DNA from: Azospirillum formosense
GTDB lineage: Bacteria > Pseudomonadota > Alphaproteobacteria > Azospirillales > Azospirillaceae
Direction of reading: 5' to 3'
Length of the DNA: 64,000 nucleotides
Assembly (NCBI RefSeq): GCF_040500525.1
Contig: NZ_CP159403.1
Span: forward strand, 1,462,501-1,526,500
Part shown: positions 1-64,000 of the stretch, in pieces
How positions within the stretch are numbered: the first letter of the stretch is position 1
How the letters are laid out: the number at the start of each line of letters is the position of its first letter
Position numbers and translations under genes: made by a program
Notes under the pieces: model-generated
The model's database searches: none
What the model was told of the DNA's origin: nothing
What the model saw: the letters and a program-made list of their open reading frames with translations, nothing else

Positions 1-21
1 GCATTGGGAGCGACGGAGGCC

Positions 22-423
22 ATGGCCCGAATTCTGGTGATCGACGACGTTCCCGCCTTCACGGCGCTGCTGCGCATGACGCTGGAGACGCGGGGCCACC
101 ATGTGGCTGAGGCCCATGACGGCCTGTCCGGCCTGTCGATGCTGGAGCGCGAGCCCTTCGACCTCGCCATCGTCGACATGATGATGCCCGGCCTGGACGG
201 GATCGAACTGATCCGCCGCCTGCGCGCCCGCGACGCCTCCCAGGCCCCGGGCGTCGACGCCCCGGCCATCATCGCCATGTCCGGCGGCACCGACGACTTT
301 CCGGCGGCGTTCTCGCTGACTCTGTCGGCCATGCACGGCGCCGACCGCCTGCTCTACAAACCCTTCGACAACAGCGAGTTGACCGCCGCCGTTGACGAGC
401 TGCTGGCCGTCCGAGCGGCCTGA
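22..423 (+). CDS. Single-domain response regulator (CheY-like receiver)
   Basis: A 133-residue stand-alone receiver domain with no output domain. It shows the acidic pair D8-D9 after the first beta strand, the phosphoacceptor D52 in IVDMMMPGLDG, a Ser at 87 in the Thr/Ser switch position and the conserved Lys 113 in YKP. The ATG at 22 is preferred over a TTG further upstream because the fold begins directly with ARILVIDD. Such proteins pass phosphoryl groups between kinases and phosphotransferases or bind a partner. No kinase lies next to it in the window; the upstream neighbour is outside. The family assignment is certain; the pathway is unknown. Confidence 0.93.
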   Translation: MARILVIDDVPAFTALLRMTLETRGHHVAEAHDGLSGLSMLEREPFDLAIVDMMMPGLDGIELIRRLRARDASQAPGVDAPAIIAMSGGTDDFPAAFSLTLSAMHGADRLLYKPFDNSELTAAVDELLAVRAA

Positions 424-591
424 CGCCGCGGCGCCACCGCCACAGCGCGATCTTTTTTGAACGGCGCGGGACTTTTTTCGCGCGTTCCGATCTTTCGCAC
501 ACCCGCTGCGCTTGCGGTGGCCCTGTTTGCGCCGCATACAGACGCCGTCCCGGACGGCCGGCGTCCGGCCCGACCCAGCCAGCGCGCGGCC

Positions 592-2292
592 ATGCACGAT
601 CCCAAACTGCTTTTCGACGTCCTGTTCCTCCTGCTGGCGGCGGTGGTCATCGTCCCCTTGTTCCAGGCGCTGCGCATCCCGGCGGTGCTCGGCTATCTGG
701 TGGGCGGGGCGCTGCTGGGTCCGCACACGCCGGGGCCGGTGGTGGATATGGAGCTTCCCCAGGTCCTGTCGGAATTCGGGGTGGTCTTCCTCCTCTTCGC
801 CATCGGGCTGGAGCTGCCGCTGTCGCGCCTGCGGGCGATGCGGCGCTACATCTTCGGGCTGGGGCTGATGCAGGTCGTCCTGACCAGCGCCGCCATCGCC
901 GCCGTCGCCTACGCGCTGGGCGAGGGCATGGCCGCCGCGCTGGTGATCGGCGGCATGCTGGCCTTCTCCTCCACCGCCACGGTGCTGAAGCTGCTGGTCG
1001 AGCGCGGCGAGACGGTGGCGCGGTTCGGGCGCGTGTCGGTCGCCGTGCTGATCTTCCAGGATCTGGCCGTCGTGCCGCTGCTGACCCTGCTGCCGCTGCT
1101 GGCCGGCGGCGACACCAGCATCCCCTGGGCGCTCGCCCTGGCGGGGGTCAAGGCCGTCGCGGCGATCGGCGCCATCATGCTGCTGGGCCGTTTCGTGGTG
1201 CGCCCGGTCTATCACTTCGTGGCCTCGGCCAAGAGCCCGGAGGTCTTCACGGCGACCAACCTGCTGGTCGTCCTGGCGGTCGCCTGGCTGACGGCGGAGG
1301 CCGGCATGTCGATGGCGCTGGGCGCCTTCCTGGCCGGCATGCTGATGGCCGACACCGCCTACCGCCATCAGGTGGAAGCCGACATCGAGCCGTTCCGCGG
1401 CCTGCTGCTCGGCCTGTTCTTCATGACGGTGGGCATGACGCTGGACCTGCCGGCCATGCTCCAGCGCGCCGACGACATCCTGATGGTGACCGCGGCGCTG
1501 CTGGTCGGGAAGAGCGTCCTGTTGTTCCTGCTCTGCCGCCTGTCGGGGCTCGGTCTGGCGACGTCGCTGCGCATCGGCCTTCTGCTGTCGCAGGGCGGCG
1601 AGTTCGCCTTCGTGCTGATCGGCAAGGCGACGCGGCTGAGCGTGCTGGAGGGCGAGACGGGGCTGCTGCTGTCCTCCTGCGTGGCGCTGAGCATGGCGGT
1701 CACGCCGCTGGTCGGCGCCATCGCCCAGCGGCTGGCCCAGAAGGTCGAGGCCCGCTACGGCGCCGAGGCCTTCGGCGTCGAGACCAGCGACATCACCGGC
1801 CACGTGCTGATCGCCGGCTATGGCCGGGTCGGGCGCGCCGTCGCCCGGTTGCTGCGCACCCACGACATCCCCTACGTCGCGCTGGACCTCGACCCGCAGC
1901 GGGTGGCCGCGGCGCGGGCCGAGGGGCTGCCGGTCTATTACGGCGACTCCAGCCAGATCGGCGTGCTGCGCGCCGCCGGGATCGAGCGGGCGCGGGCCGC
2001 CGTCATCACCGTCAACCGACCGGACATGGCGGAGCGCGCCGTGGAGGCCATCCGCCGCGCCGCCCCGCGTCTGGCCATCGCCGCCCGCGCCCACGATCTC
2101 GACCGCGGCGCGCGGCTGAAGAGGGCCGGGGCCAGCGCCGTGGTGCCGGAGACGCTGGAGGCCAGCCTGCAGTTGGCCAGCCTCGTGCTGCGCACCGCCG
2201 GGGTGGACGCCGAGACCATCGACCAGAGCCTGAAGAGCGTCCGCGACCGCGGCTACGACGCGCTCAGCGAGCCGGCCGGGCAGAACGACTGA
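592..2292 (+). CDS. Monovalent cation:proton antiporter-2 (KefB/KefC-like)
   Basis: A 566-residue inner-membrane protein. The first about 390 residues form a Na+/H+-exchanger-type domain with some 12-13 hydrophobic segments and the conserved GYLVGGALLGPHTPG entry and STATVLKLL region. The C-terminus is a TrkA-N/RCK nucleotide-binding domain with the dinucleotide motif GYGRVGRAVARLL near residue 404. Proteins of this CPA2 family exchange K+ or Na+ for protons, and KefB/C members are gated by glutathione adducts. The ATG at 592 is chosen because the upstream in-frame extension is arginine- and proline-rich and does not resemble the family. No KefF/KefG ancillary gene is adjacent, so glutathione gating is not supported by context. 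Confidence 0.9.
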   Translation: MHDPKLLFDVLFLLLAAVVIVPLFQALRIPAVLGYLVGGALLGPHTPGPVVDMELPQVLSEFGVVFLLFAIGLELPLSRLRAMRRYIFGLGLMQVVLTSAAIAAVAYALGEGMAAALVIGGMLAFSSTATVLKLLVERGETVARFGRVSVAVLIFQDLAVVPLLTLLPLLAGGDTSIPWALALAGVKAVAAIGAIMLLGRFVVRPVYHFVASAKSPEVFTATNLLVVLAVAWLTAEAGMSMALGAFLAGMLMADTAYRHQVEADIEPFRGLLLGLFFMTVGMTLDLPAMLQRADDILMVTAALLVGKSVLLFLLCRLSGLGLATSLRIGLLLSQGGEFAFVLIGKATRLSVLEGETGLLLSSCVALSMAVTPLVGAIAQRLAQKVEARYGAEAFGVETSDITGHVLIAGYGRVGRAVARLLRTHDIPYVALDLDPQRVAAARAEGLPVYYGDSSQIGVLRAAGIERARAAVITVNRPDMAERAVEAIRRAAPRLAIAARAHDLDRGARLKRAGASAVVPETLEASLQLASLVLRTAGVDAETIDQSLKSVRDRGYDALSEPAGQND

Positions 2293-2314
2293 CCGGAACG
2301 ACCGGGCGATCGCC

Positions 2315-4054
2315 TCATCGCGCGACCCGCCACAGGTCGAAGACGGTGCCGCGGTAGACCTCCTCCGCTCCCGCCGGCGGTTTCAGCCCGGCCGCGTGGA
2401 AGACGTTGGAGAACATCACCAGCACGTAATCGTACTTGTCCCGCCAGCCGACGTAGTGCGGGCAGGGCTCCACATGGTCGCGCAGGGTCGCCTCCCCGGG
2501 GCGGGAAAGCAGGCGCACATCCACCGGCACTCCCTCGTAGATCGCCATGCAGCGGTCGCGGTAGGGCTGGGTCACGGTCAGCGGCTGCTTGCCGGGGTGG
2601 CTGAACAGGGTCGGGACGAAGGCGCGCCGCTCCACGGTGATCAGCGACGGCAAATGGATCAGGCTGGGCAAGGCGACCAGCGTGTGCCGCCAAGGCGGCT
2701 GGGTGAGCAGAAACTCCCGCGTGTTGCAGCAGCCCGCCTCCTGCCCCGCCCAGGCGATCAGAACGGACCGTCCGGGCTCGATCCGCTCCATGGCGCGGCG
2801 CAGATCGGCCACATCGTCCTCATAGGCCAGCCAGTTGAGCGTCAGCACGCCGGTCCGCACCGTCAGCAGGGCGAGCAGCCCGGCGGCGAAGGCCGCCGCG
2901 GCACGGGCCGAGGGAAAGCGGATGTCGGTGCCGGCGACCAGCAGGAAGGCCGCGAGGATCCAGAAGCGGATCGACACGAAATAGGTGCCGAAGAAGGGGT
3001 CCGGCACGACGAAGAAGGCCAGCACGAACAGCCCCACCGCCAGCATCATCGCCGGCGCGGCGCGCAGCCAGCCGGCCAGACGCGCCGCGACCATGCCGCC
3101 CAGGATCAGCAGCAGGGTCGCCGCATCCAGCAGCGTGTTGTAGTTCAGCACCGGGGCCAGCATGTCGTGCAGCCGGTACCCCCACTGCTTCAGTTCGGTC
3201 AGCTTCTTCAGCCGCCAGTAGACCTCCTTCAGCAGCAGGACCGGCGTGCTGTCGCGCGACCCCACCGCCGCCGCGTCGGACTGCAGGAGATGCGTCCCCA
3301 CCGTGCCGGCGAACAGCGCCGCGGGCAGGACCAGAAGCGCGGCGAAGCGCAGGGCGTCGCGCCCGAGATTGGCGAGCGTCAGCGGCTTGCGCCCCTTCCC
3401 CACATACGCCACCGCCTCCACCGCGAACAGGCAGAGCAGGAAGGAGCCGAGCACGATGGCGTGGGCGAAGTAGAGGAACAGGGCGCAGCCCATCCCCACC
3501 GGCACCTGCCAGCGCCGCCCCGCCAGCGCGATCCACAGCGACAGCCCGACCAGCAGGAAGCCGAGGCCGAGCGAGAAGCTCATGAAGCCGCCGATCAGCG
3601 TGGCGTTGTAGATGAACAGCGCGCCGCACAGCGGCCAAAGGCTCCACCGCCCGAACAGCGTGCGGTTGAGCAGCATCGCCCCGAACAGGGTCAGCAGCCC
3701 GGCCAGCGCCATGTAGACCCGCCCGGCGACGTACAGCGGCAGAACGCTGGCCAGCGGCAGCATCACCGCCTCCATCAGCAGGTTCGGCACCGGCGTCAGG
3801 GAGGCGGTGTAATGGTCGGCCAGGAAGGGATCGGACCGGTAGTTCAGCAGCACGTCCACCCGCGCCAGATGGTTCGGGTAGTCGAGCAGCGGCGGCATCT
3901 CCACCAGGATGAGCGGCAGAATCAGCAGCGCCAGGATCACCGGCAGCACGAGCGTCAGCGGCGGCGACCAGGCTCCGGCTCCGGCGTCCGTCCGCAGGGC
4001 GGCGGGGCCGGGGGCCTGCGACAGTCCTGAATGGTCCACCGGAGCCTCCTGCAT
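2315..4054 (-). CDS. Large polytopic membrane protein, possible GT-C-like glycosyltransferase
   Basis: A 579-residue protein with a short cytoplasmic N-terminus, about 11-12 strongly hydrophobic segments up to roughly residue 400, and a soluble C-terminal domain of about 150 residues with several cysteines. After the first membrane segment it carries LLDYPNHLARV, an acidic first-loop motif of the sort seen in GT-C fold, lipid-linked-sugar transferases. That link is my inference; I do not recognise a named family. ATG 4054 is preferred to an upstream TTG. It ends 22 bp from the stop of the antiporter gene (convergent), so a shared operon with that gene is excluded. Confidence 0.7.
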   Translation of the reverse strand: MQEAPVDHSGLSQAPGPAALRTDAGAGAWSPPLTLVLPVILALLILPLILVEMPPLLDYPNHLARVDVLLNYRSDPFLADHYTASLTPVPNLLMEAVMLPLASVLPLYVAGRVYMALAGLLTLFGAMLLNRTLFGRWSLWPLCGALFIYNATLIGGFMSFSLGLGFLLVGLSLWIALAGRRWQVPVGMGCALFLYFAHAIVLGSFLLCLFAVEAVAYVGKGRKPLTLANLGRDALRFAALLVLPAALFAGTVGTHLLQSDAAAVGSRDSTPVLLLKEVYWRLKKLTELKQWGYRLHDMLAPVLNYNTLLDAATLLLILGGMVAARLAGWLRAAPAMMLAVGLFVLAFFVVPDPFFGTYFVSIRFWILAAFLLVAGTDIRFPSARAAAAFAAGLLALLTVRTGVLTLNWLAYEDDVADLRRAMERIEPGRSVLIAWAGQEAGCCNTREFLLTQPPWRHTLVALPSLIHLPSLITVERRAFVPTLFSHPGKQPLTVTQPYRDRCMAIYEGVPVDVRLLSRPGEATLRDHVEPCPHYVGWRDKYDYVLVMFSNVFHAAGLKPPAGAEEVYRGTVFDLWRVAR

Positions 4055-4190
4055 TTGGTGCAATGCGGAAGGCTCAACACATCCGCCGTCCGCATCGCCA
4101 GAAGGCAATGGCGTTACGAGTCGGCGTTGGACTTAGTCCGCGGCCCGGACGGGGCAGGCTCCATGGTCCACGAAATTCCCCTTCGCATGA

Positions 4191-4206
4191 GGCGGGGCAC
4201 CCCGCC
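4191..4206 (-). terminator. GC hairpin downstream of cysA
   Basis: A perfect inverted repeat GGCGGGG-CA-CCCCGCC lies about 40 bp beyond the cysA stop codon in the direction of transcription. No U-tract follows, so it is a weak terminator candidate or an mRNA-stabilising hairpin. Confidence 0.35.
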
Positions 4207-4247
4207 CGCCCCTTTTCGAGGATAGGCCGGGTGCCATCCGCACGCCT

Positions 4248-5288
4248 TCAGGGCTGCGGGAAAACGCGGGCGCGGTCGATGTGGACGGCGCACTGGTCGC
4301 CGGGGCGCAGGCCCAGGGCGGACAGGCGCTCGCGGTCCATCTCGGCCTCCAGCGGCAGGCCGGCGAGGTCGATCTCGATCCGCGCGTCCGGCCCCACCAC
4401 ATGGATTCCCGACACCCGGCCCGGCCCCGCGGCGCTGGGGCTGAGCCCCAGATCGTGCGGGCGCACATAGGCGATGGCCGGGCCGCGGACCGTGCCGTCG
4501 GCGGGGATCGACAGCGCGCCGTTGGCGGTCCGCGCCACCCCGTCCGCCACCACGCAGTCGAAGCGGTTCACCTGACCCAGGAACTCGTAGACGAAGGCGG
4601 AGGCCGGGCGGTCGTAGACCTCCGCCGGGCTGCCCACCTGCTCGATCCGGCCCTGGCTCATCACCACCACGCGGTCGGCCAGTTCCAGCGCCTCCTCCTG
4701 GTCGTGGGTGACGAAGACGGAGGTGATGTGGATGTCCTCGTGCAGCTTGCGCAGCCAGCGCCGCAGCTCCTTGCGCACCTTGGCGTCGAGCGCGCCGAAC
4801 GGTTCGTCGAGCAGCAGCACCTTCGGCTCGATGGCGAGCGCGCGGGCCAGCGCCACGCGCTGCCGCTGCCCGCCGGAGAGCTGTGCCGGATAGCGGTCGG
4901 CGAAATGGGCGAGCTGGACCAGTTCCAGAAGCTCCATGACGCGCCGCTTGATCTCGGCCGAGGCCGGGCGCTGGCCGCGCGGCCGCACCTTCATCCCGAA
5001 GGCCACATTCTCGAAGACGGTCATGTGGCGGAACAGCGCGTAATGCTGGAAGACGAAGCCGACCTGCCGCTCCCGCGGGGTGAGGCTCAGAGCCTCCTCG
5101 CCGTTGAGCAGGAGGCTGCCGGAGTCGGCGAACTCCAGCCCCGCCATGATGCGCAGAAGGGTCGTCTTGCCCGACCCCGACGGGCCGAGCAGGGCCAGAA
5201 GCTCGCCCGAGCGGACTTCGAGGTCCACCGCGTCGAGCGCGCGGAAACTGCCGAATTGCTTGGTGATGCCGGAAACCTGGATCGCCAT
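4248..5288 (-). CDS. cysA: Sulfate/thiosulfate ABC transporter ATP-binding protein CysA
   Basis: The 346-residue ATPase subunit of a sulfate/thiosulfate importer. It has the Walker A motif GPSGSGKTT (about residues 34-42), the ABC signature [16 protein letters not shown], Walker [13 protein letters not shown], the H-loop [11 protein letters not shown] and a C-terminal TOBE-type region of about 100 residues typical of CysA. It is the last gene of sbp-cysT-cysW-cysA and starts 13 bp after cysW ends. CysA hydrolyses ATP on the cytoplasmic face to drive import through CysT/CysW. Confidence 0.96.
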
Positions 5289-5301
5289 GACGTGCGTCGC
5301 C

Positions 5302-6162
5302 TCAATGCCGGGTGGCCGCCAGCTCAGCCCCGAAGCGCCATTCCAGAACCGACTTCACGACCAGCGTGACGAGGGCGAGCATGGCCAGCACCGAGGCCAC
5401 CGCGAAGGCAGCGACCAAGTTGTATTCGTTGTAGAGGATCTCGACATGCAGGGGCATCGTGTTGGTCTCGCCCCGGATGTGGCCGGACACCACCGACACC
5501 GCGCCGAATTCGCCCATCGCGCGGGCGTTGCACAGCAGGACGCCGTACAGCAGGCCCCATTTGATGTTGGGCAGGGTGACGCGCCAGAAGGTCTGCCAGC
5601 CGGACGCGCCCAGCACCAGAGCCGCCTCCTCCTCCTCGTTGCCCTGCTCCTGCATCAGCGGGATCAGTTCGCGGGCGACGAAGGGGAAGGTGACGAAGAC
5701 GGTGGCGAGCACCAGCCCCGGCACGGCGAAGATGATCTGGATGCCCTGCGACTTCAGGAACGGCCCCATCAGCCCGTGCAGCCCGAACAGCAGCACGTAG
5801 ATCAGGCCGGAGATCACCGGCGACACCGAGAAGGGCAGGTCGATCAAGGTGATCAGCACGTCCTTGCCGCGGAAGTCGAACTTGGCGATGCACCAGGAGG
5901 CCGCCACGCCGAAGAGGAGGTTGAGCGGCACGGCGATGGCCGCGACGAGCAGCGTCAGCCTGATCGCCGCCACCGCGTCCGGCTCCACCAGCGCCGCCCA
6001 GTAGGCGTCCGTGCCGCGGCGCAGCGCCTCGACAAAGACCGCGACCAGCGGCAGCACCAGGAACAGCAGCAGGAAGGCCAGCGCCGTGGCGATCAGCAGG
6101 CCCTTGACCCAGCGGCTGTCGGCCAGCGCGGGCGTAAAGCCGACGGCTTTCTTAACGAGCAT
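5302..6162 (-). CDS. cysW: Sulfate ABC transporter permease CysW
   Basis: A 286-residue inner-membrane permease with about six membrane segments. It carries the cytoplasmic EAA coupling loop, here [20 protein letters not shown], that docks on CysA. ATG 6162 lies inside the end of cysT (11-bp overlap), indicating translational coupling. With CysT it forms the heterodimeric channel for sulfate or thiosulfate delivered by the periplasmic binding protein. Confidence 0.95.
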
Positions 6163-7039
6163 GGCGGGCCCTCATCCAGGCTTGCAGCAGGTTTAGGCCC
6201 AGCAGCAGAACGAAGGACGCCATCAGCATCAGCACGCCGACCGCGGCGGCGCCGGCGTAGTCGTACTGCTCCAGCTTGATGACGATCAGCAGCGGAAGGA
6301 TTTCCGACAGTCCGGGGATGTTGCCGGCGATGAAGATCACCGAGCCGTACTCCCCCACCCCGCGGGCGAAGGCCAGGGCGAAGCCGGTCAGCAGGGCCGG
6401 CAGGAGCGCCGGGAACACCACCCGCCGGAACGATTGCCAGCGCGTGGCGCCCAGGGCCGCGGCGGCCTCCTCCTCCTCCGGCGGCAGGTCCTGGAGGATG
6501 GGCTGCACGGTGCGCACCACGAAGGGCAGGCCGATGAAGGTCAGGGCGATGGCGATGCCCAGCGGCGTGAAGGCCACCCTCAGCCCGAACCACTCCATCA
6601 GCAGGGAGCCGATCCAGCCGTTGGGCGCGTAGAGCGCGCTGAGCGCGATGCCGGCCACCGCGGTGGGCAGGGCGAAGGGCAGGTCCACCAGCGCGTCGAC
6701 GACGCGGTCGCCGGGGAAGCGGTAGCGCACCAGCACCCAGGCGACGATGAAGCCGAAGACGGCGTTGATCGCGGCGGCGGCCAGCGACAGCCCGAAGCTG
6801 ACCTTGAAGGCGGCCAGGACGCGCGGCGTCAGCACCGCGTCCCAGAAGCCGGACCAGCCCAGCCCGGCCGCCTTCAGCGCCAGCGCGGCCAGCGGCAGCA
6901 GGACGATCAGGGACAGATAGGTCAGCGTGAATCCCAGGGTCAGCCCGAAGCCGGGCAGGACGCTGGGTTTTCGAAGAACGCTCAACACCGTGCCCCCCGC
7001 GTTGGGGAGCACGGCGTCGCTGGTGGTTGCCGCGACCAC
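6152..7039 (-). CDS. cysT: Sulfate ABC transporter permease CysT (CysU)
   Basis: A 295-residue permease with about six membrane segments and an EAA loop (EEEAAAALGATRWQSFRRV). The start is a GTG at 7039, only 3 bp after the stop of the binding-protein gene; the extension before LGFTLTYLSL has ordinary family length. It partners CysW in the membrane. The compact spacing from the sbp gene through cysA supports one transcript. Confidence 0.95.
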   Translation of the reverse strand: MVAATTSDAVLPNAGGTVLSVLRKPSVLPGFGLTLGFTLTYLSLIVLLPLAALALKAAGLGWSGFWDAVLTPRVLAAFKVSFGLSLAAAAINAVFGFIVAWVLVRYRFPGDRVVDALVDLPFALPTAVAGIALSALYAPNGWIGSLLMEWFGLRVAFTPLGIAIALTFIGLPFVVRTVQPILQDLPPEEEEAAAALGATRWQSFRRVVFPALLPALLTGFALAFARGVGEYGSVIFIAGNIPGLSEILPLLIVIKLEQYDYAGAAAVGVLMLMASFVLLLGLNLLQAWMRARHAR

Positions 7040-7042
7040 GGG

Positions 7043-8095
7043 TCAGCGGCCCTTCTGATAAATCTGGTCGAAGACGCCGCCATCCGCGAAATGCTTCTCC
7101 TGCGCCGTGCGCCAGCCCCCAAAGGAACCGTCGATGGTCACAAGCTTAACATTCGGGAAGCGATCCGCATACCGCGCAGCGACCTCGGGCAGGCGGGGGC
7201 GGTAGAAGTTCTTCGCCGCGATCTCCTGCGCTTCCGGGGTGTAGAGGAAGTTCAGATAGGCTTCCGCCGCCTTCCGGGTTCCCTTGCGGTCGACCACCGA
7301 ATCGACGACCGCGACCGGCGGCTCCGCCAGGATCGACAGCGACGGCACGACGATGTCGAACTTGTCGGCGCCGAACTCCTGGAGCGACAGGAAGGCCTCG
7401 TTCTCCCAGGCCAGCAGCACGTCGCCGAGCTGCCGCTGCGTGAAGGTGACGGTGGAGCCGCGGGCGCCGCTGTCCAGCACCGGCACGTTCTTGAACAGGT
7501 CGGCGACGAACTGCTTGGCCTTGGCCTCGTCGTTGCCGTTCTTCTCCAGCGAATAGGCCCAGGCCGCCAGATAGTTCCAGCGCGCCCCGCCCGAGGTCTT
7601 CGGGTTCGGGGTGATGACCTGGACGCCCGGCTTCAGCAGGTCGTCCCAATCCTTGATCTGCTTCGGGTTCCCCTTGCGGACCAGGAAGACGATCGTCGAG
7701 GTGTAGGGGGAGCTGTTGTTCGGCAGGCGCGCCTGCCAGGTCTTCGGCAGGGCGCCGGAGTCGGCGATGGCGTCGATGTCGTAGGCCAGCGCCAGCGTCA
7801 CCACGTCGGCGTCCAGCCCGTCGATGACCGAGCGCGCCTGCTTGCCCGACCCGCCGTGCGATTGCTTGACGGTCACCGTCTGGCCGTTTTCCGCCTGCCA
7901 CTTCTTGGCGAACGCCTTGTTGAACTCCACATAGAATTCACGCGTGGGGTCGTAGGAGACGTTCAGCAGCGTGGTCTGCGCCTTGGCGGGCGTGACGGCC
8001 AGCATGGCGAGGGCGACGCCCGCGGCCATTGCGGACAGCCGGCCTATGGAGAGCCGGTTCGCGCGGAGCGCGGAGAGCCGATCACGAAAGGACAT
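7043..8095 (-). CDS. sbp: Periplasmic sulfate-binding protein
   Basis: A 350-residue periplasmic solute-binding protein with an N-terminal signal peptide: basic [14 protein letters not shown], a hydrophobic core, and a likely cleavage site after PAKA near residue 39. The mature start contains [19 protein letters not shown], a hallmark of the Sbp/CysP family, followed by [16 protein letters not shown], the anion-coordinating loop. An AGGGAG ribosome site precedes ATG 8095. First gene of the sulfate import operon. Sbp and CysP cannot be separated from sequence alone, so sulfate versus thiosulfate preference is open. Confidence 0.94.
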
Positions 8096-8400
8096 GGCAC
8101 ACTCCCTCGGTATGGTTCATTGGGGCACGGACACCGGCCCTTGAGGCCACGCGCCGCACCGCTGTTCACAAAGCCGGCGCTCGCGCCGTATCCACACACT
8201 TTATAATGTATATGCAATATCCATTTGCCTCCTAGAGTTTGCATGAATTCTCGAAGGCCGCAAAGCTGTTTTTTGTCATTCCCCGCGATGCGGCGAGACA
8301 ATTCCACAAAAACTGTGAAATCCGGCCGTCGGATCGCGCTGGAAGCGAAGCGCCGGTTCGCTATCATGCGCGCCCTCTCCGCCCCCTGTCCCGAACGGCC
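8096..8400. promoter_or_regulatory. Divergent intergenic region, sulfate operon / DUF1612-like gene
   Basis: A 305-bp region between two divergent genes that must hold both promoters. It contains an AT-rich core at about 8195-8225 with a perfect TATAAT at 8202-8207 on the plus strand but no good -35 at the usual distance. A small CGGCGC-TC-GCGCCG inverted repeat lies just upstream, at about 8175-8188. I see no clear CysB-like or other named operator. Confidence 0.4.
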
Positions 8401-9549
8401 ATGTCCGCAACAGCCCAGTCCCCCTCCCCCGCCCTGCTGACCGCCCTTCTGGAGGCCGAGCGCGCGCTCGGCCGGCTGGCGGAGGTCACGCAGGACTTGG
8501 CGCGCCGGCGGCGGCTGTGGGCGGACGCGGCGCGGCGCGAATCCTGCGCGGCGGCCCGGCTCGACGGGGTGGCGGTGGACCCGGCGGATTTCCTGGTGGC
8601 GACCATCGGCACCGACCTCGTCCCCACCGCCGGGCGGGGAGCGGCGCAATCGGTCCGCGCGCTGTGGCAGGGCGCCCTGTTCACGCAAGGCGTCATCGCC
8701 GCCCCCGCCCGCCGCGCGGAAAACACGCGGGCGCCGTTCCCATCAAGCGGAGCCGCCGCCGACGCATGGCGCGCGGTGGCGGAACTGGAGGCCGGGCCGG
8801 AGTCCCGCTTTTCCTTCCCGCCGGACGACGAGGACGGCGACGCCGCGCCCGTGGTGGACGACACGCCGTCGCCCTGGACGCTGGGCTGGTCGGAGGCGCT
8901 GTGGCGCTGCCTTCAGGCCGAGGTGTCGGGCCGCGACCCCGGACGGCTGGCCTTCTCGGATGAGCGGGAGGCGGAGGCGGCCACCCTGCTCAAGCGGCTG
9001 GACCAGGCGGGCGACCAGCCGGCCCTGCTCGGCGGCGTCGGCATGCTGGCCGAGCTGCTGCGCCCGGCGCCCGACCTGCGGATTCCCGGCTGGGCGGTGC
9101 CCTCGGCCCGGCTGATGGCGGCGCTGGCGGTGGCGCGCTGCTGCCGGGTGCCGACTGTCTGGCTGCCGATGTCGGTCTCGCTGCACGCCGACCGCACGAC
9201 CGCCGGCCTCGCCGCCCGCGGGCGGGAGGAGGGGTGGCGGCTCTGGCTGGCCGACACGGTGGCGGAGACGGCCCGGCGGGAGCGGGAGCGTGCCCTGTCC
9301 CTGGACCGCACGGCGGAAGGCTGGCAGCAGCGGGTGGGCGCCAAGCGCCGCAATTCCCGCACCCCGGATCTGCTGGACCTTCTGTTCGAGGAGCCCGCCC
9401 TGACGGTGCGGCGGGTGCAGAAGCGGCTGGGCAGCACCTTCCGCGGCGCCCAGCTTCTGGTCGACGAGCTTCTGGAGGCCGGCATCCTGCGCGAGGCGAC
9501 GAACCGCGCGCTGGACCGCGTGTTCATCGCCGTCGATCTGGTGCCCTGA
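8401..9549 (+). CDS. DUF1612 / RHE_PE00001-like protein with C-terminal helix-turn-helix
   Basis: A 382-residue soluble protein. The N-terminal third contains RRESCAAARLDGVAVDPADF, which resembles the helix pair that begins Fic proteins (Fic_N) and the DUF1612 family. The middle has the family-like stretch LPMSVSLHADR. The last about 70 residues (RNSRTPDLLDLLFEEPALTV...) look like a winged helix-turn-helix. No Fic catalytic motif (HPFxxGNGR) is present. The function of the family is unknown; relatives occur on rhizobial replicons. ATG 8401 is preferred to an in-frame start 162 bp upstream because the extension is low-complexity. It is divergent from the sulfate operon. Confidence 0.72.
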   Translation: MSATAQSPSPALLTALLEAERALGRLAEVTQDLARRRRLWADAARRESCAAARLDGVAVDPADFLVATIGTDLVPTAGRGAAQSVRALWQGALFTQGVIAAPARRAENTRAPFPSSGAAADAWRAVAELEAGPESRFSFPPDDEDGDAAPVVDDTPSPWTLGWSEALWRCLQAEVSGRDPGRLAFSDEREAEAATLLKRLDQAGDQPALLGGVGMLAELLRPAPDLRIPGWAVPSARLMAALAVARCCRVPTVWLPMSVSLHADRTTAGLAARGREEGWRLWLADTVAETARRERERALSLDRTAEGWQQRVGAKRRNSRTPDLLDLLFEEPALTVRRVQKRLGSTFRGAQLLVDELLEAGILREATNRALDRVFIAVDLVP

Positions 9550-9555
9550 GCCGTC

Positions 9556-9575
9556 GCGACCGGCTCAGCGGTCGC
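9556..9575. terminator. Hairpin between convergent genes
   Basis: GCGACCG-GCTCAG-CGGTCGC, a perfect 7-bp stem with a 6-nt loop in the 29-bp gap between two convergent genes. It has no U-tract. It may serve as a bidirectional terminator. Confidence 0.4.
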
Positions 9576-9578
9576 CGG

Positions 9579-10031
9579 TCAGATGTCGAAATTGACGGGC
9601 AGGCCGCCGGTCGCCTGACGGTGGCGCAGGGCGTCGGACAGCGTCTGATTGTCGAGCACCTGGGCGGTGGCGTCGCGCACCTGCACCATCAGCCAGCGCA
9701 CCGAGCAGGTCGGCGGGTCGATGCAATCCTCGCAGGGGCGGAAGGAATTCTTGCTGGCGCAGGGAATCGGAGCCAGATGCCCGTCGATCAGCCGGATCAC
9801 CTCGCCAAAGGAAATCTCCTCCGCCGGGCGCGCCAGACGGTAGCCGCCGCTCTTGCCGCGCTTGGCGAACAGCAGGCCGTGCTTGCGCAGCTCCACCAGG
9901 ATGGCTTCGAGGAACTTGCGCGGAATGTTCTCCCGCTCGGCGATTTCCGCGATCAGGACGAGTTCGTCATCCGTCCGTTCGGCCAGCATGATCAGCGCAC
10001 GCAGGGCGTATTTGGCTTTTTGCGACAGCAT
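9579..10031 (-). CDS. Rrf2-family transcriptional regulator with four clustered cysteines
   Basis: A 150-residue Rrf2 protein: an N-terminal winged helix (SQKAKYALRALIMLAE, then the recognition region PRKFLEAILVELRKHGL), the GKSGGYRLARP wing and a C-terminal dimer helix. Cysteines at about 91, 100, 103 and 109 (C-x8-C-x2-C-x5-C) suggest an Fe-S or redox-sensing ligand set, different from the C-x5-C-x5-C of IscR. ATG 10031 is chosen over GTG 10043 because family members begin at MLSQKAKYAL. Divergent from an MBL hydrolase. A role in cysteine or Fe-S control is plausible, but the target is not shown. Confidence 0.88.
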   Translation of the reverse strand: MLSQKAKYALRALIMLAERTDDELVLIAEIAERENIPRKFLEAILVELRKHGLLFAKRGKSGGYRLARPAEEISFGEVIRLIDGHLAPIPCASKNSFRPCEDCIDPPTCSVRWLMVQVRDATAQVLDNQTLSDALRHRQATGGLPVNFDI

Positions 10032-10199
10032 TCGGTCCGGCACCGCCCCCCGCGGCGGAATGGTATAAAGATAAAGTGCCCTCCATATAGCCGTGTTGCC
10101 CAGGAATTGGTACCGGTTCTTGCCCTGGAAAACGGCGGCGCGTAAGGTCGTGCACGAATCGATCCCTGACCATGATCATTGACCGGCGAAGGACGCGGC

Positions 10200-10832
10200 A
10201 TGCAGACCATCATCGTTCCCGTCACTCCGTTCCAGCAGAACTGCACGGTGCTGTGGTGCCCGGAGACGATGAAGGGAGCCGCCGTCGATCCCGGCGGCGA
10301 CCTGCCGCGCGTCCTGCGCGCCGCCCAGTCCAAGGGCGTGACGCTGGAGAAGATCCTGGTCACCCACGGCCACATCGACCACGCCGGCGCCGTCGCCGAC
10401 CTCGCCGACGACCTGAAGCTGCCGATCGAGGGGCCGCACCGCGAGGACCAGTTCTGGATCGACGGCATGCCGATGCAGAGCCAGATGTTCGGCTTCCCGC
10501 CGGTCCGCTCCTTCACGCCGGACCGCTGGCTGGAGGAGGGCGACACGGTCACGGTCGGCAACCTGACGCTGGATGTCCACCATTGCCCGGGCCACACGCC
10601 GGGCCACGTGGTCTTCGTGCACAAGCCCAGCAAGATCGCCATCGTCGGCGACGTGCTGTTCCAGGGCTCCATCGGCCGCACCGACTTCCCCAAGGGCAAC
10701 CACGGCGACCTGATCGAGTCGATCCGCAGCAAGCTGTTCCCGCTGGGCGACGACGTGACCTTCATCCCCGGCCACGGCCCAACCTCGACCATCGGCGAGG
10801 AGCGCCTCTACAACCCCTTCCTCAACGACTGA
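10200..10832 (+). CDS. MBL-fold metallohydrolase (YcbL / glyoxalase II-like)
   Basis: A 210-residue metallo-beta-lactamase fold enzyme. It has the metal-binding THGHIDHAG motif near residue 59, the second histidine in CPGHTPGHVVF, an Asp in VGDVLFQGSIGRTDFPKGN, and a late His in IPGHGPTS. This matches the YcbL subgroup of hydroxyacylglutathione-hydrolase-like proteins, which lacks the long C-terminal glutathione-binding domain of GloB. Substrate unknown, probably a thioester. ATG 10200 begins right at the conserved beta strand. Divergent from the Rrf2 regulator, which could control it. Confidence 0.88.
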   Translation: MQTIIVPVTPFQQNCTVLWCPETMKGAAVDPGGDLPRVLRAAQSKGVTLEKILVTHGHIDHAGAVADLADDLKLPIEGPHREDQFWIDGMPMQSQMFGFPPVRSFTPDRWLEEGDTVTVGNLTLDVHHCPGHTPGHVVFVHKPSKIAIVGDVLFQGSIGRTDFPKGNHGDLIESIRSKLFPLGDDVTFIPGHGPTSTIGEERLYNPFLND

Positions 10833-10884
10833 GCGACGACTGAGCGTCGCGCCCGCGGCAGGAAAACCGCGGGGAACGCTCGTC

Positions 10885-10928
10885 CCCGCCCGCTCCTCCC
10901 CCGCCGACGCAAGGGAGGAACGGGCGGG
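10885..10928. terminator. Long hairpin in convergent gap
   Basis: A 16-bp inverted repeat with one mismatch (arms 10885-10900 and 10913-10928, core CCCGCCCG/CGGGCGGG and CTCCC/GGGAG) with a 12-nt loop. It lies between the ends of the convergent MBL and PNPOx-like genes and is well placed to end both transcripts. Confidence 0.55.
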
Positions 10929-10955
10929 GGCAGGCACGGCCCCGGTCGGGTCCGC

Positions 10956-11465
10956 TTACTGGAACGCGATCTTCGCGTGGTCCCCCGGCTTCGGCGGTTC
11001 GCCGGTGATCTTCGCCTTCACATAGCCGTAGGCGTAGACCATCGCGCTCGACGGGCTGTCCCAATATTCGGCCCGGTCGACGCTGACCTTCAGCAGCGCG
11101 AGATCGGGATCGTCCACCCCCTGCGGAAACCAAGTGGACAGGATGTCCCGCCACAGGAAACGGATCTTGTCGCGGTCGCGCACCGTCTCCGCCACCCCGG
11201 ACACCGACACGTAATCCTGCTTGTCGGGATCGGCGTAGGACAGGTTCACGCGCCAGTGCGTCTGCAACTCGTGCACCTTCGGCGAGTCGGCCCGCGTAAA
11301 GAACCACAAGGTTCCATCGTCGAACCCCGCGTGCGGCAGGGTCGCCATCGGGCGGGAATGCAAAATGCCGTTCTCGTCCAGCGTCGTCATCATGCAGATG
11401 CGGACGCCCTTGATCATGCCCCAGAGCTTCTCGGCGGCCTCGCGATCGTCAGCGCTTCTTGCCAT
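10956..11465 (-). CDS. PNPOx-like flavin-binding protein (general stress protein 26 type)
   Basis: A 169-residue split-barrel flavoprotein of the pyridoxamine-5'-phosphate oxidase-like superfamily. Features are CMMTTLDENGILHSRPM at residues about 24-40 (barrel strand and flavin phosphate contacts), GTLWFFTRADSPKVHEL and NLSYADPDKQDYVSVSGVAE. This is the general stress protein 26 subgroup rather than biosynthetic PdxH. It probably binds FMN or FAD; the substrate is unknown. It stands alone on the minus strand; cobC-like and cobS lie upstream with only a 36-bp gap, so co-transcription is possible. Confidence 0.88.
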   Translation of the reverse strand: MARSADDREAAEKLWGMIKGVRICMMTTLDENGILHSRPMATLPHAGFDDGTLWFFTRADSPKVHELQTHWRVNLSYADPDKQDYVSVSGVAETVRDRDKIRFLWRDILSTWFPQGVDDPDLALLKVSVDRAEYWDSPSSAMVYAYGYVKAKITGEPPKPGDHAKIAFQ

Positions 11466-11501
11466 GGTCTGACCCTCTATTGGTAGCCCAACGGAGTCCG
11501 G

Positions 11502-12131
11502 TCAACGCCCGCTGCCCGAAAAGGTTCCGAGCGCGTTCAGGGCCGTGACCGACCAGGAACCGCCCCCCTCGACCCCGCCGTGATGGTCGATCCGCGACAG
11601 CGACAGCGGCGCCACCGCCAGCCGCAGCGCCGCCTGCGGGGTCAGGTCCAGCGCCAGCGCCAGCGCCGCGCGGATCGACCCGCCATGGATCACCGCCACG
11701 ATGTCGCGCCCGGCGTGGGCCGCGGTCAGCCGGGCGACGGCGCCGGCCACCCGCTCCATCACCGCCGCGAAGCTCTCGCCGTCCGGCGGGGCCTCCAGCG
11801 CCGGGTCGGTCCAGAAGCGTCGGGCCTCCCCAGGGTGCAGCGCCGCCACGTCGTCGTGCGACAGCCCCTCCCAGCGCCCGAAATCCTGTTCGGCCAGCGC
11901 CCGCTCGACCAGGGCCATGTCGCTGCCCGGCAGGCGCAGCGCCGCCGACGTCTGCCGCGTCCGGCGCAGGTGCGAGGTCACCCAGACCGCCCGCGGCGGC
12001 AGCCGCGCCGCCAGCGCCGCCAGCGCGTCGGAATCGCCAATGTCGGCGGGGAGGTCGGTCCGCCCGTAGATCAGCCGGTCCGGATTGGGGACGGGGGCGT
12101 GGCGGATCAGCCACCAGCGCGTGGTCGTCAT
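11502..12131 (-). CDS. Histidine phosphatase, probable alpha-ribazole phosphatase (CobC-like)
   Basis: A 209-residue branch-1 histidine phosphatase with the catalytic LIRHAP motif (His about residue 10), a second conserved Arg in TSHLRRTRQT, Glu in EQDFGRWEG and the late His in AVIHGGSIR. Its ATG overlaps the cobS stop by 4 bp (ATGA), so the two are translationally coupled. That context supports the late cobalamin step, dephosphorylating alpha-ribazole phosphate or adenosylcobalamin phosphate. Sequence alone does not exclude a general phosphatase. Confidence 0.87.
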   Translation of the reverse strand: MTTTRWWLIRHAPVPNPDRLIYGRTDLPADIGDSDALAALAARLPPRAVWVTSHLRRTRQTSAALRLPGSDMALVERALAEQDFGRWEGLSHDDVAALHPGEARRFWTDPALEAPPDGESFAAVMERVAGAVARLTAAHAGRDIVAVIHGGSIRAALALALDLTPQAALRLAVAPLSLSRIDHHGGVEGGGSWSVTALNALGTFSGSGR

Positions 12132-12934
12132 GCCGCCATCGCGGCCAGGGTGAGCAGAACGGCGGCCTCCGCCACCTGCTGGGCGGCGCCGAACACGTCG
12201 CCGGTGTGGCCGCCGATCTGCCGCCGCGCCTGCCACGCCACCGCCAGGACCGCCAGGACCGCCGCCAAAGCCGCCGCCGGAACAGCGCCGGGGGCCAGCC
12301 CCTTGACCGCCAGCGCCGCCACGCCGAGCGCCAGCGCGAGCGACAGGGCCACGGTGCCGGGCGACGGGCGCCCCTGCCGGGCGGCCAGCCCGTCGGCGCG
12401 GGCCGGGTCCAGGGCGCGGGCGATCACCGCCATGCCGCCGCGCGACAGGGCGCCGGAGGCGAGCAGCGCGGGGATGACGGCGCGCGGCTCGGCCAGCGCG
12501 GCCAGAGCCGCGGCGCGGACGGCGACCGAGAAGACGATGGCGAGCACGCCGTAGCTGCCGACCCGGCTGTCGCGCATGATCTCCAGCTTGCGGGCCTTGT
12601 CGCGCCCGCCGCCGAAGCCGTCCGCGACGTCGGCCGCCCCGTCCTCGTGCAAGGCGCCGGTCAGCCAGACCATGGCGCCCAGCGCCAGCAGCGCCCCCGG
12701 CAGCGGCGGCAGGTGGACGAGCGCCGCCAGCCCGTAGACGGCACCGCCGAACAGCCCGACCCCGGCGCCGACCAGGGGGAACCAGCCCATGGCGCGGGCG
12801 TGGGCGTCCGCGGCCAGCGGACCGGACAGGCGCAGCGGCAGCCGAGTCAGGAAGACGACGGCCAGCGCCAGATCGGCGGTCCAACGGAGGGCGATCCGGC
12901 GGGAGGCGGGCGGGACGGGGGAATCCTCGGGCAT
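12128..12934 (-). CDS. cobS: Adenosylcobinamide-GDP ribazoletransferase CobS
   Basis: A 268-residue integral membrane enzyme that joins adenosylcobinamide-GDP with alpha-ribazole (phosphate) to make cobalamin (phosphate). It has the family motif VFLTRLPL near the N-terminus, the acidic HEDGAADVADGFGGGRDKARKLEI core and about six hydrophobic segments. ATG 12934 (MPEDSPV) is preferred; the longer open frame upstream is arginine-rich and not family-like. It is followed by the CobC-like phosphatase with an ATGA overlap and is divergent from cobT. Confidence 0.94.
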   Translation of the reverse strand: MPEDSPVPPASRRIALRWTADLALAVVFLTRLPLRLSGPLAADAHARAMGWFPLVGAGVGLFGGAVYGLAALVHLPPLPGALLALGAMVWLTGALHEDGAADVADGFGGGRDKARKLEIMRDSRVGSYGVLAIVFSVAVRAAALAALAEPRAVIPALLASGALSRGGMAVIARALDPARADGLAARQGRPSPGTVALSLALALGVAALAVKGLAPGAVPAAALAAVLAVLAVAWQARRQIGGHTGDVFGAAQQVAEAAVLLTLAAMAA

Positions 12935-13108
12935 GGCGCTTCGGAGTACGGCAAGCCCGGTCCCGCCGCAACGGATAACAGACCGGCGGCGGATGACAGA
13001 CCGGACGAGAGGCGCTTTGACAGCGGGTCGGGAATGGTCCAAGGTCGCGCCGCTTTTTTCATCGTTCCCCGATCACATCCTCTGCCGTCAGCGCCAGGAC
13101 CCTTCGCC

Positions 13109-14137
13109 ATGAGCAACACGCAGCCCGCCATCACCTTCGAGGAAATCCGCGCGCTGGTGCGCAACCTGCCGGGGCCGGACCTCGACGCCGGCACGGCGGC
13201 CCTCCAGCGCGAACGGCAGCTCACCAAGCCGGCGGGCGCGCTCGGCCGGCTGGAGGAGATCGCGCAGTGGATGGCGACGTGGCAGGGCCAGCACCCGGCG
13301 GAGGTGCGCCGGCCGCGCGTCGCCGTCTTCGCCGGCAACCACGGCGTCGCCGCCCGCGGCGTGTCGGCCTACCCGGCGGCGGTGACCGCCCAGATGGTCC
13401 AGAACTTCCAGAACGGCGGCGCCGCCGTGAACCAGCTTTGCGAGGTGGCCGACGCCGACCTGCGCGTCTACGAGCTGGATCTGGACACCCCCACCGCCGA
13501 CTTCACCGAAGGCCCGGCGATGGGCGAGCAGGACTGCTGCCAGGCCATGGCCTACGGCATGATGGCCGTGGAGAGCGGCGTCCAGCTTCTGGCGCTCGGC
13601 GAGATGGGCATCGGCAACTCCACCGCCGCCGCCGCGCTCTGCCACGCGCTGTTCGGCGGCGAGGCCAAGGATTGGACGGGCCGCGGCACCGGGGTCGACG
13701 ACGAGGGGCTGGCCCGCAAGGTCGCCGCCGTCGAGTCCGGTCTGGCCGCCAACCCGCAGGCCAAGGACGACCCGTTCGAGGCGCTGCGCTGCTTCGGCGG
13801 CTATGAACTGGCGGCCATCGCCGGCGCCATCCTGGCCGCCCGCATGGCGCGGGTGCCGGTGCTGCTCGACGGCTACGCCTGCACGGCGGCGGCGGCGGTG
13901 CTGTTCAAGGCCGACCGCCGGGCGCTCGACCATTGCATGGTCGCCCACCGCTCGGTGGAGCCGGGCCACGACCATCTGCTGGCGGCCATCGGCAAGGAGC
14001 CGCTGCTCGACCTGGGGATGCGTCTGGGCGAGGGCTCGGGCGCCGCTCTGGCCATCAACATCGTGAAGTCGGCCTGCGCCTGCCACGCCGGCATGGCGAC
14101 CTTCGCCGACGCGGGCGTCAGCACCCGCGGGGCATGA
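13109..14137 (+). CDS. cobT: Nicotinate-nucleotide--dimethylbenzimidazole phosphoribosyltransferase CobT
   Basis: A 342-residue cytoplasmic enzyme that activates 5,6-dimethylbenzimidazole to alpha-ribazole phosphate. Visible family motifs are LTKPAGALGRLEEIA, FAGNHGVAARGVSAYP, LALGEMGIGNSTAAAAL, GRGTGVDDEGLARK, LLDGYACTAAAAVL and the late EGSGAALAI with the conserved Glu. Length is normal. ATG 13109 replaces a long spurious upstream extension that runs antisense through cobS. It is divergent from cobS/cobC-like, so the three form the lower-ligand assembly module. I found no B12-box in the 174-bp intergenic region. Confidence 0.95.
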   Translation: MSNTQPAITFEEIRALVRNLPGPDLDAGTAALQRERQLTKPAGALGRLEEIAQWMATWQGQHPAEVRRPRVAVFAGNHGVAARGVSAYPAAVTAQMVQNFQNGGAAVNQLCEVADADLRVYELDLDTPTADFTEGPAMGEQDCCQAMAYGMMAVESGVQLLALGEMGIGNSTAAAALCHALFGGEAKDWTGRGTGVDDEGLARKVAAVESGLAANPQAKDDPFEALRCFGGYELAAIAGAILAARMARVPVLLDGYACTAAAAVLFKADRRALDHCMVAHRSVEPGHDHLLAAIGKEPLLDLGMRLGEGSGAALAINIVKSACACHAGMATFADAGVSTRGA

Positions 14138-14216
14138 GAAGCCGGGGCGTCAGGAAGCCGGGCTTGAGGGGACGGGACGCCCCCGGCCCCGCCCGGCGCC
14201 CCTCATCTCTGACTCG

Positions 14217-14732
14217 TCACCGCTGGGCGGTCTCGATGGTCAGCGCCATCGGCAGCGGATTGGCCAGCGTCTGGTAGACGACGCAATAGCGCTCGGTCAG
14301 CTTGGTCAGGGTGGCGATGCGCTCCGGCGGCTCGTCGGTGTCCAGCTCGAAGCGCAGGCGGATGGAGCGGAAGCCGACCGGCACGTCCTTCGCCACGCCC
14401 AGCGTGCCGCGGAAATCCAGGTCGCCTTCCGCCGACACCGCGCCGCCGCGCAGGTTGAACTCCAGCGCCGTGGCGACCGCCTTCAGCGTCACGCCGGCGC
14501 AGGCCACCAGCGCCTCCAGCAGCATGTCGCCGGAGCAGGCCTGGGTGCCCGGCCCGCCGGTCGCCGGATGCAGGCCGGCCTCGACCAGCACGCGGCCCGT
14601 GTCGACCTTGCAGGTGATGCCGGAATCGTCCAGCGCCCCGCGGGCCTTCAGCGTGACCACCGCGGACTCCGGGGCGTCCTTGTACTTGTCCTTCAGCGGC
14701 GCCTGGAGCGCGCGCAGATCCTGTGCATCCAT
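14217..14732 (-). CDS. OsmC-family protein
   Basis: A 171-residue OsmC/Ohr-fold protein. The active-site cysteines sit in TQACSGDMLLEALVACAGVTL (about residues 93 and 105), on the kinked helix typical of OsmC; Arg/Glu partners lie in the preceding strands. OsmC proteins reduce organic hydroperoxides with thiols. The ATG at 14732 gives MDAQDLRALQAPLKDKYK, a usual family start. It is convergent with cobT and divergent from a small gene that carries a perfect 16-bp palindrome in its leader. Confidence 0.87.
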   Translation of the reverse strand: MDAQDLRALQAPLKDKYKDAPESAVVTLKARGALDDSGITCKVDTGRVLVEAGLHPATGGPGTQACSGDMLLEALVACAGVTLKAVATALEFNLRGGAVSAEGDLDFRGTLGVAKDVPVGFRSIRLRFELDTDEPPERIATLTKLTERYCVVYQTLANPLPMALTIETAQR

Positions 14733-14890
14733 ACCCGTGCGTTTCCTCTGTACGGTTCGGCTTCTTGATTTGTGAGACCTGCGGATGATGGACCGCAACG
14801 ACCATCCCGGCAATGCCCAATGCGATGCCCGCCGGCCTCATCGTCATGCCCCTTTTTGTTGCTCGTCCGCCGGCGGCGCTCCGGAGTAGG

Positions 14891-14906
14891 GTTTCGTTAA
14901 CGAAAC
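14891..14906. promoter_or_regulatory. Perfect 16-bp palindrome GTTTCGTTAACGAAAC
   Basis: GTTTCGTTAACGAAAC is fully self-complementary, AT-richer than its surroundings and centred about 30 bp upstream of the ATG at 14929. It also lies within the intergenic region upstream of the OsmC gene. It looks like a dimeric repressor operator. The regulator is not identifiable from the window. About one perfect 16-bp palindrome is expected by chance in 64 kb, so position is the main argument. Confidence 0.5.
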
Positions 14907-14928
14907 ACGGGATGCGGGAGTTGCAACC

Positions 14929-15141
14929 ATGCTGCGGCTGGGCACGAAGGTCCGGCATCATGGACAGGACGCCATGGTGATCGCCCGGACCCTGGGTGGG
15001 CATCCGTCCTACGATCTGCGGTTGGTCGATGGCACGATCGTGAAATACGCCCTGGAAGCGGACTGCGAGGCGCTGCCCGCCGACGGCGGCTTCCCGCCGC
15101 CCGCCGCCGGAACGGACGCTGCGGCGGGCCGCCCGGGCTGA
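14929..15141 (+). CDS. Small hypothetical protein (70 aa)
   Basis: A 70-residue protein: LGTKVRHHGQDAMVIARTL looks like a short SH3-like beta barrel start, followed by YDLRLVDGTIVKYALEADCEAL and a low-complexity Pro/Ala/Gly tail. There are no membrane segments. The start follows a purine-rich GGGAG at a usable distance, directly downstream of the 16-bp palindrome. Function unknown. Confidence 0.6.
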   Translation: MLRLGTKVRHHGQDAMVIARTLGGHPSYDLRLVDGTIVKYALEADCEALPADGGFPPPAAGTDAAAGRPG

Positions 15142-15208
15142 ATTCACGGCGGCGCCGCCGGGCAAGAGCGCCGTTGCCGAAACCCATCCATCCGCGCAAT
15201 ATCGCGCC

Positions 15209-15694
15209 ATGGAACGGTTGGAAGACGATGGCGGCGATCCGCGGCGGCGCTGGCGGGTGATCGAGGGGGGCGGCACTCCCGTCGAGGTGTCCGGCACGCC
15301 CCGCGTCGACGACGCGCGCCCGGACGGCGTGGTGGAGGCCGCGGCGCGCCCGGTCCCAGAGGATTACGGGCTGACGCGGGAGGACCTGCGGATCTGGTAC
15401 GCGCCGGGCCGCGTCGGAGTCGGGCTGGCGCTGGCCGCCACGGTGGGAATGGCGGCGGTGCAGGCCTACGACGCCGGGCGGCTGTCCGATCCCTGGATTC
15501 TGGGCGCCCTGCCCGGCCTGCTCTACGGCACGCTGATCGGCGGCTTCGCCGGGATGGGGCTGATGGTGCTGGTCCACTGGTGCGACCCGCTGGTCGGCAT
15601 GGCCTGGCCGACCTACGCGCGGCTGCGCCGCTACCGCGACGCGCTGGCCGCCGCGGTCGCCGCGGAGCGGAGCGTCAACGAACGGATGCCCTGA
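15209..15694 (+). CDS. Hypothetical membrane protein (two TM segments)
   Basis: A 161-residue protein with a hydrophilic, Arg-rich N-terminus of about 65 residues, then two hydrophobic segments (about VGVGLALAATVGMAAVQAY and LLYGTLIGGFAGMGLMVLVHW), then a basic amphipathic C-terminus. Codon use matches the neighbours. I recognise no family. It follows the 70-aa gene by 67 bp on the same strand and could share its transcript. Confidence 0.6.
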   Translation: MERLEDDGGDPRRRWRVIEGGGTPVEVSGTPRVDDARPDGVVEAAARPVPEDYGLTREDLRIWYAPGRVGVGLALAATVGMAAVQAYDAGRLSDPWILGALPGLLYGTLIGGFAGMGLMVLVHWCDPLVGMAWPTYARLRRYRDALAAAVAAERSVNERMP

Positions 15695-15826
15695 CGACCG
15701 GACGGACCGGCGGAAAGGACCATTCCCTGTTGCCACCGGCGGTGGAAATGCAGGGCCTATCCCATTCGAACGATGGTGCAGCGGCGCGTCGACCCAATCT
15801 GCTTAAGAGCAGACAGGAGAAACGCA

Positions 15827-16168
15827 GTGAACCGATTCGACGAAAAAGTCTATCGCGTGACCAAGCGCCGGGACGGGCCGAGCCTCCCGGAGCAGAAGAG
15901 TCAGTTGCTCCGCCTGAAGCAGGATCTCGAACAGTTCAAGTCCCGTCAGGCGGGCGCCGCGGTCGTCGGCAGCCTGCAGGCGCGCATCCGCGAACTGGAA
16001 TCCTCGATCTCCCGTGCCGAGGCGGCGCGGGTGACGGACCGCGATTCCCGCCGCCCGCGCGGCGACGAGGAGGACTCGGAATCCGGCGGCATGCCGATGC
16101 CGGACGGCACCATGCGCGCCACGTCCAGCCGCTTCCCGCCGCGTGGTCGGCCCGGCCGGACCCTTTGA
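15827..16168 (+). CDS. Small coiled-coil hypothetical protein
   Basis: A 113-residue charged protein starting at a GTG preceded by AGGAG at 15815-15819, the best ribosome site in the area; the longer frame upstream lacks one. Residues about 20-65 (LPEQKSQLLRLKQDLEQFK, then QARIRELESSISRAEAA) predict a coiled coil, followed by an Arg/Asp/Gly-rich disordered tail. No enzyme motif. A hairpin terminator follows at 16205-16230. Confidence 0.65.
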   Translation: MNRFDEKVYRVTKRRDGPSLPEQKSQLLRLKQDLEQFKSRQAGAAVVGSLQARIRELESSISRAEAARVTDRDSRRPRGDEEDSESGGMPMPDGTMRATSSRFPPRGRPGRTL

Positions 16169-16204
16169 GCCGCCGCGAAGCCCTACCCCCGACGAATTCT
16201 CCCC

Positions 16205-16230
16205 ACGGCCCGGACCATCCTCCGGGCCGT
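16205..16230 (+). terminator. Rho-independent-like terminator
   Basis: ACGGCCCGGA-CCATCC-TCCGGGCCGT, a perfect 10-bp stem with a 6-nt loop about 37 bp after the coiled-coil gene's stop. It is followed by a modest T-rich stretch (TGCGCTGTTTGG). It separates this gene from the FNR regulator. Confidence 0.65.
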
Positions 16231-16274
16231 TGCGCTGTTTGGTTGCCGCTTTGCCGGAGCGATCCGGTGTCCGC

Positions 16275-16288
16275 TTGATCCAGATCAG
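16275..16288. promoter_or_regulatory. Candidate FNR box (anaerobox)
   Basis: TTGATCCAGATCAG matches the FNR consensus TTGAT-N4-ATCAA at nine of ten defined positions. It lies 133 bp upstream of an FNR-type regulator that keeps the E-x2-SR recognition motif for this sequence. Autoregulation is the simple reading. Confidence 0.7.
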
Positions 16289-16421
16289 GGCGGGCCCTGG
16301 TCTTAATTCATACCTTTGGCTCGGTTCCAAGACCTTAGTCTGATACTCTGGTCGGAACCGAACGTCCGAATCGAGCGCGCCCTTTCCGGCGCCGAAGCGA
16401 GACAGACCAGGGGTGCATGCC

Positions 16422-17186
16422 ATGACCTTCTCCGTCGCCACCGTCGCCGCCGCCGCCGTTGTCCCGCCGCCGATGCCCGCCCCGCAGCCGCGCGCGGCGG
16501 AGTCGGTGACCGGCCGCTGCGCCGGCTGCTCGGCGCGGAGCAAGGGGCTGTGCGGCGCCCTGACCGCCGGGGACCTGCCGGATCTGTCGACGACGTCGCG
16601 GCCGCTGGACCTGCTGTCGGCGACTCCGGTGGTGATGGAGGGCGAGGAGGCCGAGGCCGTCTTCACCGTGATGTCGGGCATGCTGAAGCTCTACAAGACC
16701 CTGCCGGACGGCCGCCAGCAGATCACCGGCTTCGCCACCGCGGGCGACGTGATCGGGCTCGCCGTGGGCAGCGGCTACGCCTACACCGCCGAGACGGTCA
16801 CCGCCTCCACCGTCTGCCGGATGTCGCGGACGGCGCTGCGCCGCCTGATGGAGCGGCACCCGGCGGTCCAGGGGCGGCTGCTCGCCATGACCTCGGTCGA
16901 GCTGTCGGCGGCGCAGGACCAGATCCTGCTCCTTGGCTGCAAGACGGCGGTGGAGCGGGTGTCCAGCTTCCTCCTCGCCCTGTCGCGGCGGTCGCGCCCT
17001 CTGGCCGATGGCACGCCCAGCGCCTTCCTTCCCATGCCGAAGGTGGACATCGGCGCCTATCTCGGCCTGCGCCCCGAAACGCTGTCGCGCGTGCTGCGCA
17101 AGCTGGAGAGCGCCGGAGCGATCACCCGCCTGACCAACGACCGCATCCGCATCGAGAACCCGGCGGCGCTCGAAGCCGCCGCCTGA
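16422..17186 (+). CDS. fnr: FNR-type oxygen-sensing Crp/Fnr transcription regulator
   Basis: A 254-residue Crp/Fnr activator. Cysteines C33, C36 and C44 (C-x2-C-x7-C, the alphaproteobacterial FnrN/FnrL spacing) plus C132 can ligate an oxygen-labile 4Fe-4S cluster. A cyclic-nucleotide-type beta barrel covers about residues 60-140, a dimer helix follows, and the C-terminal helix-turn-helix contains RPETLSRVLRKLE with E-x2-SR, the FNR recognition set. ATG 16422 has AGGGG 8 bases upstream and is preferred to GTG 16413. It likely switches respiration or nitrogen-fixation-related genes under low oxygen. Upstream lies a near-perfect FNR box. Confidence 0.93.
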   Translation: MTFSVATVAAAAVVPPPMPAPQPRAAESVTGRCAGCSARSKGLCGALTAGDLPDLSTTSRPLDLLSATPVVMEGEEAEAVFTVMSGMLKLYKTLPDGRQQITGFATAGDVIGLAVGSGYAYTAETVTASTVCRMSRTALRRLMERHPAVQGRLLAMTSVELSAAQDQILLLGCKTAVERVSSFLLALSRRSRPLADGTPSAFLPMPKVDIGAYLGLRPETLSRVLRKLESAGAITRLTNDRIRIENPAALEAAA

Positions 17187-17205
17187 TCCTTCCCTTCAGG
17201 TTCCT

Positions 17206-17250
17206 TGCCGAGTCTGCCCCTGCCGACTCTGCTCCTGCCGATTCGTCACC
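17206..17250. repeat. Degenerate 15-bp tandem repeat (3 units)
   Basis: Three 15-bp units beginning TGCCGA (17206-17220, 17221-17235, 17236-17250) lie in the convergent gap, ending 3 bp from the stop codon of the minus-strand acetyltransferase-like gene. The first two units differ at two positions; the third is more diverged. Confidence 0.55.
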
Positions 17251-17253
17251 CTG

Positions 17254-17754
17254 TCAGGCCCGGCCCGCCACCGGATAGCCCTCGCCGCCGAACCCCGCCG
17301 CCACGTCCTTCACGAAGGCCTGCCCGACCCGGCGATAGCCCAGCCGGGTGAACAGGCCCGCGGCGTCGAGCTTCGGCGCGGTCGCCGCGACGACGCAGCC
17401 CCGCTCGTCCACCACCACCGTCGAACAGCCCAGCTTGCGCGCCAGCAGGTCGATGCCGTCGGCCTGCGCCGCCGAGGTCACCGCCGCGTCGAACAGCCCC
17501 ACCGCGATGAAGATCGGCACCGTCAGCACGCGGATCATCCCTTCGGCGCTGACGCGGTAGCAGAACAGGCCGCGGATGTGCCCGTCGCTCATCTCGCAGG
17601 CCATCACCCCGCCGTCGCCACCGTCCTGCAGGAAGAGGGCAGCCACCTGCCGCCACTCGTCCAGCGTCATGTCACGGTGCAGGGTCTGAACGACGGGCAG
17701 CGCCTGATCGGCCTGGGTTTTGGCCAGCGGGGCGAGGATGAAGCTTCTGGGCAT
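17254..17754 (-). CDS. GNAT-like hypothetical protein
   Basis: A 166-residue protein whose second half (SEGMIRVLTVPIFIAV..., then LLARKLGCSTVVVDE, ending LFTRLGYRRVGQAFVKDV) has the strand-helix order and the terminal xLGYxxxGxxF element seen in GNAT N-acetyltransferases. The acetyl-CoA loop is not clear, so activity is uncertain. ATG 17754 (MPRSFILAPL) is preferred over a longer, low-quality extension. It is convergent with fnr. Confidence 0.6.
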   Translation of the reverse strand: MPRSFILAPLAKTQADQALPVVQTLHRDMTLDEWRQVAALFLQDGGDGGVMACEMSDGHIRGLFCYRVSAEGMIRVLTVPIFIAVGLFDAAVTSAAQADGIDLLARKLGCSTVVVDERGCVVAATAPKLDAAGLFTRLGYRRVGQAFVKDVAAGFGGEGYPVAGRA

Positions 17755-17907
17755 GGGCGGGCGATCCTTTCGCGGGCATCTTCCGCGATGATCCGAACCG
17801 CCGCTTTGATTTTGGTCATGCGCCGCACCGGTGGAGGACGCGAGGGAGCGAATGCGCGCAGGCGGTGTTTCCTGAGGACGGCCCCACCCCGTCACCGGAG
17901 ACCGGAC

Positions 17908-18036
17908 ATGAGCCCCTACCCGCCGCCCCGGCAGGAACCCGACGTGCCGATCCCCATGCCGCTGCCGCCCGACGCCCCGCCGGACGAGCCTGTGGAGGCC
18001 CCGCCGATGCCCGGCGAGCCGCAGGAGCCCGTGTAG
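17908..18036 (+). CDS. Proline-rich small protein (42 aa)
   Basis: A 42-codon frame with ATG 17908 preceded by CGGAG about 7 bases upstream. The product is nearly all Pro, Glu, Asp, Met and Gly (begins MSPYPPPRQEPDVP, ends GEPQEPV), acidic and predicted disordered. In GC-rich DNA such frames can be chance, so confidence is limited. It is not a shadow of a longer gene: no other frame here is convincing. Confidence 0.45.
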   Translation: MSPYPPPRQEPDVPIPMPLPPDAPPDEPVEAPPMPGEPQEPV

Positions 18037-18057
18037 CGGAAGCCGCCCAACGAACCG

Positions 18058-18507
18058 TCAGGGCTTGCGGCGGTAGAGCGCCATCGCGCGTTCCAGGATG
18101 CCGGGCGACGAATAATCACCGAGGAACAGGTCGCCCAGCGCGCGGCGCATCCGCGCCCGGATGCGGGAGCGGATGGCGTTGCGCAGCGCCTCCTCCTGCA
18201 TGTGGCAGCGGCGGCAAAGGTTCTTGGGGCGGGCCTCCGGGTTGCCGGAGGGACGGACCGGGCGGACGACGACCTGCACGTCGCGGGTCTCGGCATACTC
18301 CACCACGTCGGGCCAGGCCGCCCGCCGCCCGCGCCCGTCGCGCCAGGTCTGGTCGGCGGCGTCGTACCAGCGCCCGTCCGGCAGGCAGCGCACGACGGCG
18401 CCGCCGGGCCGCCCGCAGCAGCGGCAGCGGTTCTCCCCGCTGGCGCCCTTGCGGTGGGCCGGATCGAGGTCGGGTCGGAGAATCTTTGCGCGGAGCGGTC
18501 TGGTCAT
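18058..18507 (-). CDS. Hypothetical protein with paired CxxC-type zinc sites
   Basis: A 149-residue basic protein with CRCCGRPGGAVVRC near residue 28 and CRRCHM near residue 98, a pattern that could bind one structural zinc. Between them is a segment with WYDAADQTWRDGRGR. The C-terminus is helical and Arg-rich (RNAIRSRIRARMRRAL). A nucleic-acid-binding role is possible but not shown. ATG 18507 (MTRPLRAKIL) is preferred to one 51 bp upstream. It is divergent from the SUV3-type helicase, 113 bp away. Confidence 0.6.
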   Translation of the reverse strand: MTRPLRAKILRPDLDPAHRKGASGENRCRCCGRPGGAVVRCLPDGRWYDAADQTWRDGRGRRAAWPDVVEYAETRDVQVVVRPVRPSGNPEARPKNLCRRCHMQEEALRNAIRSRIRARMRRALGDLFLGDYSSPGILERAMALYRRKP

Positions 18508-18620
18508 GGCTTGATGCCTGCCTTGGGGCCGGGACTGCCCCTGCGGGACGTGGCTCATGACATGGATGGCCGCGGACCGCCAGTGCGAATTTGTGAAAAG
18601 TTCTCCAGAGACCGCGCCCT

Positions 18621-20867
18621 ATGGACATGACCTCCCCCGACCCTTCCGGCACAGGCCCTTCCCACGCCGGCGAGCCCGCCGACCCGCATCTGGTGCACGA
18701 ACTGGCCAGCGCCCACCCCGACGTGGTGACCGCCGCCGCCGCGGGCGTGACGCGGGTGGCCCATGGCGAGGGGCTGGGTCTGGTGCCGCTCGGCCTGCCG
18801 CTGCCCAAGGGCAAGCGCGACCTGCTGGTCCCGGCGGAGCGGCGCGAGGCGGTGCTTCTGGAGATCCAGGGCACGCTCGACCGCGCGCGGCGGCGCAACG
18901 CCCTGCTCGCCCAGGGACGCCGCGCGCTGGAGGGCTGGTCGACCAGCCTGCACCCGGCGGACGACCGCACGCGGGTGCGGGCGGTGCGCAGCGACGACCT
19001 GCCCTGGCCCGGCCTGCCGGCGCCGGTGCGGCTCCAAGTGTCGCGCGTGCTCGACGCCATGGAGCTGGCCGACCTGACGGACGACGACTTGGCCCTGCGG
19101 CTGGAGGGCGACCCGGCGCTGGCTGCCGCGCTGGAGGACGCGCTGTCGCGCACCGCCGCCCGTCTGCACCGCTATGCCGGGGAGACGGACGGTGCGGAGG
19201 ATGCCTGGACCTTTGCGTCGCTGGCCGACCGGCTGTCCCGCGCCGCCCGCAACCGCCATGCCGTGGACGAGTTGCTGGAGCGCTGGGACCGCGAGTTCGC
19301 CGTCTGGCGGCGCGAGCGGGCGGAAGCGCGCGGGCGCGCCTATGTGGACCGGCATTTCGACCTCGCCCGCTTCGAGAAGCTGTTCCCGGTGGCCCGCGGG
19401 CTGGGGCGGCGGCTGGTGCTGGTGGTGGGCCCGACCAACTCCGGCAAGACCCACCACGCCATCGAGGCGCTGAAGGGCGCCTGGGACGGCATCTATCTGG
19501 CTCCGCTGCGCCTGCTGGCATTGGAGGTGATGGAGCGGCTGAACGCCGAGGGCACGCCGGCCTCCCTGCTCACCGGCGAGGAGGCCATCGTGACGCCGGG
19601 CGCCCGCCACACCGCCTCGACCATCGAGGTGATGGACCCCGACCGCCCGGTCGAGGTGGCGGTGATCGACGAGATCCAGATGCTTGCCGATCCCGACCGC
19701 GGCTGGGCCTGGACGGCGGCGCTGATGGGCGCACCGGCGGAGACCGTCTACATCCTCGGCGCCCCGGAGGCCCGCCCGCTCGTCGAGCGGGTGGCGGCCC
19801 ATCTCGGCGAGCGGCTGGAGGTGATCGAGCTGGAGCGCAAGGTGCCGCTGACCCTGATCGACCGCCGCCTGAACTGGGAGGAGGTGGAGCCCGGCGACGC
19901 GCTGATCGCCTTCTCCCGGCGGGAGATTCATTCCGTGCGCGACACGCTGCGCGCCAAGGGCCTGTCGGTCGCCGCGGTCTACGGCGCGCTGGCCCCGGAG
20001 GTGCGGCGGCGGGAGGCGGCGCGCTTCCTGTCCGGCGAGGCCGACGTGGTGGTGGCGACCGACGCCATCGGCATGGGGCTGAACCTGCCCTGCCGCCGCG
20101 TGCTGTTCACCGCGCTGGAGAAGTTCGACGGGACCAGCGTCCGCCCGCTGAGCGCGACGGAGGTCAAGCAGATCGCCGGACGCGCCGGGCGCTTCGGCAA
20201 GTTCGAGTCGGGGGAGTTCGGCGTGGTCGGGCGGGGCACGCCGCAGGCCCTACGGAACCTCCTGGAAAAGGCGGACGGGCGGCTGCGCGCCGACGCCCCG
20301 CTGACCGTGCGGCCGACCCGCGCCATGCTGGCCCGTCTGGCCGATCACATCGGGACGGAGGAGACGGTCCTGCTGCTCGACTGCGTCGCCGACGCCCGCA
20401 CGGCAGGGTCGCCCTACCGGGTGGGCGACCTGTCCGGCATGCGGCGGCTGGCGGTGATGCTGGACGAGCGGCGGCTGGGCCTGCCGGCCAAGCTCGACCT
20501 GCTGCTGATCCCCGCCGACCTGGAGGACGAGGCGGAGGCGCGCATCCTCGCCGCCATCCTCGGCGCGGTGGAGGCCGGGGAGCCGTCACCGCTCGGACGC
20601 TTCGTCCCGGCGCGGCTCGACGGGCTGGACGGGGCGGCGCTGGAGGGGCTGTCGCGGGCCTGCGACCTTTATTACTGGGCGGCGCGCAAGTTCCCGACCC
20701 TATTCCCGGAACGGGAGGCGGTGCGCGGTCGCCGCGGCGAGATCAGCCGGCGTCTGGCCGACCTGCTCGCCACGCGCGGGGCGCGGTCGGCCGGGCAGCG
20801 GCGCGAGCCGCCGCCCAAGGCCGGTTTCCGTGGCGCCCCGCGCAAGCGCTTCGGGCCGCGGCGGTAG
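18621..20867 (+). CDS. SUV3-type ATP-dependent RNA/DNA helicase
   Basis: A 748-residue superfamily-2 helicase. Motif I is VVGPTNSGKTHHAIEAL (about residues 269-285), motif II is VIDEIQML (DEIQ box, as in SUV3), motif III lies around GAPE, motif V is VVATDAIGMGLNLP and motif VI is QIAGRAGRFG. A C-terminal SUV3-like region and a basic Arg/Pro/Lys tail follow. The N-terminal 260 residues are a variable helical region. Mitochondrial SUV3 unwinds RNA with a degradosome; the bacterial role is less clear. It ends 20 bp from the convergent ETF-QO gene. Confidence 0.92.
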   Translation: MDMTSPDPSGTGPSHAGEPADPHLVHELASAHPDVVTAAAAGVTRVAHGEGLGLVPLGLPLPKGKRDLLVPAERREAVLLEIQGTLDRARRRNALLAQGRRALEGWSTSLHPADDRTRVRAVRSDDLPWPGLPAPVRLQVSRVLDAMELADLTDDDLALRLEGDPALAAALEDALSRTAARLHRYAGETDGAEDAWTFASLADRLSRAARNRHAVDELLERWDREFAVWRRERAEARGRAYVDRHFDLARFEKLFPVARGLGRRLVLVVGPTNSGKTHHAIEALKGAWDGIYLAPLRLLALEVMERLNAEGTPASLLTGEEAIVTPGARHTASTIEVMDPDRPVEVAVIDEIQMLADPDRGWAWTAALMGAPAETVYILGAPEARPLVERVAAHLGERLEVIELERKVPLTLIDRRLNWEEVEPGDALIAFSRREIHSVRDTLRAKGLSVAAVYGALAPEVRRREAARFLSGEADVVVATDAIGMGLNLPCRRVLFTALEKFDGTSVRPLSATEVKQIAGRAGRFGKFESGEFGVVGRGTPQALRNLLEKADGRLRADAPLTVRPTRAMLARLADHIGTEETVLLLDCVADARTAGSPYRVGDLSGMRRLAVMLDERRLGLPAKLDLLLIPADLEDEAEARILAAILGAVEAGEPSPLGRFVPARLDGLDGAALEGLSRACDLYYWAARKFPTLFPEREAVRGRRGEISRRLADLLATRGARSAGQRREPPPKAGFRGAPRKRFGPRR

Positions 20868-20887
20868 AGGAGCAGTAAAGCGGGGCC

Positions 20888-22549
20888 TTACATGCCGCCG
20901 GGATAGTTGGGGCCGCCGCCGCCCTCCGGGACGACCCAGTTGATGTTCTGGGTGGGGTCCTTGATGTCGCAGGTCTTGCAGTGCACGCAGTTCTGCGCGT
21001 TGATCTGCAGCCGCGGGTCGCTGCCGTCCGCCGCCCGCACGATCTCGTACACGCCCGCCGGGCAGTAGCGCGTCTCCGGCGCGTCGTAGAGCGCCAGATT
21101 GACCGCGATCGGCACCGACGCATCCTTCAGCGTCAGGTGCGCCGGCTGGTCCTCCTCGTGGTTGGTGTTCGACAGGTACACCGACGACAGACGGTCGAAC
21201 GACACCACCCCGTCCGGCTTGGGATAGGCGATCTTCGGCATCTCCGACGCCTTTTTCAGCGTCTCGTGGTCGCCGTGCCGATGGTGCAGCGTCCACGGCG
21301 ACTTGCCCTTAGTCGCCGTCTCGTAGGCCGCGTTGGCCAGACCCGCCCATAGCCCCTTCTGGAAGCCGGGGCGGATGTTGCGCACCGCGTGAAGCTCCGA
21401 CCACACCCACGACGCCTTCAGCTTCTCCGGATAGGCCACCGCCTCGCGCGCCGGCCCATCGGAGTTGGCGTCGGCCGACAGCAGCTCGAACACCGCCTCG
21501 GCCGCCAGCATCCCCGACTTCATCGCGGTGTGGTTGCCCTTGATCTTGGGCACGTTGAGGAAGCCCGCCGCGTCGCCAACGATGACGCCGCCGGGGAAGG
21601 TCAGCTTGGGGATCGACTGGAAGCCACCCTCCGACAGCGCGCGGGCGCCGTAGGCGATGCGCCGCCCGCCCTCGAAGGTCGGGCGGATCGCCGGGTGGGT
21701 CTTGTAGCGCTGGAACTCCTCGAACGGCGAGAGGTGCGGGTTTTCGTAGTCGAGCCCGACCACGAAGCCGACCGACACCAGGTTGCCCTCCATGTGGTAG
21801 AGCCAGGAGCCGCCGTAGGTCTTGGCGTCCATCGGCCAGCCGATGGTGTGGACGATCAGGCCGGGCTGCGACTTGGCGGGATCGACCTCCCACAGCTCCT
21901 TGATGCCGATGCCGTAGGTCTGCGGGTCGGCGTCGCGGCGCAGGTCGAAGCGCTCGAACAGCGTCTTGGTCAGCGAGCCGCGGCAGCCCTCGGCGAAGAT
22001 GGTCTGTTTGGCGTGCAGCTCCATGCCCGGCGTGTAGTTGGCGGTCTTCTCGCCGTCCTTGCCGATGCCCATGTCGCCGGTGGCGACACCCTTGACGGCA
22101 CCCGTGTCGTCGTAGAGCACCTCCGCCGCGGCGAAGCCGGGGTAGATCTCCACCCCCAGCTCCTCGGCCTGGGCGGCCATCCAGCGGGCGAGGTTGCCGA
22201 GGCTGATGATGTAGTTGCCGTGATTGTGCATCTGCGGCGGGGCGAAGGGCGACTTCAGCGCCTTGGTCTCGGTGAGGTAGAGGAAGCGGTCCTCGCGCGC
22301 CGGGGTGATCAGGGGCGCGCCCTTGTCCTTCCAGTCGGGGATCAGCTCGTCCAGCGCGTGCGGCTCGAACACCGCGCCGGAGAGCAGGTGGGCGCCGACC
22401 TCCGAGCCCTTCTCCACGACGCAGACCGAGAGCTCCTGCCCCGCATCAACGGCGAGCTGTTTCAGGCGGATGGCCGCGCTCAGGCCCGACGGGCCGGCTC
22501 CGACGACAAGGACGTCGTACTCCATCACCTCGCGCGGATCGCGATCCAT
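20888..22549 (-). CDS. Electron transfer flavoprotein-ubiquinone oxidoreductase (ETF-QO)
   Basis: A 553-residue membrane-associated enzyme that passes electrons from ETF, reduced by acyl-CoA dehydrogenases, to ubiquinone. N-terminal FAD motif [15 protein letters not shown]; central [18 protein letters not shown]-terminal 4Fe-4S ligands in CPAGVYE and [22 protein letters not shown] 22549 has GGGGAGG 10 bases upstream; ATG 22558 is too close to it. The acyl-CoA dehydrogenase at 38.3-39.4 kb would feed this protein. No etfAB genes lie in the window. Confidence 0.95.
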
Positions 22550-22695
22550 GGTCCCCATGCCTCCCCGGTTGATTGAAGCGCCGGGGCCATTTCCGCAGGG
22601 TCCGGCGGCTTTCGGAACGGCGTATGCCTTTCGCACCCGCCAAAAAGGATATCTAAGCCCATGTAAGACCACAGGAGCCGTGGTAAGGTCAAACG

Positions 22696-23568
22696 ATGAT
22701 TGACCAATCCGACATACTGGCGGCCCTGCGCTGGCACGTCGACATCGGGTGCGACGAAGCCATCGGGGACGAGCCCCTGGACTGGGCGACGCTGGCCGCC
22801 CGGCCGGCGGTGGCGCGCGCGCCGGCGGGCGCGTCCGCGCTGCCGCCCGCCGCGGCGCGCCCCACCCCGGCGCCGGCGCCACGGTCGGCGTTCGGGGGGC
22901 CCTCCGGCGCGTCGATGTTCGGCGCGCCCATGGCGGCGGACCTGCCGCTGGGCGCCAGCGAGGCCGGGGCGAGCGCCCGCGCCCGCGCCGCCGAGGCGCG
23001 CAGCCTGGAGGATCTGGAGTCGGCCCTTCGCGCCTTCGACGGCTGCCCGCTGAAGGCGACGGCGATGAACACGGTCTTCGCGGACGGCAACCCCTCCGCG
23101 GACATCATGCTGATCGGCGAGGCGCCGGGCGAGGACGAGGACCGGCAGGGCAAGCCCTTCGTCGGGGTCAGCGGCAAGCTGCTCGACCGCATGCTGGCCC
23201 AGGTTGGGCTCGACCGCAGCAAAGTCTACATCAGCAACATCCTGCCTTGGCGCCCGCCCGGCAACCGGTCGCCGACCCAGGCGGAGATCGCCGCCTGCCT
23301 GCCCTTTCTGGAGCGGCACGTCGAGCTGATCGGGCCGAAGGTCCTGGTGCCGCTGGGCGGAACCTCCGCCAAGACGCTGCTCAACCGGACGGAGGGCATC
23401 ACCCGTCTGCGCGGCCGCTGGTTCGACTACGCCTCCCCCGGCCTGCCCAGCCCGGTGCCGGTCCTGCCGATGCTTCACCCGGCCTATCTGCTGCGCAATC
23501 CCATCGCCAAGCGCGAGGCGTGGCGCGACCTGCTGACCCTGCGCCAGCGCTTTCCAGAGAAACCTTAA
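22696..23568 (+). CDS. Type-4-like uracil-DNA glycosylase lacking two Fe-S cysteines
   Basis: A 290-residue DNA repair enzyme that excises uracil. A disordered Ala/Pro-rich N-terminal region (about 1-95) precedes the catalytic fold with motif [44 protein letters not shown] and motif B MLHPAYLL. Family-4 UDGs bind a 4Fe-4S cluster through C-x2-C near the start and two later cysteines. Here the first is Phe (FDGC) and the third is replaced at LPWRPPGN; only GCPL and AACLPF remain. The cluster is therefore probably lost. It is divergent from ETF-QO. Confidence 0.9.
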
Positions 23569-24033
23569 AAGCGCGGCCCTTAGAAAGGCGGCTTTCTGCC
23601 CCCTCCCTAACCCTCCCCCTCTTCGAGGTGGAGGGGACGGACGTCGCTTCGCCTAAGGCACCCTCTCCCTCGCAGAGGGGGAGGGCCGGGGTGGGGCACG
23701 CCTTCGCGATGGTTAACACCGCCGATTTCCTAAAATGCTTCTCTTATTGCGCCTTTTCTTGCGCGGTCGTTCGAACATTCGACATCCATAGACATTCCAA
23801 ACATTACCCAAGTACTTCGAAAGATCGGATTGGTTTACCAAGTCTCCGCTATGCCGTTGCGCCAATCGGCACAGAAAGGCCCATGACCTTGCGCCAAATG
23901 GGTCTTCCCACCGGGCTAGGGCCATTTTTCCGCCCCCACTAAGTTGCTGAAAACCCTTGCGAACAGACGGCCTCGACCGCTGTTGGGGAATCATCTTCTT
24001 GCGATTCCCGTTCACTGCGGTTATTCGAATACC
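23569..24033. other. 465-bp gene-free region upstream of lytic transglycosylase
   Basis: The first part holds a GC-rich inverted repeat element (23601-23697). From about 23705 to 24033 the DNA is clearly less GC-rich than the flanks and shows no convincing reading frame on either strand. It presumably holds the transglycosylase promoter and a long leader. GCGCC-TTTTCTT-GCGC near 23740 can form a small hairpin. I recognise no riboswitch. Confidence 0.4.
23601..23697. repeat. Intergenic inverted-repeat element (CCCTCCCCCTCT type)
   Basis: Arms CCCTCCCCCTCT (23611-23622) and AGAGGGGGAGGG (23674-23685) are exact reverse complements. They are flanked by more C- and G-runs and enclose about 50 bp including GGAGGGGACGG. 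The layout, with pyrimidine-rich arm, hinge and purine-rich arm outside genes, is that of a dispersed palindromic element. It resembles, but is not the same as, the 57660-57859 element. Confidence 0.6.
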
Positions 24034-26052
24034 ATGTTCCGGATATTGTGCAGCGCAGCAAACACCGTCTCGCTGCGGCGGAAGGTCCTGGGAATGGCGG
24101 GGGTGGCGCTGGCGCTGTGCGCAGCACCCGACCCGACGGGCGGCTATCGCCCGGCCCAGGCCGGCCTTGTGATCCACGCGCCGGATGGGCGCCCCGTCGT
24201 CCCGCCGGGATTTGATCGTGCCGAGCAGAACCTGCTCCTGGCGACGGATGCCGACGCGCGCGCCGTGCAGCTGACCGAAGAGGACGCCCGCCATTACCGG
24301 CGCATCTTCGCCCTTCAGGAACGGGGGGAGTGGGAGGGCGCCGACTGGGAAATCCGCCTGCTGCGCGACCGCCGCCTGATGGGCCACGTGCTGCGCCAGC
24401 GCTACCTGCACCCCGACCGCAAGGCCAGCTACGACGAGCTGGCCGGCTGGCTCCAGCGTTACGGCGACCTGCCGGGCGCCGAGCGCATCCACGCCCTGGC
24501 CCAGCGCCGCGCCCCCGCCGGCCAGCAACGCGCCCTGAAGCCGCCGCGCGGCGGCGACGGCGAACGGCTGACCGGCTCGCTGGAGCGGCTGGGCGGCCTG
24601 CGCCCCGAGCCGCTGCCGGAAACCGTCTCCGACGAGGATCCGTCGGACCCGGACAAGAACGCGGAGGCGGCCGAGGACAAGGCCAAGCTCACCGTCGCCC
24701 CGCGCAGCCGCACCGCCAGCCGCAGCAACGCCACCACCCCGTCCCGCGTGACCGACCTGCTGCGCGCCGGCAAGCCCGGAGCGGCGCTCGCCCTGCTCAA
24801 CCAGGACGACTTCGGGCGCAACCTCGACCCGGTGCAGTACGACCAGGCGCGGGCGCGCATCGCCGCCTCGCTCTATTATTCCGGCGACGTGACGCAGGCG
24901 CTGTCACTGGCCTCGGCCAGCGCCGCCCGTTCCGGCCCGGCGCTGACGGAGGCGCATTGGATCGCCGGCCTCGCCGCCTGGCGGCTGAAGCAGTACGACC
25001 GCGCCGCCCGCCACTTCACCAACCTGGCCGAGGCTGGACCGCGATCGCCCTGGCTGGCCTCCGCCGCCGATTTCTGGGCCGCCCGCGCCCACGCCCGCCG
25101 GGGCCGCGAGGAGCAGGCCCGCGCCCATCTGGCCGCCGCGGCGCGCTACCCGCACACTTTCTATGGGCTTCTCGCCCACCGCAAGCTGGGCGGCTCTGGC
25201 GACCTCAATTGGCGCACGCCGGAGCTGACCGGGGACCATCTGAAGGCGCTGGCCTCCCTGCCCGGCGGCACCCGCGCCATCGCCCTGATCCAGGCCGGCC
25301 AGCGCGAGGCGGCGGAGCTGGAGCTGCGCCGCATCCACCCGCGCGGCGACGCGCTGGCCGAGCAGGCGCTGGTCGCGCTGGCCGACCGCGCCGGATTGCC
25401 GGGGCTGGCGCTTCAGGTCGGCAACGCGGTGGCCGGTCCGGACGGCGCGCCCTACACGGCGGCCCTCTACCCGGTGCCGCACTGGAAGCCGCGCGACGGC
25501 TTCGCCGTGGACCGCGCGCTGGTCTTCGCGGTGATGCGGCAGGAATCGCGCTTCGACCCGAAGCTGGTCAGCTCCGCCGGGGCCACCGGTCTGATGCAGA
25601 TCATGCCCGCCACCGCCCAGCACGTGCAGGAGCGCAACGCCGACATCGGCGAGGCCGACGCCGCCCGCGCCGGCCTGTTCGACCCCTCCACCAACATGGA
25701 GCTGGGGCAGCGCTACATGGCGGAGCTTCTGAACAGCCAGGACATCGGCAACAACCTGTTCCTGCTGGCCGCCGCCTACAACGCCGGCCCCGGCACGCTG
25801 GCGCGCTGGCGCCGCGAGCTGTCGGACATCGGCAACGACCCGCTGCTCTTCATCGAGAGCCTGCCCTACGCCGAGACGCGGAACTACGTCGAGAAGGTCG
25901 TCGCCAACTTCTGGATCTACCGGCTGCGGCTGGGCCAGGAGATCGAATCGCTGGACGCCGTTGCGGCGGGCGGCTGGCCGGTCTATATGCCGGTGGACGT
26001 CTTCCCGGCGGCCCGGTCCACCCAGGTCGCGCAACACGCCGAAGCCCCCTGA
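24034..26052 (+). CDS. Soluble lytic murein transglycosylase (Slt-type)
   Basis: A 672-residue periplasmic enzyme that cleaves the MurNAc-GlcNAc bond with 1,6-anhydro product. It has a signal peptide ([20 protein letters not shown] then a hydrophobic core), a long helical superhelix through about residue 490 and a C-terminal SLT domain: the catalytic Glu in [19 protein letters not shown], then MQIMPATA and the [16 protein letters not shown] motif. ATG 24034 gives a normal signal peptide; the frame upstream does not. Followed 13 bp later by moaB on the same strand. Confidence 0.92.
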
Positions 26053-26065
26053 CCGAAGCCCGACC

Positions 26066-26602
26066 ATGCCGAAGATCGACGAATCGCGCCCGTTCCTGCC
26101 CGTCAACATCGCCGTCATGACCGTGTCCGACACGCGGACGCCCGCCGACGACCGCTCGGGCGACGCCTTGGCGGAGCGGCTGGCCGGCGCCGGCCACCGG
26201 CTGGGCGCCCGCGCCATCGTGAAGGACGACGTCGCCGCCATCCGCGCGCAGGTGCAGGCCTGGATCGCCGATCCGGAGATCGACGTGGTGCTGACCACCG
26301 GCGGCACCGGCGTGACCGGCCGCGACGTGACTCCGGAGGCGGTGGAGGCCCTGTTCGACAAGGCGATCCCCGGCTTCGGGGAGCTGTTCCGCCAGCTCAG
26401 CTACGCCAAGGTCGGCACCTCGACGATCCAGAGCCGGGCGACCGCCGGCGTCGCCAACGGCACCTACATCTTCGCCCTGCCGGGCTCGCCCAGCGCCTGC
26501 CGCGACGCCTGGGACGACATCCTCGTCTTCCAGCTCGACAACCGGCACCGCCCCTGCAACCTCGTCGAACTGATGCCGCGCCTGCGCGAGCATCAGGTGT
26601 GA
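26066..26602 (+). CDS. moaB: Molybdenum cofactor biosynthesis protein MoaB
   Basis: A 178-residue MoaB/Mog-fold protein that adenylylates molybdopterin before molybdenum insertion. It has [16 protein letters not shown] at about residues 13-28, [16 protein letters not shown] (the MPT-binding TGGTG loop) and [15 protein letters not shown]. The ATG lies 13 bp after the transglycosylase stop. Molybdopterin is needed by the paoABC enzyme encoded at 43.8-47.7 kb, although that enzyme type usually needs the cytosine dinucleotide form made by MocA, which is not present here. Confidence 0.94.
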
Positions 26603-27612
26603 CCGGCACCTCAGAATCGACCGGCACCGCCGGCCTTCACGGCGCCCTGACGCGGCTGCCCGCCTTCGCCGGCTTGCCGCAGGGCGCGCTGGAACCGATG
26701 CCGCGCCGGGGCGTGGCCCACGACCATGTGCGGCTGTCGGGAAGGGGCCTGGTCGCCCGCGTCCCGCGCTGGAGCCAGCTCGGGCTCGACCCCTTCGCCA
26801 ATCTGGAGCAGCAGGCCACCGCCTTCCGCCGCGCCGCCCCCGGCGGCCACACGCCGGAGCTGGCCGCCGTCCTGCCGCCGGGGCCGGGGCTGCCCATGGG
26901 CGCGCTGGTGGTGACGGAGATTGTCGGCCGGCCGCCGCGCCTGCCGGACGATATGCCGGCCATCGCGCGGGCGCTCGCCGCCCTGCACGCCCTGCCCCTG
27001 CCGCCGGACGGTGAGCGCGCTCCCCTGCCCGCACCCGCCGACCCGGTGGCGGCGACGCTGGCCCAGGTGGAGCGGCAGGCGGTATGGTTCGAGCGGGCCG
27101 GGCTGGCGCCGGACGCCCTGGACCTGCTTGCCGCCGAACTGGACGCCGCCCGCGCCTTCCGCTGCGCGGCGCCCATCCCCATCACCCTGGTCGGCAGCGA
27201 CGTCCACCCCGGCAATTTCCTGATCGACGCCGCCGGCAAGGCGTGGTTCACCGACCTGGAGAAGGCCCAGTACGGCCACCCGGCCATCGACCTCGCCCAC
27301 GCCAGCCTCTACACCTCCACCAAATGGGAGCGGGAGGTCGCGGCGGTGCTGGCCCCGGAGGAGGTCGCGGCGTTCCACGCCGCCTGGGAGGCCGCGGTGC
27401 CGCCCGCGCTGGCCGGGGCAGTGCGCCCGTGGCGCCTGCCCTTGCGCCGGCTGACCTGGCTGCGCACCTTGTCCTGGATGGCCCGCTGGCGGGTGGAGGG
27501 CACCGCCCTGTCGCCGGACATGCCGGAGTCGCTGGCCGCCCACATGGACGGCCACGCGATCGACGTTCTCCGTCCGGAGGTCATCGGGCGGGTCGCCGCG
27601 GAATGGCGTTGA
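26599..27612 (+). CDS. Aminoglycoside-phosphotransferase-family (kinase-like) protein
   Basis: A 337-residue protein of the APH/choline-kinase fold. A weak N-lobe comes first, then [11 protein letters not shown] as the hinge helix, the catalytic-loop analogue [14 protein letters not shown] (Asp about residue 202, Asn after HPG) and the metal Asp in [20 protein letters not shown]. It starts with GTG overlapping the moaB stop by 4 bp (GTGA), so it is translationally coupled. Such proteins phosphorylate small molecules; real antibiotic resistance is unlikely given the housekeeping context. Substrate unknown. Confidence 0.85.
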
Positions 27613-27748
27613 AGGCGAAGGGCGGCCGAGACATGCGATGGATCGGCCCGCAGCGTGGTTAACCCTTGCCTGCGGTTGGTGTTAGACTGAGGAATCGAGT
27701 TTCAGGCTTTCCTGATCCAGACTCCGTAGGCGTGCAGGTGGACGCGGC

Positions 27749-29497
27749 ATGATGACATTCCGATTTGAGCGGGCCCGGTTTGGTCGGACGGCGCTCGCGG
27801 CCTTGCTCCTCTCCACGGCGGGCCTTCTGCCGGCCGGCAACGCCGCCGCCGCGGCCCCGGCGGCGACGGAACGTCCGTCGCTGACCTCGGCGACCGGCAG
27901 CTATCTGGCCGGACGCTTCGCCCAGCGCCAGGACGACTGGGCCGCCGCCGCCCTGTTCATGGCCCACGCCCTGTCCGCCGACCCCGGCGACCTGACGCTG
28001 CTGCGCCGGACCTACCTTCTGAAGCTCGGCGAGGGGCAGTTCGACGCCGCCATCGACCTCGCCAAGCGGCTGCTGGAGCAGGACAACGACCCGCAGATGG
28101 CCATCGCCCTGCTGGCCTCGGACAACCTGGCCCGCGGCAAGCTGAAGGAGGCCAAGGCCATGGCCGCGCGCATGCCCAAGGAGGGCATGGCGAAGTACAT
28201 CGGCCCGCTGATCGACGCCTGGCTGGCCGCCGCGGAGGGCAAGACCGACGCGGCGCTGAAGGCGCTGGAACCGCTGTCCGCCGCCAGCGGCTTCGCCGCC
28301 CTGCACGATCTGCACGCCGGTCTGGTGCTGGAGCTGGGCGGGCGCAAGGACGCCGCCGCGGAGCGCTTCGCCCGCGTGCTGGACAAGGAGGCGCCGCTGC
28401 GCGTCATCCAGATCGTCGGCAGCTTCTACGAACGCACCGGCCGCAAGGACGAGGCGCGCAAGCTCTACGACGCCTTCCGCGCCAGCAACCCCGACAGCCT
28501 GATGGTCGAGCCGGCGCTGAAGGCGCTGGACGAGGGCCGGGCCGCCGCCCCGGTGGTGGCCGACGCCAAGCAGGGGCTGGCGGAAGCCCTGTTCGACCTG
28601 GGCAGCGCCATCCACCACGAGGGGGCGGAGGAGACCGCCCTGCTGTTCGGGCGGATCGCCCTGCACCTGCGCCCCGACCTGTCGCTGGCGCGGCTGATGA
28701 TCGGCGACATCATGGAGAACCGCGACCACCACGCCGACGCGCTGGTCGAGTTCCAGGCGCTGGAGAAGGATCCGGTTCTGGGCTGGACCGCCCGGCTGCG
28801 GGCCGCCGAGAGCCTCGCCCGGCTGGAGCGCACCGACGACGCCATCGCCGCCTTCTCCGCCCTGTCCGCCGAGCGTCCCGAGCGGACGGACGCGCTGATC
28901 CGGCTGGGCGACCTGTACCGCGTCGCCAAGCGCTACGGCGAGGCCGCCGACAGCTACAGCAAGGCGCTGGAGCGCATCGGCACGCCGGAGGAGCGGCATT
29001 GGGCGGTGCTCTACGCCCGCGCCATGTCCTACGACAAGATCGACCGCTGGCCGGACGCCGAGCGCGACCTGCGGGCGGCGCTGGCGCTGAAGCCGGACGA
29101 GGCCTTCCTGCTGAACTATCTGGGCTACAGCTACGTCGACCGCGGGCTGAACCTGGAGGAGGCCAAGGGGATGATCGAGAAGGCCGTCGCCCTGCGCCCC
29201 AAGGACGGCTACATCGTCGACAGCCTGGGCTGGGCGCTCTACCGCACCGGCGATTTCGAGGGAGCGGTGGAGAAGCTGGAGCGCGCGGTGGAGCTGAAGC
29301 CGACCGACGCCACCATCAACGATCATCTGGGCGACGCCTACTGGCGCGTCGGGCGCCGCAACGAGGCCCGCTTCCAATGGACCCGCGCGCTCCGCACCGC
29401 GGAGGAGGAGCCGCAGAAGGAGGACATCCGGGCCAAGCTGGACAAGGGCCTGGTGGACCCCAAGGCCGCCGAGGCGGCGGCCCCGAAGGTCCAGTAA
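27749..29497 (+). CDS. Exported TPR-repeat protein
   Basis: A 582-residue protein with an N-terminal signal sequence (RARFGRTALAALLLSTAGLL, likely cleavage near ANAAAA) and at least ten tetratricopeptide-like helix pairs. The C-terminal ones are the clearest: FLLNYLGYSYVDRG, YIVDSLGWALYRTGDFEGA and TINDHLGDAYWRVGRRNEA. TPR superhelices mediate protein contacts. This architecture is common in alphaproteobacteria and probably acts at the cell envelope, but no partner is known. A tandem ATG at 27749/27752 makes the exact start uncertain by one codon. Confidence 0.88.
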   Translation: MMTFRFERARFGRTALAALLLSTAGLLPAGNAAAAAPAATERPSLTSATGSYLAGRFAQRQDDWAAAALFMAHALSADPGDLTLLRRTYLLKLGEGQFDAAIDLAKRLLEQDNDPQMAIALLASDNLARGKLKEAKAMAARMPKEGMAKYIGPLIDAWLAAAEGKTDAALKALEPLSAASGFAALHDLHAGLVLELGGRKDAAAERFARVLDKEAPLRVIQIVGSFYERTGRKDEARKLYDAFRASNPDSLMVEPALKALDEGRAAAPVVADAKQGLAEALFDLGSAIHHEGAEETALLFGRIALHLRPDLSLARLMIGDIMENRDHHADALVEFQALEKDPVLGWTARLRAAESLARLERTDDAIAAFSALSAERPERTDALIRLGDLYRVAKRYGEAADSYSKALERIGTPEERHWAVLYARAMSYDKIDRWPDAERDLRAALALKPDEAFLLNYLGYSYVDRGLNLEEAKGMIEKAVALRPKDGYIVDSLGWALYRTGDFEGAVEKLERAVELKPTDATINDHLGDAYWRVGRRNEARFQWTRALRTAEEEPQKEDIRAKLDKGLVDPKAAEAAAPKVQ

Positions 29498-29503
29498 CGC
29501 CGG

Positions 29504-29551
29504 CCGCCCCGCTCCTCCTCCCTTCGTCGTGAAGGGACTGGCGCGGGGCGG
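29504..29551 (+). terminator. Nested hairpin downstream of TPR gene
   Basis: Outer arms CCGCCCCGC (29504-29512) and GCGGGGCGG (29543-29551) are exact complements. An inner CCCTTC-GTCGT-GAAGGG hairpin sits inside them. It lies 7 bp after the TPR stop codon and just before the candidate LexA box, so it separates two transcription units. Confidence 0.6.
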
Positions 29552-29556
29552 TAAAT

Positions 29557-29571
29557 GTTCACTTTACGTTC
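29557..29571 (+). promoter_or_regulatory. Candidate LexA (SOS) box GTTC-N7-GTTC
   Basis: GTTCACTTTACGTTC matches the alphaproteobacterial LexA consensus GTTC-N7-GTTC exactly. It ends 26 bp before the ATG of the radical SAM gene, in a short AT-richer stretch after a terminator, so it would overlap the promoter. Eight defined bases occur by chance about once or twice per 64 kb on two strands. Confidence 0.55.
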
Positions 29572-29597
29572 CGTTTCGCCGCGGTTATCCTGCCGCC

Positions 29598-30674
29598 ATG
29601 GACGAGATTCCGCGGCAGGCCCTGAAAGGACGGGGAGCGATCAGCAACCTGACCTCCCGCTACGAGCGGGAGACGCGGGTGCTGGCCGATGACGGCTGGG
29701 GCGGGAACGACGCGGTGACGGAAACCGTCCCGACCCAGGTCTTCGACGACGGCGCCCGCTCGGTCCTGTCGAAGAACACGTCGCCCGACGTGATCTTCGA
29801 GCGGTCGGTGAACCCCTACCGGGGGTGCGAGCACGCCTGCATCTACTGCTTCGCCCGCCCGACCCACGCCTATCTCGGCCTGTCGCCGGGGCTGGATTTC
29901 GAGACGAAGATCTTCCGCAAGGCGAGGGCGGCCGAGCTTCTCGCGGCGGAGCTTCGCGCCAGGTCCTACCGCTGCCAGCCGCTGGCGCTCGGTGCCAACA
30001 CCGATCCCTACCAGCCCATCGAGCGGGAGCAGCGCATCACCCGCGCCGTGCTGGAGGTCTGCCGCGACTTCAACCAGCCGGTGATGATCATCACCAAGTC
30101 GGCGCTGGTCCTGCGCGACCTCGACATCCTGGCGCCGATGGCGGCCAAGGGTCTGGTCAACGTCGCGCTGTCGGTCACCACGCTCGACCGCGACCTCGCC
30201 CGCCGGATGGAGCCGCGGGCCAGCACGCCGCAGCGGCGCCTCGCCGCCATGCGCGACCTGACGGCGGCCGGCGTGCCGGTGGCGGTGCTGGCCAGCCCGA
30301 TGATCCCGGCGCTCAACGACCACGAACTGGAAGCGATCCTGACCGCGGCGGCGGAGGCCGGGGCGACTCAGGCCAACTACATCCTCCTGCGCCTGCCGCT
30401 GGAGATCAAGGACCTGTTCGAGGAATGGCTGCGCGAGCACGCGCCCAACCGCGCCGAGCGGGTGCTCAGCCTGATCCGCCAGTGCCGCGAGGGGGAATTG
30501 TACCAATCCCAATTCGGCAGCCGCATGAAGGGCTCCGGCCCGGTGGCGGAGCTGCTGGCGAAGCGGTTCAAGCTGGCCTGCAAGCGCCTCGGCCTCAACG
30601 CCCGCGACGCCGCCCTCAACTGCGCCGACTTCCAGCCCCCGCCGGCCCGCGGCGACCAATTGACGATGTTCTGA
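29598..30674 (+). CDS. PA0069-family radical SAM protein
   Basis: A 358-residue protein of the spore-photoproduct-lyase-related radical SAM group. The 4Fe-4S motif CEHACIYC (C-x3-C-x2-C) follows SVNPYRGCEHA, preceded by the family's N-terminal VLSKNTSPDVIFERS. Later elements are GANTDPYQPIEREQ, MIITKSALVLRDLDIL and SPMIPALNDHELEAIL. Radical SAM enzymes make a 5'-deoxyadenosyl radical. This subgroup's substrate is unknown; the SPL relationship and the upstream LexA-type box suggest a nucleic-acid damage role. ATG 29598 follows weak upstream extensions. Confidence 0.9.
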   Translation: MDEIPRQALKGRGAISNLTSRYERETRVLADDGWGGNDAVTETVPTQVFDDGARSVLSKNTSPDVIFERSVNPYRGCEHACIYCFARPTHAYLGLSPGLDFETKIFRKARAAELLAAELRARSYRCQPLALGANTDPYQPIEREQRITRAVLEVCRDFNQPVMIITKSALVLRDLDILAPMAAKGLVNVALSVTTLDRDLARRMEPRASTPQRRLAAMRDLTAAGVPVAVLASPMIPALNDHELEAILTAAAEAGATQANYILLRLPLEIKDLFEEWLREHAPNRAERVLSLIRQCREGELYQSQFGSRMKGSGPVAELLAKRFKLACKRLGLNARDAALNCADFQPPPARGDQLTMF

Positions 30675-30818
30675 TCGGGCGGTTCCGCGCGGGAACGATC
30701 CGGGGCCCGCTCCGCGTTGATCGGCCGGCCATCCCTGGGCTACCTTCCGCCGCCCGGGCACGCCCTTGCGGGCGTCGCTCATCCGGGTTGCGGTTCGACG
30801 GTCGAGGGAGACGAAGTG

Positions 30819-32735
30819 ATGGCCACGATCGGTGAAGCCCTGGCCATCGCCTTCGCCAATCATCGCGCCGGCCGCGTGTCCGAGGCGGCCGTTCTCTACC
30901 GCCGGATCCTGGAAGCCGACCCGGCGAACCCCAACGCCGTGTACCTGCTGGGGATGGCCGAGTGGCAGGCCGGCCGGCCGGCCGCGTGCCTGCCCCTGGT
31001 CGGGCGTGCGCTTCGGCTCAATCCCGCCTGGACCGAGGCGCGCGCCAACCGGGCCGCCATCCTGGACAAGGCCGGCCGGCCCGCGGAGGCCGCCGCGGAC
31101 TGGCGGCGGCTGACGCTCGCCGATCCGGGCCATCGGCAGGCCTGGCGCAACCTCGGCGACGCCTTCCAGGCCCAGGGCGATGCCGGGACCCCGCAAGCCG
31201 TTCGGGCGCTGAGCCGCGCCGCGCGCCTCGTTCCCGGCGTGGCCGAGGTTCATCACGATCTGGGGGTGGTTCTCCGCCGCGCCGGCCAGCTCGACGAGGC
31301 GGTGGACAGCCTGCGCCGCGCCATCGCGGTCAGGGCCGATCTGGCGCCCGCCCACATGAACCTGGGCAACACCCTGCTCGAACGCGGCGATGACGCCGCG
31401 GCCCGGGCCAGCCTGCGGCGCGCGCTGGCGCTCAGCCCGGCCGGCCCGGAGCACTGGTACAACGCCGGCAACGCCCTGTACGCCCACGGCGATCCGCTGG
31501 AAGCCCTGACCGCCTACCGGCGCTCGGCGCGGCTCGGGCTGGCCCTCGCCCGCCTTCGGGTGGCGGCGGTGCTGAGCGATCTGGGCCGCCTGTCCGAAGC
31601 CGAAGGCGAACTGATCGAAAGCCTGCCGGTTCCCGGCGCCGATGTGCCCCTCAGCATCGAATTGCTGACCAACGTCTTCCTGCGCGGCGACCGGCTGGCC
31701 GAAGGGCGGGCGTTCTTCACCCGGCTGGCCTCGACGCCGCTCGGCGGCGCGGCCTATCGCGGGGAATGCCTGACCGCGCTCGCCGCGCTCGACCTGCGGG
31801 ACGGCGCGCCACGGGCGGCCCGCGACCGGCTGGCGGCGGTCCGCGGCGACAACGGCTGGTTCTTCACCGTGAAGTCGCTCGCCGCCTTGCGCGCGACGCT
31901 GGCCGAGCAGGGGCTCCAGCTCGTCCGCCCCGCCGCCGCTGGGGCGGACGGCGGGCACCGGCCACCGCGCGTGACGTCGTCGTCGCTGGCCACCCGTGGC
32001 CGCTTCGCCCACACCGTCCTGGAGTACATCCTGGTCCGGCTCTACGCCGAGAAATACGGCTTCTTGCTGGAGACGCCCGACTGGGTGGGCGGCGCCTTTT
32101 TCGCGCTGGACGATCCGCCGCAGAGCGGCCCGCTGCCGCCGCTGCTGTTCGCCCGCCGCACCCTCAACGATCTGGTGAGCGGCACCGCGAAGCGGGCGCC
32201 GATCGCCGACCGCGACATCCTCTCGCCCCTGTTCCTGTTCGAGCACAAGCGGGAGTACCGGCAGCGGGTCCAGTCCTGGCTGAGGCCGCGCCGGGTCTGG
32301 GAGCCGCAGCTCGCCCCGGCGGTCGAGCGGTTGCGGGCGGCGGGAAACACGGTGGTCGCGCTCCACATCCGGCGGGGCGACTTCGTGACGTCCAATTATC
32401 CGATCACCGAGACCGCCTGGTACGTCGACTGGCTGCGCGGCTGGTGGCCGCGCCTCGACCGGCCGGTGCTCTATGTGGCCAGCGACGACGTCGCGGCGGT
32501 CCGCCACGCCTTCGCGGAGTTCCATCCCCTGACGCGGGCCGACGTCGTGGAGGAATGGGCCGGGTTGGACTTCCTTCAGGACTTCCATGTGCTGATGAAC
32601 GCCGACGTGGTCGGCACCAGCGCCGCCAGCGGCTTCAGCGCGCTGGCCGCCCGTCTCAACACCCGCGCCCGCCTGTTCGTCGAGCCGGACGTCGCCGCCC
32701 GCCGCATCCGGCCCTTCGAACCCTGGACTCCCTGA
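30819..32735 (+). CDS. TPR protein fused to GT11-like (fucosyltransferase-type) domain
   Basis: A 638-residue two-part protein. Residues 1 to about 330 are tetratricopeptide repeats (GEALAIAFANHRAGRVSEAA, NPNAVYLLGMAEWQAGR and so on). The C-terminal 250 residues carry VVALHIRRGDFV (His about 515), the H-x-RRGDF donor-binding motif of alpha-1,2-fucosyltransferases (GT11), then LYVASDDVAAV and the late DFHVLMNADVVGTSAASGFS. This implies transfer of a nucleotide sugar onto a protein or glycan held by the TPR. GAGGGAG before ATG 30819 supports the start. Ends 17 bp from the convergent next gene. Confidence 0.82.
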   Translation: MATIGEALAIAFANHRAGRVSEAAVLYRRILEADPANPNAVYLLGMAEWQAGRPAACLPLVGRALRLNPAWTEARANRAAILDKAGRPAEAAADWRRLTLADPGHRQAWRNLGDAFQAQGDAGTPQAVRALSRAARLVPGVAEVHHDLGVVLRRAGQLDEAVDSLRRAIAVRADLAPAHMNLGNTLLERGDDAAARASLRRALALSPAGPEHWYNAGNALYAHGDPLEALTAYRRSARLGLALARLRVAAVLSDLGRLSEAEGELIESLPVPGADVPLSIELLTNVFLRGDRLAEGRAFFTRLASTPLGGAAYRGECLTALAALDLRDGAPRAARDRLAAVRGDNGWFFTVKSLAALRATLAEQGLQLVRPAAAGADGGHRPPRVTSSSLATRGRFAHTVLEYILVRLYAEKYGFLLETPDWVGGAFFALDDPPQSGPLPPLLFARRTLNDLVSGTAKRAPIADRDILSPLFLFEHKREYRQRVQSWLRPRRVWEPQLAPAVERLRAAGNTVVALHIRRGDFVTSNYPITETAWYVDWLRGWWPRLDRPVLYVASDDVAAVRHAFAEFHPLTRADVVEEWAGLDFLQDFHVLMNADVVGTSAASGFSALAARLNTRARLFVEPDVAARRIRPFEPWTP

Positions 32736-32752
32736 CGTTTCCGTCCTGAGAT

Positions 32753-34594
32753 TTACGTCCCGACGCCCTGCGCGTCGGGTTCCGGGCGGGACCGCGCGAG
32801 GGCCTGGAGAGCGGCGCGGACGCGGCCGACGACGGGCGCCCAGTCGCCGCGCCGGTCCTGGCGGAACAGGCGCATGGTCGGGTACCACGGCGTGCACATC
32901 CCCTGGTCCAGCCAGCGCCAGTCGGGGGCGAAGGGCAGCACCGTCCAGACCGGGCGGCCAAGCGCTCCGGCCAGATGGGCCGGCCCCGTGCAGGAGCTGA
33001 TGACGAGGTCGAGGTTTTCCATGATCGCCGCAGTGTCGGCGAAGTCCGAAATCTCATCGCCGAGGTCGGTGAAGGACGGCGGCAGCGGCCCGCACGTCTC
33101 CAGATCCTGCCGCCCCGCCCCCTTCTGCAGGCCGAAGACCGTGACGCCCGGAACGTCCAGCAGCGGAAGGAACGCCTTCAGGCGCGGCGAACGGATGCGG
33201 TCGGCCTTGAAGCCGGGGTTTCCCGCCCACACCAGCCCCACCCGCAGCCCCGTCCGCCGACCGGTCGGCGACCCCATGCGTTCCGCCCAGCGCGTCACCA
33301 GGTCCGGCTCGGCGCGCAGGTAGGGAACCTCGGCGGGGATGGTGTAGAGCATGGTGCCGAGCCGGTGCGGCAGGCTGGCCAGGGCGTCGTGCGCGTCGTG
33401 CGGTGGCGGCGGGGCGAACCGGCTGACCACGCCCTCGATGCCCGGCATGGCGGAGAGCAGGCGGACGAGCTGGCTGTTGCACTCGATGAGGACGCGCACG
33501 CCCCGCGCCTGGAGCTGCGGGGCGAAGCGGGCGAACATGATGGTGTCGCCCACCCCCTGCTCGTCATGGACCAGCAGGGTCCGGCCGGTGAGGTCGGAAC
33601 CGTCCCAGGCGGGCGAGGCGAAGCTGCGCCGGGGCGACGGGAAGTCGGCCATGCGCGACCGCCATTCGTACTCGGCGAACCCCTCCTCCAGCTCGCCCTT
33701 GATCAGCAGCCCGAAGCTCAGCGCGGTGTGTGCCTCCGCCAGGGACGGGTCGAGCCGGACCGCGGTCCGCGCCAGGGCGATCATCTCGTCGACGCGCATC
33801 AGATCGCGGGCCGCCAGCGCGAGGTTGAGGTGGGTGTGCGCCGCGCCCGGCTGCAGCGCGATGGATTGCCGGAAGCAGGCCGCCGCCTCGTCGAGCCGCC
33901 CCAGGTCCTGAAGCGTGACGCCCAGGTTGTTGAGGACGCCGGGATCGTCCGGCGCGAAGCCGAGCGCGCAGCGGTAGTGGCGCACCGCCTCCTCGGCCCG
34001 GCCGAGACGGCGAAGCGCCATCCCCAGGTTGGCGTAGGCGGCGACCGACGAGGGCGCCATCCCGAGGAGCACCATCAGTTCCTCGATCGCCTCCTCGGCG
34101 CGGCCGCCCAGGATGAGCGCCTGCGCGAGCATCAGCCGCTGGTCGGTCAGCCGCGGCTTGAGGTGGAGCAGCCGGCGCAGAGCGGTCGCGGCGTCGCCGT
34201 GCCGGCCCTGGTCCGACAGCACGTTGGCGAAGTTGTTGAGCGCGTCGCCGGAGCCGGGGTCGAGCGCCAGGGCCCGGTGGCAGGCCGCCGCGGCCTCGTC
34301 GCGCCGGCTGAGCCGACGCAGCGCGCTGGCGAGGTTGGAGAAGCAGGCCGCGTTGTCGGGGGCGGAGCGGAGGGCCTGCCTCATCCACTCCACGGCCTCG
34401 CCCGGCCTGCCGCCCTGAAGCGCCAGCGCGCCCAGCAGATGCAGGGCGTCGGGGTGATGGGGGTGGTCGGCGAGGACCCGCCGGTAGGCGCCTTCCGCCT
34501 CGGCCAGCCGGCCGGCCCCGTGATGGGCGAGACCCGTCGCGACGAGCGTGGCCGGGTCGGGTCGATCAAGGGTGGCTTTGGTCGGGAAGGCCAT
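32753..34594 (-). CDS. TPR protein fused to GT9-like glycosyltransferase domain
   Basis: A 613-residue protein: about nine TPR units (first GLAHHGAGRLAEAEGAYRRV) to near residue 330, then a GT-B domain of the ADP-heptose-transferase-like GT9 type with LLVHDEQGVGDTIMFARF, GLRVGLVWAGNPGFKADRIR, FGLQKGAGRQDLE, DFADTAAIMENLDLVIS and TPWYPTMRLFRQ. In the usual (V/S)DT-x-x-AHLAG motif it has SSCTGPAHLAG, with Cys in place of Asp. ATG 34594 is chosen over a 258-bp low-quality extension. It is divergent from the SPINDLY/OGT gene. Confidence 0.84.
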   Translation of the reverse strand: MAFPTKATLDRPDPATLVATGLAHHGAGRLAEAEGAYRRVLADHPHHPDALHLLGALALQGGRPGEAVEWMRQALRSAPDNAACFSNLASALRRLSRRDEAAAACHRALALDPGSGDALNNFANVLSDQGRHGDAATALRRLLHLKPRLTDQRLMLAQALILGGRAEEAIEELMVLLGMAPSSVAAYANLGMALRRLGRAEEAVRHYRCALGFAPDDPGVLNNLGVTLQDLGRLDEAAACFRQSIALQPGAAHTHLNLALAARDLMRVDEMIALARTAVRLDPSLAEAHTALSFGLLIKGELEEGFAEYEWRSRMADFPSPRRSFASPAWDGSDLTGRTLLVHDEQGVGDTIMFARFAPQLQARGVRVLIECNSQLVRLLSAMPGIEGVVSRFAPPPPHDAHDALASLPHRLGTMLYTIPAEVPYLRAEPDLVTRWAERMGSPTGRRTGLRVGLVWAGNPGFKADRIRSPRLKAFLPLLDVPGVTVFGLQKGAGRQDLETCGPLPPSFTDLGDEISDFADTAAIMENLDLVISSCTGPAHLAGALGRPVWTVLPFAPDWRWLDQGMCTPWYPTMRLFRQDRRGDWAPVVGRVRAALQALARSRPEPDAQGVGT

Positions 34595-34914
34595 GCGTCC
34601 GTGCTGTGTCAATGCGCTCTGGGCGAGGGGCCGGGCCGTCGGTCGGATGGGCAGCGGACCGACGGGCGGCAGAATAGCAGAACGCGGACGCCGATCCACA
34701 GCGCGCGCCGCCGGCGCCGGCCGCTCGATTCCGCTGGAACGCGCCGCGCGCTTGTCGCACCTTCCCGAGGGGCGGGGACCGCCCGCCGACGGGCAGCGAC
34801 GGGAACGATGAGGATGGGAGGGTGCCGAGACAGCCGCGATCATCGGGGGCACGACTCCGATCGTCGCCAGCGGTTCCCGGCGCCCGGCGACCCGGCCGCC
34901 TCGACGTGTGCGCC
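34595..34914. promoter_or_regulatory. Divergent intergenic region between two TPR-GT genes
   Basis: A 320-bp region holding the promoters of two divergent glycosyltransferase genes. The only clear structure is a perfect inverted repeat at 34636-34665, listed separately. No consensus sigma-70 pair, sigma-28 or sigma-54 promoter stood out. Confidence 0.4.
34636..34665. repeat. Inverted repeat CCGTCGGTC / GACCGACGG
   Basis: Perfect 9-bp arms (34636-34644 and 34657-34665) with a 12-nt loop, about 42 bp upstream of the minus-strand TPR-GT9 start codon. It could be a leader hairpin or an operator. Confidence 0.5.
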
Positions 34915-36822
34915 ATGACGGCCGACGTCGCGGCGGCGGTGCGGAGCTTCGCCGCCGCGCTGGCCCATCATCAGGCCGGGCGGCTCGACGCCGCCGAGGC
35001 GGCCTACCGGGCGATCCTGCGCGACGACCCCGGGCACGCCCACGCCAACAACAATCTGGCCATCCTGCTGCGCACCGCCGGGCGGCGGGACGAGGCGGTC
35101 GCCTTGTACCGCCGGGCCGTCGCGGCGCTGCCGGACGACGCGCCGATCCGCAGCAACCTGTCCTGCGCGCTGACCGACCTCGACCGGCCGGCGGAGGCGC
35201 TGGCGGCGCTGCGCGTCGCGCTGTCCCTGAGCCCGGACTACGCCGACGCCTGGTTCAACGCCGGCAACCTCCTGAAGGCCGCCCGCCAGACCGACCGGGC
35301 GCTCGCCGCCTACCGCCGGGCGGTGCGGCTGAAGCCCGGCATGGGCGGCGCGCACAGCAACATGGCCGATCTGTTCCGGGATCGCGGGGAGTCGAGCCGC
35401 GCCGTGGAGGGATACCGGGCGGCGATCCAGGCGCAGCCCGACCTGCCGCAACCCGTCGTCAACCTCGGCGAGGCGCTGAAGGAGCAAGGGCGGATCACCG
35501 AGGCCATCGCGACCTTCCAGGGCGGGATCGAGCGTCACCCCGATCTGGCCCTGCTGCACTCCAACCTGCTGCTCGCCCTGCATTACACGCCCTGGGTGCC
35601 GCCCGAGGTCATCGCCCGCGCCCACGCGCACTGGAACGAACGGCACGCCCGGCCGCTGATGCCGCGGGACCGGCGGTTCGCCAACGACCGCGACCCGGAC
35701 CGCCGGTTGCGGGTGGGCTACGTCTCGCCCGACTTCCGCGCCCATGCCTGCGCCCATTTCATCGAACCCCTGCTGCGCGCGCACGACCGCGGCGCGGTCG
35801 AGATCGTCTGCTACGCCACCTCGGACCATCACGACGCGGTGACCGACCGCCTGCGGAGCCTGGCCGACGGGTGGCGGTCGCTGGAACCCGTGGACGACGC
35901 GGCGGCCGCCGCGTTGGTCGAGCGCGACCGCATCGACATCCTGGTCGATCTGGCCGGCCACACGGCGCGCGCCCGGCCGCTGCTGTTCGCCCGCAAGCCG
36001 GCCCCGGTCCAGGTCGCGTGGCTGGGCTATCCCGACACCACCGGCATGCCGGCGATCGACCACCGCCTGACCGACGCGGTCGCCGACCCGCCGGGCCCGA
36101 CCGACGCCTGGCACGCCGAGCGGCTGGTGCGCCTGCCCAGGGGGTTTCTCGCCTTCCAGCCCTTGCGCGCCGCCGCCGCGGGCGAGGAACCGCCGGCGCT
36201 GGCCAACGGCTTCGTGACCTTCGGGTCGTTCAACAACGCCGCCAAGGTGACGCCGGAGGTGCTGCGGGTCTGGTCGGCCATCCTGACGCGCCTGCCGTCC
36301 GCCCGCCTGCTTCTCAAGAGCCGCGCCTTCGACGACCCGCCGACCCGGGAGCGCTATCTCCAGCAATTCGCCGGCAACGGCGTGGACCGCGGCCGTGTCG
36401 ACCTGCTCCCCACGATGGACAGCATCGACGCCCATCTGCGGGCCTATGGCCGGATCGACATCGGCCTCGACCCGTTCCCCTACAACGGGACCACCACGAC
36501 CTGCGAGGCGCTGTGGATGGGGGTGCCGGTGATCACGCTGGCCGGCGGCCACCACGTCGCGCGGGTCGGCGCCAGCCTGCTGACGCACTGCGGGCTCGCC
36601 GAGCTGGTCGCCGCGGACGAGGCCGGCTACGTCGAGACGGCCGTCGCCCTGGCCCGTGACACCGCGCGCCTGGCCGCGTTGCGCGGCGGCATGCGGGAGC
36701 GGATGGAGGGGGCGCCGCTCAACGACCACCGCGGCTTCGCGGCGTCGGTCGAGACGGCCTATCGCGCCATGTGGCGGTCCTGGCTCGCGCGCGACACGGA
36801 GGAAGCGCCGCCGGAACGCTGA
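34915..36822 (+). CDS. TPR / SPINDLY-type O-GlcNAc-transferase-like protein (GT41)
   Basis: A 635-residue protein with TPR units over residues 1 to about 235 and a full GT41 catalytic region. Visible motifs are LRVGYVSPDFRAHACAHFIE, ILVDLAGHTARARPLLFARK, APVQVAWLGYPDTTGMPAID, FVTFGSFNNAAKVTP, then IDIGLDPFPYNGTTTTCEAL and WMGVPVITLAGGHHVARVG. These give the catalytic His after the TPR and the UDP-sugar site of OGT/SPINDLY. Bacterial members glycosylate proteins, including flagellins, or make O-fucose links. ATG 34915 is preferred to an earlier in-frame start. No flagellin gene is near. Confidence 0.92.
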   Translation: MTADVAAAVRSFAAALAHHQAGRLDAAEAAYRAILRDDPGHAHANNNLAILLRTAGRRDEAVALYRRAVAALPDDAPIRSNLSCALTDLDRPAEALAALRVALSLSPDYADAWFNAGNLLKAARQTDRALAAYRRAVRLKPGMGGAHSNMADLFRDRGESSRAVEGYRAAIQAQPDLPQPVVNLGEALKEQGRITEAIATFQGGIERHPDLALLHSNLLLALHYTPWVPPEVIARAHAHWNERHARPLMPRDRRFANDRDPDRRLRVGYVSPDFRAHACAHFIEPLLRAHDRGAVEIVCYATSDHHDAVTDRLRSLADGWRSLEPVDDAAAAALVERDRIDILVDLAGHTARARPLLFARKPAPVQVAWLGYPDTTGMPAIDHRLTDAVADPPGPTDAWHAERLVRLPRGFLAFQPLRAAAAGEEPPALANGFVTFGSFNNAAKVTPEVLRVWSAILTRLPSARLLLKSRAFDDPPTRERYLQQFAGNGVDRGRVDLLPTMDSIDAHLRAYGRIDIGLDPFPYNGTTTTCEALWMGVPVITLAGGHHVARVGASLLTHCGLAELVAADEAGYVETAVALARDTARLAALRGGMRERMEGAPLNDHRGFAASVETAYRAMWRSWLARDTEEAPPER

Positions 36823-36850
36823 GCGCGGGCCTTTTCACCGACTGTTCCCT

Positions 36851-38164
36851 TCACCGGCCGGTGCGGCGGCGGACCTCCGCGCGCAGGGCGTCCGCCGCCC
36901 GGGCGAACACCGGTTCCCAGTCCTGGTCGGGACCCTGGCGGAACAGGCGCATCGTCGGGTACCAGGGGGTGCGGTCGCCGGAAAAGCCGTAGATCCAGTA
37001 GGGGACGTGCTGCACGAGGTTCCAGACCGGCGTGCCGATGGACCCGGCGAGGTGCGCCACCGAACTGTCGGTCATGATGACGAGGTCGAGCTGCTCCAGC
37101 ATCGCCGCCGTGTCGGCGAAATCGTCCAGGTCGGGACCGAGCGGAGTTACCAGATGGCCGGCGACGCCGCTGTCGGCGAGTTCGGCCTCGGGCGGCCCTT
37201 TCTGAAGGCTGTAGAGCCGGACGCCGGGAATCTCGGCGAAGCGCAGGAAACGGGCGAGGCTGGTGGCCCGCCGGCCGTTGTCGGCGAAGGTCACCCGCCC
37301 CGACCACACGATCCCGACGCGCAGCGTGCCCGGCTCGCGCGCGCCGAGGCGGCGGGCGGCCTTCCCGCGGGACTCGTCGGGGATGGTCAGGCCGACCGGC
37401 GGCGGGATCGAGGCCAGCGTGGTGCCGAACAGGCCGGGCAGGCTCATCTGCGACGCCTCGACGTCGAAGGCCGGCGGCGGCTTCCCCGGCGGCAGGACGG
37501 CGTCGGCCCCCAATCCCGACAGCACCCGGCGCAGCTCCGGATGGCATTCGTAAAGCACCCGGCCGCCCCGCGCCTTGACCAGCGGCACGTAGCGCGCCGC
37601 CAGGATGGCGTCGCCGAACCCCTGTTCGGTGAACAGGAAAAGCGCGCGCCCGTCCAGCGGACCGCCGTTCCAGGCCCGGTCCGATGGTGGCCGGCCATGG
37701 TAGGAGGCCAGTCCGCGCCGGGCCTCGTAATCGGTGAAGCCGTGGACGTAATCGCCGATCTGGAGCCGGGCCAGCGCCCGCTCCCATCGCAGCTCGGGCG
37801 TGCTGGTCCCGCCCGCCGCCGCGCGCTCGATCATCGCGAGCGTGTCCTTGAAGCGGCCCGCCTTGCGCAAGGCCACGACGCTGTTGAAGAGATAGGCCGG
37901 GGCGTCCGGTTCGAGCCGAAGCGCTTCCGAGTGCGCGGCCAGCGCCTCGTCGAAGCGGCCGGCCTCCACCAGGGCGTTGCCGAGATTGCTCCAGATGCCG
38001 GCGGTGGCCGGAGCAACCTCCAGCCCCCGCCGGTGGCAGGCGATGGCGCCCTCCAGCTTTCCCGCGCGGCGGAGGAAATGGCCGAGCGTGCTCCAGGCGG
38101 CACCGTCACGCGGGTTGGCCGCGAGGGCGGCTTCCAGCGTGGTCGTGGCCTGTGCGTGGTCCAT
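36851..38164 (-). CDS. TPR protein fused to GT9-like glycosyltransferase domain (short)
   Basis: A 437-residue relative of the 32.8-34.6 kb gene with only about three TPR units (residues 10-115) and the same GT9-like domain: FLFTEQGFGDAILAARYVP, LRVGIVWSGRVTFADN, YSLQKGPPEAEL, DFADTAAMLEQLDLVIMTD and TPWYPTMRLFRQ. Here the motif is the expected TDSSVAHLAG with Asp present, unlike the longer paralogue. It is convergent with the OGT-like gene (28-bp gap). It closes the alternating glycosyltransferase block. Confidence 0.86.
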   Translation of the reverse strand: MDHAQATTTLEAALAANPRDGAAWSTLGHFLRRAGKLEGAIACHRRGLEVAPATAGIWSNLGNALVEAGRFDEALAAHSEALRLEPDAPAYLFNSVVALRKAGRFKDTLAMIERAAAGGTSTPELRWERALARLQIGDYVHGFTDYEARRGLASYHGRPPSDRAWNGGPLDGRALFLFTEQGFGDAILAARYVPLVKARGGRVLYECHPELRRVLSGLGADAVLPPGKPPPAFDVEASQMSLPGLFGTTLASIPPPVGLTIPDESRGKAARRLGAREPGTLRVGIVWSGRVTFADNGRRATSLARFLRFAEIPGVRLYSLQKGPPEAELADSGVAGHLVTPLGPDLDDFADTAAMLEQLDLVIMTDSSVAHLAGSIGTPVWNLVQHVPYWIYGFSGDRTPWYPTMRLFRQGPDQDWEPVFARAADALRAEVRRRTGR

Positions 38165-38279
38165 CCTCGTCTCCCCGGCGCGCCGTGGCCGAACGGTGAG
38201 GCCACGCCGCGAGCATAGACCCGTTTGATCGCACGGCTGTCAACCACGCGCCACCGCCGGTCAACCGGAGTCCGGCCGG

Positions 38280-39443
38280 TCAGTAGGACTTCGGCAGATC
38301 CAGCACATGCTCGGCGACATAGGCCAGGATCAGGTTGGTGGAGACGGGCGCCACCTGATACAGCCGGGTCTCGCGGAACTTGCGCTCCACGTCGTACTCG
38401 CTGGCGAAGCCGAAGCCGCCGTGGAACTGCAGGCAGGCGTTCGCCGCCTCCCACGAGGCCTTGGCGGCGAGGTACTTCGCCATATTGGCCTGGGCGCCGC
38501 AGGGCTCCCCGGCGTCGTAGAGGCGGCAGGCCTCGAAGCGCATCAGGTTGGCGGCCTCCACCTCGATGAAGCTCTCGGCGATGGGGAACTGCACGCCCTG
38601 GTTCTGGGCGATCGGACGGCCGAACACCTGCCGGTCGCGGGTGTAGTCGCAGACCTTGTCGACGAACCAGTAGCCGTCGCCGATGCATTCCGCCGCGATC
38701 AGCACCCGCTCGGCGTTGAGGCCGGTTAGGATGTACTTGAAGCCCTGGCCCTCCTCGCCGATCAGGTTCTCCTCGGGAATCTCCAGATTGTCGAAGAACA
38801 GCTCGTTCGTCTCATGGTTGACCATGTTGCGGATGGGCCGCACGGTCATGCCCTTGGCCATTGCCTCCTTGATGTCGACGATGAAGATCGACATGCCTTC
38901 CGACTTCTTGCGCACCTGATCGAGCGGCGTGGTGCGGGCGAGCAGGATCATCAGGTCGGAATGCTGGACGCGGGAGATCCACACCTTCTGCCCGTTGATG
39001 ACGTAGCGGTCGCCCTTCTTCTCCGCCCGGGTCTTGATGCGGGTGGTGTCGGTGCCGGTGGTCGGCTCGGTGACGCCCATCGACTGGAGGCGCAGCTCGC
39101 CCGCCGCGATCTTCGGCAGGTAGCGGCGGCGCTGCTCCTCCGAACCGTGCCGGATCAGCGTGTTCATGTTGTACATCTGGCCGTGGCAGGCGCCGGAATT
39201 GCCGCCCGAGCGGTTGATCTCCTCCATGATCACGGAGGCTTCGGTCAGGCCGAGGCCCGAGCCGCCGTACTCCTCCGGGATCAGGGCGGCCATCCAGCCG
39301 GCCTTGGTCAGCGCGTCCACGAACTCCTCGGGATAGCCGCGCTCCTCGTCGATGCGGCGATGGTACTCGCTGGGGAATTCGGCGCACAGCGCGCGCACGG
39401 CGTCGCGGATCTCGTCGAAGCCCTGACCGATGCTGGTCTTCAT
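38280..39443 (-). CDS. Acyl-CoA dehydrogenase, isovaleryl-type catalytic base position
   Basis: A 387-residue FAD enzyme introducing an alpha-beta double bond in an acyl-CoA. Motifs are MGVTEPTTGTDTTRIKTRA, KVWISRVQHSDL, the RQVFGRPIAQNQGVQFPIAE helix and FHGGFGFASEYDVERKFR. The common C-terminal base (EGT) is absent, replaced by LYQVAPVSTN. Glu 245 in LNAERV lies where isovaleryl- and long-chain acyl-CoA dehydrogenases keep theirs. Last gene of a cluster resembling itaconate degradation loci, so 2-methylsuccinyl-CoA is a plausible substrate. ETF-QO at 20.9 kb would accept its electrons. Confidence 0.88.
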   Translation of the reverse strand: MKTSIGQGFDEIRDAVRALCAEFPSEYHRRIDEERGYPEEFVDALTKAGWMAALIPEEYGGSGLGLTEASVIMEEINRSGGNSGACHGQMYNMNTLIRHGSEEQRRRYLPKIAAGELRLQSMGVTEPTTGTDTTRIKTRAEKKGDRYVINGQKVWISRVQHSDLMILLARTTPLDQVRKKSEGMSIFIVDIKEAMAKGMTVRPIRNMVNHETNELFFDNLEIPEENLIGEEGQGFKYILTGLNAERVLIAAECIGDGYWFVDKVCDYTRDRQVFGRPIAQNQGVQFPIAESFIEVEAANLMRFEACRLYDAGEPCGAQANMAKYLAAKASWEAANACLQFHGGFGFASEYDVERKFRETRLYQVAPVSTNLILAYVAEHVLDLPKSY

Positions 39444-39479
39444 GTCTCGTCACCCTGCTTTTCTGGTTGTGGCCGCGTT

Positions 39480-40343
39480 TCAGGTCTTGGGAGCGCTGCG
39501 CGCCAGGATGGCCTTCGCCCGCTCGGCGACCGGGCGGTCGACCATCCGCCCGTCCACCGACACGGCGCCGCGCCCCGCCGCCTGGGCCTCGTCCCACGCC
39601 GCGACCACCCGCCCGGCCCAGGCCACGTCGACGGCGGAGGGGACGAAGACGTCGCGGACGACGGCCAGCTGGGCCGGATGGATGCACAGCGCGCCGGTCA
39701 TCCCGACGGCCCGCGCCTGCGCCACCATGGCGCGGTAGGCGTCGAGGTCGCGGAACTCGGCCAGCGAACCGGGCAGGCCGATCGCCGCGAGGCCGCGGGC
39801 GGCGGCGGCCAGCGCGATCTGGCGACACGGCAGGGCGAGCAGCGCCTCGGTCGGCTCCACCCCCAAAGTCAGCGCGAAATCCTCGCTGCCCAGCGCCAGG
39901 GCCGCCACGCGCGGAACGGCCGCGATCCCGGCCAGCCGCTCCAGCCCCAGCGGGCTCTCGATGAGGGCGACGAGGCCGATGGCGCCCGGCGTCAAGCCGC
40001 GCTCCGCCTCCCACTCGCCGATCATGGCGGACAGCACGCGCAGCGCCCCGGCGTCCTCGGCCTTGGGCACCACCAGGGCGGCCACGCCGGGACGCACCGC
40101 GGCCTCCAGGTCGGCGACGGCGTCGCGCCAGCCGCTGTTGATCCGCACGAGGACCGGCACGCCCAACCCGTGCAGCCGCTCGATCGGCGCCGGGAGCCCG
40201 CGGCGGGCGTCCGGCTTGCCGGCGGGAAGGACGGCGTCCTCGAGGTCGAGGATGAGGGCGTCCGCCCCGCGCTGGTGGGCCTTCTCCAGCAGCTTCGCGT
40301 TGTCGGCGGGAACGAAGAGATAGGATTGATGCGGCAGGGACAT
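39480..40343 (-). CDS. CitE/HpcH-family CoA lyase, probable citramalyl-CoA lyase
   Basis: A 287-residue TIM-barrel lyase of the citrate lyase beta / malyl-CoA lyase family. It starts SYLFVPADNAKLLEKAHQRG, has the Mg-binding ADALILDLEDAV, VRINSGWRD, ALIESPLGLERLAGI with the conserved Glu, and GSEDFALTLGVEPT. ATG 40343 is the natural family start. With the CoA-transferase and hydratase genes upstream it would cleave (S)-citramalyl-CoA to acetyl-CoA and pyruvate. Malyl- or methylmalyl-CoA activity cannot be excluded. Confidence 0.87.
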   Translation of the reverse strand: MSLPHQSYLFVPADNAKLLEKAHQRGADALILDLEDAVLPAGKPDARRGLPAPIERLHGLGVPVLVRINSGWRDAVADLEAAVRPGVAALVVPKAEDAGALRVLSAMIGEWEAERGLTPGAIGLVALIESPLGLERLAGIAAVPRVAALALGSEDFALTLGVEPTEALLALPCRQIALAAAARGLAAIGLPGSLAEFRDLDAYRAMVAQARAVGMTGALCIHPAQLAVVRDVFVPSAVDVAWAGRVVAAWDEAQAAGRGAVSVDGRMVDRPVAERAKAILARSAPKT

Positions 40344-40380
40344 CAGGCGCGTCCTCCAACCGTGTCGCACGTCGCCGCCG

Positions 40381-41226
40381 TCATGACCGTTCGGCGTCCA
40401 GCTCGGCGGACATGGCGACGAAGCCCTCGTGGTCGGTAACCCACAGCGTGGCGCCGGTGGCGGTCGGGGCGCCGCACAGGGTCAGCGGATGGATGTCGAA
40501 CAGCGGCCGCTTCGCCCGGAAGCGGAAGCCGGTCACCCGCGCCCCGGGATTCTCGCGCAAGAACAGGTCCATCAGCATGGTGGCGCTGAGCGGGCCGTGG
40601 AACACCAGCCCCGGATAGCCCTCGACGTCGCGGCAATAGTCGCGGTCGTAATGGATGCGGTGGCCGTTGAAGGTCAGGGCCGAGTAGCGGAACAGCAGAA
40701 CCGGATCGGGCTGGATGCGCCGCTGCCACACCGCCTCGCCCGCCGGGCGCTCGCCGGGGGCGGCGGCCTCGCCGGGCTTGGCGGCCTCGCGGTAGACGAT
40801 GTCGTGGAATTCGGTGATGGCGACGCCGGCGGCGGTGCTGATCTCGTGCCGGACCTTCACGAAGACCATCCGGCCCGACCGGCCCTCCTTCGGGGTGACC
40901 TCCTCGATGGTCGAGCGGCGGGTGATCGCCTCGCCGCTGCGGATCGGGCGGTGGAAGGTCAGGGTGTCGCCGGCCCACATGCGGCGGGGCAGTTCCACCG
41001 GCGGCAGGAAGCCGCCCTTGTGCGGGTGGCCGTCCTCGGCGATGTCGCGCTGCAGCGCCTTGGGCAGGAAATACAGCCAGTGACCCAGCGGCGGCACCTC
41101 GCCCGCCGGCCAGGGCGGGTTGTCGTGGTCGAGCATCGCCGCCAGACCGGTCAGCGCCACCGGCGCCGCGACGTCCTCGGCGCTTTCCGACCGGCCGATC
41201 CAATCGCGCAAATGGTCCATGCTCAT
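40381..41226 (-). CDS. MaoC/FAS1-type hydratase, probable itaconyl-CoA (or mesaconyl-C4-CoA) hydratase
   Basis: A 281-residue double hot-dog protein. The N-terminal half (to about residue 140) is the FAS1-like MaoC_dehydrat_N type with GHWLYFLPKALQRDIAEDGH, GGFLPPVELPRRMWAGDTL and ITRRSTIEEVTPKEGRSG. The C-terminal half has FRYSALTFNGHRIHYDRDYC and YPGLVFHGPLSATMLMDL, the hydratase 2 active-site element. Its ATG overlaps the CoA-transferase stop by 4 bp (ATGA). The two-domain type matches mesaconyl-C4-CoA and itaconyl-CoA hydratases; context with a CitE lyase favours the latter route. Confidence 0.85.
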   Translation of the reverse strand: MSMDHLRDWIGRSESAEDVAAPVALTGLAAMLDHDNPPWPAGEVPPLGHWLYFLPKALQRDIAEDGHPHKGGFLPPVELPRRMWAGDTLTFHRPIRSGEAITRRSTIEEVTPKEGRSGRMVFVKVRHEISTAAGVAITEFHDIVYREAAKPGEAAAPGERPAGEAVWQRRIQPDPVLLFRYSALTFNGHRIHYDRDYCRDVEGYPGLVFHGPLSATMLMDLFLRENPGARVTGFRFRAKRPLFDIHPLTLCGAPTATGATLWVTDHEGFVAMSAELDAERS

Positions 41227-42404
41227 GCTCCCCCCTTATGGTTCGACGGTTTGACGCCGGACGGCGTCGGTTCGAAGACTTCACGCCGGACGGCGTCGGT
41301 GTGCTGGCCCAGCGCCGGAACGGCGCCGGAGGCGTAGGGTCGGCCGCGCACCTGCACCGGCGGCGCCACCACCTCGACCGGTCCGCCCGGCGTCTCGGCG
41401 GTCACGCGGCGCAGCTGCGCGTGGGTGGACAGGTCCGCCACCTCGTTCAGCGAGCCGAAGGCGGTGCGCGCGCGGTTCAGCCGGCGCACCGCCTCGGCGT
41501 GGTCCATGGTCCGGAAGATGGCGGCGACGAGCGCGTCCAGCTCCGGGCGGTTGGCGACGCGGCGGTTGTTGGTCGAGAAGCGCTCGTCGGTGGCCAGTTC
41601 CGGCCGCAGCAGCACGTCGGCGCAGAAGGCCGCCCATTCGCGCTCGTTCTGGATCGACAGCACCACCTGCCGGCCGTCGGCCAGCGCGAAGGCGGAATAG
41701 GGGGCGATGCTCGGGTGCATCAACCCGACCCGCCCCGGCGCCTTGCCGCCATGGTCGTGGTGCATCAGCGGCACCATCATCCACTCCGCCAGCGAATCGA
41801 ACAGGGACACGGCCACCGCCGACCCCTCGCCCGTGCGGTCGCGCTCCAGCAACGCCTGGAGGACGCCGGTGTAGGCGTTCATACCGCAGGCGATGTCGGC
41901 CACCGACACGCCGACACGGCCGGGCTGGTCCGGCGAACCGGTGATCGAGGCCAGCCCGGTCTCGCTCTGCACCAGCAGATCGTAGGCCTTCATGTCCCGG
42001 TAGGGGCCGTCGTCGCCGTAGCCGGAGATGTCGCAGGTGATCAGCCGGGGATGGCGCCGCCGCAGGGCGTCCGAGCCGAAGCCGGCCCGCTCCGCCGCGC
42101 CGGGCGCCAGATTCTGCACGAAGACGTCGGCGCGGGCGATCAGGCGCTCCAGCAGCTCGGCGTCCTCGGGCGTCTTGATGTCGAGGACGACCGATTCCTT
42201 GCCGCGGTTGAGCCACACGAAATAGGAGCTCTGCCCGTGGACGACGGCGTCATAGCCGCGGGCGAAGTCGCCCTCCGGCCGCTCGATCTTGATGACCCGC
42301 GCCCCGGCGTCAGCGAGGCGCGACGTGCAGAGCGGCGCCGCCACCGCCTGCTCCAGCGAGACGACCAGAAGCCCGGACAGAGGTCCGGACAAAGGTGAAG
42401 TCAT
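41223..42404 (-). CDS. CaiB/BaiF class III CoA-transferase, probable itaconate/succinyl-CoA type
   Basis: A 393-residue class III CoA-transferase. N-terminal VVSLEQAVAAPLCTSRLADAG and RVIKIERPEGDFARGYD; NRGKESVVLDIKTPED; the catalytic Asp in MKAYDLLVQSETGLASITG; a C-terminal GQHTDAVRREVF tail. ATG 42404 has GGAGG about 10 bases upstream; the further in-frame extension is Arg-rich. It starts the structural part of the cluster and overlaps the hydratase gene. It likely moves CoA from succinyl-CoA to a C5 dicarboxylate such as itaconate. Confidence 0.88.
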   Translation of the reverse strand: MTSPLSGPLSGLLVVSLEQAVAAPLCTSRLADAGARVIKIERPEGDFARGYDAVVHGQSSYFVWLNRGKESVVLDIKTPEDAELLERLIARADVFVQNLAPGAAERAGFGSDALRRRHPRLITCDISGYGDDGPYRDMKAYDLLVQSETGLASITGSPDQPGRVGVSVADIACGMNAYTGVLQALLERDRTGEGSAVAVSLFDSLAEWMMVPLMHHDHGGKAPGRVGLMHPSIAPYSAFALADGRQVVLSIQNEREWAAFCADVLLRPELATDERFSTNNRRVANRPELDALVAAIFRTMDHAEAVRRLNRARTAFGSLNEVADLSTHAQLRRVTAETPGGPVEVVAPPVQVRGRPYASGAVPALGQHTDAVRREVFEPTPSGVKPSNHKGGA

Positions 42405-42554
42405 TCTGCGAAGCCTCCGCTGTTGGCCAGGGCCGATCGTCCGTGACCGGGATGGTAAACAGCCGGACCGGCCCCGATCCAATACAGATGGGGCATGCAT
42501 CGCATAACGAAGCGCTATGAGGCCGTACGAGTCTGAAGCGAATGAAAATTCGCC

Positions 42555-43493
42555 TTAGGAGGACGCCGCCTCCTCGCCCAGCAGGAGGGTGCCGGGCCAG
42601 TCGCCGCCGCCGACCAGATCGCGCACCACCCGCAGGAAGGTCTCGCGCACCGCCGCCGCGGCCTCGGTCACCGGGGCGCCGCGGGGCCGGCAGAGATGGA
42701 CCGACCGGCGCAGCGACGGCGACACGATCAGCCGGGCGGAGATCTGGCCCGACCGCCATTCCTCCATCACCGCCGAGATCGGCAGGACCGAATAGCCCAC
42801 CCCCTTGGCGACCAGCGCCTTGATCTGGGGGAGCCCGTTGATCTCCACCGCCACGGTGACGATCGTGCAGGTCTCGCGCGCCACCCGTTCGATGCGGTCG
42901 CGGAGATTGTGCGGACGGCTCGGCAGGATCAGGTCCTTGCCGGCCAGCTCGTCGAAGGCGATGGCGCCGTCACCGCCGCCCGGCGGCCCGATCAGGTAAA
43001 GATCCTCGCGGACCAGCGATTCGGCCAGCAGGGTGCGCGACCGCGTCACGTCGTAGATGCAGCCGAAATCCAGCCGGTCGTCGTTCAGCCATTCCAGGAT
43101 CGTCCCGCTGAAGGACTCGACGACCCGCAGGGACACCTGCGGCAGCTCGGCGCGGACCGCCTGCACCAGTGGAACCGCCGCCACCAGCGCCACCGACGAG
43201 GTGAAGCCGACGGTCACCAGCCCGCTCGGCGTGCCCGAGCAGTTGCGCACCTGCTCGGTCGCCTGGGCGACGTGGCGCAGGATGATCTCCGCATGCTCGT
43301 ACAGCCGGGTGCCGGCGGCGGTCGGCTTGACCCCATGGACGCCGCGCGTCAGCAGCTTGACTCCGAGGCCCGCCTCCAGGTTGCGGATGTTGTGGCTCAG
43401 GGCCGGCTGGGCGACGTTCAGCTTCTGAGCCGCGGCCGTGAAGGAGCCTTCATCGACGATGCCGATGAAATACCGCAACTGACGCAGATCCAA
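42555..43493 (-). CDS. LysR-family transcriptional regulator
   Basis: A 312-residue LysR regulator: N-terminal winged helix LRQLRYFIGIVDEGSFTAAA, then QPALSHNIRNLEAGLGVKLL, and a C-terminal effector domain (SGLVTVGFTSSVALVAAVPL and so on). The start is TTG 43493 with a strong AAGGAAGG upstream; MDLRQL is the usual family beginning. It lies directly upstream of, and on the same strand as, the CoA-transferase cluster, with a 150-bp gap, and is divergent from paoABC. It probably controls the C5-dicarboxylate genes, but it could also act on pao. Confidence 0.92.
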   Translation of the reverse strand: MDLRQLRYFIGIVDEGSFTAAAQKLNVAQPALSHNIRNLEAGLGVKLLTRGVHGVKPTAAGTRLYEHAEIILRHVAQATEQVRNCSGTPSGLVTVGFTSSVALVAAVPLVQAVRAELPQVSLRVVESFSGTILEWLNDDRLDFGCIYDVTRSRTLLAESLVREDLYLIGPPGGGDGAIAFDELAGKDLILPSRPHNLRDRIERVARETCTIVTVAVEINGLPQIKALVAKGVGYSVLPISAVMEEWRSGQISARLIVSPSLRRSVHLCRPRGAPVTEAAAAVRETFLRVVRDLVGGGDWPGTLLLGEEAASS

Positions 43494-43823
43494 CGCTCAC
43501 CTTCCTTTGCCTACCCTTTGCCCGCTGGGGCCCCTTTACCCGCCGGGGCGATGAGCCCCCGGCGTCGCGCAATCATGTCGGTGCGCCGCAAGCGGATCAA
43601 GACGAGTGGATGAGGAAGCGCCGGGCAAACCCGGTTCAACCGTCCGCAGGGCCGCTCCGTTCCATTGATCCGCTTCATAACCCTTATCGGGGACCGGCGG
43701 GTAATCGGCGGAGCGGCCCGGCCTAGTTTTTCCCCATCCGCACAAGCGGATGAGCCGTCCGCACGCCTGAACCCCGCCCCGCGGGGCCGGGATCACAGCC
43801 AGGAAGGGAAGAGGATTTCACCG
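43494..43823. promoter_or_regulatory. Divergent promoter region with four GCGGAT sites
   Basis: A 330-bp region between lysR and paoA. AAGCGGATCAA (43590-43600) and TTGATCCGCTT (43665-43675) are exact 11-bp reverse complements. A further CATCCGC-ACAA-GCGGATG palindrome lies at 43735-43752, about 70 bp before paoA. The four GCGGAT half sites point to one regulator binding across both promoters. A CGCCGGGG/CCCCGGCG hairpin lies near 43541-43564. Confidence 0.6.
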
Positions 43824-44507
43824 ATGCACTATTCCGGCGACCTCGACATGACGCGGCGCGGCCTCCTGCTTGGGACCGCCGCCACCGCCGCGCTGACGGC
43901 GGCGCCGTTCCGGGCGCCGGCGCGGGCGGCCACCGTTGGAGAGACCGCCATGCCACCCCCCGCCACCGGAGCCGACACGCCGTCCCTGTCGCCCGTCCTG
44001 TCCAAGGTGACCTTCACCGTGAACGGGCAGCGCCGCGACCTCGAACTCGACACGAGGACGACCCTGCTCGACGCGCTGCGCGAGCATCTGCACCTCACCG
44101 GCACCAAGAAGGGCTGCGACCACGGCCAGTGCGGCGCCTGCACGGTCATCGTGGACGGGCAGCGCATCAATTCCTGCCTGACGCTCGCCGTGATGCACGA
44201 GGGCGGCAGCGTCACCACCATCGAAGGGCTAGGCCTGCCCGGCACGCTGCACCCCATGCAGGCGGCCTTCGTGGAGCATGACGGCTACCAGTGCGGCTAC
44301 TGCACGCCGGGCCAGATCTGTTCGGCGGTGGCGATGCTGGACGAGATCAAGGCCGGGGTGCCCAGCCACGTCACCGCCGACCTCACCGCCGCACCGCAGG
44401 CGACGGTCGATGAGTACCGTGAGCGGATGAGCGGCAACATCTGTCGCTGCGGCGCCTATTCCAACATCGTCGATGCGATCTCGGACGTCGCACGGAGGGA
44501 GGCATGA
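43824..44507 (+). CDS. paoA: Aldehyde oxidoreductase 2Fe-2S subunit (PaoA-type, Tat-exported)
   Basis: A 227-residue iron-sulfur subunit. A twin-arginine signal, [19 protein letters not shown], marks Tat export of the assembled enzyme. The plant-type 2Fe-2S site is [21 protein letters not shown]; the second 2Fe-2S site is [10 protein letters not shown] plus CRCGAY. It fits PaoA (YagT) of periplasmic aldehyde oxidoreductases. An AGGAAGGGAAGAGG leader precedes ATG 43824. The stop overlaps paoB by 4 bp. Confidence 0.92.
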
Positions 44508-45481
44508 GACCCTTCACCTACGAGCGGGCGGACTCCCCCGCCGCCGCGGCCGCCGCGGTCGAGCGCCGGCCGGGCGCCAAGTTCATCGCGGGCGGCACCA
44601 ACCTGCTCGACCTGATGAAGCTGGAGATCGAGACGCCGGCCCATCTGATCGACGTCAACGGGCTGAAGCTCGATACGCTGGAAGCGACGCCGGACGGCGG
44701 GCTGCGCATCGGCGCTCTGGTGCGCAACACGGCGCTCGCCGCCGACCCGCGGGTGCGGCGCGACTACGGCGTGCTGTCGCGCGCCCTGCTCGCCGGGGCG
44801 TCGGGCCAGCTGCGCAACAAGGCGACGACGGCGGGCAACCTGCTCCAGCGCACGCGCTGCCCCTACTTCTACGACACCGCCCAGCCCTGCAACAAACGCC
44901 AGCCCGGCAGCGGCTGCGCCGCCATCGGCGGCTACAGCCGGCAGCTCGCCGTGGTCGGGTCCAGCGACGCCTGCATCGCCACCCACCCCAGCGACATGGC
45001 CGTCGCCATGCGCGCCCTGGACGCCACGGTGGAAACGGTGCGGGCCGACGGGACGACGCGGAAAATCCCCATCGCGGAGTTCCACCGGCTGCCCGGCGAC
45101 ACGCCGCACATCGAGACGGCGCTGGTGCCCGGCGAACTGATCACCGCGGTGACCCTGCCCAAGCCGGCCGGCGGCACCCACGTCTACCGCAAGGTGCGCG
45201 ACCGCGCGTCCTACGCCTTCGCCCTGATCTCCGTCGCGGCGGTGGTGCAGCGCGACGGCGGCGGCCGGGTGGCGCTGGGCGGCGTGGCGCACAAGCCGTG
45301 GCGCGTCGAGGCCGCCGAGGCCGAGATGCCGCGCGGCGCCAAGGCGGTGACCGCCGGGCTGCTGGCCGATGCGAAGCCGACACACGACAACGCATTCAAG
45401 CTGACCCTGGTCGAGCGGACGCTCGCCTCGGTGCTGGCCGAAGCGAAAGGCCAGGGAGAGCGAAAGGCTGAGACACCATGA
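44504..45481 (+). CDS. paoB: Aldehyde oxidoreductase FAD subunit (PaoB-type)
   Basis: A 325-residue FAD subunit of the CO-dehydrogenase M type: [19 protein letters not shown] and [19 protein letters not shown] contact FAD. It carries the inserted cysteine loop of PaoB and 4-hydroxybenzoyl-CoA reductase: cysteines in [26 protein letters not shown] and [13 protein letters not shown], expected to bind an extra 4Fe-4S cluster. It overlaps paoA and paoC by 4 bp on each side, so the three are coupled. Confidence 0.92.
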
Positions 45482-47670
45482 AGTTCGACACTCCCGCGAC
45501 CACCAACCCGATCGACCAGCTGAAGGTGGTGGGCAAGCCGACCGACCGCATCGACGGGCCGCTGAAGACCACGGGAAAAGCCACCTACGCCTATGAATGG
45601 CACGACGTGGCGCCGAACGTCGCCTATGGCTGGGTCATCGGCTCGGGCATCGCCAAGGGACGCATCGCGTCGATGGACCTGGAGGCGGCGAAAAAGGCCC
45701 CCGGCGTCGTCGCCATCGTCACGGCGGAGAACGCCGGCTCCCTCGACAAGGGCAAGCGCAACGCCGCGACCCTCCTCGGCGGGCCGGAGATCGAGCATTA
45801 CCAGCAGGCCGTCGCCCTGGTGGTGGCCGAGACCTTCGAACAGGCCCGCACCGCGGCGGGGCTGGTGCGCATCGACTACACCCCCGCGGACGGCGCCTAC
45901 GATCTGGCGGCGGTCAAGGACAAGGCGGAGAAGACCAAGGACGGCGATTCGGTGGTCGGCGATTTCGCGGGCGCCTTCGCGGCGGCTCCCATGAAACTCG
46001 ACGAGACCTACACCACGCCGGACGAGAGCCACGCGATGATGGAGCCGCACGCGACCATCGCCGCCTGGGAGGGCGACCGGCTGACCGTCTGGACCTCCAA
46101 CCAGATGATCGACTGGATGGTGACCGACCTGTCGGCGACGCTGAAGATGCCGAAGGAGAAGGTGCGCGTCATCTCCCCCTTCATCGGCGGCGGCTTCGGC
46201 GGAAAGCTGTTCCTGCGCGCCGACGCGCTGCTGGCGGCTTTGGGCGCGCGGGAGGCCGGGCGTCCGGTCAAGGTGGGGCTGTCGCGGCCCCTGATGATGA
46301 ACAACACCACGCACCGGCCCGCCACCATCCAGCGCGTCCGCATCGGCGCCACGCCGGACGGCACGATCACCGCCATCGCCCATGAAAGCTGGTCGGGCAA
46401 CCTGCCCGGCGGCTCGGAGGAGACGGCGTCCGACCAGACCCGGCTGCTCTACGCCGGGGCCAACCGCCTGATCGGCAACCGCATCGCCACGCTCGACCTG
46501 CCCGAAGGCAACGCCATGCGCGCGCCGGGCGAGGCGTCGGGCATGATGGCGCTGGAGGTCGCTATGGACGAGATGGCGGAAAAGCTGGGCATGGACCCGG
46601 TGGAATTCCGCATCCGCAACGACACCCAGACCGACCCCGCCGACCCCAACCGGCCCTTCTCACAGCGCCAGCTCGTGCAGTGCCTGCGCCTCGGGGCGGA
46701 ACGGTTCGGCTGGGCGAAGCGCAACCCGAAGCCGGGACAGGTGCGCGACGGGCGCTGGCTGGTCGGGCTGGGCATGGCGTCGGCCTTCCGCAACAACCTG
46801 CTGACCAAGTCGGCGGCGCGGGTGCGGCTGGACCAGCGCGGGATCGTGACGGTCGAGACCGACATGACCGACATCGGCACCGGCAGCTACACCATCATCG
46901 CCCAGACCGCGGCGGAGATGATGGGGGTCGGGCTGGACAAGGTGGCGGTGCGGCTCGGCGATTCGAGCTTCCCGGTGTCCGCCGGGTCGGGCGGCCAATG
47001 GGGCGCCAACAACGCCACCGCCGGCGTCTACGCCGCCTGCGTGAAGCTGCGCGAGGTGGTGGCCCAGCGGCTCGGCGTCAACTCCGCCGACGCGCGGTTC
47101 GAGGACGGTCAGGTGATCGCCGGCAACCGCAAGGTTCCGCTGGCCGAGGCGGCGGGGGCCGACGGCCTGTCCGCCGAGGACGGAATCGAATACGGCGACC
47201 TCGACAAAAAGTACCAGCAGTCGACCTTCGGCGCCCATTACGTGGAGGCGGCGGTGGACGCCGCGACCGGCGAGATCCGCGTGCGGCGGATGCTGGCGGT
47301 CTGCGCGGCGGGCCGCATCCTGAACCCGAAATCGGCGCGCAGCCAAGTGATCGGCGCCATGACCATGGGCGTCGGCGCCGCGCTGATGGAGGAGCTGGCG
47401 CTCGACAAGCGGAGGGGCTTCTTCGTCAACCACGACCTCGCCGGCTACGAGGTGCCGGTCCACGCCGACATCCCGCACCAGGAGGTGATCTTCCTCGACG
47501 AGACCGACCCGATCTCCTCGCCGATGAAGGCCAAGGGGGTGGGCGAGCTGGGCCTGTGCGGGGTGGGCGCGGCGGTCGCCAACGCGGTCCACAACGCGAC
47601 GGGCCTGCGGGTGCGCGAGTACCCGATCACGCTCGACAAGTTCCTCGACCGGCTGCCCGCCATGGGATGA
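45478..47670 (+). CDS. paoC: Aldehyde oxidoreductase molybdenum-binding subunit (PaoC-type)
   Basis: A 730-residue molybdopterin subunit of the xanthine oxidase family. It has [20 protein letters not shown], the [20 protein letters not shown] substrate/Mo region, [20 protein letters not shown], and the late catalytic-Glu motif [19 protein letters not shown]. It oxidises aldehydes, probably with broad, aromatic-leaning specificity as in PaoABC. No paoD/xdhC-like maturation gene follows, so Mo-cofactor loading must come from elsewhere. A strong terminator begins 3 bp after the stop. Confidence 0.93.
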
Positions 47671-47672
47671 AT

Positions 47673-47716
47673 CGCGGCGGAGTTTGGGTACGCCCCGGAC
47701 TCCGCCGCGTCTTTTT
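47673..47716 (+). terminator. Rho-independent terminator of paoABC
   Basis: CGCGGCGGAGT (47673-47683) pairs exactly with ACTCCGCCGCG (47699-47709), an 11-bp stem with a 15-nt loop. It is followed at once by TCTTTTT. The clearest intrinsic terminator in the window. Confidence 0.9.
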
Positions 47717-47844
47717 CACAGGGTCCGTGACGCTCGACGGACCCCCGCCCCCCCGAAGCCGTTGCACCAGTTTCCCAAAGCGCCATAGAACACGCCCGCC
47801 ATCATATCCACGTATGGCGCACATCAGGCTGAGGGACGCAAGGC

Positions 47845-48630
47845 ATGGCACGACGGAGAGGCGGAGCACCGCGGGGGAGCCGGAGGGGCCGCCCCCTGAC
47901 GCTGGGCGGACTGGTCGCCGTTCTGCTGGTGCTCGCCGCGGTCTACACGGCGGAGCGCTTCCACCTCATCCCGCCCGGCACGCTGGATTCCATCCTCGGC
48001 GAAGAGAAGGCCCAGCGCCAGCGCCCGATCCCGCGCCCCGTCCCGGACGCCAGCATCGATTACGCCGCCGTCGCCGCCCAGCTCGACCGCATCCAGGTGA
48101 CGGAGGAGCGGCGCCGCGGCTATGTGCGGGACGAGTGGCCGCACTGGCTGACCATCGGCTCCAAATGCCTGAACACACGGGAGCAGGTGCTGATCCGCGA
48201 CTCCGCGAAGCCGGCGACGCTGTCGGCCAACGGCTGCTCGGTGCTGTCCGGCGTCTGGAACGATCCCTACACCGGCGAGACCTTCACCGAGCCGAAACAG
48301 GTGGACATCGACCACCGCGTTCCGCTGGAGGAGGCGTACGCCAGCGGCGGCTACGACTGGCCGCGCGAGAAGCGCGCCGCCTACGCCAATGACCTGAGCG
48401 ACCCGCTGACTCTCGTCACCGTCTCGTCGGCGGCCAACCGCGCCAAGGGGTCGAAGGGGCCCGAGGACTGGCTGCCGCCGCGCGAGGCGTACATCTGCGC
48501 CTATGTGGCGGGCTGGATCGCCGTGAAGGCGCGCTGGGAGCTGACCATGGACGAGCGGGAGCGCGTCACCGTCGGCAACATCCTCTCCGACTGCCGCCGC
48601 ACCGCCGTGGGGGCGCGGCCCGCCCGCTGA
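47845..48630 (+). CDS. Membrane-anchored or secreted HNH (DUF1524/GmrSD-C-like) nuclease
   Basis: A 261-residue protein. A very basic N-terminus (MARRRGGAPRGSRRGR) is followed by one hydrophobic segment, LTLGGLVAVLLVLAAVYTA, a signal anchor or signal peptide. The rest is an HNH-type domain: CLNTREQVLI, GVWNDPYTGETFTEP, the metal/catalytic VDIDHRVPLEEAYASGG, ANDLSDPLTLVTVSSAANRA and KGPEDWLPP. Related proteins are extracellular DNases or the C-part of GmrSD. No GmrSD DUF262 partner is next to it, so a nutrient or natural-DNA role is as likely as defence. Confidence 0.82.
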   Translation: MARRRGGAPRGSRRGRPLTLGGLVAVLLVLAAVYTAERFHLIPPGTLDSILGEEKAQRQRPIPRPVPDASIDYAAVAAQLDRIQVTEERRRGYVRDEWPHWLTIGSKCLNTREQVLIRDSAKPATLSANGCSVLSGVWNDPYTGETFTEPKQVDIDHRVPLEEAYASGGYDWPREKRAAYANDLSDPLTLVTVSSAANRAKGSKGPEDWLPPREAYICAYVAGWIAVKARWELTMDERERVTVGNILSDCRRTAVGARPAR

Positions 48631-48774
48631 GCGCCTTTCCGACCATTCCATGCGCCGGTATGCCCCGTCCGCGGCCAATGTCACTTTTGAAACCTGGCCG
48701 AAGTTGTTAGAACCTTCGTAGGCGGTCTTCCTGACGGAACGGCGGCGGGATGTTGCAGGGAGTGGCCGGGCGTC

Positions 48775-50460
48775 ATGGCGAGGGAACGCGGTCTGCGGAC
48801 GACGGTGGCTTTGACCGGCGCCGTTCTGGTCCTGGGCGTCTCCGTCGTGCTGGCGGCACTGACCGGTCTGCGCTCCCGCGAGCGGATCGAGAGCGAGATC
48901 GGGCATTCGCTGGCGGAGGCCGCGCACAACATGGCCGACCGGCTGGACCGCTCCATGTGGTCGCGCGCCAGCGAGATCAGCATGCTGGCCAAGCTCGGGA
49001 TCACGCCGGCCATGGGCGACCCGGTCCGGTTGCGCTGGCTGCTGGAGCAGTTCCAGGCGTTCTTCCCGACCGTTTCCTGGATGGGCGTGACCGACACCAA
49101 GGGCAAGGTGCTGGCCGCCACCGGCGGCTTGCTGGACGGCGTGGACATTTCCAAGCGCCCGGTCTTCCAGAACGGGCAGAAAACGCAGTTCGTCGGCGAC
49201 GTGCACGACGCGGTGATGCTGGCCTTCCTGTTGCCGAACCCGACGGGCGAGGCCATGAAGTTCGTGGACATCTCCACCCCCGTGCACAACGAGCAGGGCG
49301 AGGTCGTCGGCGTGCTAGCAACCCATCTGAGCTGGGAATGGACGCGCGAGATCCGCCGCTCCCTGATGGACACCATGCGGGGCCGCGCGGAGCTGGAACT
49401 GGTCGTGGTGGCGGCGGACCGCACTGTGCTGCTCGGCCCCCGCGAACTGCTCGGCACTCCCCTCGACATCGAGGCGGTGCGGCACGCGCAGAAGAACGAG
49501 AGCGGCTGGATCGTCGAACGCTGGCCGGACGGACAGCGCTACCTGACCGGCTACGCCTACGGCAAGGGCCACCTGAGTTATCCGGGCCTGGGCTGGAGCG
49601 TGGTCGCCCGCCAGCCGCTGGCCGTCGCCTACGCCCCGGCCACCGCCCAGATGATCGAGACGGTGCTGGCCGGCGGGGCCATGGTTCTGCTGTTCAGCGT
49701 GCTCGGCTGGATGGCCGCCGGGCGCGTCACGCGGCCGCTGCGCCGCATCGCCCAGGCGGCGGAACGCATCCGCAGCGGCGAGCGCGGGGCGGAGATGCCG
49801 GTGCTGGGCGGCAGCGCCGAGATCACCTCGCTGTCGGCGACGCTGCGCGATCTGGTGGACGGGCTGACCCACCGCGACGCCGCCCTGGTGCGGCTGGAGG
49901 ACATCGCTTATCAGGACCGGCTGACCGGCCTGCCGAACCGCCGCTATTTCGAGCAGTATGTGGAGGCGACCACCGCCGGCAACGGCTCCGCCGCCTTCCT
50001 CTACATCGACCTGGACGGCTTCAAGCCGGTGAACGACCGGCTGGGCCACGACGCCGGCGACCTCGTGCTGCGTCAGGTGGGTGAACGGCTGGCCGCCTGC
50101 TTCCGCGGCGACGACGTGGTCGCCCGGCTGGGCGGCGACGAGTTCGCGGCGGTGCTGCCGCAGCGCGCCGGGGCCGAACCGCCGGACCTGGATGGGCTGG
50201 CCCGCCGCATCATCGATGCGGTGAACGAACCCGTGAGCATCGGGGGCGAGGCGGTGCGGGTCGGCTGTTCGCTCGGCATCGCGCTGTGGCCCGAGGATTC
50301 GTCCGACGTGGCGGAAACCCTCCGCCGGGCCGATCAGGCGCTCTATCAGGCCAAGCGCGCCGGGCGCAACCGCGGCATCCGCTGGACGGCCGATCTGCCG
50401 CCCGCCCCCGCCGGAAGCCAGGGCATAGCCGCGGAGGCGATGAGGAACGCCGCGTCCTAG
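48775..50460 (+). CDS. Diguanylate cyclase with periplasmic sensor and HAMP
   Basis: A 561-residue inner-membrane signalling protein. TM1 is about residues 8-30, a periplasmic Cache-like sensor spans about 35-285, TM2 is ETVLAGGAMVLLFSVLGWMA, then a HAMP segment and a C-terminal GGDEF domain. The active motif is LGGDEFAAVLP, intact. The inhibitory I-site RGDD (RxxD) lies exactly five residues upstream of GGDEF, so product inhibition is expected. DRLTGLPNRRYFEQY is the usual domain start. No EAL domain. Makes c-di-GMP in response to an unknown periplasmic cue. Confidence 0.94.
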   Translation: MARERGLRTTVALTGAVLVLGVSVVLAALTGLRSRERIESEIGHSLAEAAHNMADRLDRSMWSRASEISMLAKLGITPAMGDPVRLRWLLEQFQAFFPTVSWMGVTDTKGKVLAATGGLLDGVDISKRPVFQNGQKTQFVGDVHDAVMLAFLLPNPTGEAMKFVDISTPVHNEQGEVVGVLATHLSWEWTREIRRSLMDTMRGRAELELVVVAADRTVLLGPRELLGTPLDIEAVRHAQKNESGWIVERWPDGQRYLTGYAYGKGHLSYPGLGWSVVARQPLAVAYAPATAQMIETVLAGGAMVLLFSVLGWMAAGRVTRPLRRIAQAAERIRSGERGAEMPVLGGSAEITSLSATLRDLVDGLTHRDAALVRLEDIAYQDRLTGLPNRRYFEQYVEATTAGNGSAAFLYIDLDGFKPVNDRLGHDAGDLVLRQVGERLAACFRGDDVVARLGGDEFAAVLPQRAGAEPPDLDGLARRIIDAVNEPVSIGGEAVRVGCSLGIALWPEDSSDVAETLRRADQALYQAKRAGRNRGIRWTADLPPAPAGSQGIAAEAMRNAAS

Positions 50461-50615
50461 GCCCCGCGGTCAAGCACCCGCCAAGCGGGGAACCGCGTCC
50501 GGCGGGCGCCCGGCCAGCGGTGGGTAAGGCGGTTGCACGCTGGAGCCTCGGACCTCTTCTGCCGTTTCATGTCCATCGGAGCACGACTCGGACGGCCATG
50601 GCGGGAGATTGGAAG

Positions 50616-50876
50616 ATGAGCCTCGACACCAAGGGACAGCGTGCCCGCATGCTGCGTCTGCTCGCCGTCGTCGAACATTACGAGCGCAACAGCGCGGCGG
50701 GCGCGCAACTGATGCGCGGCACGCGCTACGAGCTGGCCGTCCAGGCCACCGACGTGAACGGCGACCGCTGCCTGTTCCCCGCCTGCGGCTGCGCCCAGGC
50801 CGACTGCTCGCGCCAGCCGCCCGCCGGCCCGCAGTTCAATTGGTGCGGCCCGCGCGGCGGCTGGAAGATGCGGTGA
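50616..50876 (+). CDS. Small cysteine-containing hypothetical protein (86 aa)
   Basis: An 86-residue protein starting at ATG 50616 with GGGAG 8 bases upstream, preferred over ATG 50598. The N-terminal half is helical and basic (QRARMLRLLAVVEHYERNS). The second half has CLFPACGCAQADC plus a late Cys in FNWCGPRGG, a possible small metal or disulfide site. No family recognised. It is convergent with slyX. Confidence 0.55.
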   Translation: MSLDTKGQRARMLRLLAVVEHYERNSAAGAQLMRGTRYELAVQATDVNGDRCLFPACGCAQADCSRQPPAGPQFNWCGPRGGWKMR

Positions 50877-50892
50877 GCCTCCGCGAAGGAGA

Positions 50893-51108
50893 TCAGTAAT
50901 GGGGCGGGGGCGGCTCGTCCTGCGGCGCGCGGGAAACGCCGGACTCCAGCTCCGCGATCCGGTCGCGCAGGCGGCGCATCTGCGCCGTCATGAGGTCGAG
51001 GGTCCGACCCTGCTCGAACAGCACGGCGGACATCTCCTCGGCCATGCGCTCGTGATGGGCGAGGCGGGATTCCAGCTCGGTCAGGCGGCTCTCGGCGTCG
51101 GCGTCCAT
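50893..51108 (-). CDS. slyX: SlyX family protein
   Basis: A 71-residue coiled-coil protein: SRLTELESRLAHHERMAEEM and LMTAQMRRLRDRIAELE heptads, and the C-terminal signature DEPPPPHY that marks SlyX. Cytoplasmic, function unknown; in enterobacteria it sits near slyD. ATG 51108 is the normal family start. Confidence 0.88.
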   Translation of the reverse strand: MDADAESRLTELESRLAHHERMAEEMSAVLFEQGRTLDLMTAQMRRLRDRIAELESGVSRAPQDEPPPPHY

Positions 51109-51188
51109 GGGTGGCCCTGCGGTGTCGCGGAAGGGACAGAGCTTTAGAACCGCTCCGCCGGGCAAGGCAAGATCAATGCGCCATCAAC

Positions 51189-51224
51189 GCGGCCGGCATC
51201 GCAGCCGGCATCGCAGCCGGCATC
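51189..51224. repeat. 12-bp tandem repeat (3 units)
   Basis: Three consecutive 12-bp units: GCGGCCGGCATC, GCAGCCGGCATC, GCAGCCGGCATC. The last unit overlaps the stop codon (51223-51225) of the minus-strand 83-residue gene. Confidence 0.75.
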
Positions 51225-51474
51225 AGTGCAGCCGGTCCCCGGCGACCACCCAGCGCTCGACGATCTGAAGCGCCTGCGGCACGTCCAGCTCCGGATGATG
51301 CCAGCGCAGCACCACCGTGGCGGCCTCCAGCGCGTGGCGGTCGGGGCGCCCGCAATCGACCAGTTCGCGGTAGGCGCGCTCCACCACGGGGCGGCAGCCG
51401 CAGACCGCGGCCTCGCAGGCGGCGAAACGCTCCGCCGGATCGCGCTCCGGTCCGCCTCTCCGCTCCGCCGCCAT
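51223..51474 (-). CDS. Small hypothetical protein coupled to Fur-family regulator (83 aa)
   Basis: An 83-residue protein whose ATG overlaps the regulator's TGA by one base (TGATG), so it is translated by coupling. Sequence features are RFAACEAAVCGCRPVVERAY, with three cysteines in an 11-residue window, VLRWHHPELDVPQALQIVERWV with a His-His pair, and a His at the C-terminus. Metal or heme binding is conceivable but not shown. No family recognised. Confidence 0.6.
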   Translation of the reverse strand: MAAERRGGPERDPAERFAACEAAVCGCRPVVERAYRELVDCGRPDRHALEAATVVLRWHHPELDVPQALQIVERWVVAGDRLH

Positions 51475-51923
51475 CAGGCCGTCTCCGGACCTTTGCGCTG
51501 GATGCGGCGCCCGAAGATCTCAAGCCGCTGCCCGATCATGTCGAAGCCGAGATGGCGGGCGATGCGGGTGACCGCGGCCTCCAGCTCCGGGTCCTGGAAC
51601 TCCACCACCTCGCCGGTCTCGATGTCGATCAGGTGATGGTGGTGGTCGCCGCGCGCCTCCTCGTAGCGGGCCCGCCCGTCGCCGAAATCGTGGCGCTGGA
51701 TGATCCCGATCTCCTCGAACAGCCGCATCGAGCGGTAGACGGTCGCCAGGCTGATGCCCGCGTCGATCGCCGCCGCGCGGCGGTAGACCTCCTCCACATC
51801 GGGGTGATCGGCGGCTTCCGACAGGACGCGGGCGATGATCCGGCGCTGGCCGGTCATCTTCAACCCCCGCTCGGCGCAGGCGCGTTCCAGACGCGACGGC
51901 AGGGCTTCTTCGGGCGTGGTCAC
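51474..51923 (-). CDS. Fur-family transcriptional regulator
   Basis: A 149-residue Fur-family repressor: winged helix GLKMTGQRRIIARVLSEAAD and ISLATVYRSMRLFEEIGII, then the metal-site region GRARYEEARGDHHHHLID and the dimer region with VVEFQDPELEAA. It lacks the C-terminal CxxC zinc site of many Fur proteins, as do alphaproteobacterial Fur/Mur members. Metal specificity (Fe or Mn) cannot be told. It starts with GTG at 51923 with AAAGGA upstream. A tiny coupled gene follows. Confidence 0.9.
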   Translation of the reverse strand: MTTPEEALPSRLERACAERGLKMTGQRRIIARVLSEAADHPDVEEVYRRAAAIDAGISLATVYRSMRLFEEIGIIQRHDFGDGRARYEEARGDHHHHLIDIETGEVVEFQDPELEAAVTRIARHLGFDMIGQRLEIFGRRIQRKGPETA

Positions 51924-52334
51924 GGGGCCGGTCCTTTCCGATGCCTAACCCATGGACTCAAGAGATGGAGAGGAAAGCCGGCAAGGACAACGGTCATCCG
52001 TATGACCTGCCTTTAGACCTGGACCAATGGCCGCCACCCCGGCCCATGGCATCGGGCGGAACGTCGTCCAGGGAGCAGAGGGACACATCCATTGCGCTGC
52101 CGCATCACCGCCCGATACCCCCGATGACCCGGACGGGTTCCCCCACCGGGACGCCGCAACCCACCTTCCGCCACCGCGTTTTTTGTCATGCTCATCCGTA
52201 CATGATGCAGATGCCGGAACACAGGGAAGATCGGATGAGATCAAAGATTTCGAAACATCTATCCAATCCCATTCTCTGCACGTAAACATTCGAAGCCGCC
52301 CCTTCCATCAACATCCCCCGGGAAGACCGAGCCC
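51924..52334. promoter_or_regulatory. 411-bp divergent intergenic region
   Basis: It separates the Fur-family gene from the acetyltransferase operon. About 52175-52300 is markedly AT-richer than the rest (runs such as GTTTTTTGTCATG and AAAGATTTCGAAACATC) and probably carries the operon promoter. No convincing Fur box, small RNA or reading frame was found. Confidence 0.4.
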
Positions 52335-53522
52335 ATGGACATGAGGACTCTTGTTGAGGACGACGGCGACCGCATCGATATCACCCTGCAGCCTCTGGAC
52401 AATCAGAGAGAATTTGAAAAGATTTGGATTGATCTGGAGGAGCGCGCCGACGGCTCCTTCTTCCTGAGCTGGCAGTGGATCGGCAACTGGCTGGCCTCCC
52501 TGCCCCGCGGCACGCGCCCCCACGCGCTGGTGGCGCGGCGCGGCGGGCGGATCGTCGGGCTGGCGCTGCTCTGCCCGCGCACGCAGTGGCGCTTCGGTCT
52601 GCTGCGCACGCGCTGCTGGCTGCTGCACGAGACCGGCGAGCGGACCTTCGACCGGCTGTTCGTCGAGTACAACGGCATCCTTGCCGACCGGAGCTGCGCG
52701 GACGCCGTGCTGGCCGCCTGCTTCGACTGGCTGGGGCGCCGCCTGACCAATTGGGACGAGCTGTTGCTGGGCGGGCTGGAGCCGCAGGCGGAGGCGGCGG
52801 TGCGGCTCGCCGCGGCGCAGCAGGGCCACGCGCTGCAGGTCCGGGTGGCCGACAGCTGCCAGTGGGTGGATCTGGGGGACGTGCGCCGTCAGGGCGCCGG
52901 CTATCTCGCCAGCCTCGGCAAGAACACCCGCGCCGCAGTGCGACGGGCCATGCGGCTCTACGCCGAGCGCGGCCCCCTGACCTACCGCGTCGCCGCCACG
53001 GCGGAACAGGCGCTGGAGGACTTCCACGCCATGGAGATCCTGCATCAGGCGAGCTGGAACGCGCGCGGCCAGTCCGGCGCCTTCTCCAACCCGGCCTTCC
53101 GCCCCTTCCATGAGCGGCTGATCGCCGGCGGCGTGCCGGCGGGCACGGTGCGGTTGTGCCGGGTCAGCGCCGGGGACGCGGTCATCGGCTATCTCTACAA
53201 CTTCGTCCATCGCGGGCGGGTGATGAACTACCAGGGCGGTTTCGCCTACGAGGCCGACAACCGGCTGAAGCCCGGCCTGGTCGCCCACGTCCTGGCCATC
53301 GAGGACACGCTGGCCCGCGGCGAGGACTGCTACGACTTCATGTCCACTCCGGCGGGGCACAAGCCGCTGCTGTCCAACACGGAACAGCCGATGAACTGGA
53401 TCGCGCTCGGCCCGGACCGGCTAAGCCGCCAGATCGACACCCGCCTGCGCCGCGTCAAGGCCGGGCTGACCGACCGGATGAGGCGGCTGATCCGCAGCCC
53501 GCTGCCCCTGATGAACCGCTGA
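52335..53522 (+). CDS. GNAT acyltransferase of the BioF2/CelD-like type
   Basis: A 395-residue protein with two GNAT-like lobes, as in the BioF2-like family linked to polysaccharide and cell-wall synthesis: EKIWIDLEERADGSFFLSWQ, WIGNWLASLPRGTRPHALVA, then SLGKNTRAAVRRAMRLYAER and VIGYLYNFVHRGRVMNYQGG. The substrate is probably an amino sugar or glycan; the donor is an acyl-CoA or similar. First of three closely spaced genes with the ATP-grasp and metallophosphoesterase genes. Confidence 0.84.
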   Translation: MDMRTLVEDDGDRIDITLQPLDNQREFEKIWIDLEERADGSFFLSWQWIGNWLASLPRGTRPHALVARRGGRIVGLALLCPRTQWRFGLLRTRCWLLHETGERTFDRLFVEYNGILADRSCADAVLAACFDWLGRRLTNWDELLLGGLEPQAEAAVRLAAAQQGHALQVRVADSCQWVDLGDVRRQGAGYLASLGKNTRAAVRRAMRLYAERGPLTYRVAATAEQALEDFHAMEILHQASWNARGQSGAFSNPAFRPFHERLIAGGVPAGTVRLCRVSAGDAVIGYLYNFVHRGRVMNYQGGFAYEADNRLKPGLVAHVLAIEDTLARGEDCYDFMSTPAGHKPLLSNTEQPMNWIALGPDRLSRQIDTRLRRVKAGLTDRMRRLIRSPLPLMNR

Positions 53523-53584
53523 CTCCGTCAAGACCAACGCCGCAACCGCAGGGCCGCCGACGGGGCGGTCGGAGGATGCCGAAA

Positions 53585-54772
53585 ATGAGAAACACCCCTG
53601 CCAACTCCGCCCTGGCCTGCGTAATGGGCGACATGGACATGGTGCGCCCGCTGGGGCTGGCCGGACTGCGCTGCGCCGTGGTCACCCATCCCGGGGCCCC
53701 CGCCCTGCACTCCCGCTTCACCAAGGACGCCATCCTGTGGGACGACCCGGCGCGCAACCCGGACGGGCTGGTCGAGGTGATGATGGCCTTCGCCAAGGAC
53801 CAGCCGGAGAAGCCGGTCCTCTATTTCCAGGACGATACCCAGCTCCTGCTCGTCTCGCGCAACCGCGACCGGTTGGCCGAAGGGTTCCGCTTCGCCATCG
53901 CCGACGCCGAACTGGTCGAGGATCTGGTGGACAAGGGCCGCTTCCAGGCGCTGGCCGAGCGGCTGGACCTGCCCGTCCCGGCGACCCGCCGCCTCTTCCC
54001 GACCCGCGAGGCGGCGCCCGACGTGGTGGACCTGCGCTTTCCCCTGATCGTCAAGCCGCTGACCCGCCGCCGGGTGTGGGACGAGGCAGACGGCTTCGCC
54101 AAGGCCATCCAGGTCGATTCCGCGGACGAGCTGCGCTCCCTGTGGCCGCGGCTGGCGGCGGTCGGGCTCGACCTGCTGGTGCAGGAAATGATTCCCGGCC
54201 CGGAGACCCGGATCGAGAGCTACCACGTCTATGTGGACGAGAGCGGCGGCGTGGCCGGGGAGTTCACGGGCGCCAAGATCCGCACCTACCCGCTCGCCTA
54301 CGGGCACAGCACCGCCCTGACCATCACCGACGCGCCGGACGTGGCGGCACTGGGCCGCTCGCTGACCGAGCGGCTGGGGCTGCGCGGCGTCGCCAAATTC
54401 GACTTCAAGCGCGCCCCGGACGGCGCGCTGCATCTGCTGGAAGTCAATCCGCGCTTCAACCTGTGGCACCATCTGGGGGCGGTGGCCGGGGTCAACCTGC
54501 CGGCGCTGGTCCACGCCGACCGGCTCGGCCTGCCGCGTCCGGCGGTGGGCAAGGCGCGGGCCGGGGCGCGCTGGTGCCACATCACCAAGGACCGGCTGGC
54601 CGCCAAGGACAGCGGCCTGTCGATGGCCGCGTGGCTGCCCTGGGTGCTGGGCTGCGAGGCGAAGGCCATCGCGCTCGACGACCCGATGCCCTTCCTGCAC
54701 AACCAGCTCGCCCGTTTCCTGCCGTCGCGCGCCCCCCACGACGCGCCTGGCGGCGCGATGAAGGCCCAGTGA
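53585..54772 (+). CDS. ATP-grasp ligase-like protein
   Basis: A 395-residue ATP-grasp enzyme (carboxylate-amine ligase type). GRFQALAERLDLPVPATRRL starts the ATP-grasp domain; FPLIVKPLTRRRVW holds the ATP-binding Lys, DLLVQEMIPGPETRIESY follows, and the metal ligands lie in GVAKFDFKRAPDGALHLLEV then NPRFNLW. GGAGG at 53571-53575 sits 9 bases before ATG 53585, so that start is chosen over ATG 53576. It follows the GNAT gene by 62 bp. Substrate unknown, possibly an amino-acid addition to a glycan. Confidence 0.85.
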   Translation: MRNTPANSALACVMGDMDMVRPLGLAGLRCAVVTHPGAPALHSRFTKDAILWDDPARNPDGLVEVMMAFAKDQPEKPVLYFQDDTQLLLVSRNRDRLAEGFRFAIADAELVEDLVDKGRFQALAERLDLPVPATRRLFPTREAAPDVVDLRFPLIVKPLTRRRVWDEADGFAKAIQVDSADELRSLWPRLAAVGLDLLVQEMIPGPETRIESYHVYVDESGGVAGEFTGAKIRTYPLAYGHSTALTITDAPDVAALGRSLTERLGLRGVAKFDFKRAPDGALHLLEVNPRFNLWHHLGAVAGVNLPALVHADRLGLPRPAVGKARAGARWCHITKDRLAAKDSGLSMAAWLPWVLGCEAKAIALDDPMPFLHNQLARFLPSRAPHDAPGGAMKAQ

Positions 54773-54785
54773 GGGTGGCGCGGCG

Positions 54786-55607
54786 ATGAGGATCGGCATC
54801 CTGTCGGACATCCACGCCAACCGCGAGGCGCTGGAGGCCACGCTGGCCGACATGAGCGGCGCGGGGGTGGAGCGGGTCGTCTGCCTGGGCGACGTGGTGG
54901 GCTACAACACCGACCCGTCGCCCTGCATCAGCCTGCTGCGCGAGGCCGGGGCGGTCTGCGTCGCCGGCAACCACGACCGCGCGGTGACCCGCCAGATCCC
55001 CACCGACGGCTTCAGCGTCCGCGCCATCCGGGCGATCGCCTGGACTCGCAAGCGCCTGCCGCCGGAGGACGTCGCGTGGCTGTCCGCCCTGCCGCTGAAG
55101 ACGAATGTCGGCGACCAGCTCGTTGCCGTCCACGGGGCGCTTCATGTGGACCGCGGCTGCGAGCTGGTCCGGCTGAACAGCGAGGACCGGATGCGGCGCA
55201 CCGCGCAGGCCCTGCTCGCCCACCCCTCCGGCGCCCGCATCTGCGCCTACGGGCACACGCACCGGCTCGGCATCCACGAATACCGCAACGGCGAGCTGTG
55301 GGAGCACGACCCCGACAGCGAGGTCGTCCTGCGCGGCGGCTCCTGCTACCTGCTGAACCCCGGCACGGTGGGGGAGCCGCGGAGCGAGGAGCGGCGCGCG
55401 ACCTGGATGCTGTTCGACACCGCCCGGCGGACGGTGAGCGTGCGGCGGGTCGCCTACGACGACCGCGCGGCCTTCGACAAGACGCGCCGGGCGGGGATTG
55501 AACCGCGGCGCCTGCTGTCCATTCCGGCGCCGTTGCGCTCCGCCCTTCAGGGGGGGCTCCGGCGGATGGGGATTTACGAGATGGTGCGGCGGGTCATCAA
55601 CTCGTGA
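54786..55607 (+). CDS. Calcineurin-like metallophosphoesterase
   Basis: A 273-residue phosphoesterase with the dimetal motif set: ILSDIHANREALEA (D-x-H), VVCLGDVVGYNTDPSPC (GD), VAGNHDRAV (GNHD), VAVHGALH and YGHTHRLG (GHTH), followed by LNPGTVGEPR. It fits YfcE/DevT-like phosphodiesterases acting on small molecules. It starts 13 bp after the ATP-grasp stop, so it completes a three-gene operon and probably removes a phosphate from the product or an intermediate. Confidence 0.9.
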   Translation: MRIGILSDIHANREALEATLADMSGAGVERVVCLGDVVGYNTDPSPCISLLREAGAVCVAGNHDRAVTRQIPTDGFSVRAIRAIAWTRKRLPPEDVAWLSALPLKTNVGDQLVAVHGALHVDRGCELVRLNSEDRMRRTAQALLAHPSGARICAYGHTHRLGIHEYRNGELWEHDPDSEVVLRGGSCYLLNPGTVGEPRSEERRATWMLFDTARRTVSVRRVAYDDRAAFDKTRRAGIEPRRLLSIPAPLRSALQGGLRRMGIYEMVRRVINS

Positions 55608-55942
55608 CCCGTTTCCTCACTGAACCGTCGCCAGCATCAGCAGCGACGCGCCGAGCGGCAACAGGGCGAGCAGCAGCTTGAGCATGGGTCCGGCCATCGG
55701 GGTCTCGCAAGGGGGCTTCCAACGCGCGCGACTGTAGCCGGACGACGGGCGACTTTCTGTGACAAATGCCACAACCCAGCCATCCCTTCCCACCTCCTGA
55801 AAAATTTTCCTTTTGATCCAATCTCTCGGCAAATCCGTATCAACTCTTCGGTGCTACCGTCGGTTCCGCCGCGGGATGGGCTTTCGGCGGCCGGCGGCAT
55901 CCAACAAGTCTTCGACGACACGGACCGGCGGGAGTGTGGACA
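55608..55942. other. 335-bp intergenic region before the chemotaxis receptor
   Basis: Around 55760-55850 the sequence is AT-richer (AAAAATTTTCCTTTTGATCC) and probably holds the receptor's promoter; no sigma-28 or sigma-54 element is clear. A 26-residue hydrophobic frame on the minus strand is the only possible gene. Nothing else is supported. Confidence 0.4.
55617..55697 (-). CDS. Possible tiny membrane peptide (26 aa)
   Basis: The frame from ATG 55697 encodes a 26-residue peptide, mostly one hydrophobic helix (MLKLLLALLPLGASLLMLA). It may be a genuine small membrane protein, but length and composition alone are weak evidence. A ribosome site of the form GAGACCCCG is only moderate. Confidence 0.22.
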   Translation of the reverse strand: MAGPMLKLLLALLPLGASLLMLATVQ

Positions 55943-57646
55943 ATGAACTGGTTCCGAAACGCCAAGGTCGGCCTTCGGCTGATGCTGAGTTTCTCCAGCA
56001 TCCTGGTGCTGATGGTCGCGCTGGCGGCCATCGCCATCTACAAGGTCAACAGCATTAACGACAGCCTTTCCACCATCAACGACGTCAACAACGTCAAGCA
56101 GCGCTACGCCATCAACTTCCGCGGCAGCGTGCATGACCGGGCGATCAGCCTGCGCGACGTCACGCTCCTGTCCGACGCGGCGGGGCTGAAGGCCGAGCTC
56201 GCCACCATCGACCGGCTGGCCGCCGACTACGCGCGCTCGGCCGAGCAGCTGGACCGCATGTTCGCCGTCGGCACCCACATCACCGCCAGGGAACGGGACA
56301 TTCTCGCCTCCATCAAGGAGATCGAGGCCAAGACCCTGCCGCTGGCCCGCGCCGTCATCGAGGCGCGCCAGGCTGGCGACACCGACCGCGCCGTCAAGAT
56401 CCTGGTCGAGCAGGCCCGCCCCGGATTCACCGAGTGGCTGGCCCGCATCAACGCCTTCATCGACCTCCAGGAGGCCGAGAGCCAGGCGGTGGCGAAGCAC
56501 GCCCGGACGGTGTCCGAGAGCTTCCAGGTGCTGATGATCTCGCTGTGCGCGGTGACCGTCCTGCTCGGCGCCGGGCTCGCCTGGTGGTCGATCCTGACAG
56601 TGCGGCCGCTGCGCCGCCTGACCGACACGACGCTGAAGCTGGCCGAGGGCGACCTGACCATCGAGGTGCCGCAGGCGACCAGCCGCGACGAGGTTGGCGA
56701 GATCATCCGCGCCGTGCAGGTCTTCAAGGACAACATGGTCCGCGCCCGCCGCATGGAGTCGGAGAAGGAGGAGACGGAACGCCGCGCCGAGGCCGAGAAG
56801 CGCGAGGCGATGAACGGGCTGGCCGACCAGTTCGAGCGCAGCGTCGGCTCCATCGTCGAGCTGGTGTCCCACGCCGCCGCCGAGCTGGAAGGCGCCGCCC
56901 AGACGCTGAACGCCACCATGGAGCGCGCCACCGACCAGGCCGGCACGGTCGCCGCCGCGGCGACCCAGGCGACCGCCAACGTGGAGTCGGTGGCGGCCGC
57001 CTGCGGGCAGCTCGCCGGGTCGGTCAGCAGCATCGGCCAGCAGGTCCGCCAGTCCGCCGACATCGCCAACCGCGCCGTGCGCAACGCCGAGGACACCCAG
57101 GCGACGGCGGAAGGGCTCGTCAGCACCTCGCAGAAGATCGGCGAGGTGGTGCAGCTCATCAACTCGATCGCCCAGCAGACCAACCTGCTGGCGCTGAACG
57201 CGACGATCGAGGCGGCGCGCGCCGGCGAGGCCGGCAAGGGCTTCGCGGTGGTGGCCAGCGAGGTGAAGAATCTCGCCAACCAGACCGCCAAGGCGACGGA
57301 GGACATCACCGCCCAGATCGCCGGGGTTCAGGACGTGACCCTGCGCACCGTGCAGTCGATCCGGGAGATCGCCCAGGTCATCGGGGAAAGCAGCCAGATC
57401 GCCGACGACATCGCCCAGGCGGTCGAGCAGCAGGGCATCGCCACGCAGGAAATCGCCCGCAACGTCCAGCAGGCCTCGGCGGGCACCGCGGAGGTGTCGG
57501 GTGCCATCGTGCAGGTCAGCGGCGCCGCCTCGCAGGGCGGGACCGCGGCAGGCCGCGTGCTGGGCAGCGCCCAGGAGCTGAGCCGCTCCGCCGCACGCCT
57601 GCGGACGGAGGTCAGCGGCTTCCTCGCGAAGGTCCGCGCGGCGTAA
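55943..57646 (+). CDS. Methyl-accepting chemotaxis protein
   Basis: A 567-residue receptor. TM1 is about residues 10-32 ([21 protein letters not shown]), a four-helix-bundle-type periplasmic domain spans about 35-190, TM2 is [20 protein letters not shown], then HAMP ([18 protein letters not shown]) and a signalling domain with the hairpin tip [20 protein letters not shown] and [20 protein letters not shown]. It relays a periplasmic ligand signal to CheA. ATG 55943 has CGGGAG about 9 bases upstream. No C-terminal CheR-tether pentapeptide. No che genes in the window. Confidence 0.94.
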
Positions 57647-57659
57647 AGAGGCGAATATC

Positions 57660-57859
57660 CCCTCTCCCGCCCCGGGAGAGGGTGCCCGCGGCAGCGGGCT
57701 CTCGCGCTGGCTGAAAGCCAGCGCTGACGCGGCAGGCGGACCTTCGGTCCGCCGAGAGCGGGTGAGGGTCGTACGAGGATCAAACCCTGATCCTTGCCTG
57801 CACCCTCACCCTTCCCGCGCGTTGCGCGGGCCCCTTCCCTCTCCCGGGGCGGGAGAGGG
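57660..57859. repeat. 200-bp composite palindromic intergenic element
   Basis: A nested structure: CCCTCTCCCG/CGGGAGAGGG hairpins at both ends (57660-57682 and 57837-57859, also complementary to each other), GCGCTGGCT-GAA-AGCCAGCGC (57704-57724), GGCGGACC-TTC-GGTCCGCC (57735-57753), GGGTGAGGG (57760-57768) paired with CCCTCACCC (57803-57811), AGGATCA/TGATCCT at the apex (57776-57794) and CCCGCGC-GTT-GCGCGGG (57814-57830). It is intergenic between convergent genes and looks like a dispersed repeat of the REP/MITE class; it may also terminate transcription. Confidence 0.75.
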
Positions 57860-57887
57860 AGCAGGATGCGATGGCCTTGTCAGGACC

Positions 57888-58064
57888 TCACGCCGGGGAG
57901 CGGTCCTTGTACTTCACGATGACGTACAGCGCGTGGATCATGCCCGGTATGTAGCCGAACAGGGTCAGCAGCACGTTGATCCAGAACTGGGCGCCAAACC
58001 CCACCTGGAGGAAGACGCCGACGGGCGGCAGCAGAAGCGCCAGTATGATGCGTATGATGTCCAT
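57888..58064 (-). CDS. YqaE/Pmp3-family small membrane protein
   Basis: A 58-residue protein with two hydrophobic helices around the family signature: IIRIILALLLPPVGVFLQVG and FWINVLLTLFGYIPGMIHAL, ending YVIVKYKDRSPA. Pmp3/YqaE proteins sit in the plasma membrane and are linked to ion and osmotic stress; the mechanism is unknown. The start ATG 58064 is the usual one; a longer frame upstream is a shadow. Confidence 0.92.
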   Translation of the reverse strand: MDIIRIILALLLPPVGVFLQVGFGAQFWINVLLTLFGYIPGMIHALYVIVKYKDRSPA

Positions 58065-58117
58065 GCCGCGATAACGCTGCCGCCCCGCCCCCGGTTCCCT
58101 TCGCCCCGGCGCGATCC

Positions 58118-60907
58118 TCAGCCCAGCAGGCCGATCTGGTCGAAGGGCAGAGGATCGAACCCGTGCTGGTACACCGCGGAGCCCGCCACCGGCGCGAAGT
58201 TGTCGTGCGCGGCGTCGGTGAACTGCGGGTCGAAGGTGAAGGACCCCTTGTCGTAGCCGGCGGCCTGCCACTGCGCCAGCGTGCCGGTGGCGCCGTTCGC
58301 CATCACCTGCGGCCAAGCCTGGAACAGCGCCTCGTTGGGGTCGAGGTCGGCGTAGAAGTTGCCGGTGAAGGTCCCCGCCGTCTTCGGCCCGTCAAGGGCC
58401 ACGGCCCGGCCGTCGCCGGCGTCCACGATGTTCTGGGTGATGGTGTTGTTCGCCATCGGCGAGCCCTTCCAGCCGCCCCAGCCGACGCTCTGCTGCAGAC
58501 CGATCTGGGTGCCCAGATTGTCGGCCAGGATGTTGTCGGTGACCGTGTTGTTCCAGCCGCCGTGCAGGAAGATGCCGCCGACGTTGTCGTGGACGACGTT
58601 GCCCTTCACCGTGGTGCCGCTGGTCCAGTCGTCCAGATAGATGCCCCAGCTCACCAGCTTCGTCGGGTCGAGGAAGGTCGGGGAGACCTTGCCGTCCCAG
58701 GTCACGTTGCCGAAGGCGGTTGTGCCCGACACCTCGTTGTAGGCCACCGTGTGCCCGGCCAGATCCTGCTGGCGGTTGATCAGGTAGATGCCGCCGCCGT
58801 CGCTGGTCTCCTGGTTGGCGCCGATGATCTTGTTGTGGGTGATCGTCGCCCGGTAGGTGGCATCGCCCGAGGCCTGGACGGAGCCGACCGCGATGGCCTT
58901 GCCCGGCGTATCCTCGATCTGGTTGTGGGTGATGGAGACGTCGTTGCTGCCGTTCACCCACAGCGCGTCGCCGCCGTGGTCGACGGCGCTGGCGTGCTGG
59001 ATCAGGTTGTCCGACACCTTGGTGAAGTTGGACCCCGCCTTGACGTAGACGGCCTCGCGCCCGGTCTCGGCGAAGTGGTTGCCGGTGACGGTGCTGTTGG
59101 CGCTGCCCTCCACCGTGATGCCGTAGCCGGTGTTGGTGACGGTGTTGTTCTTGAAGGTCAGCCCGGCGGCGTTGTTGGCGTAGACCGCGTGGCCGTCCGG
59201 CGCGCCGTCGGTCAGGGTCAGCCCCTCGATCGTGACGTTCTTGGCGCCGCCCAGCCCGACCAGCACGGGGAGCTGCGCCGCGACCACCTTGTGCCCGGCG
59301 ACGGCCCCGCCCTCCGGCTTGAACAGCACCTGGTTGGACGCCTTGTCGAAGAACCATTCCCGCGGGGCGTCGAGCTGGTCCTTGCCGTTGAACAGGTAGA
59401 AGCGGCTGCCGGCGCCGAGCGCGTCGTAGGTGCCCTGGGCCAGCGTGATGGTGTTGCTGGCGTAGTCGATGCTCTTCACCGGCACGGTCATGTTGTCGTA
59501 GCCGTGCTGGCTGAAGACGCTGACCATCAGCCCGTCCGTGTTCGAATAGGTCGGGATCGCCCCCGCCTTGAAGCCGAACTGGGTGTAGGCGTCGGCCCCG
59601 GCCTTGGTGGCGATCAGCCAGCCGCCGTCGATGGGGTGGCTGGGGTCGGCGTTGGGCGTGCGGGCCACCGTCTGGCGGTCGCCGTCCATCGATAGGTCGA
59701 GCACCGCCTTGGAGCCGCCGGGAAGCTGCGCGCTGTAGAGGCCGTTGCCGCGCGACACCCAGTTGTCGACCAGGGAGCCGCCGTGGAACACCGGCTTCTC
59801 GCTGCCGTAGGCGGCGAAGCGGACCCCGCTGTCCTGGCCGTCCAGCCAGAGCATGTCCTTCATGTAGTAGTCGCCGCCGCGGACGTAGGTCACGTCGATG
59901 TTCGGGTCGGCGCGCATGGCGTCGCGGGCGGCGGTCAGCGTCGCCTTCGGCCCGTCGGTGCCGGCCGCGTTGGGGGCGGCCAGCTTGCCCGACCATTTGT
60001 CGTTGCCGTTGGTCGCCACGAAGAAGGCCGGCCCGGTCGGGGCGGGGGACGGCGTCGGGGTCGGGGTGGGCGTGGGGGCCGGCGTGGACCCGCCGGTCGC
60101 GAAGAAGCTCTTGTCGGCGTCGACGACCAGCGTGCCGTTCCACCACAGGCCGGACTGGCCCTTGACCACGTCCTTGCCGTCCAACGCACCCTTGTCGTAG
60201 GTGACGATGCTGTCGGTGGCGGCGACGGACTTGCCGTTGATCGTGACCTTGTTGACGATCAGCGAACGGTCCTGCCCGTTCACCACGGCGTCGTTGTCAT
60301 ACTGGATCTGCACCTTGTGCGCTTGGTCCGGTGCGACGTTGGCGGTGAAGCTGTAGTCCTTGGCCGCGGTGCCGACCGTGCCCTCGCCCACCTTCTTGCC
60401 GTCGACCAGCAGGTTGAAATGCGCGTTGGTGCCGCCCGCCGCGATGCCCTGCGCGTTCACCACGAAGGTCGAGGTTCCGGCGACCGGCGCCGCCGGGGCG
60501 GGAAAGTCGGAGGCCGGGGTGTCCACCACCAGCGTGCCGTTCCACCACATCCCCGACTGGCCCTTGACCACGTCCTTCCCATCCAACGCGCCCTTGTCGT
60601 AGGTGACGTTGGCGTCGGTCGGCTTGTGGGTCTTGCCGTTGATGGTGACCCCGCTGACGATCAGCGAGCGGTCCTGGCCGTTCACCACGGCGTCGTTGTC
60701 GTATTGTATCTGCACCTTGTGCGCCTGCGCCGCGGTGACCGGCACCGTGAAGCTGTAGGCGGTCGGGCTGCTGGCGTTGACGGTTGCCTGGCCCACCTCG
60801 ACGCCGTCGATCAACAGGCGGAAATGCGGCCAGATGCCTCCGGCGGACTGCCCATAGGCACTCACGACAATCTTGGCGTCGGTCTTGCCCGTGGTGGTCG
60901 AAGCCAT
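58118..60907 (-). CDS. Large beta-helix protein with two duplicated carbohydrate-binding modules
   Basis: A 929-residue protein in three parts. Two tandem about 130-residue modules (residues about 10-129 and 145-263; offset exactly 134 residues) share KVQIQYDNDAVVNGQDRSLI and DKGALDGKDVVKGQSG then WWNGTLVVD, resembling Ca-dependent xylan-binding (CBM36/60-like) domains. A Pro/Thr linker (TPAPTPTPTPTPSPAP) follows. Residues about 295-929 are a right-handed parallel beta-helix with many N-x-V/I-x-x-N-x-I repeats, as in polysaccharide lyases or epimerases. No signal peptide is visible and no RTX nonapeptides, so the export route is unclear. Probably extracellular. Confidence 0.82.
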   Translation of the reverse strand: MASTTTGKTDAKIVVSAYGQSAGGIWPHFRLLIDGVEVGQATVNASSPTAYSFTVPVTAAQAHKVQIQYDNDAVVNGQDRSLIVSGVTINGKTHKPTDANVTYDKGALDGKDVVKGQSGMWWNGTLVVDTPASDFPAPAAPVAGTSTFVVNAQGIAAGGTNAHFNLLVDGKKVGEGTVGTAAKDYSFTANVAPDQAHKVQIQYDNDAVVNGQDRSLIVNKVTINGKSVAATDSIVTYDKGALDGKDVVKGQSGLWWNGTLVVDADKSFFATGGSTPAPTPTPTPTPSPAPTGPAFFVATNGNDKWSGKLAAPNAAGTDGPKATLTAARDAMRADPNIDVTYVRGGDYYMKDMLWLDGQDSGVRFAAYGSEKPVFHGGSLVDNWVSRGNGLYSAQLPGGSKAVLDLSMDGDRQTVARTPNADPSHPIDGGWLIATKAGADAYTQFGFKAGAIPTYSNTDGLMVSVFSQHGYDNMTVPVKSIDYASNTITLAQGTYDALGAGSRFYLFNGKDQLDAPREWFFDKASNQVLFKPEGGAVAGHKVVAAQLPVLVGLGGAKNVTIEGLTLTDGAPDGHAVYANNAAGLTFKNNTVTNTGYGITVEGSANSTVTGNHFAETGREAVYVKAGSNFTKVSDNLIQHASAVDHGGDALWVNGSNDVSITHNQIEDTPGKAIAVGSVQASGDATYRATITHNKIIGANQETSDGGGIYLINRQQDLAGHTVAYNEVSGTTAFGNVTWDGKVSPTFLDPTKLVSWGIYLDDWTSGTTVKGNVVHDNVGGIFLHGGWNNTVTDNILADNLGTQIGLQQSVGWGGWKGSPMANNTITQNIVDAGDGRAVALDGPKTAGTFTGNFYADLDPNEALFQAWPQVMANGATGTLAQWQAAGYDKGSFTFDPQFTDAAHDNFAPVAGSAVYQHGFDPLPFDQIGLLG
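60119..60723. repeat. 402-bp-period duplication within the beta-helix gene
   Basis: About 200 bp at 60119-60321 and 60521-60723 are near-identical direct repeats at a 402-bp offset, encoding the shared halves of the two carbohydrate-binding modules. The DNA identity remains high in silent positions, for example CGTTCACCACGGCGTCGTTG in both, so the duplication looks recent or gene-converted. Confidence 0.8.
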
Positions 60908-61143
60908 TGGATGGTTCCCTCGCTCTTATGCTCAACGGCCGCGAGCATGGCGGGGCCGGCCAGACATTTGTGCGCCATTTTGATAACAGGCGAGGGGCAC
61001 CGGGTCCGTGCTTCTATCCGCCACCGCCTATAACGGGAGAGGCGGTTGAGCGGGAGTTATACGCACCAAAGCGCAGGCTCCCCCGGATTAAAGCGAAGCC
61101 TTACGTGTTGATGGCTTATACGGAACCAAGAGGCAGAGACCCC

Positions 61144-61617
61144 ATGAAGAAGATCGCTGTTACCGCCTTTGTCGCCCTGTCGCTTGCCGCCTGCCAGAGC
61201 GGCGGCAGCGGCATCGGGACCAAGCAGACGGTCGGCGCGCTTGGCGGCGCGGCGGCCGGCGGCGTGATCGGTTCGCAGTTCGGCGGCGGCACCGGCAAGC
61301 TCATCACCACCGGTGTGGGCACGCTGCTCGGCGCCTATCTCGGCAGCGAGCTTGGCCAATCGCTCGACCGCGCGGACGAGACCTACGCCCAGCGCGCGGC
61401 CACCCAGGCCTATGCGGCGCCGATGGGCTCGACCATCCAGTGGAACAACCCGGAATCGGGCAACCGCGGCACCATCACCCCGATCCGCGACGGCCGCGAC
61501 AACTCCGGCAATTATTGCCGCGAGTACCAGCAGACCGTCTATGTCGGCGGCAAGGCCGAGCGTGCCAACGGCACCGCCTGCCAGCAGCCGGACGGCACCT
61601 GGCGCATCGTGTCCTAA
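61144..61617 (+). CDS. Glycine-zipper outer-membrane lipoprotein (17-kDa surface antigen-like)
   Basis: A 157-residue lipoprotein. The signal ends in the lipobox LAAC (Cys about residue 17). Then follows a Gly/Ala-rich double transmembrane glycine zipper (VGALGGAAAGGVIGSQFGGG and LITTGVGTLLGAYLGSELGQ), then a soluble domain with WNNPESGNRGTITPIRDGRD, CREYQQTV and ACQQPDGTWRIVS, the surface-antigen C-terminal fold. It probably sits in the outer membrane. ATG 61144 follows AGAGACCC. No operon partner. Confidence 0.9.
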   Translation: MKKIAVTAFVALSLAACQSGGSGIGTKQTVGALGGAAAGGVIGSQFGGGTGKLITTGVGTLLGAYLGSELGQSLDRADETYAQRAATQAYAAPMGSTIQWNNPESGNRGTITPIRDGRDNSGNYCREYQQTVYVGGKAERANGTACQQPDGTWRIVS

Positions 61618-61697
61618 CACCCGGCACGCCCCCTGCCCCGGCCGACCCTTCCGCAAGCCGCGGAAGCGGCGGCCGGGGCGGGAGCCCACGCCGCATC

Positions 61698-61781
61698 CCC
61701 GGAGTCACGACGCCGGAGTCATGATGCCGGAGTCATGATGCCGGAGTCATGATGCCGGAGTCATGACGCCAAGGTCACGAC
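61698..61781. repeat. 14-bp tandem repeat (about 6 units)
   Basis: Four near-identical units GCCGGAGTCATGAT/C at 61712-61767, with degenerate units on each side (61698-61711 and 61768-61781). The last unit overlaps the stop codon (61775-61777) of the minus-strand methyltransferase gene. Confidence 0.85.
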
Positions 61782-63118
61782 GCAGGAAGCGCGGTCAGCC
61801 GGATCGCCACCTGTTTGGTGTGCGGGCTGACGGCGATGATCTCCCAGGCCGCACCGGACCCGGCCACATATTCCAGGAATGCGCGGTACTCGTCCTCGCG
61901 CCACGTCCGGTTCCCGATGAACTCGTCGAAGACCAGCACCGTCCCCGCCCGGAAGCGCGGCGCCAGGGCCGTCAGCACCGTCCGCGCCGACGAGTAGATG
62001 TCGCTGTCCACATTGACGAAGCGCACCGCGCCGTCGTGGGCGGCCAGGAAGGGCGGCAGCGTGTCCTCGAACCAGCCCGCGTGCAGCACCGCGTTGCCGC
62101 GCACCGGCGGCAGGCTCTTGCCCGTGCTGAGCACGCCGCGCGGCGCGTTCACCCAGCCTTCCGGCAGCCCCTCGAACGAATCAAAGCCGTGCACGGCTTG
62201 GCCGGCCATGTCGGCGATCTGGTTCAGCGAGGTGCCGCGGCGCACGCCGAACTCCAGTACCAGACCGAGCACCTCCGCCCGCTCCAGCGCGAAGCGCAGC
62301 AGGTCCGCCCCGACGCCGAAGAGCCGGACGTCCGGTGCCAGATGCGGGCGGATCGCCGCCACCGCCTCCACCAGGGCCAAGCGCTTCGGCTGACCCGCCA
62401 GCTTCTCGCCATGCAGCGCCGCGGCCTCCGCGTCGCGGCCCAGCAGCAGCAGGTAGGCGCACAGGAAGCCCCAGTATTTGCCCGCCGCGCCCGGACACTC
62501 CGCAGCCCGACGCAGGCGGCGCAGCGCGTCCTCCACCCCGTTCAGGCCCAGCGCCACGGCGTGGCTGCCGAACCACGCGGCGGCGTGCTCCGGATCGTCG
62601 GCCAGCCGCTCGTCGAAGACCGCCAGCGCGCCGGCGGCGTCGCCGAGATGGGCGAGGCTGACCGCCCGCTCATAGAGGATGTCCGCCGAGCGGTTCCCGG
62701 CGGCCAGCGCCTCGCCGGTCACCCGCAGGGCCTCCTCGTAGAGGGCGTCGCGCCGGTAGGCGCCGGCCAGCGCCTCGCGGAGGCCGGGGAAAGCCGGATC
62801 GGCCGCCGCGACCCGCTCCAGCCAGCGCACCGCCTGGAGGCGGTCCCCGCCCGCCAGAACGGCCTGGGCGAGACGCTGGAGGGTCTCCGCATGGGCCGGC
62901 TCGCGCACCAGGGCGCGGCGCAGCGCGGCGGTGGCGGCCGCAGCATCGCGACGGCCGAGCGCGGCCAGGCCGGTCAGCCGGTCGCGCTCGGCGGATGCGC
63001 CGGCCTCCGGCGCGGAGTCCCGCAGCAGGCGCGCCGCCTGCCGGAAATGCCGCGCCTCGATCAGGCGGCGCGCCTCGGTCAGAACCTCATCCACGGGAAA
63101 AACCTGTCGGTCGGGCAT
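61775..63118 (-). CDS. TPR protein fused to TylF-like O-methyltransferase domain
   Basis: A 447-residue protein. TPR-like helices run to about residue 240 (EARRLIEARHFRQAARLLRD, AALRRALVREPAHAETLQRL, AALAVFDERLADDP). The C-terminal domain is a class I SAM methyltransferase of the macrocin O-methyltransferase (TylF/MycF) type: VLEFGVRRGTSLNQIAD (SAM loop), VHGFDSFEGLPEGW, VRFVNVDSDIYSSARTVL, TVLVFDEFIGN (metal site). It probably methylates a sugar hydroxyl. It repeats the TPR-plus-glycan-enzyme plan of the 31-38 kb block. ATG 63118 is the natural start; the C-terminus runs into a 14-bp repeat. Confidence 0.87.
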   Translation of the reverse strand: MPDRQVFPVDEVLTEARRLIEARHFRQAARLLRDSAPEAGASAERDRLTGLAALGRRDAAAATAALRRALVREPAHAETLQRLAQAVLAGGDRLQAVRWLERVAAADPAFPGLREALAGAYRRDALYEEALRVTGEALAAGNRSADILYERAVSLAHLGDAAGALAVFDERLADDPEHAAAWFGSHAVALGLNGVEDALRRLRRAAECPGAAGKYWGFLCAYLLLLGRDAEAAALHGEKLAGQPKRLALVEAVAAIRPHLAPDVRLFGVGADLLRFALERAEVLGLVLEFGVRRGTSLNQIADMAGQAVHGFDSFEGLPEGWVNAPRGVLSTGKSLPPVRGNAVLHAGWFEDTLPPFLAAHDGAVRFVNVDSDIYSSARTVLTALAPRFRAGTVLVFDEFIGNRTWREDEYRAFLEYVAGSGAAWEIIAVSPHTKQVAIRLTALPAS

Positions 63119-63225
63119 GGTCGGAAGGGCGCAGAGATGCCCTGCGTCGGTGCCGGGATGCAAGCGCCGCCTGCGGCTGATGCGGGGGTGCAGGAAAAGA
63201 AATGCCCCCTTCGATATTTTTCCCT

Positions 63226-63255
63226 TTGACAGGGGGGGCTCTGGATTGCTATTCA
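63226..63255 (+). promoter_or_regulatory. Sigma-70-type promoter of the tRNA array
   Basis: TTGACA at 63226-63231, an 18-bp spacer and TATTCA at 63250-63255 (or CTATTC with 17 bp, closer to the alphaproteobacterial CTATAT form). The predicted start is about 10 bp before tRNA-Thr. The -35 is a perfect match. Confidence 0.65.
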
Positions 63256-63271
63256 CCCGCTCCCGCCGGAC

Positions 63272-63346
<75 letters not shown>

Positions 63347-63347
63347 T

Positions 63348-63423
63348 GGGGCCGTAGCTCAGATGGGAGAGCGCCTCGTTCGCAATGAGGAGGTCAGGGG
63401 TTCGATCCCCCTCGGCTCCACCA
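63348..63423 (+). tRNA. tRNA-Ala (anticodon CGC), CCA encoded
   Basis: Acceptor GGGGCCG pairs with CGGCTCC and includes the G3-U70 wobble, the alanine identity element. Anticodon loop TTCGCAA on CCTCG/TGAGG; T-loop GTTCGATC; ends A-CCA. 76 nt. Separated from tRNA-Thr by one base. Confidence 0.95.
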
Positions 63424-63522
63424 ACTTCTTCGGCGGTTGGTTGGTTGACTTGAGTAAGTTGGGTAAGGTTGAATTTAGTGCTTGCTTCGGCGGTCTTTGT
63501 TCTTTAGAAGGTCGCCTACGAC

Positions 63523-63599
<77 letters not shown>

Positions 63600-63644
63600 C
63601 TTTCTTGTGGTTCAGGTCAAGTTTGGTTTGGTATCTCGCGGTTT

Positions 63645-63719
63645 GGTCCTGTAGCTCAGCGGGAGAGCACTACGTTGACATCGTAGGGGTCACTGGTTCA
63701 ATCCCAGTCGGGACCACCA
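63645..63719 (+). tRNA. tRNA-Val (anticodon GAC), CCA encoded
   Basis: Acceptor GGTCCTG pairs with CGGGACC; anticodon loop TTGACAT on CTACG/CGTAG; T-loop GTTCAATC; ends A-CCA. 75 nt. Confidence 0.95.
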
Positions 63720-63720
63720 T

Positions 63721-63794
63721 TGGGGGATCGTCTAGCGGTAGGACAGCGGACTCTGACTCCGCCAGCCTAGGTTCGAATCCTAGTCCCCCAACCA
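63721..63794 (+). tRNA. tRNA-Gln (anticodon CTG), CCA encoded
   Basis: Acceptor TGGGGGA pairs with TCCCCCA; the weak U1-A72 pair is typical of tRNA-Gln. Anticodon loop CTCTGAC on GCGGA/TCCGC; T-loop GTTCGAAT; ends A-CCA. 74 nt. Last gene of the array. Confidence 0.94.
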
Positions 63795-63811
63795 ACTTCC
63801 AGGTCTTCCCT

Positions 63812-64000
63812 TTATAAAAAAGCTTCCACTTGGTCGCGCCGCTTCTGCAACGGCTTGCGGATGGCGTTCATGACCGTGTGACCCAAGTGTTGCCCGAGGC
63901 ACCACCAGCTCCGTCGGAGCACCGCGCCAGGGCCCAAGCCGCGCGTCACCTCCATCATCAAACCTGGCACCGGGGCCTCCGTGTTCCGTCCGACCCGCAA
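63812..64000 (-). CDS. Partial unidentified reading frame at window edge
   Basis: An open frame that runs off the window end and stops at TAA 63812-63814, 18 bp after tRNA-Gln. The visible C-terminus, VMNAIRKPLQKRRDQVEAFL, is helical and basic. I do not recognise it. Position at a tRNA 3' end on the opposite strand would suit an integrated element, but no integrase motif (R-H-R-Y) is visible in these 62 residues. Confidence 0.3.
   Translation of the reverse strand: MRVGRNTEAPVPGLMMEVTRGLGPGAVLRRSWWCLGQHLGHTVMNAIRKPLQKRRDQVEAFL

What the first reader, a model, noticed from the sequence alone, without database searches (positions are those of the whole stretch)
30819..38164. Four TPR-glycosyltransferase genes in alternating orientation, plus a TPR-methyltransferase elsewhere
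Over 7.3 kb, four proteins share an N-terminal TPR array but end in different transferase domains (GT11-like, GT9-like, GT41/OGT-like, GT9-like). Strands alternate +,-,+,- with convergent gaps of only 17 and 28 bp. A fifth TPR-fused glycan enzyme (TylF-like methyltransferase) is at 61.8 kb. This looks like a protein- or glycan-modification set in which TPR modules present the acceptor and each domain adds or decorates a different sugar. No flagellin, S-layer or pilin gene is present to name the target. The domain calls are from visible motifs; the joint function is inference.
Basis: partly seen in the sequence, partly recalled or inferred. Interest (0 to 1): 0.68.

Follow-up and report, generated by a model that had tools for sequence, protein, structure and literature searches.

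The report
Split sugar-coating cluster for giant adhesin
Four neighbouring Azospirillum genes make enzymes that probably put sugars, very likely including fucose, on a giant secreted adhesive protein; relatives show that they are the two ends of a larger gene cluster whose middle part, with the adhesin gene, now sits on another replicon of this genome.

Summary
Four TPR proteins in +,-,+,- order carry real transferase folds. G1 has a GDP-fucose fucosyltransferase fold (NodZ/FUT8-like, GT11-related). G2 and G4 are GT9-type. G3 is GT41 and resembles plant SPINDLY, a protein O-fucosyltransferase, more than OGT; the SPY active-site residues tested are kept except S496.

In relatives the pairs G1-G2 and G3-G4 are usually the ends of a ~20-kb cluster of about ten transferase genes. 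In 18 of 20 such loci a giant, Ser/Thr-rich Ig-like/RTX protein lies within about 2 kb of G3. A second arrangement joins G1 and G3 orthologs to a type I secretion pair, GDP-fucose synthase and GDP-mannose dehydratase. In this genome the middle block and the adhesin gene lie on contig C3, and the 320-bp G2-G3 gap keeps decayed pieces of the lost block.

Best explanation (inferred): cytoplasmic TPR transferases fucosylate and decorate the giant adhesin before type I export. The substrate and all sugars are unproven. The methyltransferase near 61.8 kb is on the minus strand, and nothing links it to this set.

The parts
30819..32735 (+). G1: TPR array plus C-terminal GDP-fucose fucosyltransferase-type domain (GT11/GT23-like, HxRRGDF motif)
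   Evidence: TPR calls; profile hit to FUT8 E 1.2e-5; GT11 sub-threshold in 17 of 18 relatives; AF2 model pLDDT 90.2, best fold match NodZ 3six E 2.7e-9
32753..34594 (-). G2: TPR array plus GT9-type domain; likely start at 34594
   Evidence: AF2 model pLDDT 82.4 matches GT9 3tov, WaaF, WaaC, TibC; Asn ladder 5 of 9
34668..34877 (.). Scar in the G2-G3 gap: decayed pieces of the lost middle block (34668-34713 from upstream of GT9b; 34703-34877 from GT9c)
   Evidence: 86-95% identity over 43-46 bp in G001, G004 and G009 and 86-89% over 73 bp, 76-78% over 95-113 bp
34915..36822 (+). G3: TPR array with Asn ladder plus GT41 domain, SPINDLY-like; likely start at 34915
   Evidence: PF13844 E 2.8e-53; SPY 7y4i E 4e-148; active-site residues in 40 orthologs; Asn at 34-residue spacing in 6 of 7 positions
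36851..38164 (-). G4: short TPR array plus GT9-type domain, paralogue of G2
   Evidence: 39% identity to G2 over 441 aa; alignment A2
38165..38279 (.). Junction where relatives carry the giant protein gene between G4 and the acyl-CoA dehydrogenase gene
   Evidence: Alignment to G004 and G009 breaks at about 38252-38276 and resumes about 9-10 kb further on in the relatives

Best explanation
The four genes are the remaining ends of a conserved cluster that glycosylates a giant surface adhesin. TPR superhelices hold the unfolded Ser/Thr-rich adhesin in the cytoplasm. The SPINDLY-like enzyme G3 starts O-glycans with fucose from GDP-fucose, G1 adds a further fucose (or another GDP-sugar), and the GT9-type enzymes G2 and G4 and the other cluster enzymes add further sugars. 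The modified protein then leaves by type I secretion. In this genome the middle block and the adhesin gene were moved to another replicon, so the pathway is split over two replicons. Shown: folds, orthology, gene neighbourhoods, the scar, and genes for making GDP-fucose. Inferred: substrate, donor sugars, order of steps, export route.
For: G1 fold matches only fucosyltransferases in the 50 listed hits. G3 is closest to SPY and 40 of 40 orthologs keep H495, N661, K665, H728, Y744, T748 and T749 of SPY (residues from PMC9715652). Asn ladder in G3 and G2. In type-A relatives a giant Ser/Thr-rich, Big_13/RTX protein abuts the cluster in 18 of 20 loci. In type-B relatives G1 and G3 orthologs lie with T1SS (17 of 20 loci), GDP-fucose synthase (18 of 20) and GMD (13 of 20). 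No lipid-linked polymerase or flippase gene was seen between the radical-SAM and acyl-CoA dehydrogenase flanks of type-A loci. Own genome: adhesin and middle block on C3, GMD, GDP-fucose synthase and two T1SS pairs on C5. G1, G3 and G4 occur together. Related layouts in Niveispirillum and a Caulobacteraceae MAG.
Against: No biochemical evidence. Y744 is also Tyr in XcOGT and TtOGT, so it does not fix fucose as donor (PMC9715652). S496, important in SPY, is Ala in the window protein. GDP-fucose is also used for bacterial polysaccharides. No T1SS gene is within the fetched type-A stretches. One cluster copy (G011 C5) adjoins flagellar hook-type genes instead of the giant protein. Co-occurrence is not corrected for relatedness. 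Nothing indicates the donor of G2 and G4.
Confidence: 0.57

Rival explanations
1. The set glycosylates flagellar proteins (flagellin, hook or hook-associated proteins) rather than an adhesin.
For: In G011 C5 the cluster copy adjoins a FlgE-type hook protein, FlgK and a FlgL-like protein, two of them with 21-23% Ser+Thr.
Against: Only this one of the loci examined has flagellar neighbours; 18 of 20 type-A loci have the giant protein. The same genome has a second cluster copy next to the giant protein.
Confidence: 0.13
2. The enzymes build a polysaccharide (LPS O-antigen, capsule or exopolysaccharide), and the giant protein is a chance neighbour.
For: GDP-fucose, GT4 and GT9 enzymes are common in polysaccharide synthesis (established knowledge); the own-genome GMD and GDP-fucose synthase sit on C5 among surface-polysaccharide-type genes.
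Against: TPR arrays with Asn ladders in G3 and G2 and a GT41 enzyme, a family whose characterised members act on proteins (PMC9715652, PMC10507012); no flippase or polymerase in the conserved block; repeated adjacency to the giant protein and T1SS.
Confidence: 0.15
3. The four genes are unrelated products of a large TPR-transferase family expansion and have no joint function.
For: The family is large, with about 10 to 30 GT9-like hits per genome. Modules differ between lineages: G2 orthologs are missing from type-B loci.
Against: Gene order is conserved over about 20 kb in many species, G1, G3 and G4 occur together across the genus, and related layouts recur in Niveispirillum.
Confidence: 0.1

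Closest known systems
SPINDLY (SPY), GT41 nucleocytoplasmic protein O-fucosyltransferase of plants and protists
   Same: TPR plus GT41 layout, best sequence match, Asn ladder and nearly all tested active-site residues of G3 (PMC9715652).
   Different: Bacterial; shorter TPR array; S496 is Ala in half of the orthologs; donor and substrate untested; sits in a cluster with other transferases and a secreted giant protein in relatives.
HMW1C-type N-glycosyltransferases (GT41) acting on HMW1-like adhesins
   Same: Works like: a cytoplasmic GT41 enzyme modifies a large exported adhesin (PMC10507012).
   Different: HMW1C has a different N-terminal domain (AAD, no TPRs) and links glucose to Asn; G3 scores 27.5 bits against a cut-off of 1000 for that model.
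BAHT family (TibC, AAH): GT9-fold protein heptosyltransferases of autotransporter adhesins
   Same: GT9-type fold match of the G2 domain (4rap); acts on Ser/Thr-rich adhesins (PMC4358343).
   Different: No four-cysteine iron-finger in G2 or G4 (one invariant Cys in alignment A2) and TPRs instead of the N-terminal beta-barrel.
NodZ / FUT8 / GT11 fucosyltransferases
   Same: Fold, HxRRGD motif and C-terminal motifs of G1.
   Different: Fused to TPRs; 10-15% identity to the solved structures; below the Pfam GT11 cut-off.

Membership tests
SPY-type GT41 (for G3) | TPR array followed by a GT41 catalytic domain | tested here: met
   PF13844 E 2.8e-53 and TPR matches
SPY-type GT41 (for G3) | Closer to SPY than to OGT | tested here: met
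   497.7 bits to SPY against 400.2 to OGT, although OGT has more TPRs to match
SPY-type GT41 (for G3) | Catalytic-site residues H495, S496, K665, Y744, T748 of AtSPY | tested here: inconclusive
   All conserved in 40 of 40 orthologs except S496 (Ser in 20, Ala in 20; window Ala)
SPY-type GT41 (for G3) | Transfers fucose from GDP-fucose to Ser/Thr of proteins | not testable with these tools
   Needs an enzyme assay; GDP-fucose genes are present
GDP-fucose fucosyltransferase superfamily, GT11/GT23-like (for G1) | GT-B-type fucosyltransferase fold with the HxRRGD motif | tested here: met
GT11 proper, Pfam PF01531 (for G1) | Score above the curated cut-off | tested here: not met
   17.0 bits against 23.9
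GT9 (for G2 and G4) | GT9 fold | tested here: met
   Predicted for G2: top matches 3tov, WaaF, WaaC; G4 by 39% identity to G2
GT9 proper, Pfam PF01075 (for G2 and G4) | Score above the curated cut-off | tested here: not met
   G2 18.9 bits against 22; G4 no match
BAHT heptosyltransferases (TibC) | Four-cysteine iron-finger motif | tested here: not met
   Only one invariant Cys in alignment A2 (motif from PMC4358343)
HMW1C-type N-glycosyltransferases | Match to the NGTferase model at its cut-off | tested here: not met
   27.5 bits against 1000
Type I-secreted giant repeat protein as neighbour and candidate substrate | Giant repeat protein with C-terminal RTX repeats, and a T1SS pair linked to orthologs of the cluster genes | tested here: inconclusive
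   RTX repeats E 1.3e-51 and Big_13 E 1e-68 in the own-genome C3 protein; T1SS within 0.6 kb of G3 in 15 type-B loci, but not in type-A stretches; secretion itself not tested

The most novel reading that the evidence does not exclude
A bacterial counterpart of plant SPINDLY works inside a multi-enzyme set of TPR transferases that builds fucose-based O-glycans on a giant adhesin before type I secretion: a form of cytoplasmic protein glycosylation for which no description was found in the papers searched.
Probability: 0.38. Interest if true: 0.8.

Novelty: new variant of a known kind. Interest (0 to 1): 0.64.

Why it matters
SPINDLY-like and OGT-like proteins are widespread in bacteria, but their substrates and donors are mostly unknown (PMC9715652 notes that XcOGT and TtOGT show little or no O-GlcNAc activity on the bacterial substrates tested). 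This locus offers a concrete candidate substrate, donor and partner enzymes in culturable, plant-associated bacteria, so the question becomes directly testable. It would also give root-colonising Azospirillum a candidate glycosylated surface adhesin.

Tried and rejected
The methyltransferase at 61775-63094 as part of the set: 23 kb away, minus strand, not seen in the conserved clusters examined; rejected. BAHT membership of G2/G4: no iron-finger; rejected. HMW1C-type membership of G3: far below cut-off; rejected. A PDB profile search with the GT9 alignment gave only a weak 3tov match (E 0.16), so a fold search was used. Literature searches for Azospirillum TPR transferases, TPR transferases with type I secretion, and bacterial O-fucosylation of adhesins found nothing describing this cluster; the library holds open-licence papers only. 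Co-occurrence p-values are not corrected for phylogeny. Three loci (G033 C3, G002 C45, G012 C21) have neither a giant protein nor T1SS in the fetched stretch, only GDP-fucose synthase. No formal null was computed for the adjacency to giant proteins.

Full report
Observation. The four ORFs, strands and short convergent gaps are as described. Likely starts are 30819 (G1), 34594 (G2), 34915 (G3) and 38164 (G4). All four carry TPR arrays. The fifth gene is on the minus strand at 61775-63094, with a TylF-like domain and only a weak TPR match.

What the domains are. G3 matches GT41 (E 2.8e-53), and its best solved relative is SPINDLY (E 4e-148) rather than OGT (E 1.3e-118). The residues named in the SPY structure paper (PMC9715652) were checked in 40 orthologs: H495, N661, K665, H728, Y744, T748 and T749 are kept in all, T747 in 39, and S496 is Ser in 20 and Ala in 20; the window protein has Ala. 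G3 has Asn at 34-residue spacing in 6 of 7 positions and G2 in 5 of 9 (0 of 500 shuffles each; G1 and G4 are not significant), like the substrate-binding Asn ladder of SPY. G1's C-terminal domain has no confident Pfam match, but a profile of 18 relatives hits human FUT8 (E 1.2e-5), 17 of 18 relatives match GT11 below its cut-off, and the model (pLDDT 90) matches NodZ first; all 50 listed matches are fucosyltransferases. G2's model (pLDDT 82) matches GT9 structures, WaaF, WaaC and TibC. G4 is a paralogue of G2 (39%).

The cluster in relatives. Searches of 45 Azospirillum genomes and fetched neighbourhoods show two arrangements. In type A (brasilense-like) the order is radical-SAM gene, G1, G2, GT11b (about 940 aa), GT4, GT9b (1190-1290 aa), GT41b, GT9c, TPR-GT4, G3, G4, giant protein, acyl-CoA dehydrogenase, with variations in more distant species. 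The giant protein has about 24-29% Ser+Thr, no Cys in the long examples, Big_13 and SWM-type repeats and, in the own-genome copy, C-terminal RTX repeats. Of 20 type-A loci, 18 have it 0.5 to 2.0 kb from G3; G011 C5 has a Ser/Thr-rich flagellar-type ORF there instead, and G006 is split like the window. In type B (oryzae/lipoferum-like, 20 loci) G1 and G3 orthologs lie with a type I secretion ABC protein and HlyD (17 loci), GDP-fucose synthase (18), GMD (13), GT4 and TPR-GT4, and in seven loci a giant Ser/Thr-rich protein within the fetched stretch. Niveispirillum loci, A. lipoferum paralogues and a Caulobacteraceae MAG show related layouts. Giant Big_13 proteins are few per genome (four loci in this one), so repeated adjacency is unlikely by chance. 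Orthologous loci are not independent events, and no formal null was computed.

This genome. The window lies on contig C2 (1.7 Mb). The middle block (TPR-GT4, GT9c, GT9b, GT4, GT11b; GT41b was not found there) and the giant protein are on C3 at 217757-237959. The 320-bp G2-G3 gap holds decayed pieces of GT9c and of the stretch upstream of GT9b, and G4 now directly adjoins the acyl-CoA dehydrogenase gene. The window arrangement is therefore derived and is shared with G006. GMD is at C5:5210-6274, GDP-fucose synthase (79% identity to the type-B protein) at C5:83647-84612, and two T1SS ABC/HlyD pairs are on C5.

Do the genes go together? At the identity thresholds used, G1 is in 36, G3 in 37, G4 in 38 and G2 in 23 of 45 genomes. 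G1 and G3 are both present in 36 and both absent in 8 (Fisher p 4e-8); G3 and G4 are both present in 37 and both absent in 7. G2 marks type A only.

Mechanism. Best-supported reading: TPR arrays hold the unfolded Ser/Thr-rich adhesin in the cytoplasm, G3 and G1 use GDP-fucose, GT9-type and other enzymes extend or decorate, and the protein leaves by type I secretion. Folds, neighbourhoods and the genome split are shown; substrate, donors, order and export are inferred. What it works like: HMW1C on HMW1 (PMC10507012) and TibC on TibA (PMC4358343). Membership in either family is not met.

Verdict. Observation confirmed; interpretation partly supported, corrected in scope and extended. A new variant of cytoplasmic adhesin glycosylation is the likeliest case, and bacterial SPINDLY-type O-fucosylation is the most novel reading that the evidence does not exclude.

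Noticed in passing
G000 C1:678338-684978 and C3:219711-226351 (L215/L216, L038/L056): A 6.6-kb part of the giant adhesin gene is 99.1% identical on two replicons of this genome: a recent copy or gene conversion.
   Followed up: partly
L043 (G011 C5:429142-435348): A second cluster copy in G011 adjoins FlgE-type hook, FlgK and FlgL-like genes with high Ser/Thr content: a possible change of substrate.
   Followed up: partly
G008 C2:1876560-1878435: G3 is found as two overlapping matches in this genome, so it appears frameshifted there, while the neighbours are intact.
   Followed up: no
L038:7926-11786 (GT9b), L044/L045 and L046/L047 (GT41b-type): GT9b proteins of 1190-1290 aa and GT41b-type proteins of about 920 aa carry long N-terminal extensions that start like another glycosyltransferase domain; not identified.
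   Followed up: no
window 61775-63094 and 63272-63794: TylF-like methyltransferase gene on the minus strand next to a run of five tRNA genes.
   Followed up: partly
window 29598-30674: A radical SAM protein gene flanks G1 in many type-A genomes at 95-97% identity and marks that end of the cluster.
   Followed up: partly
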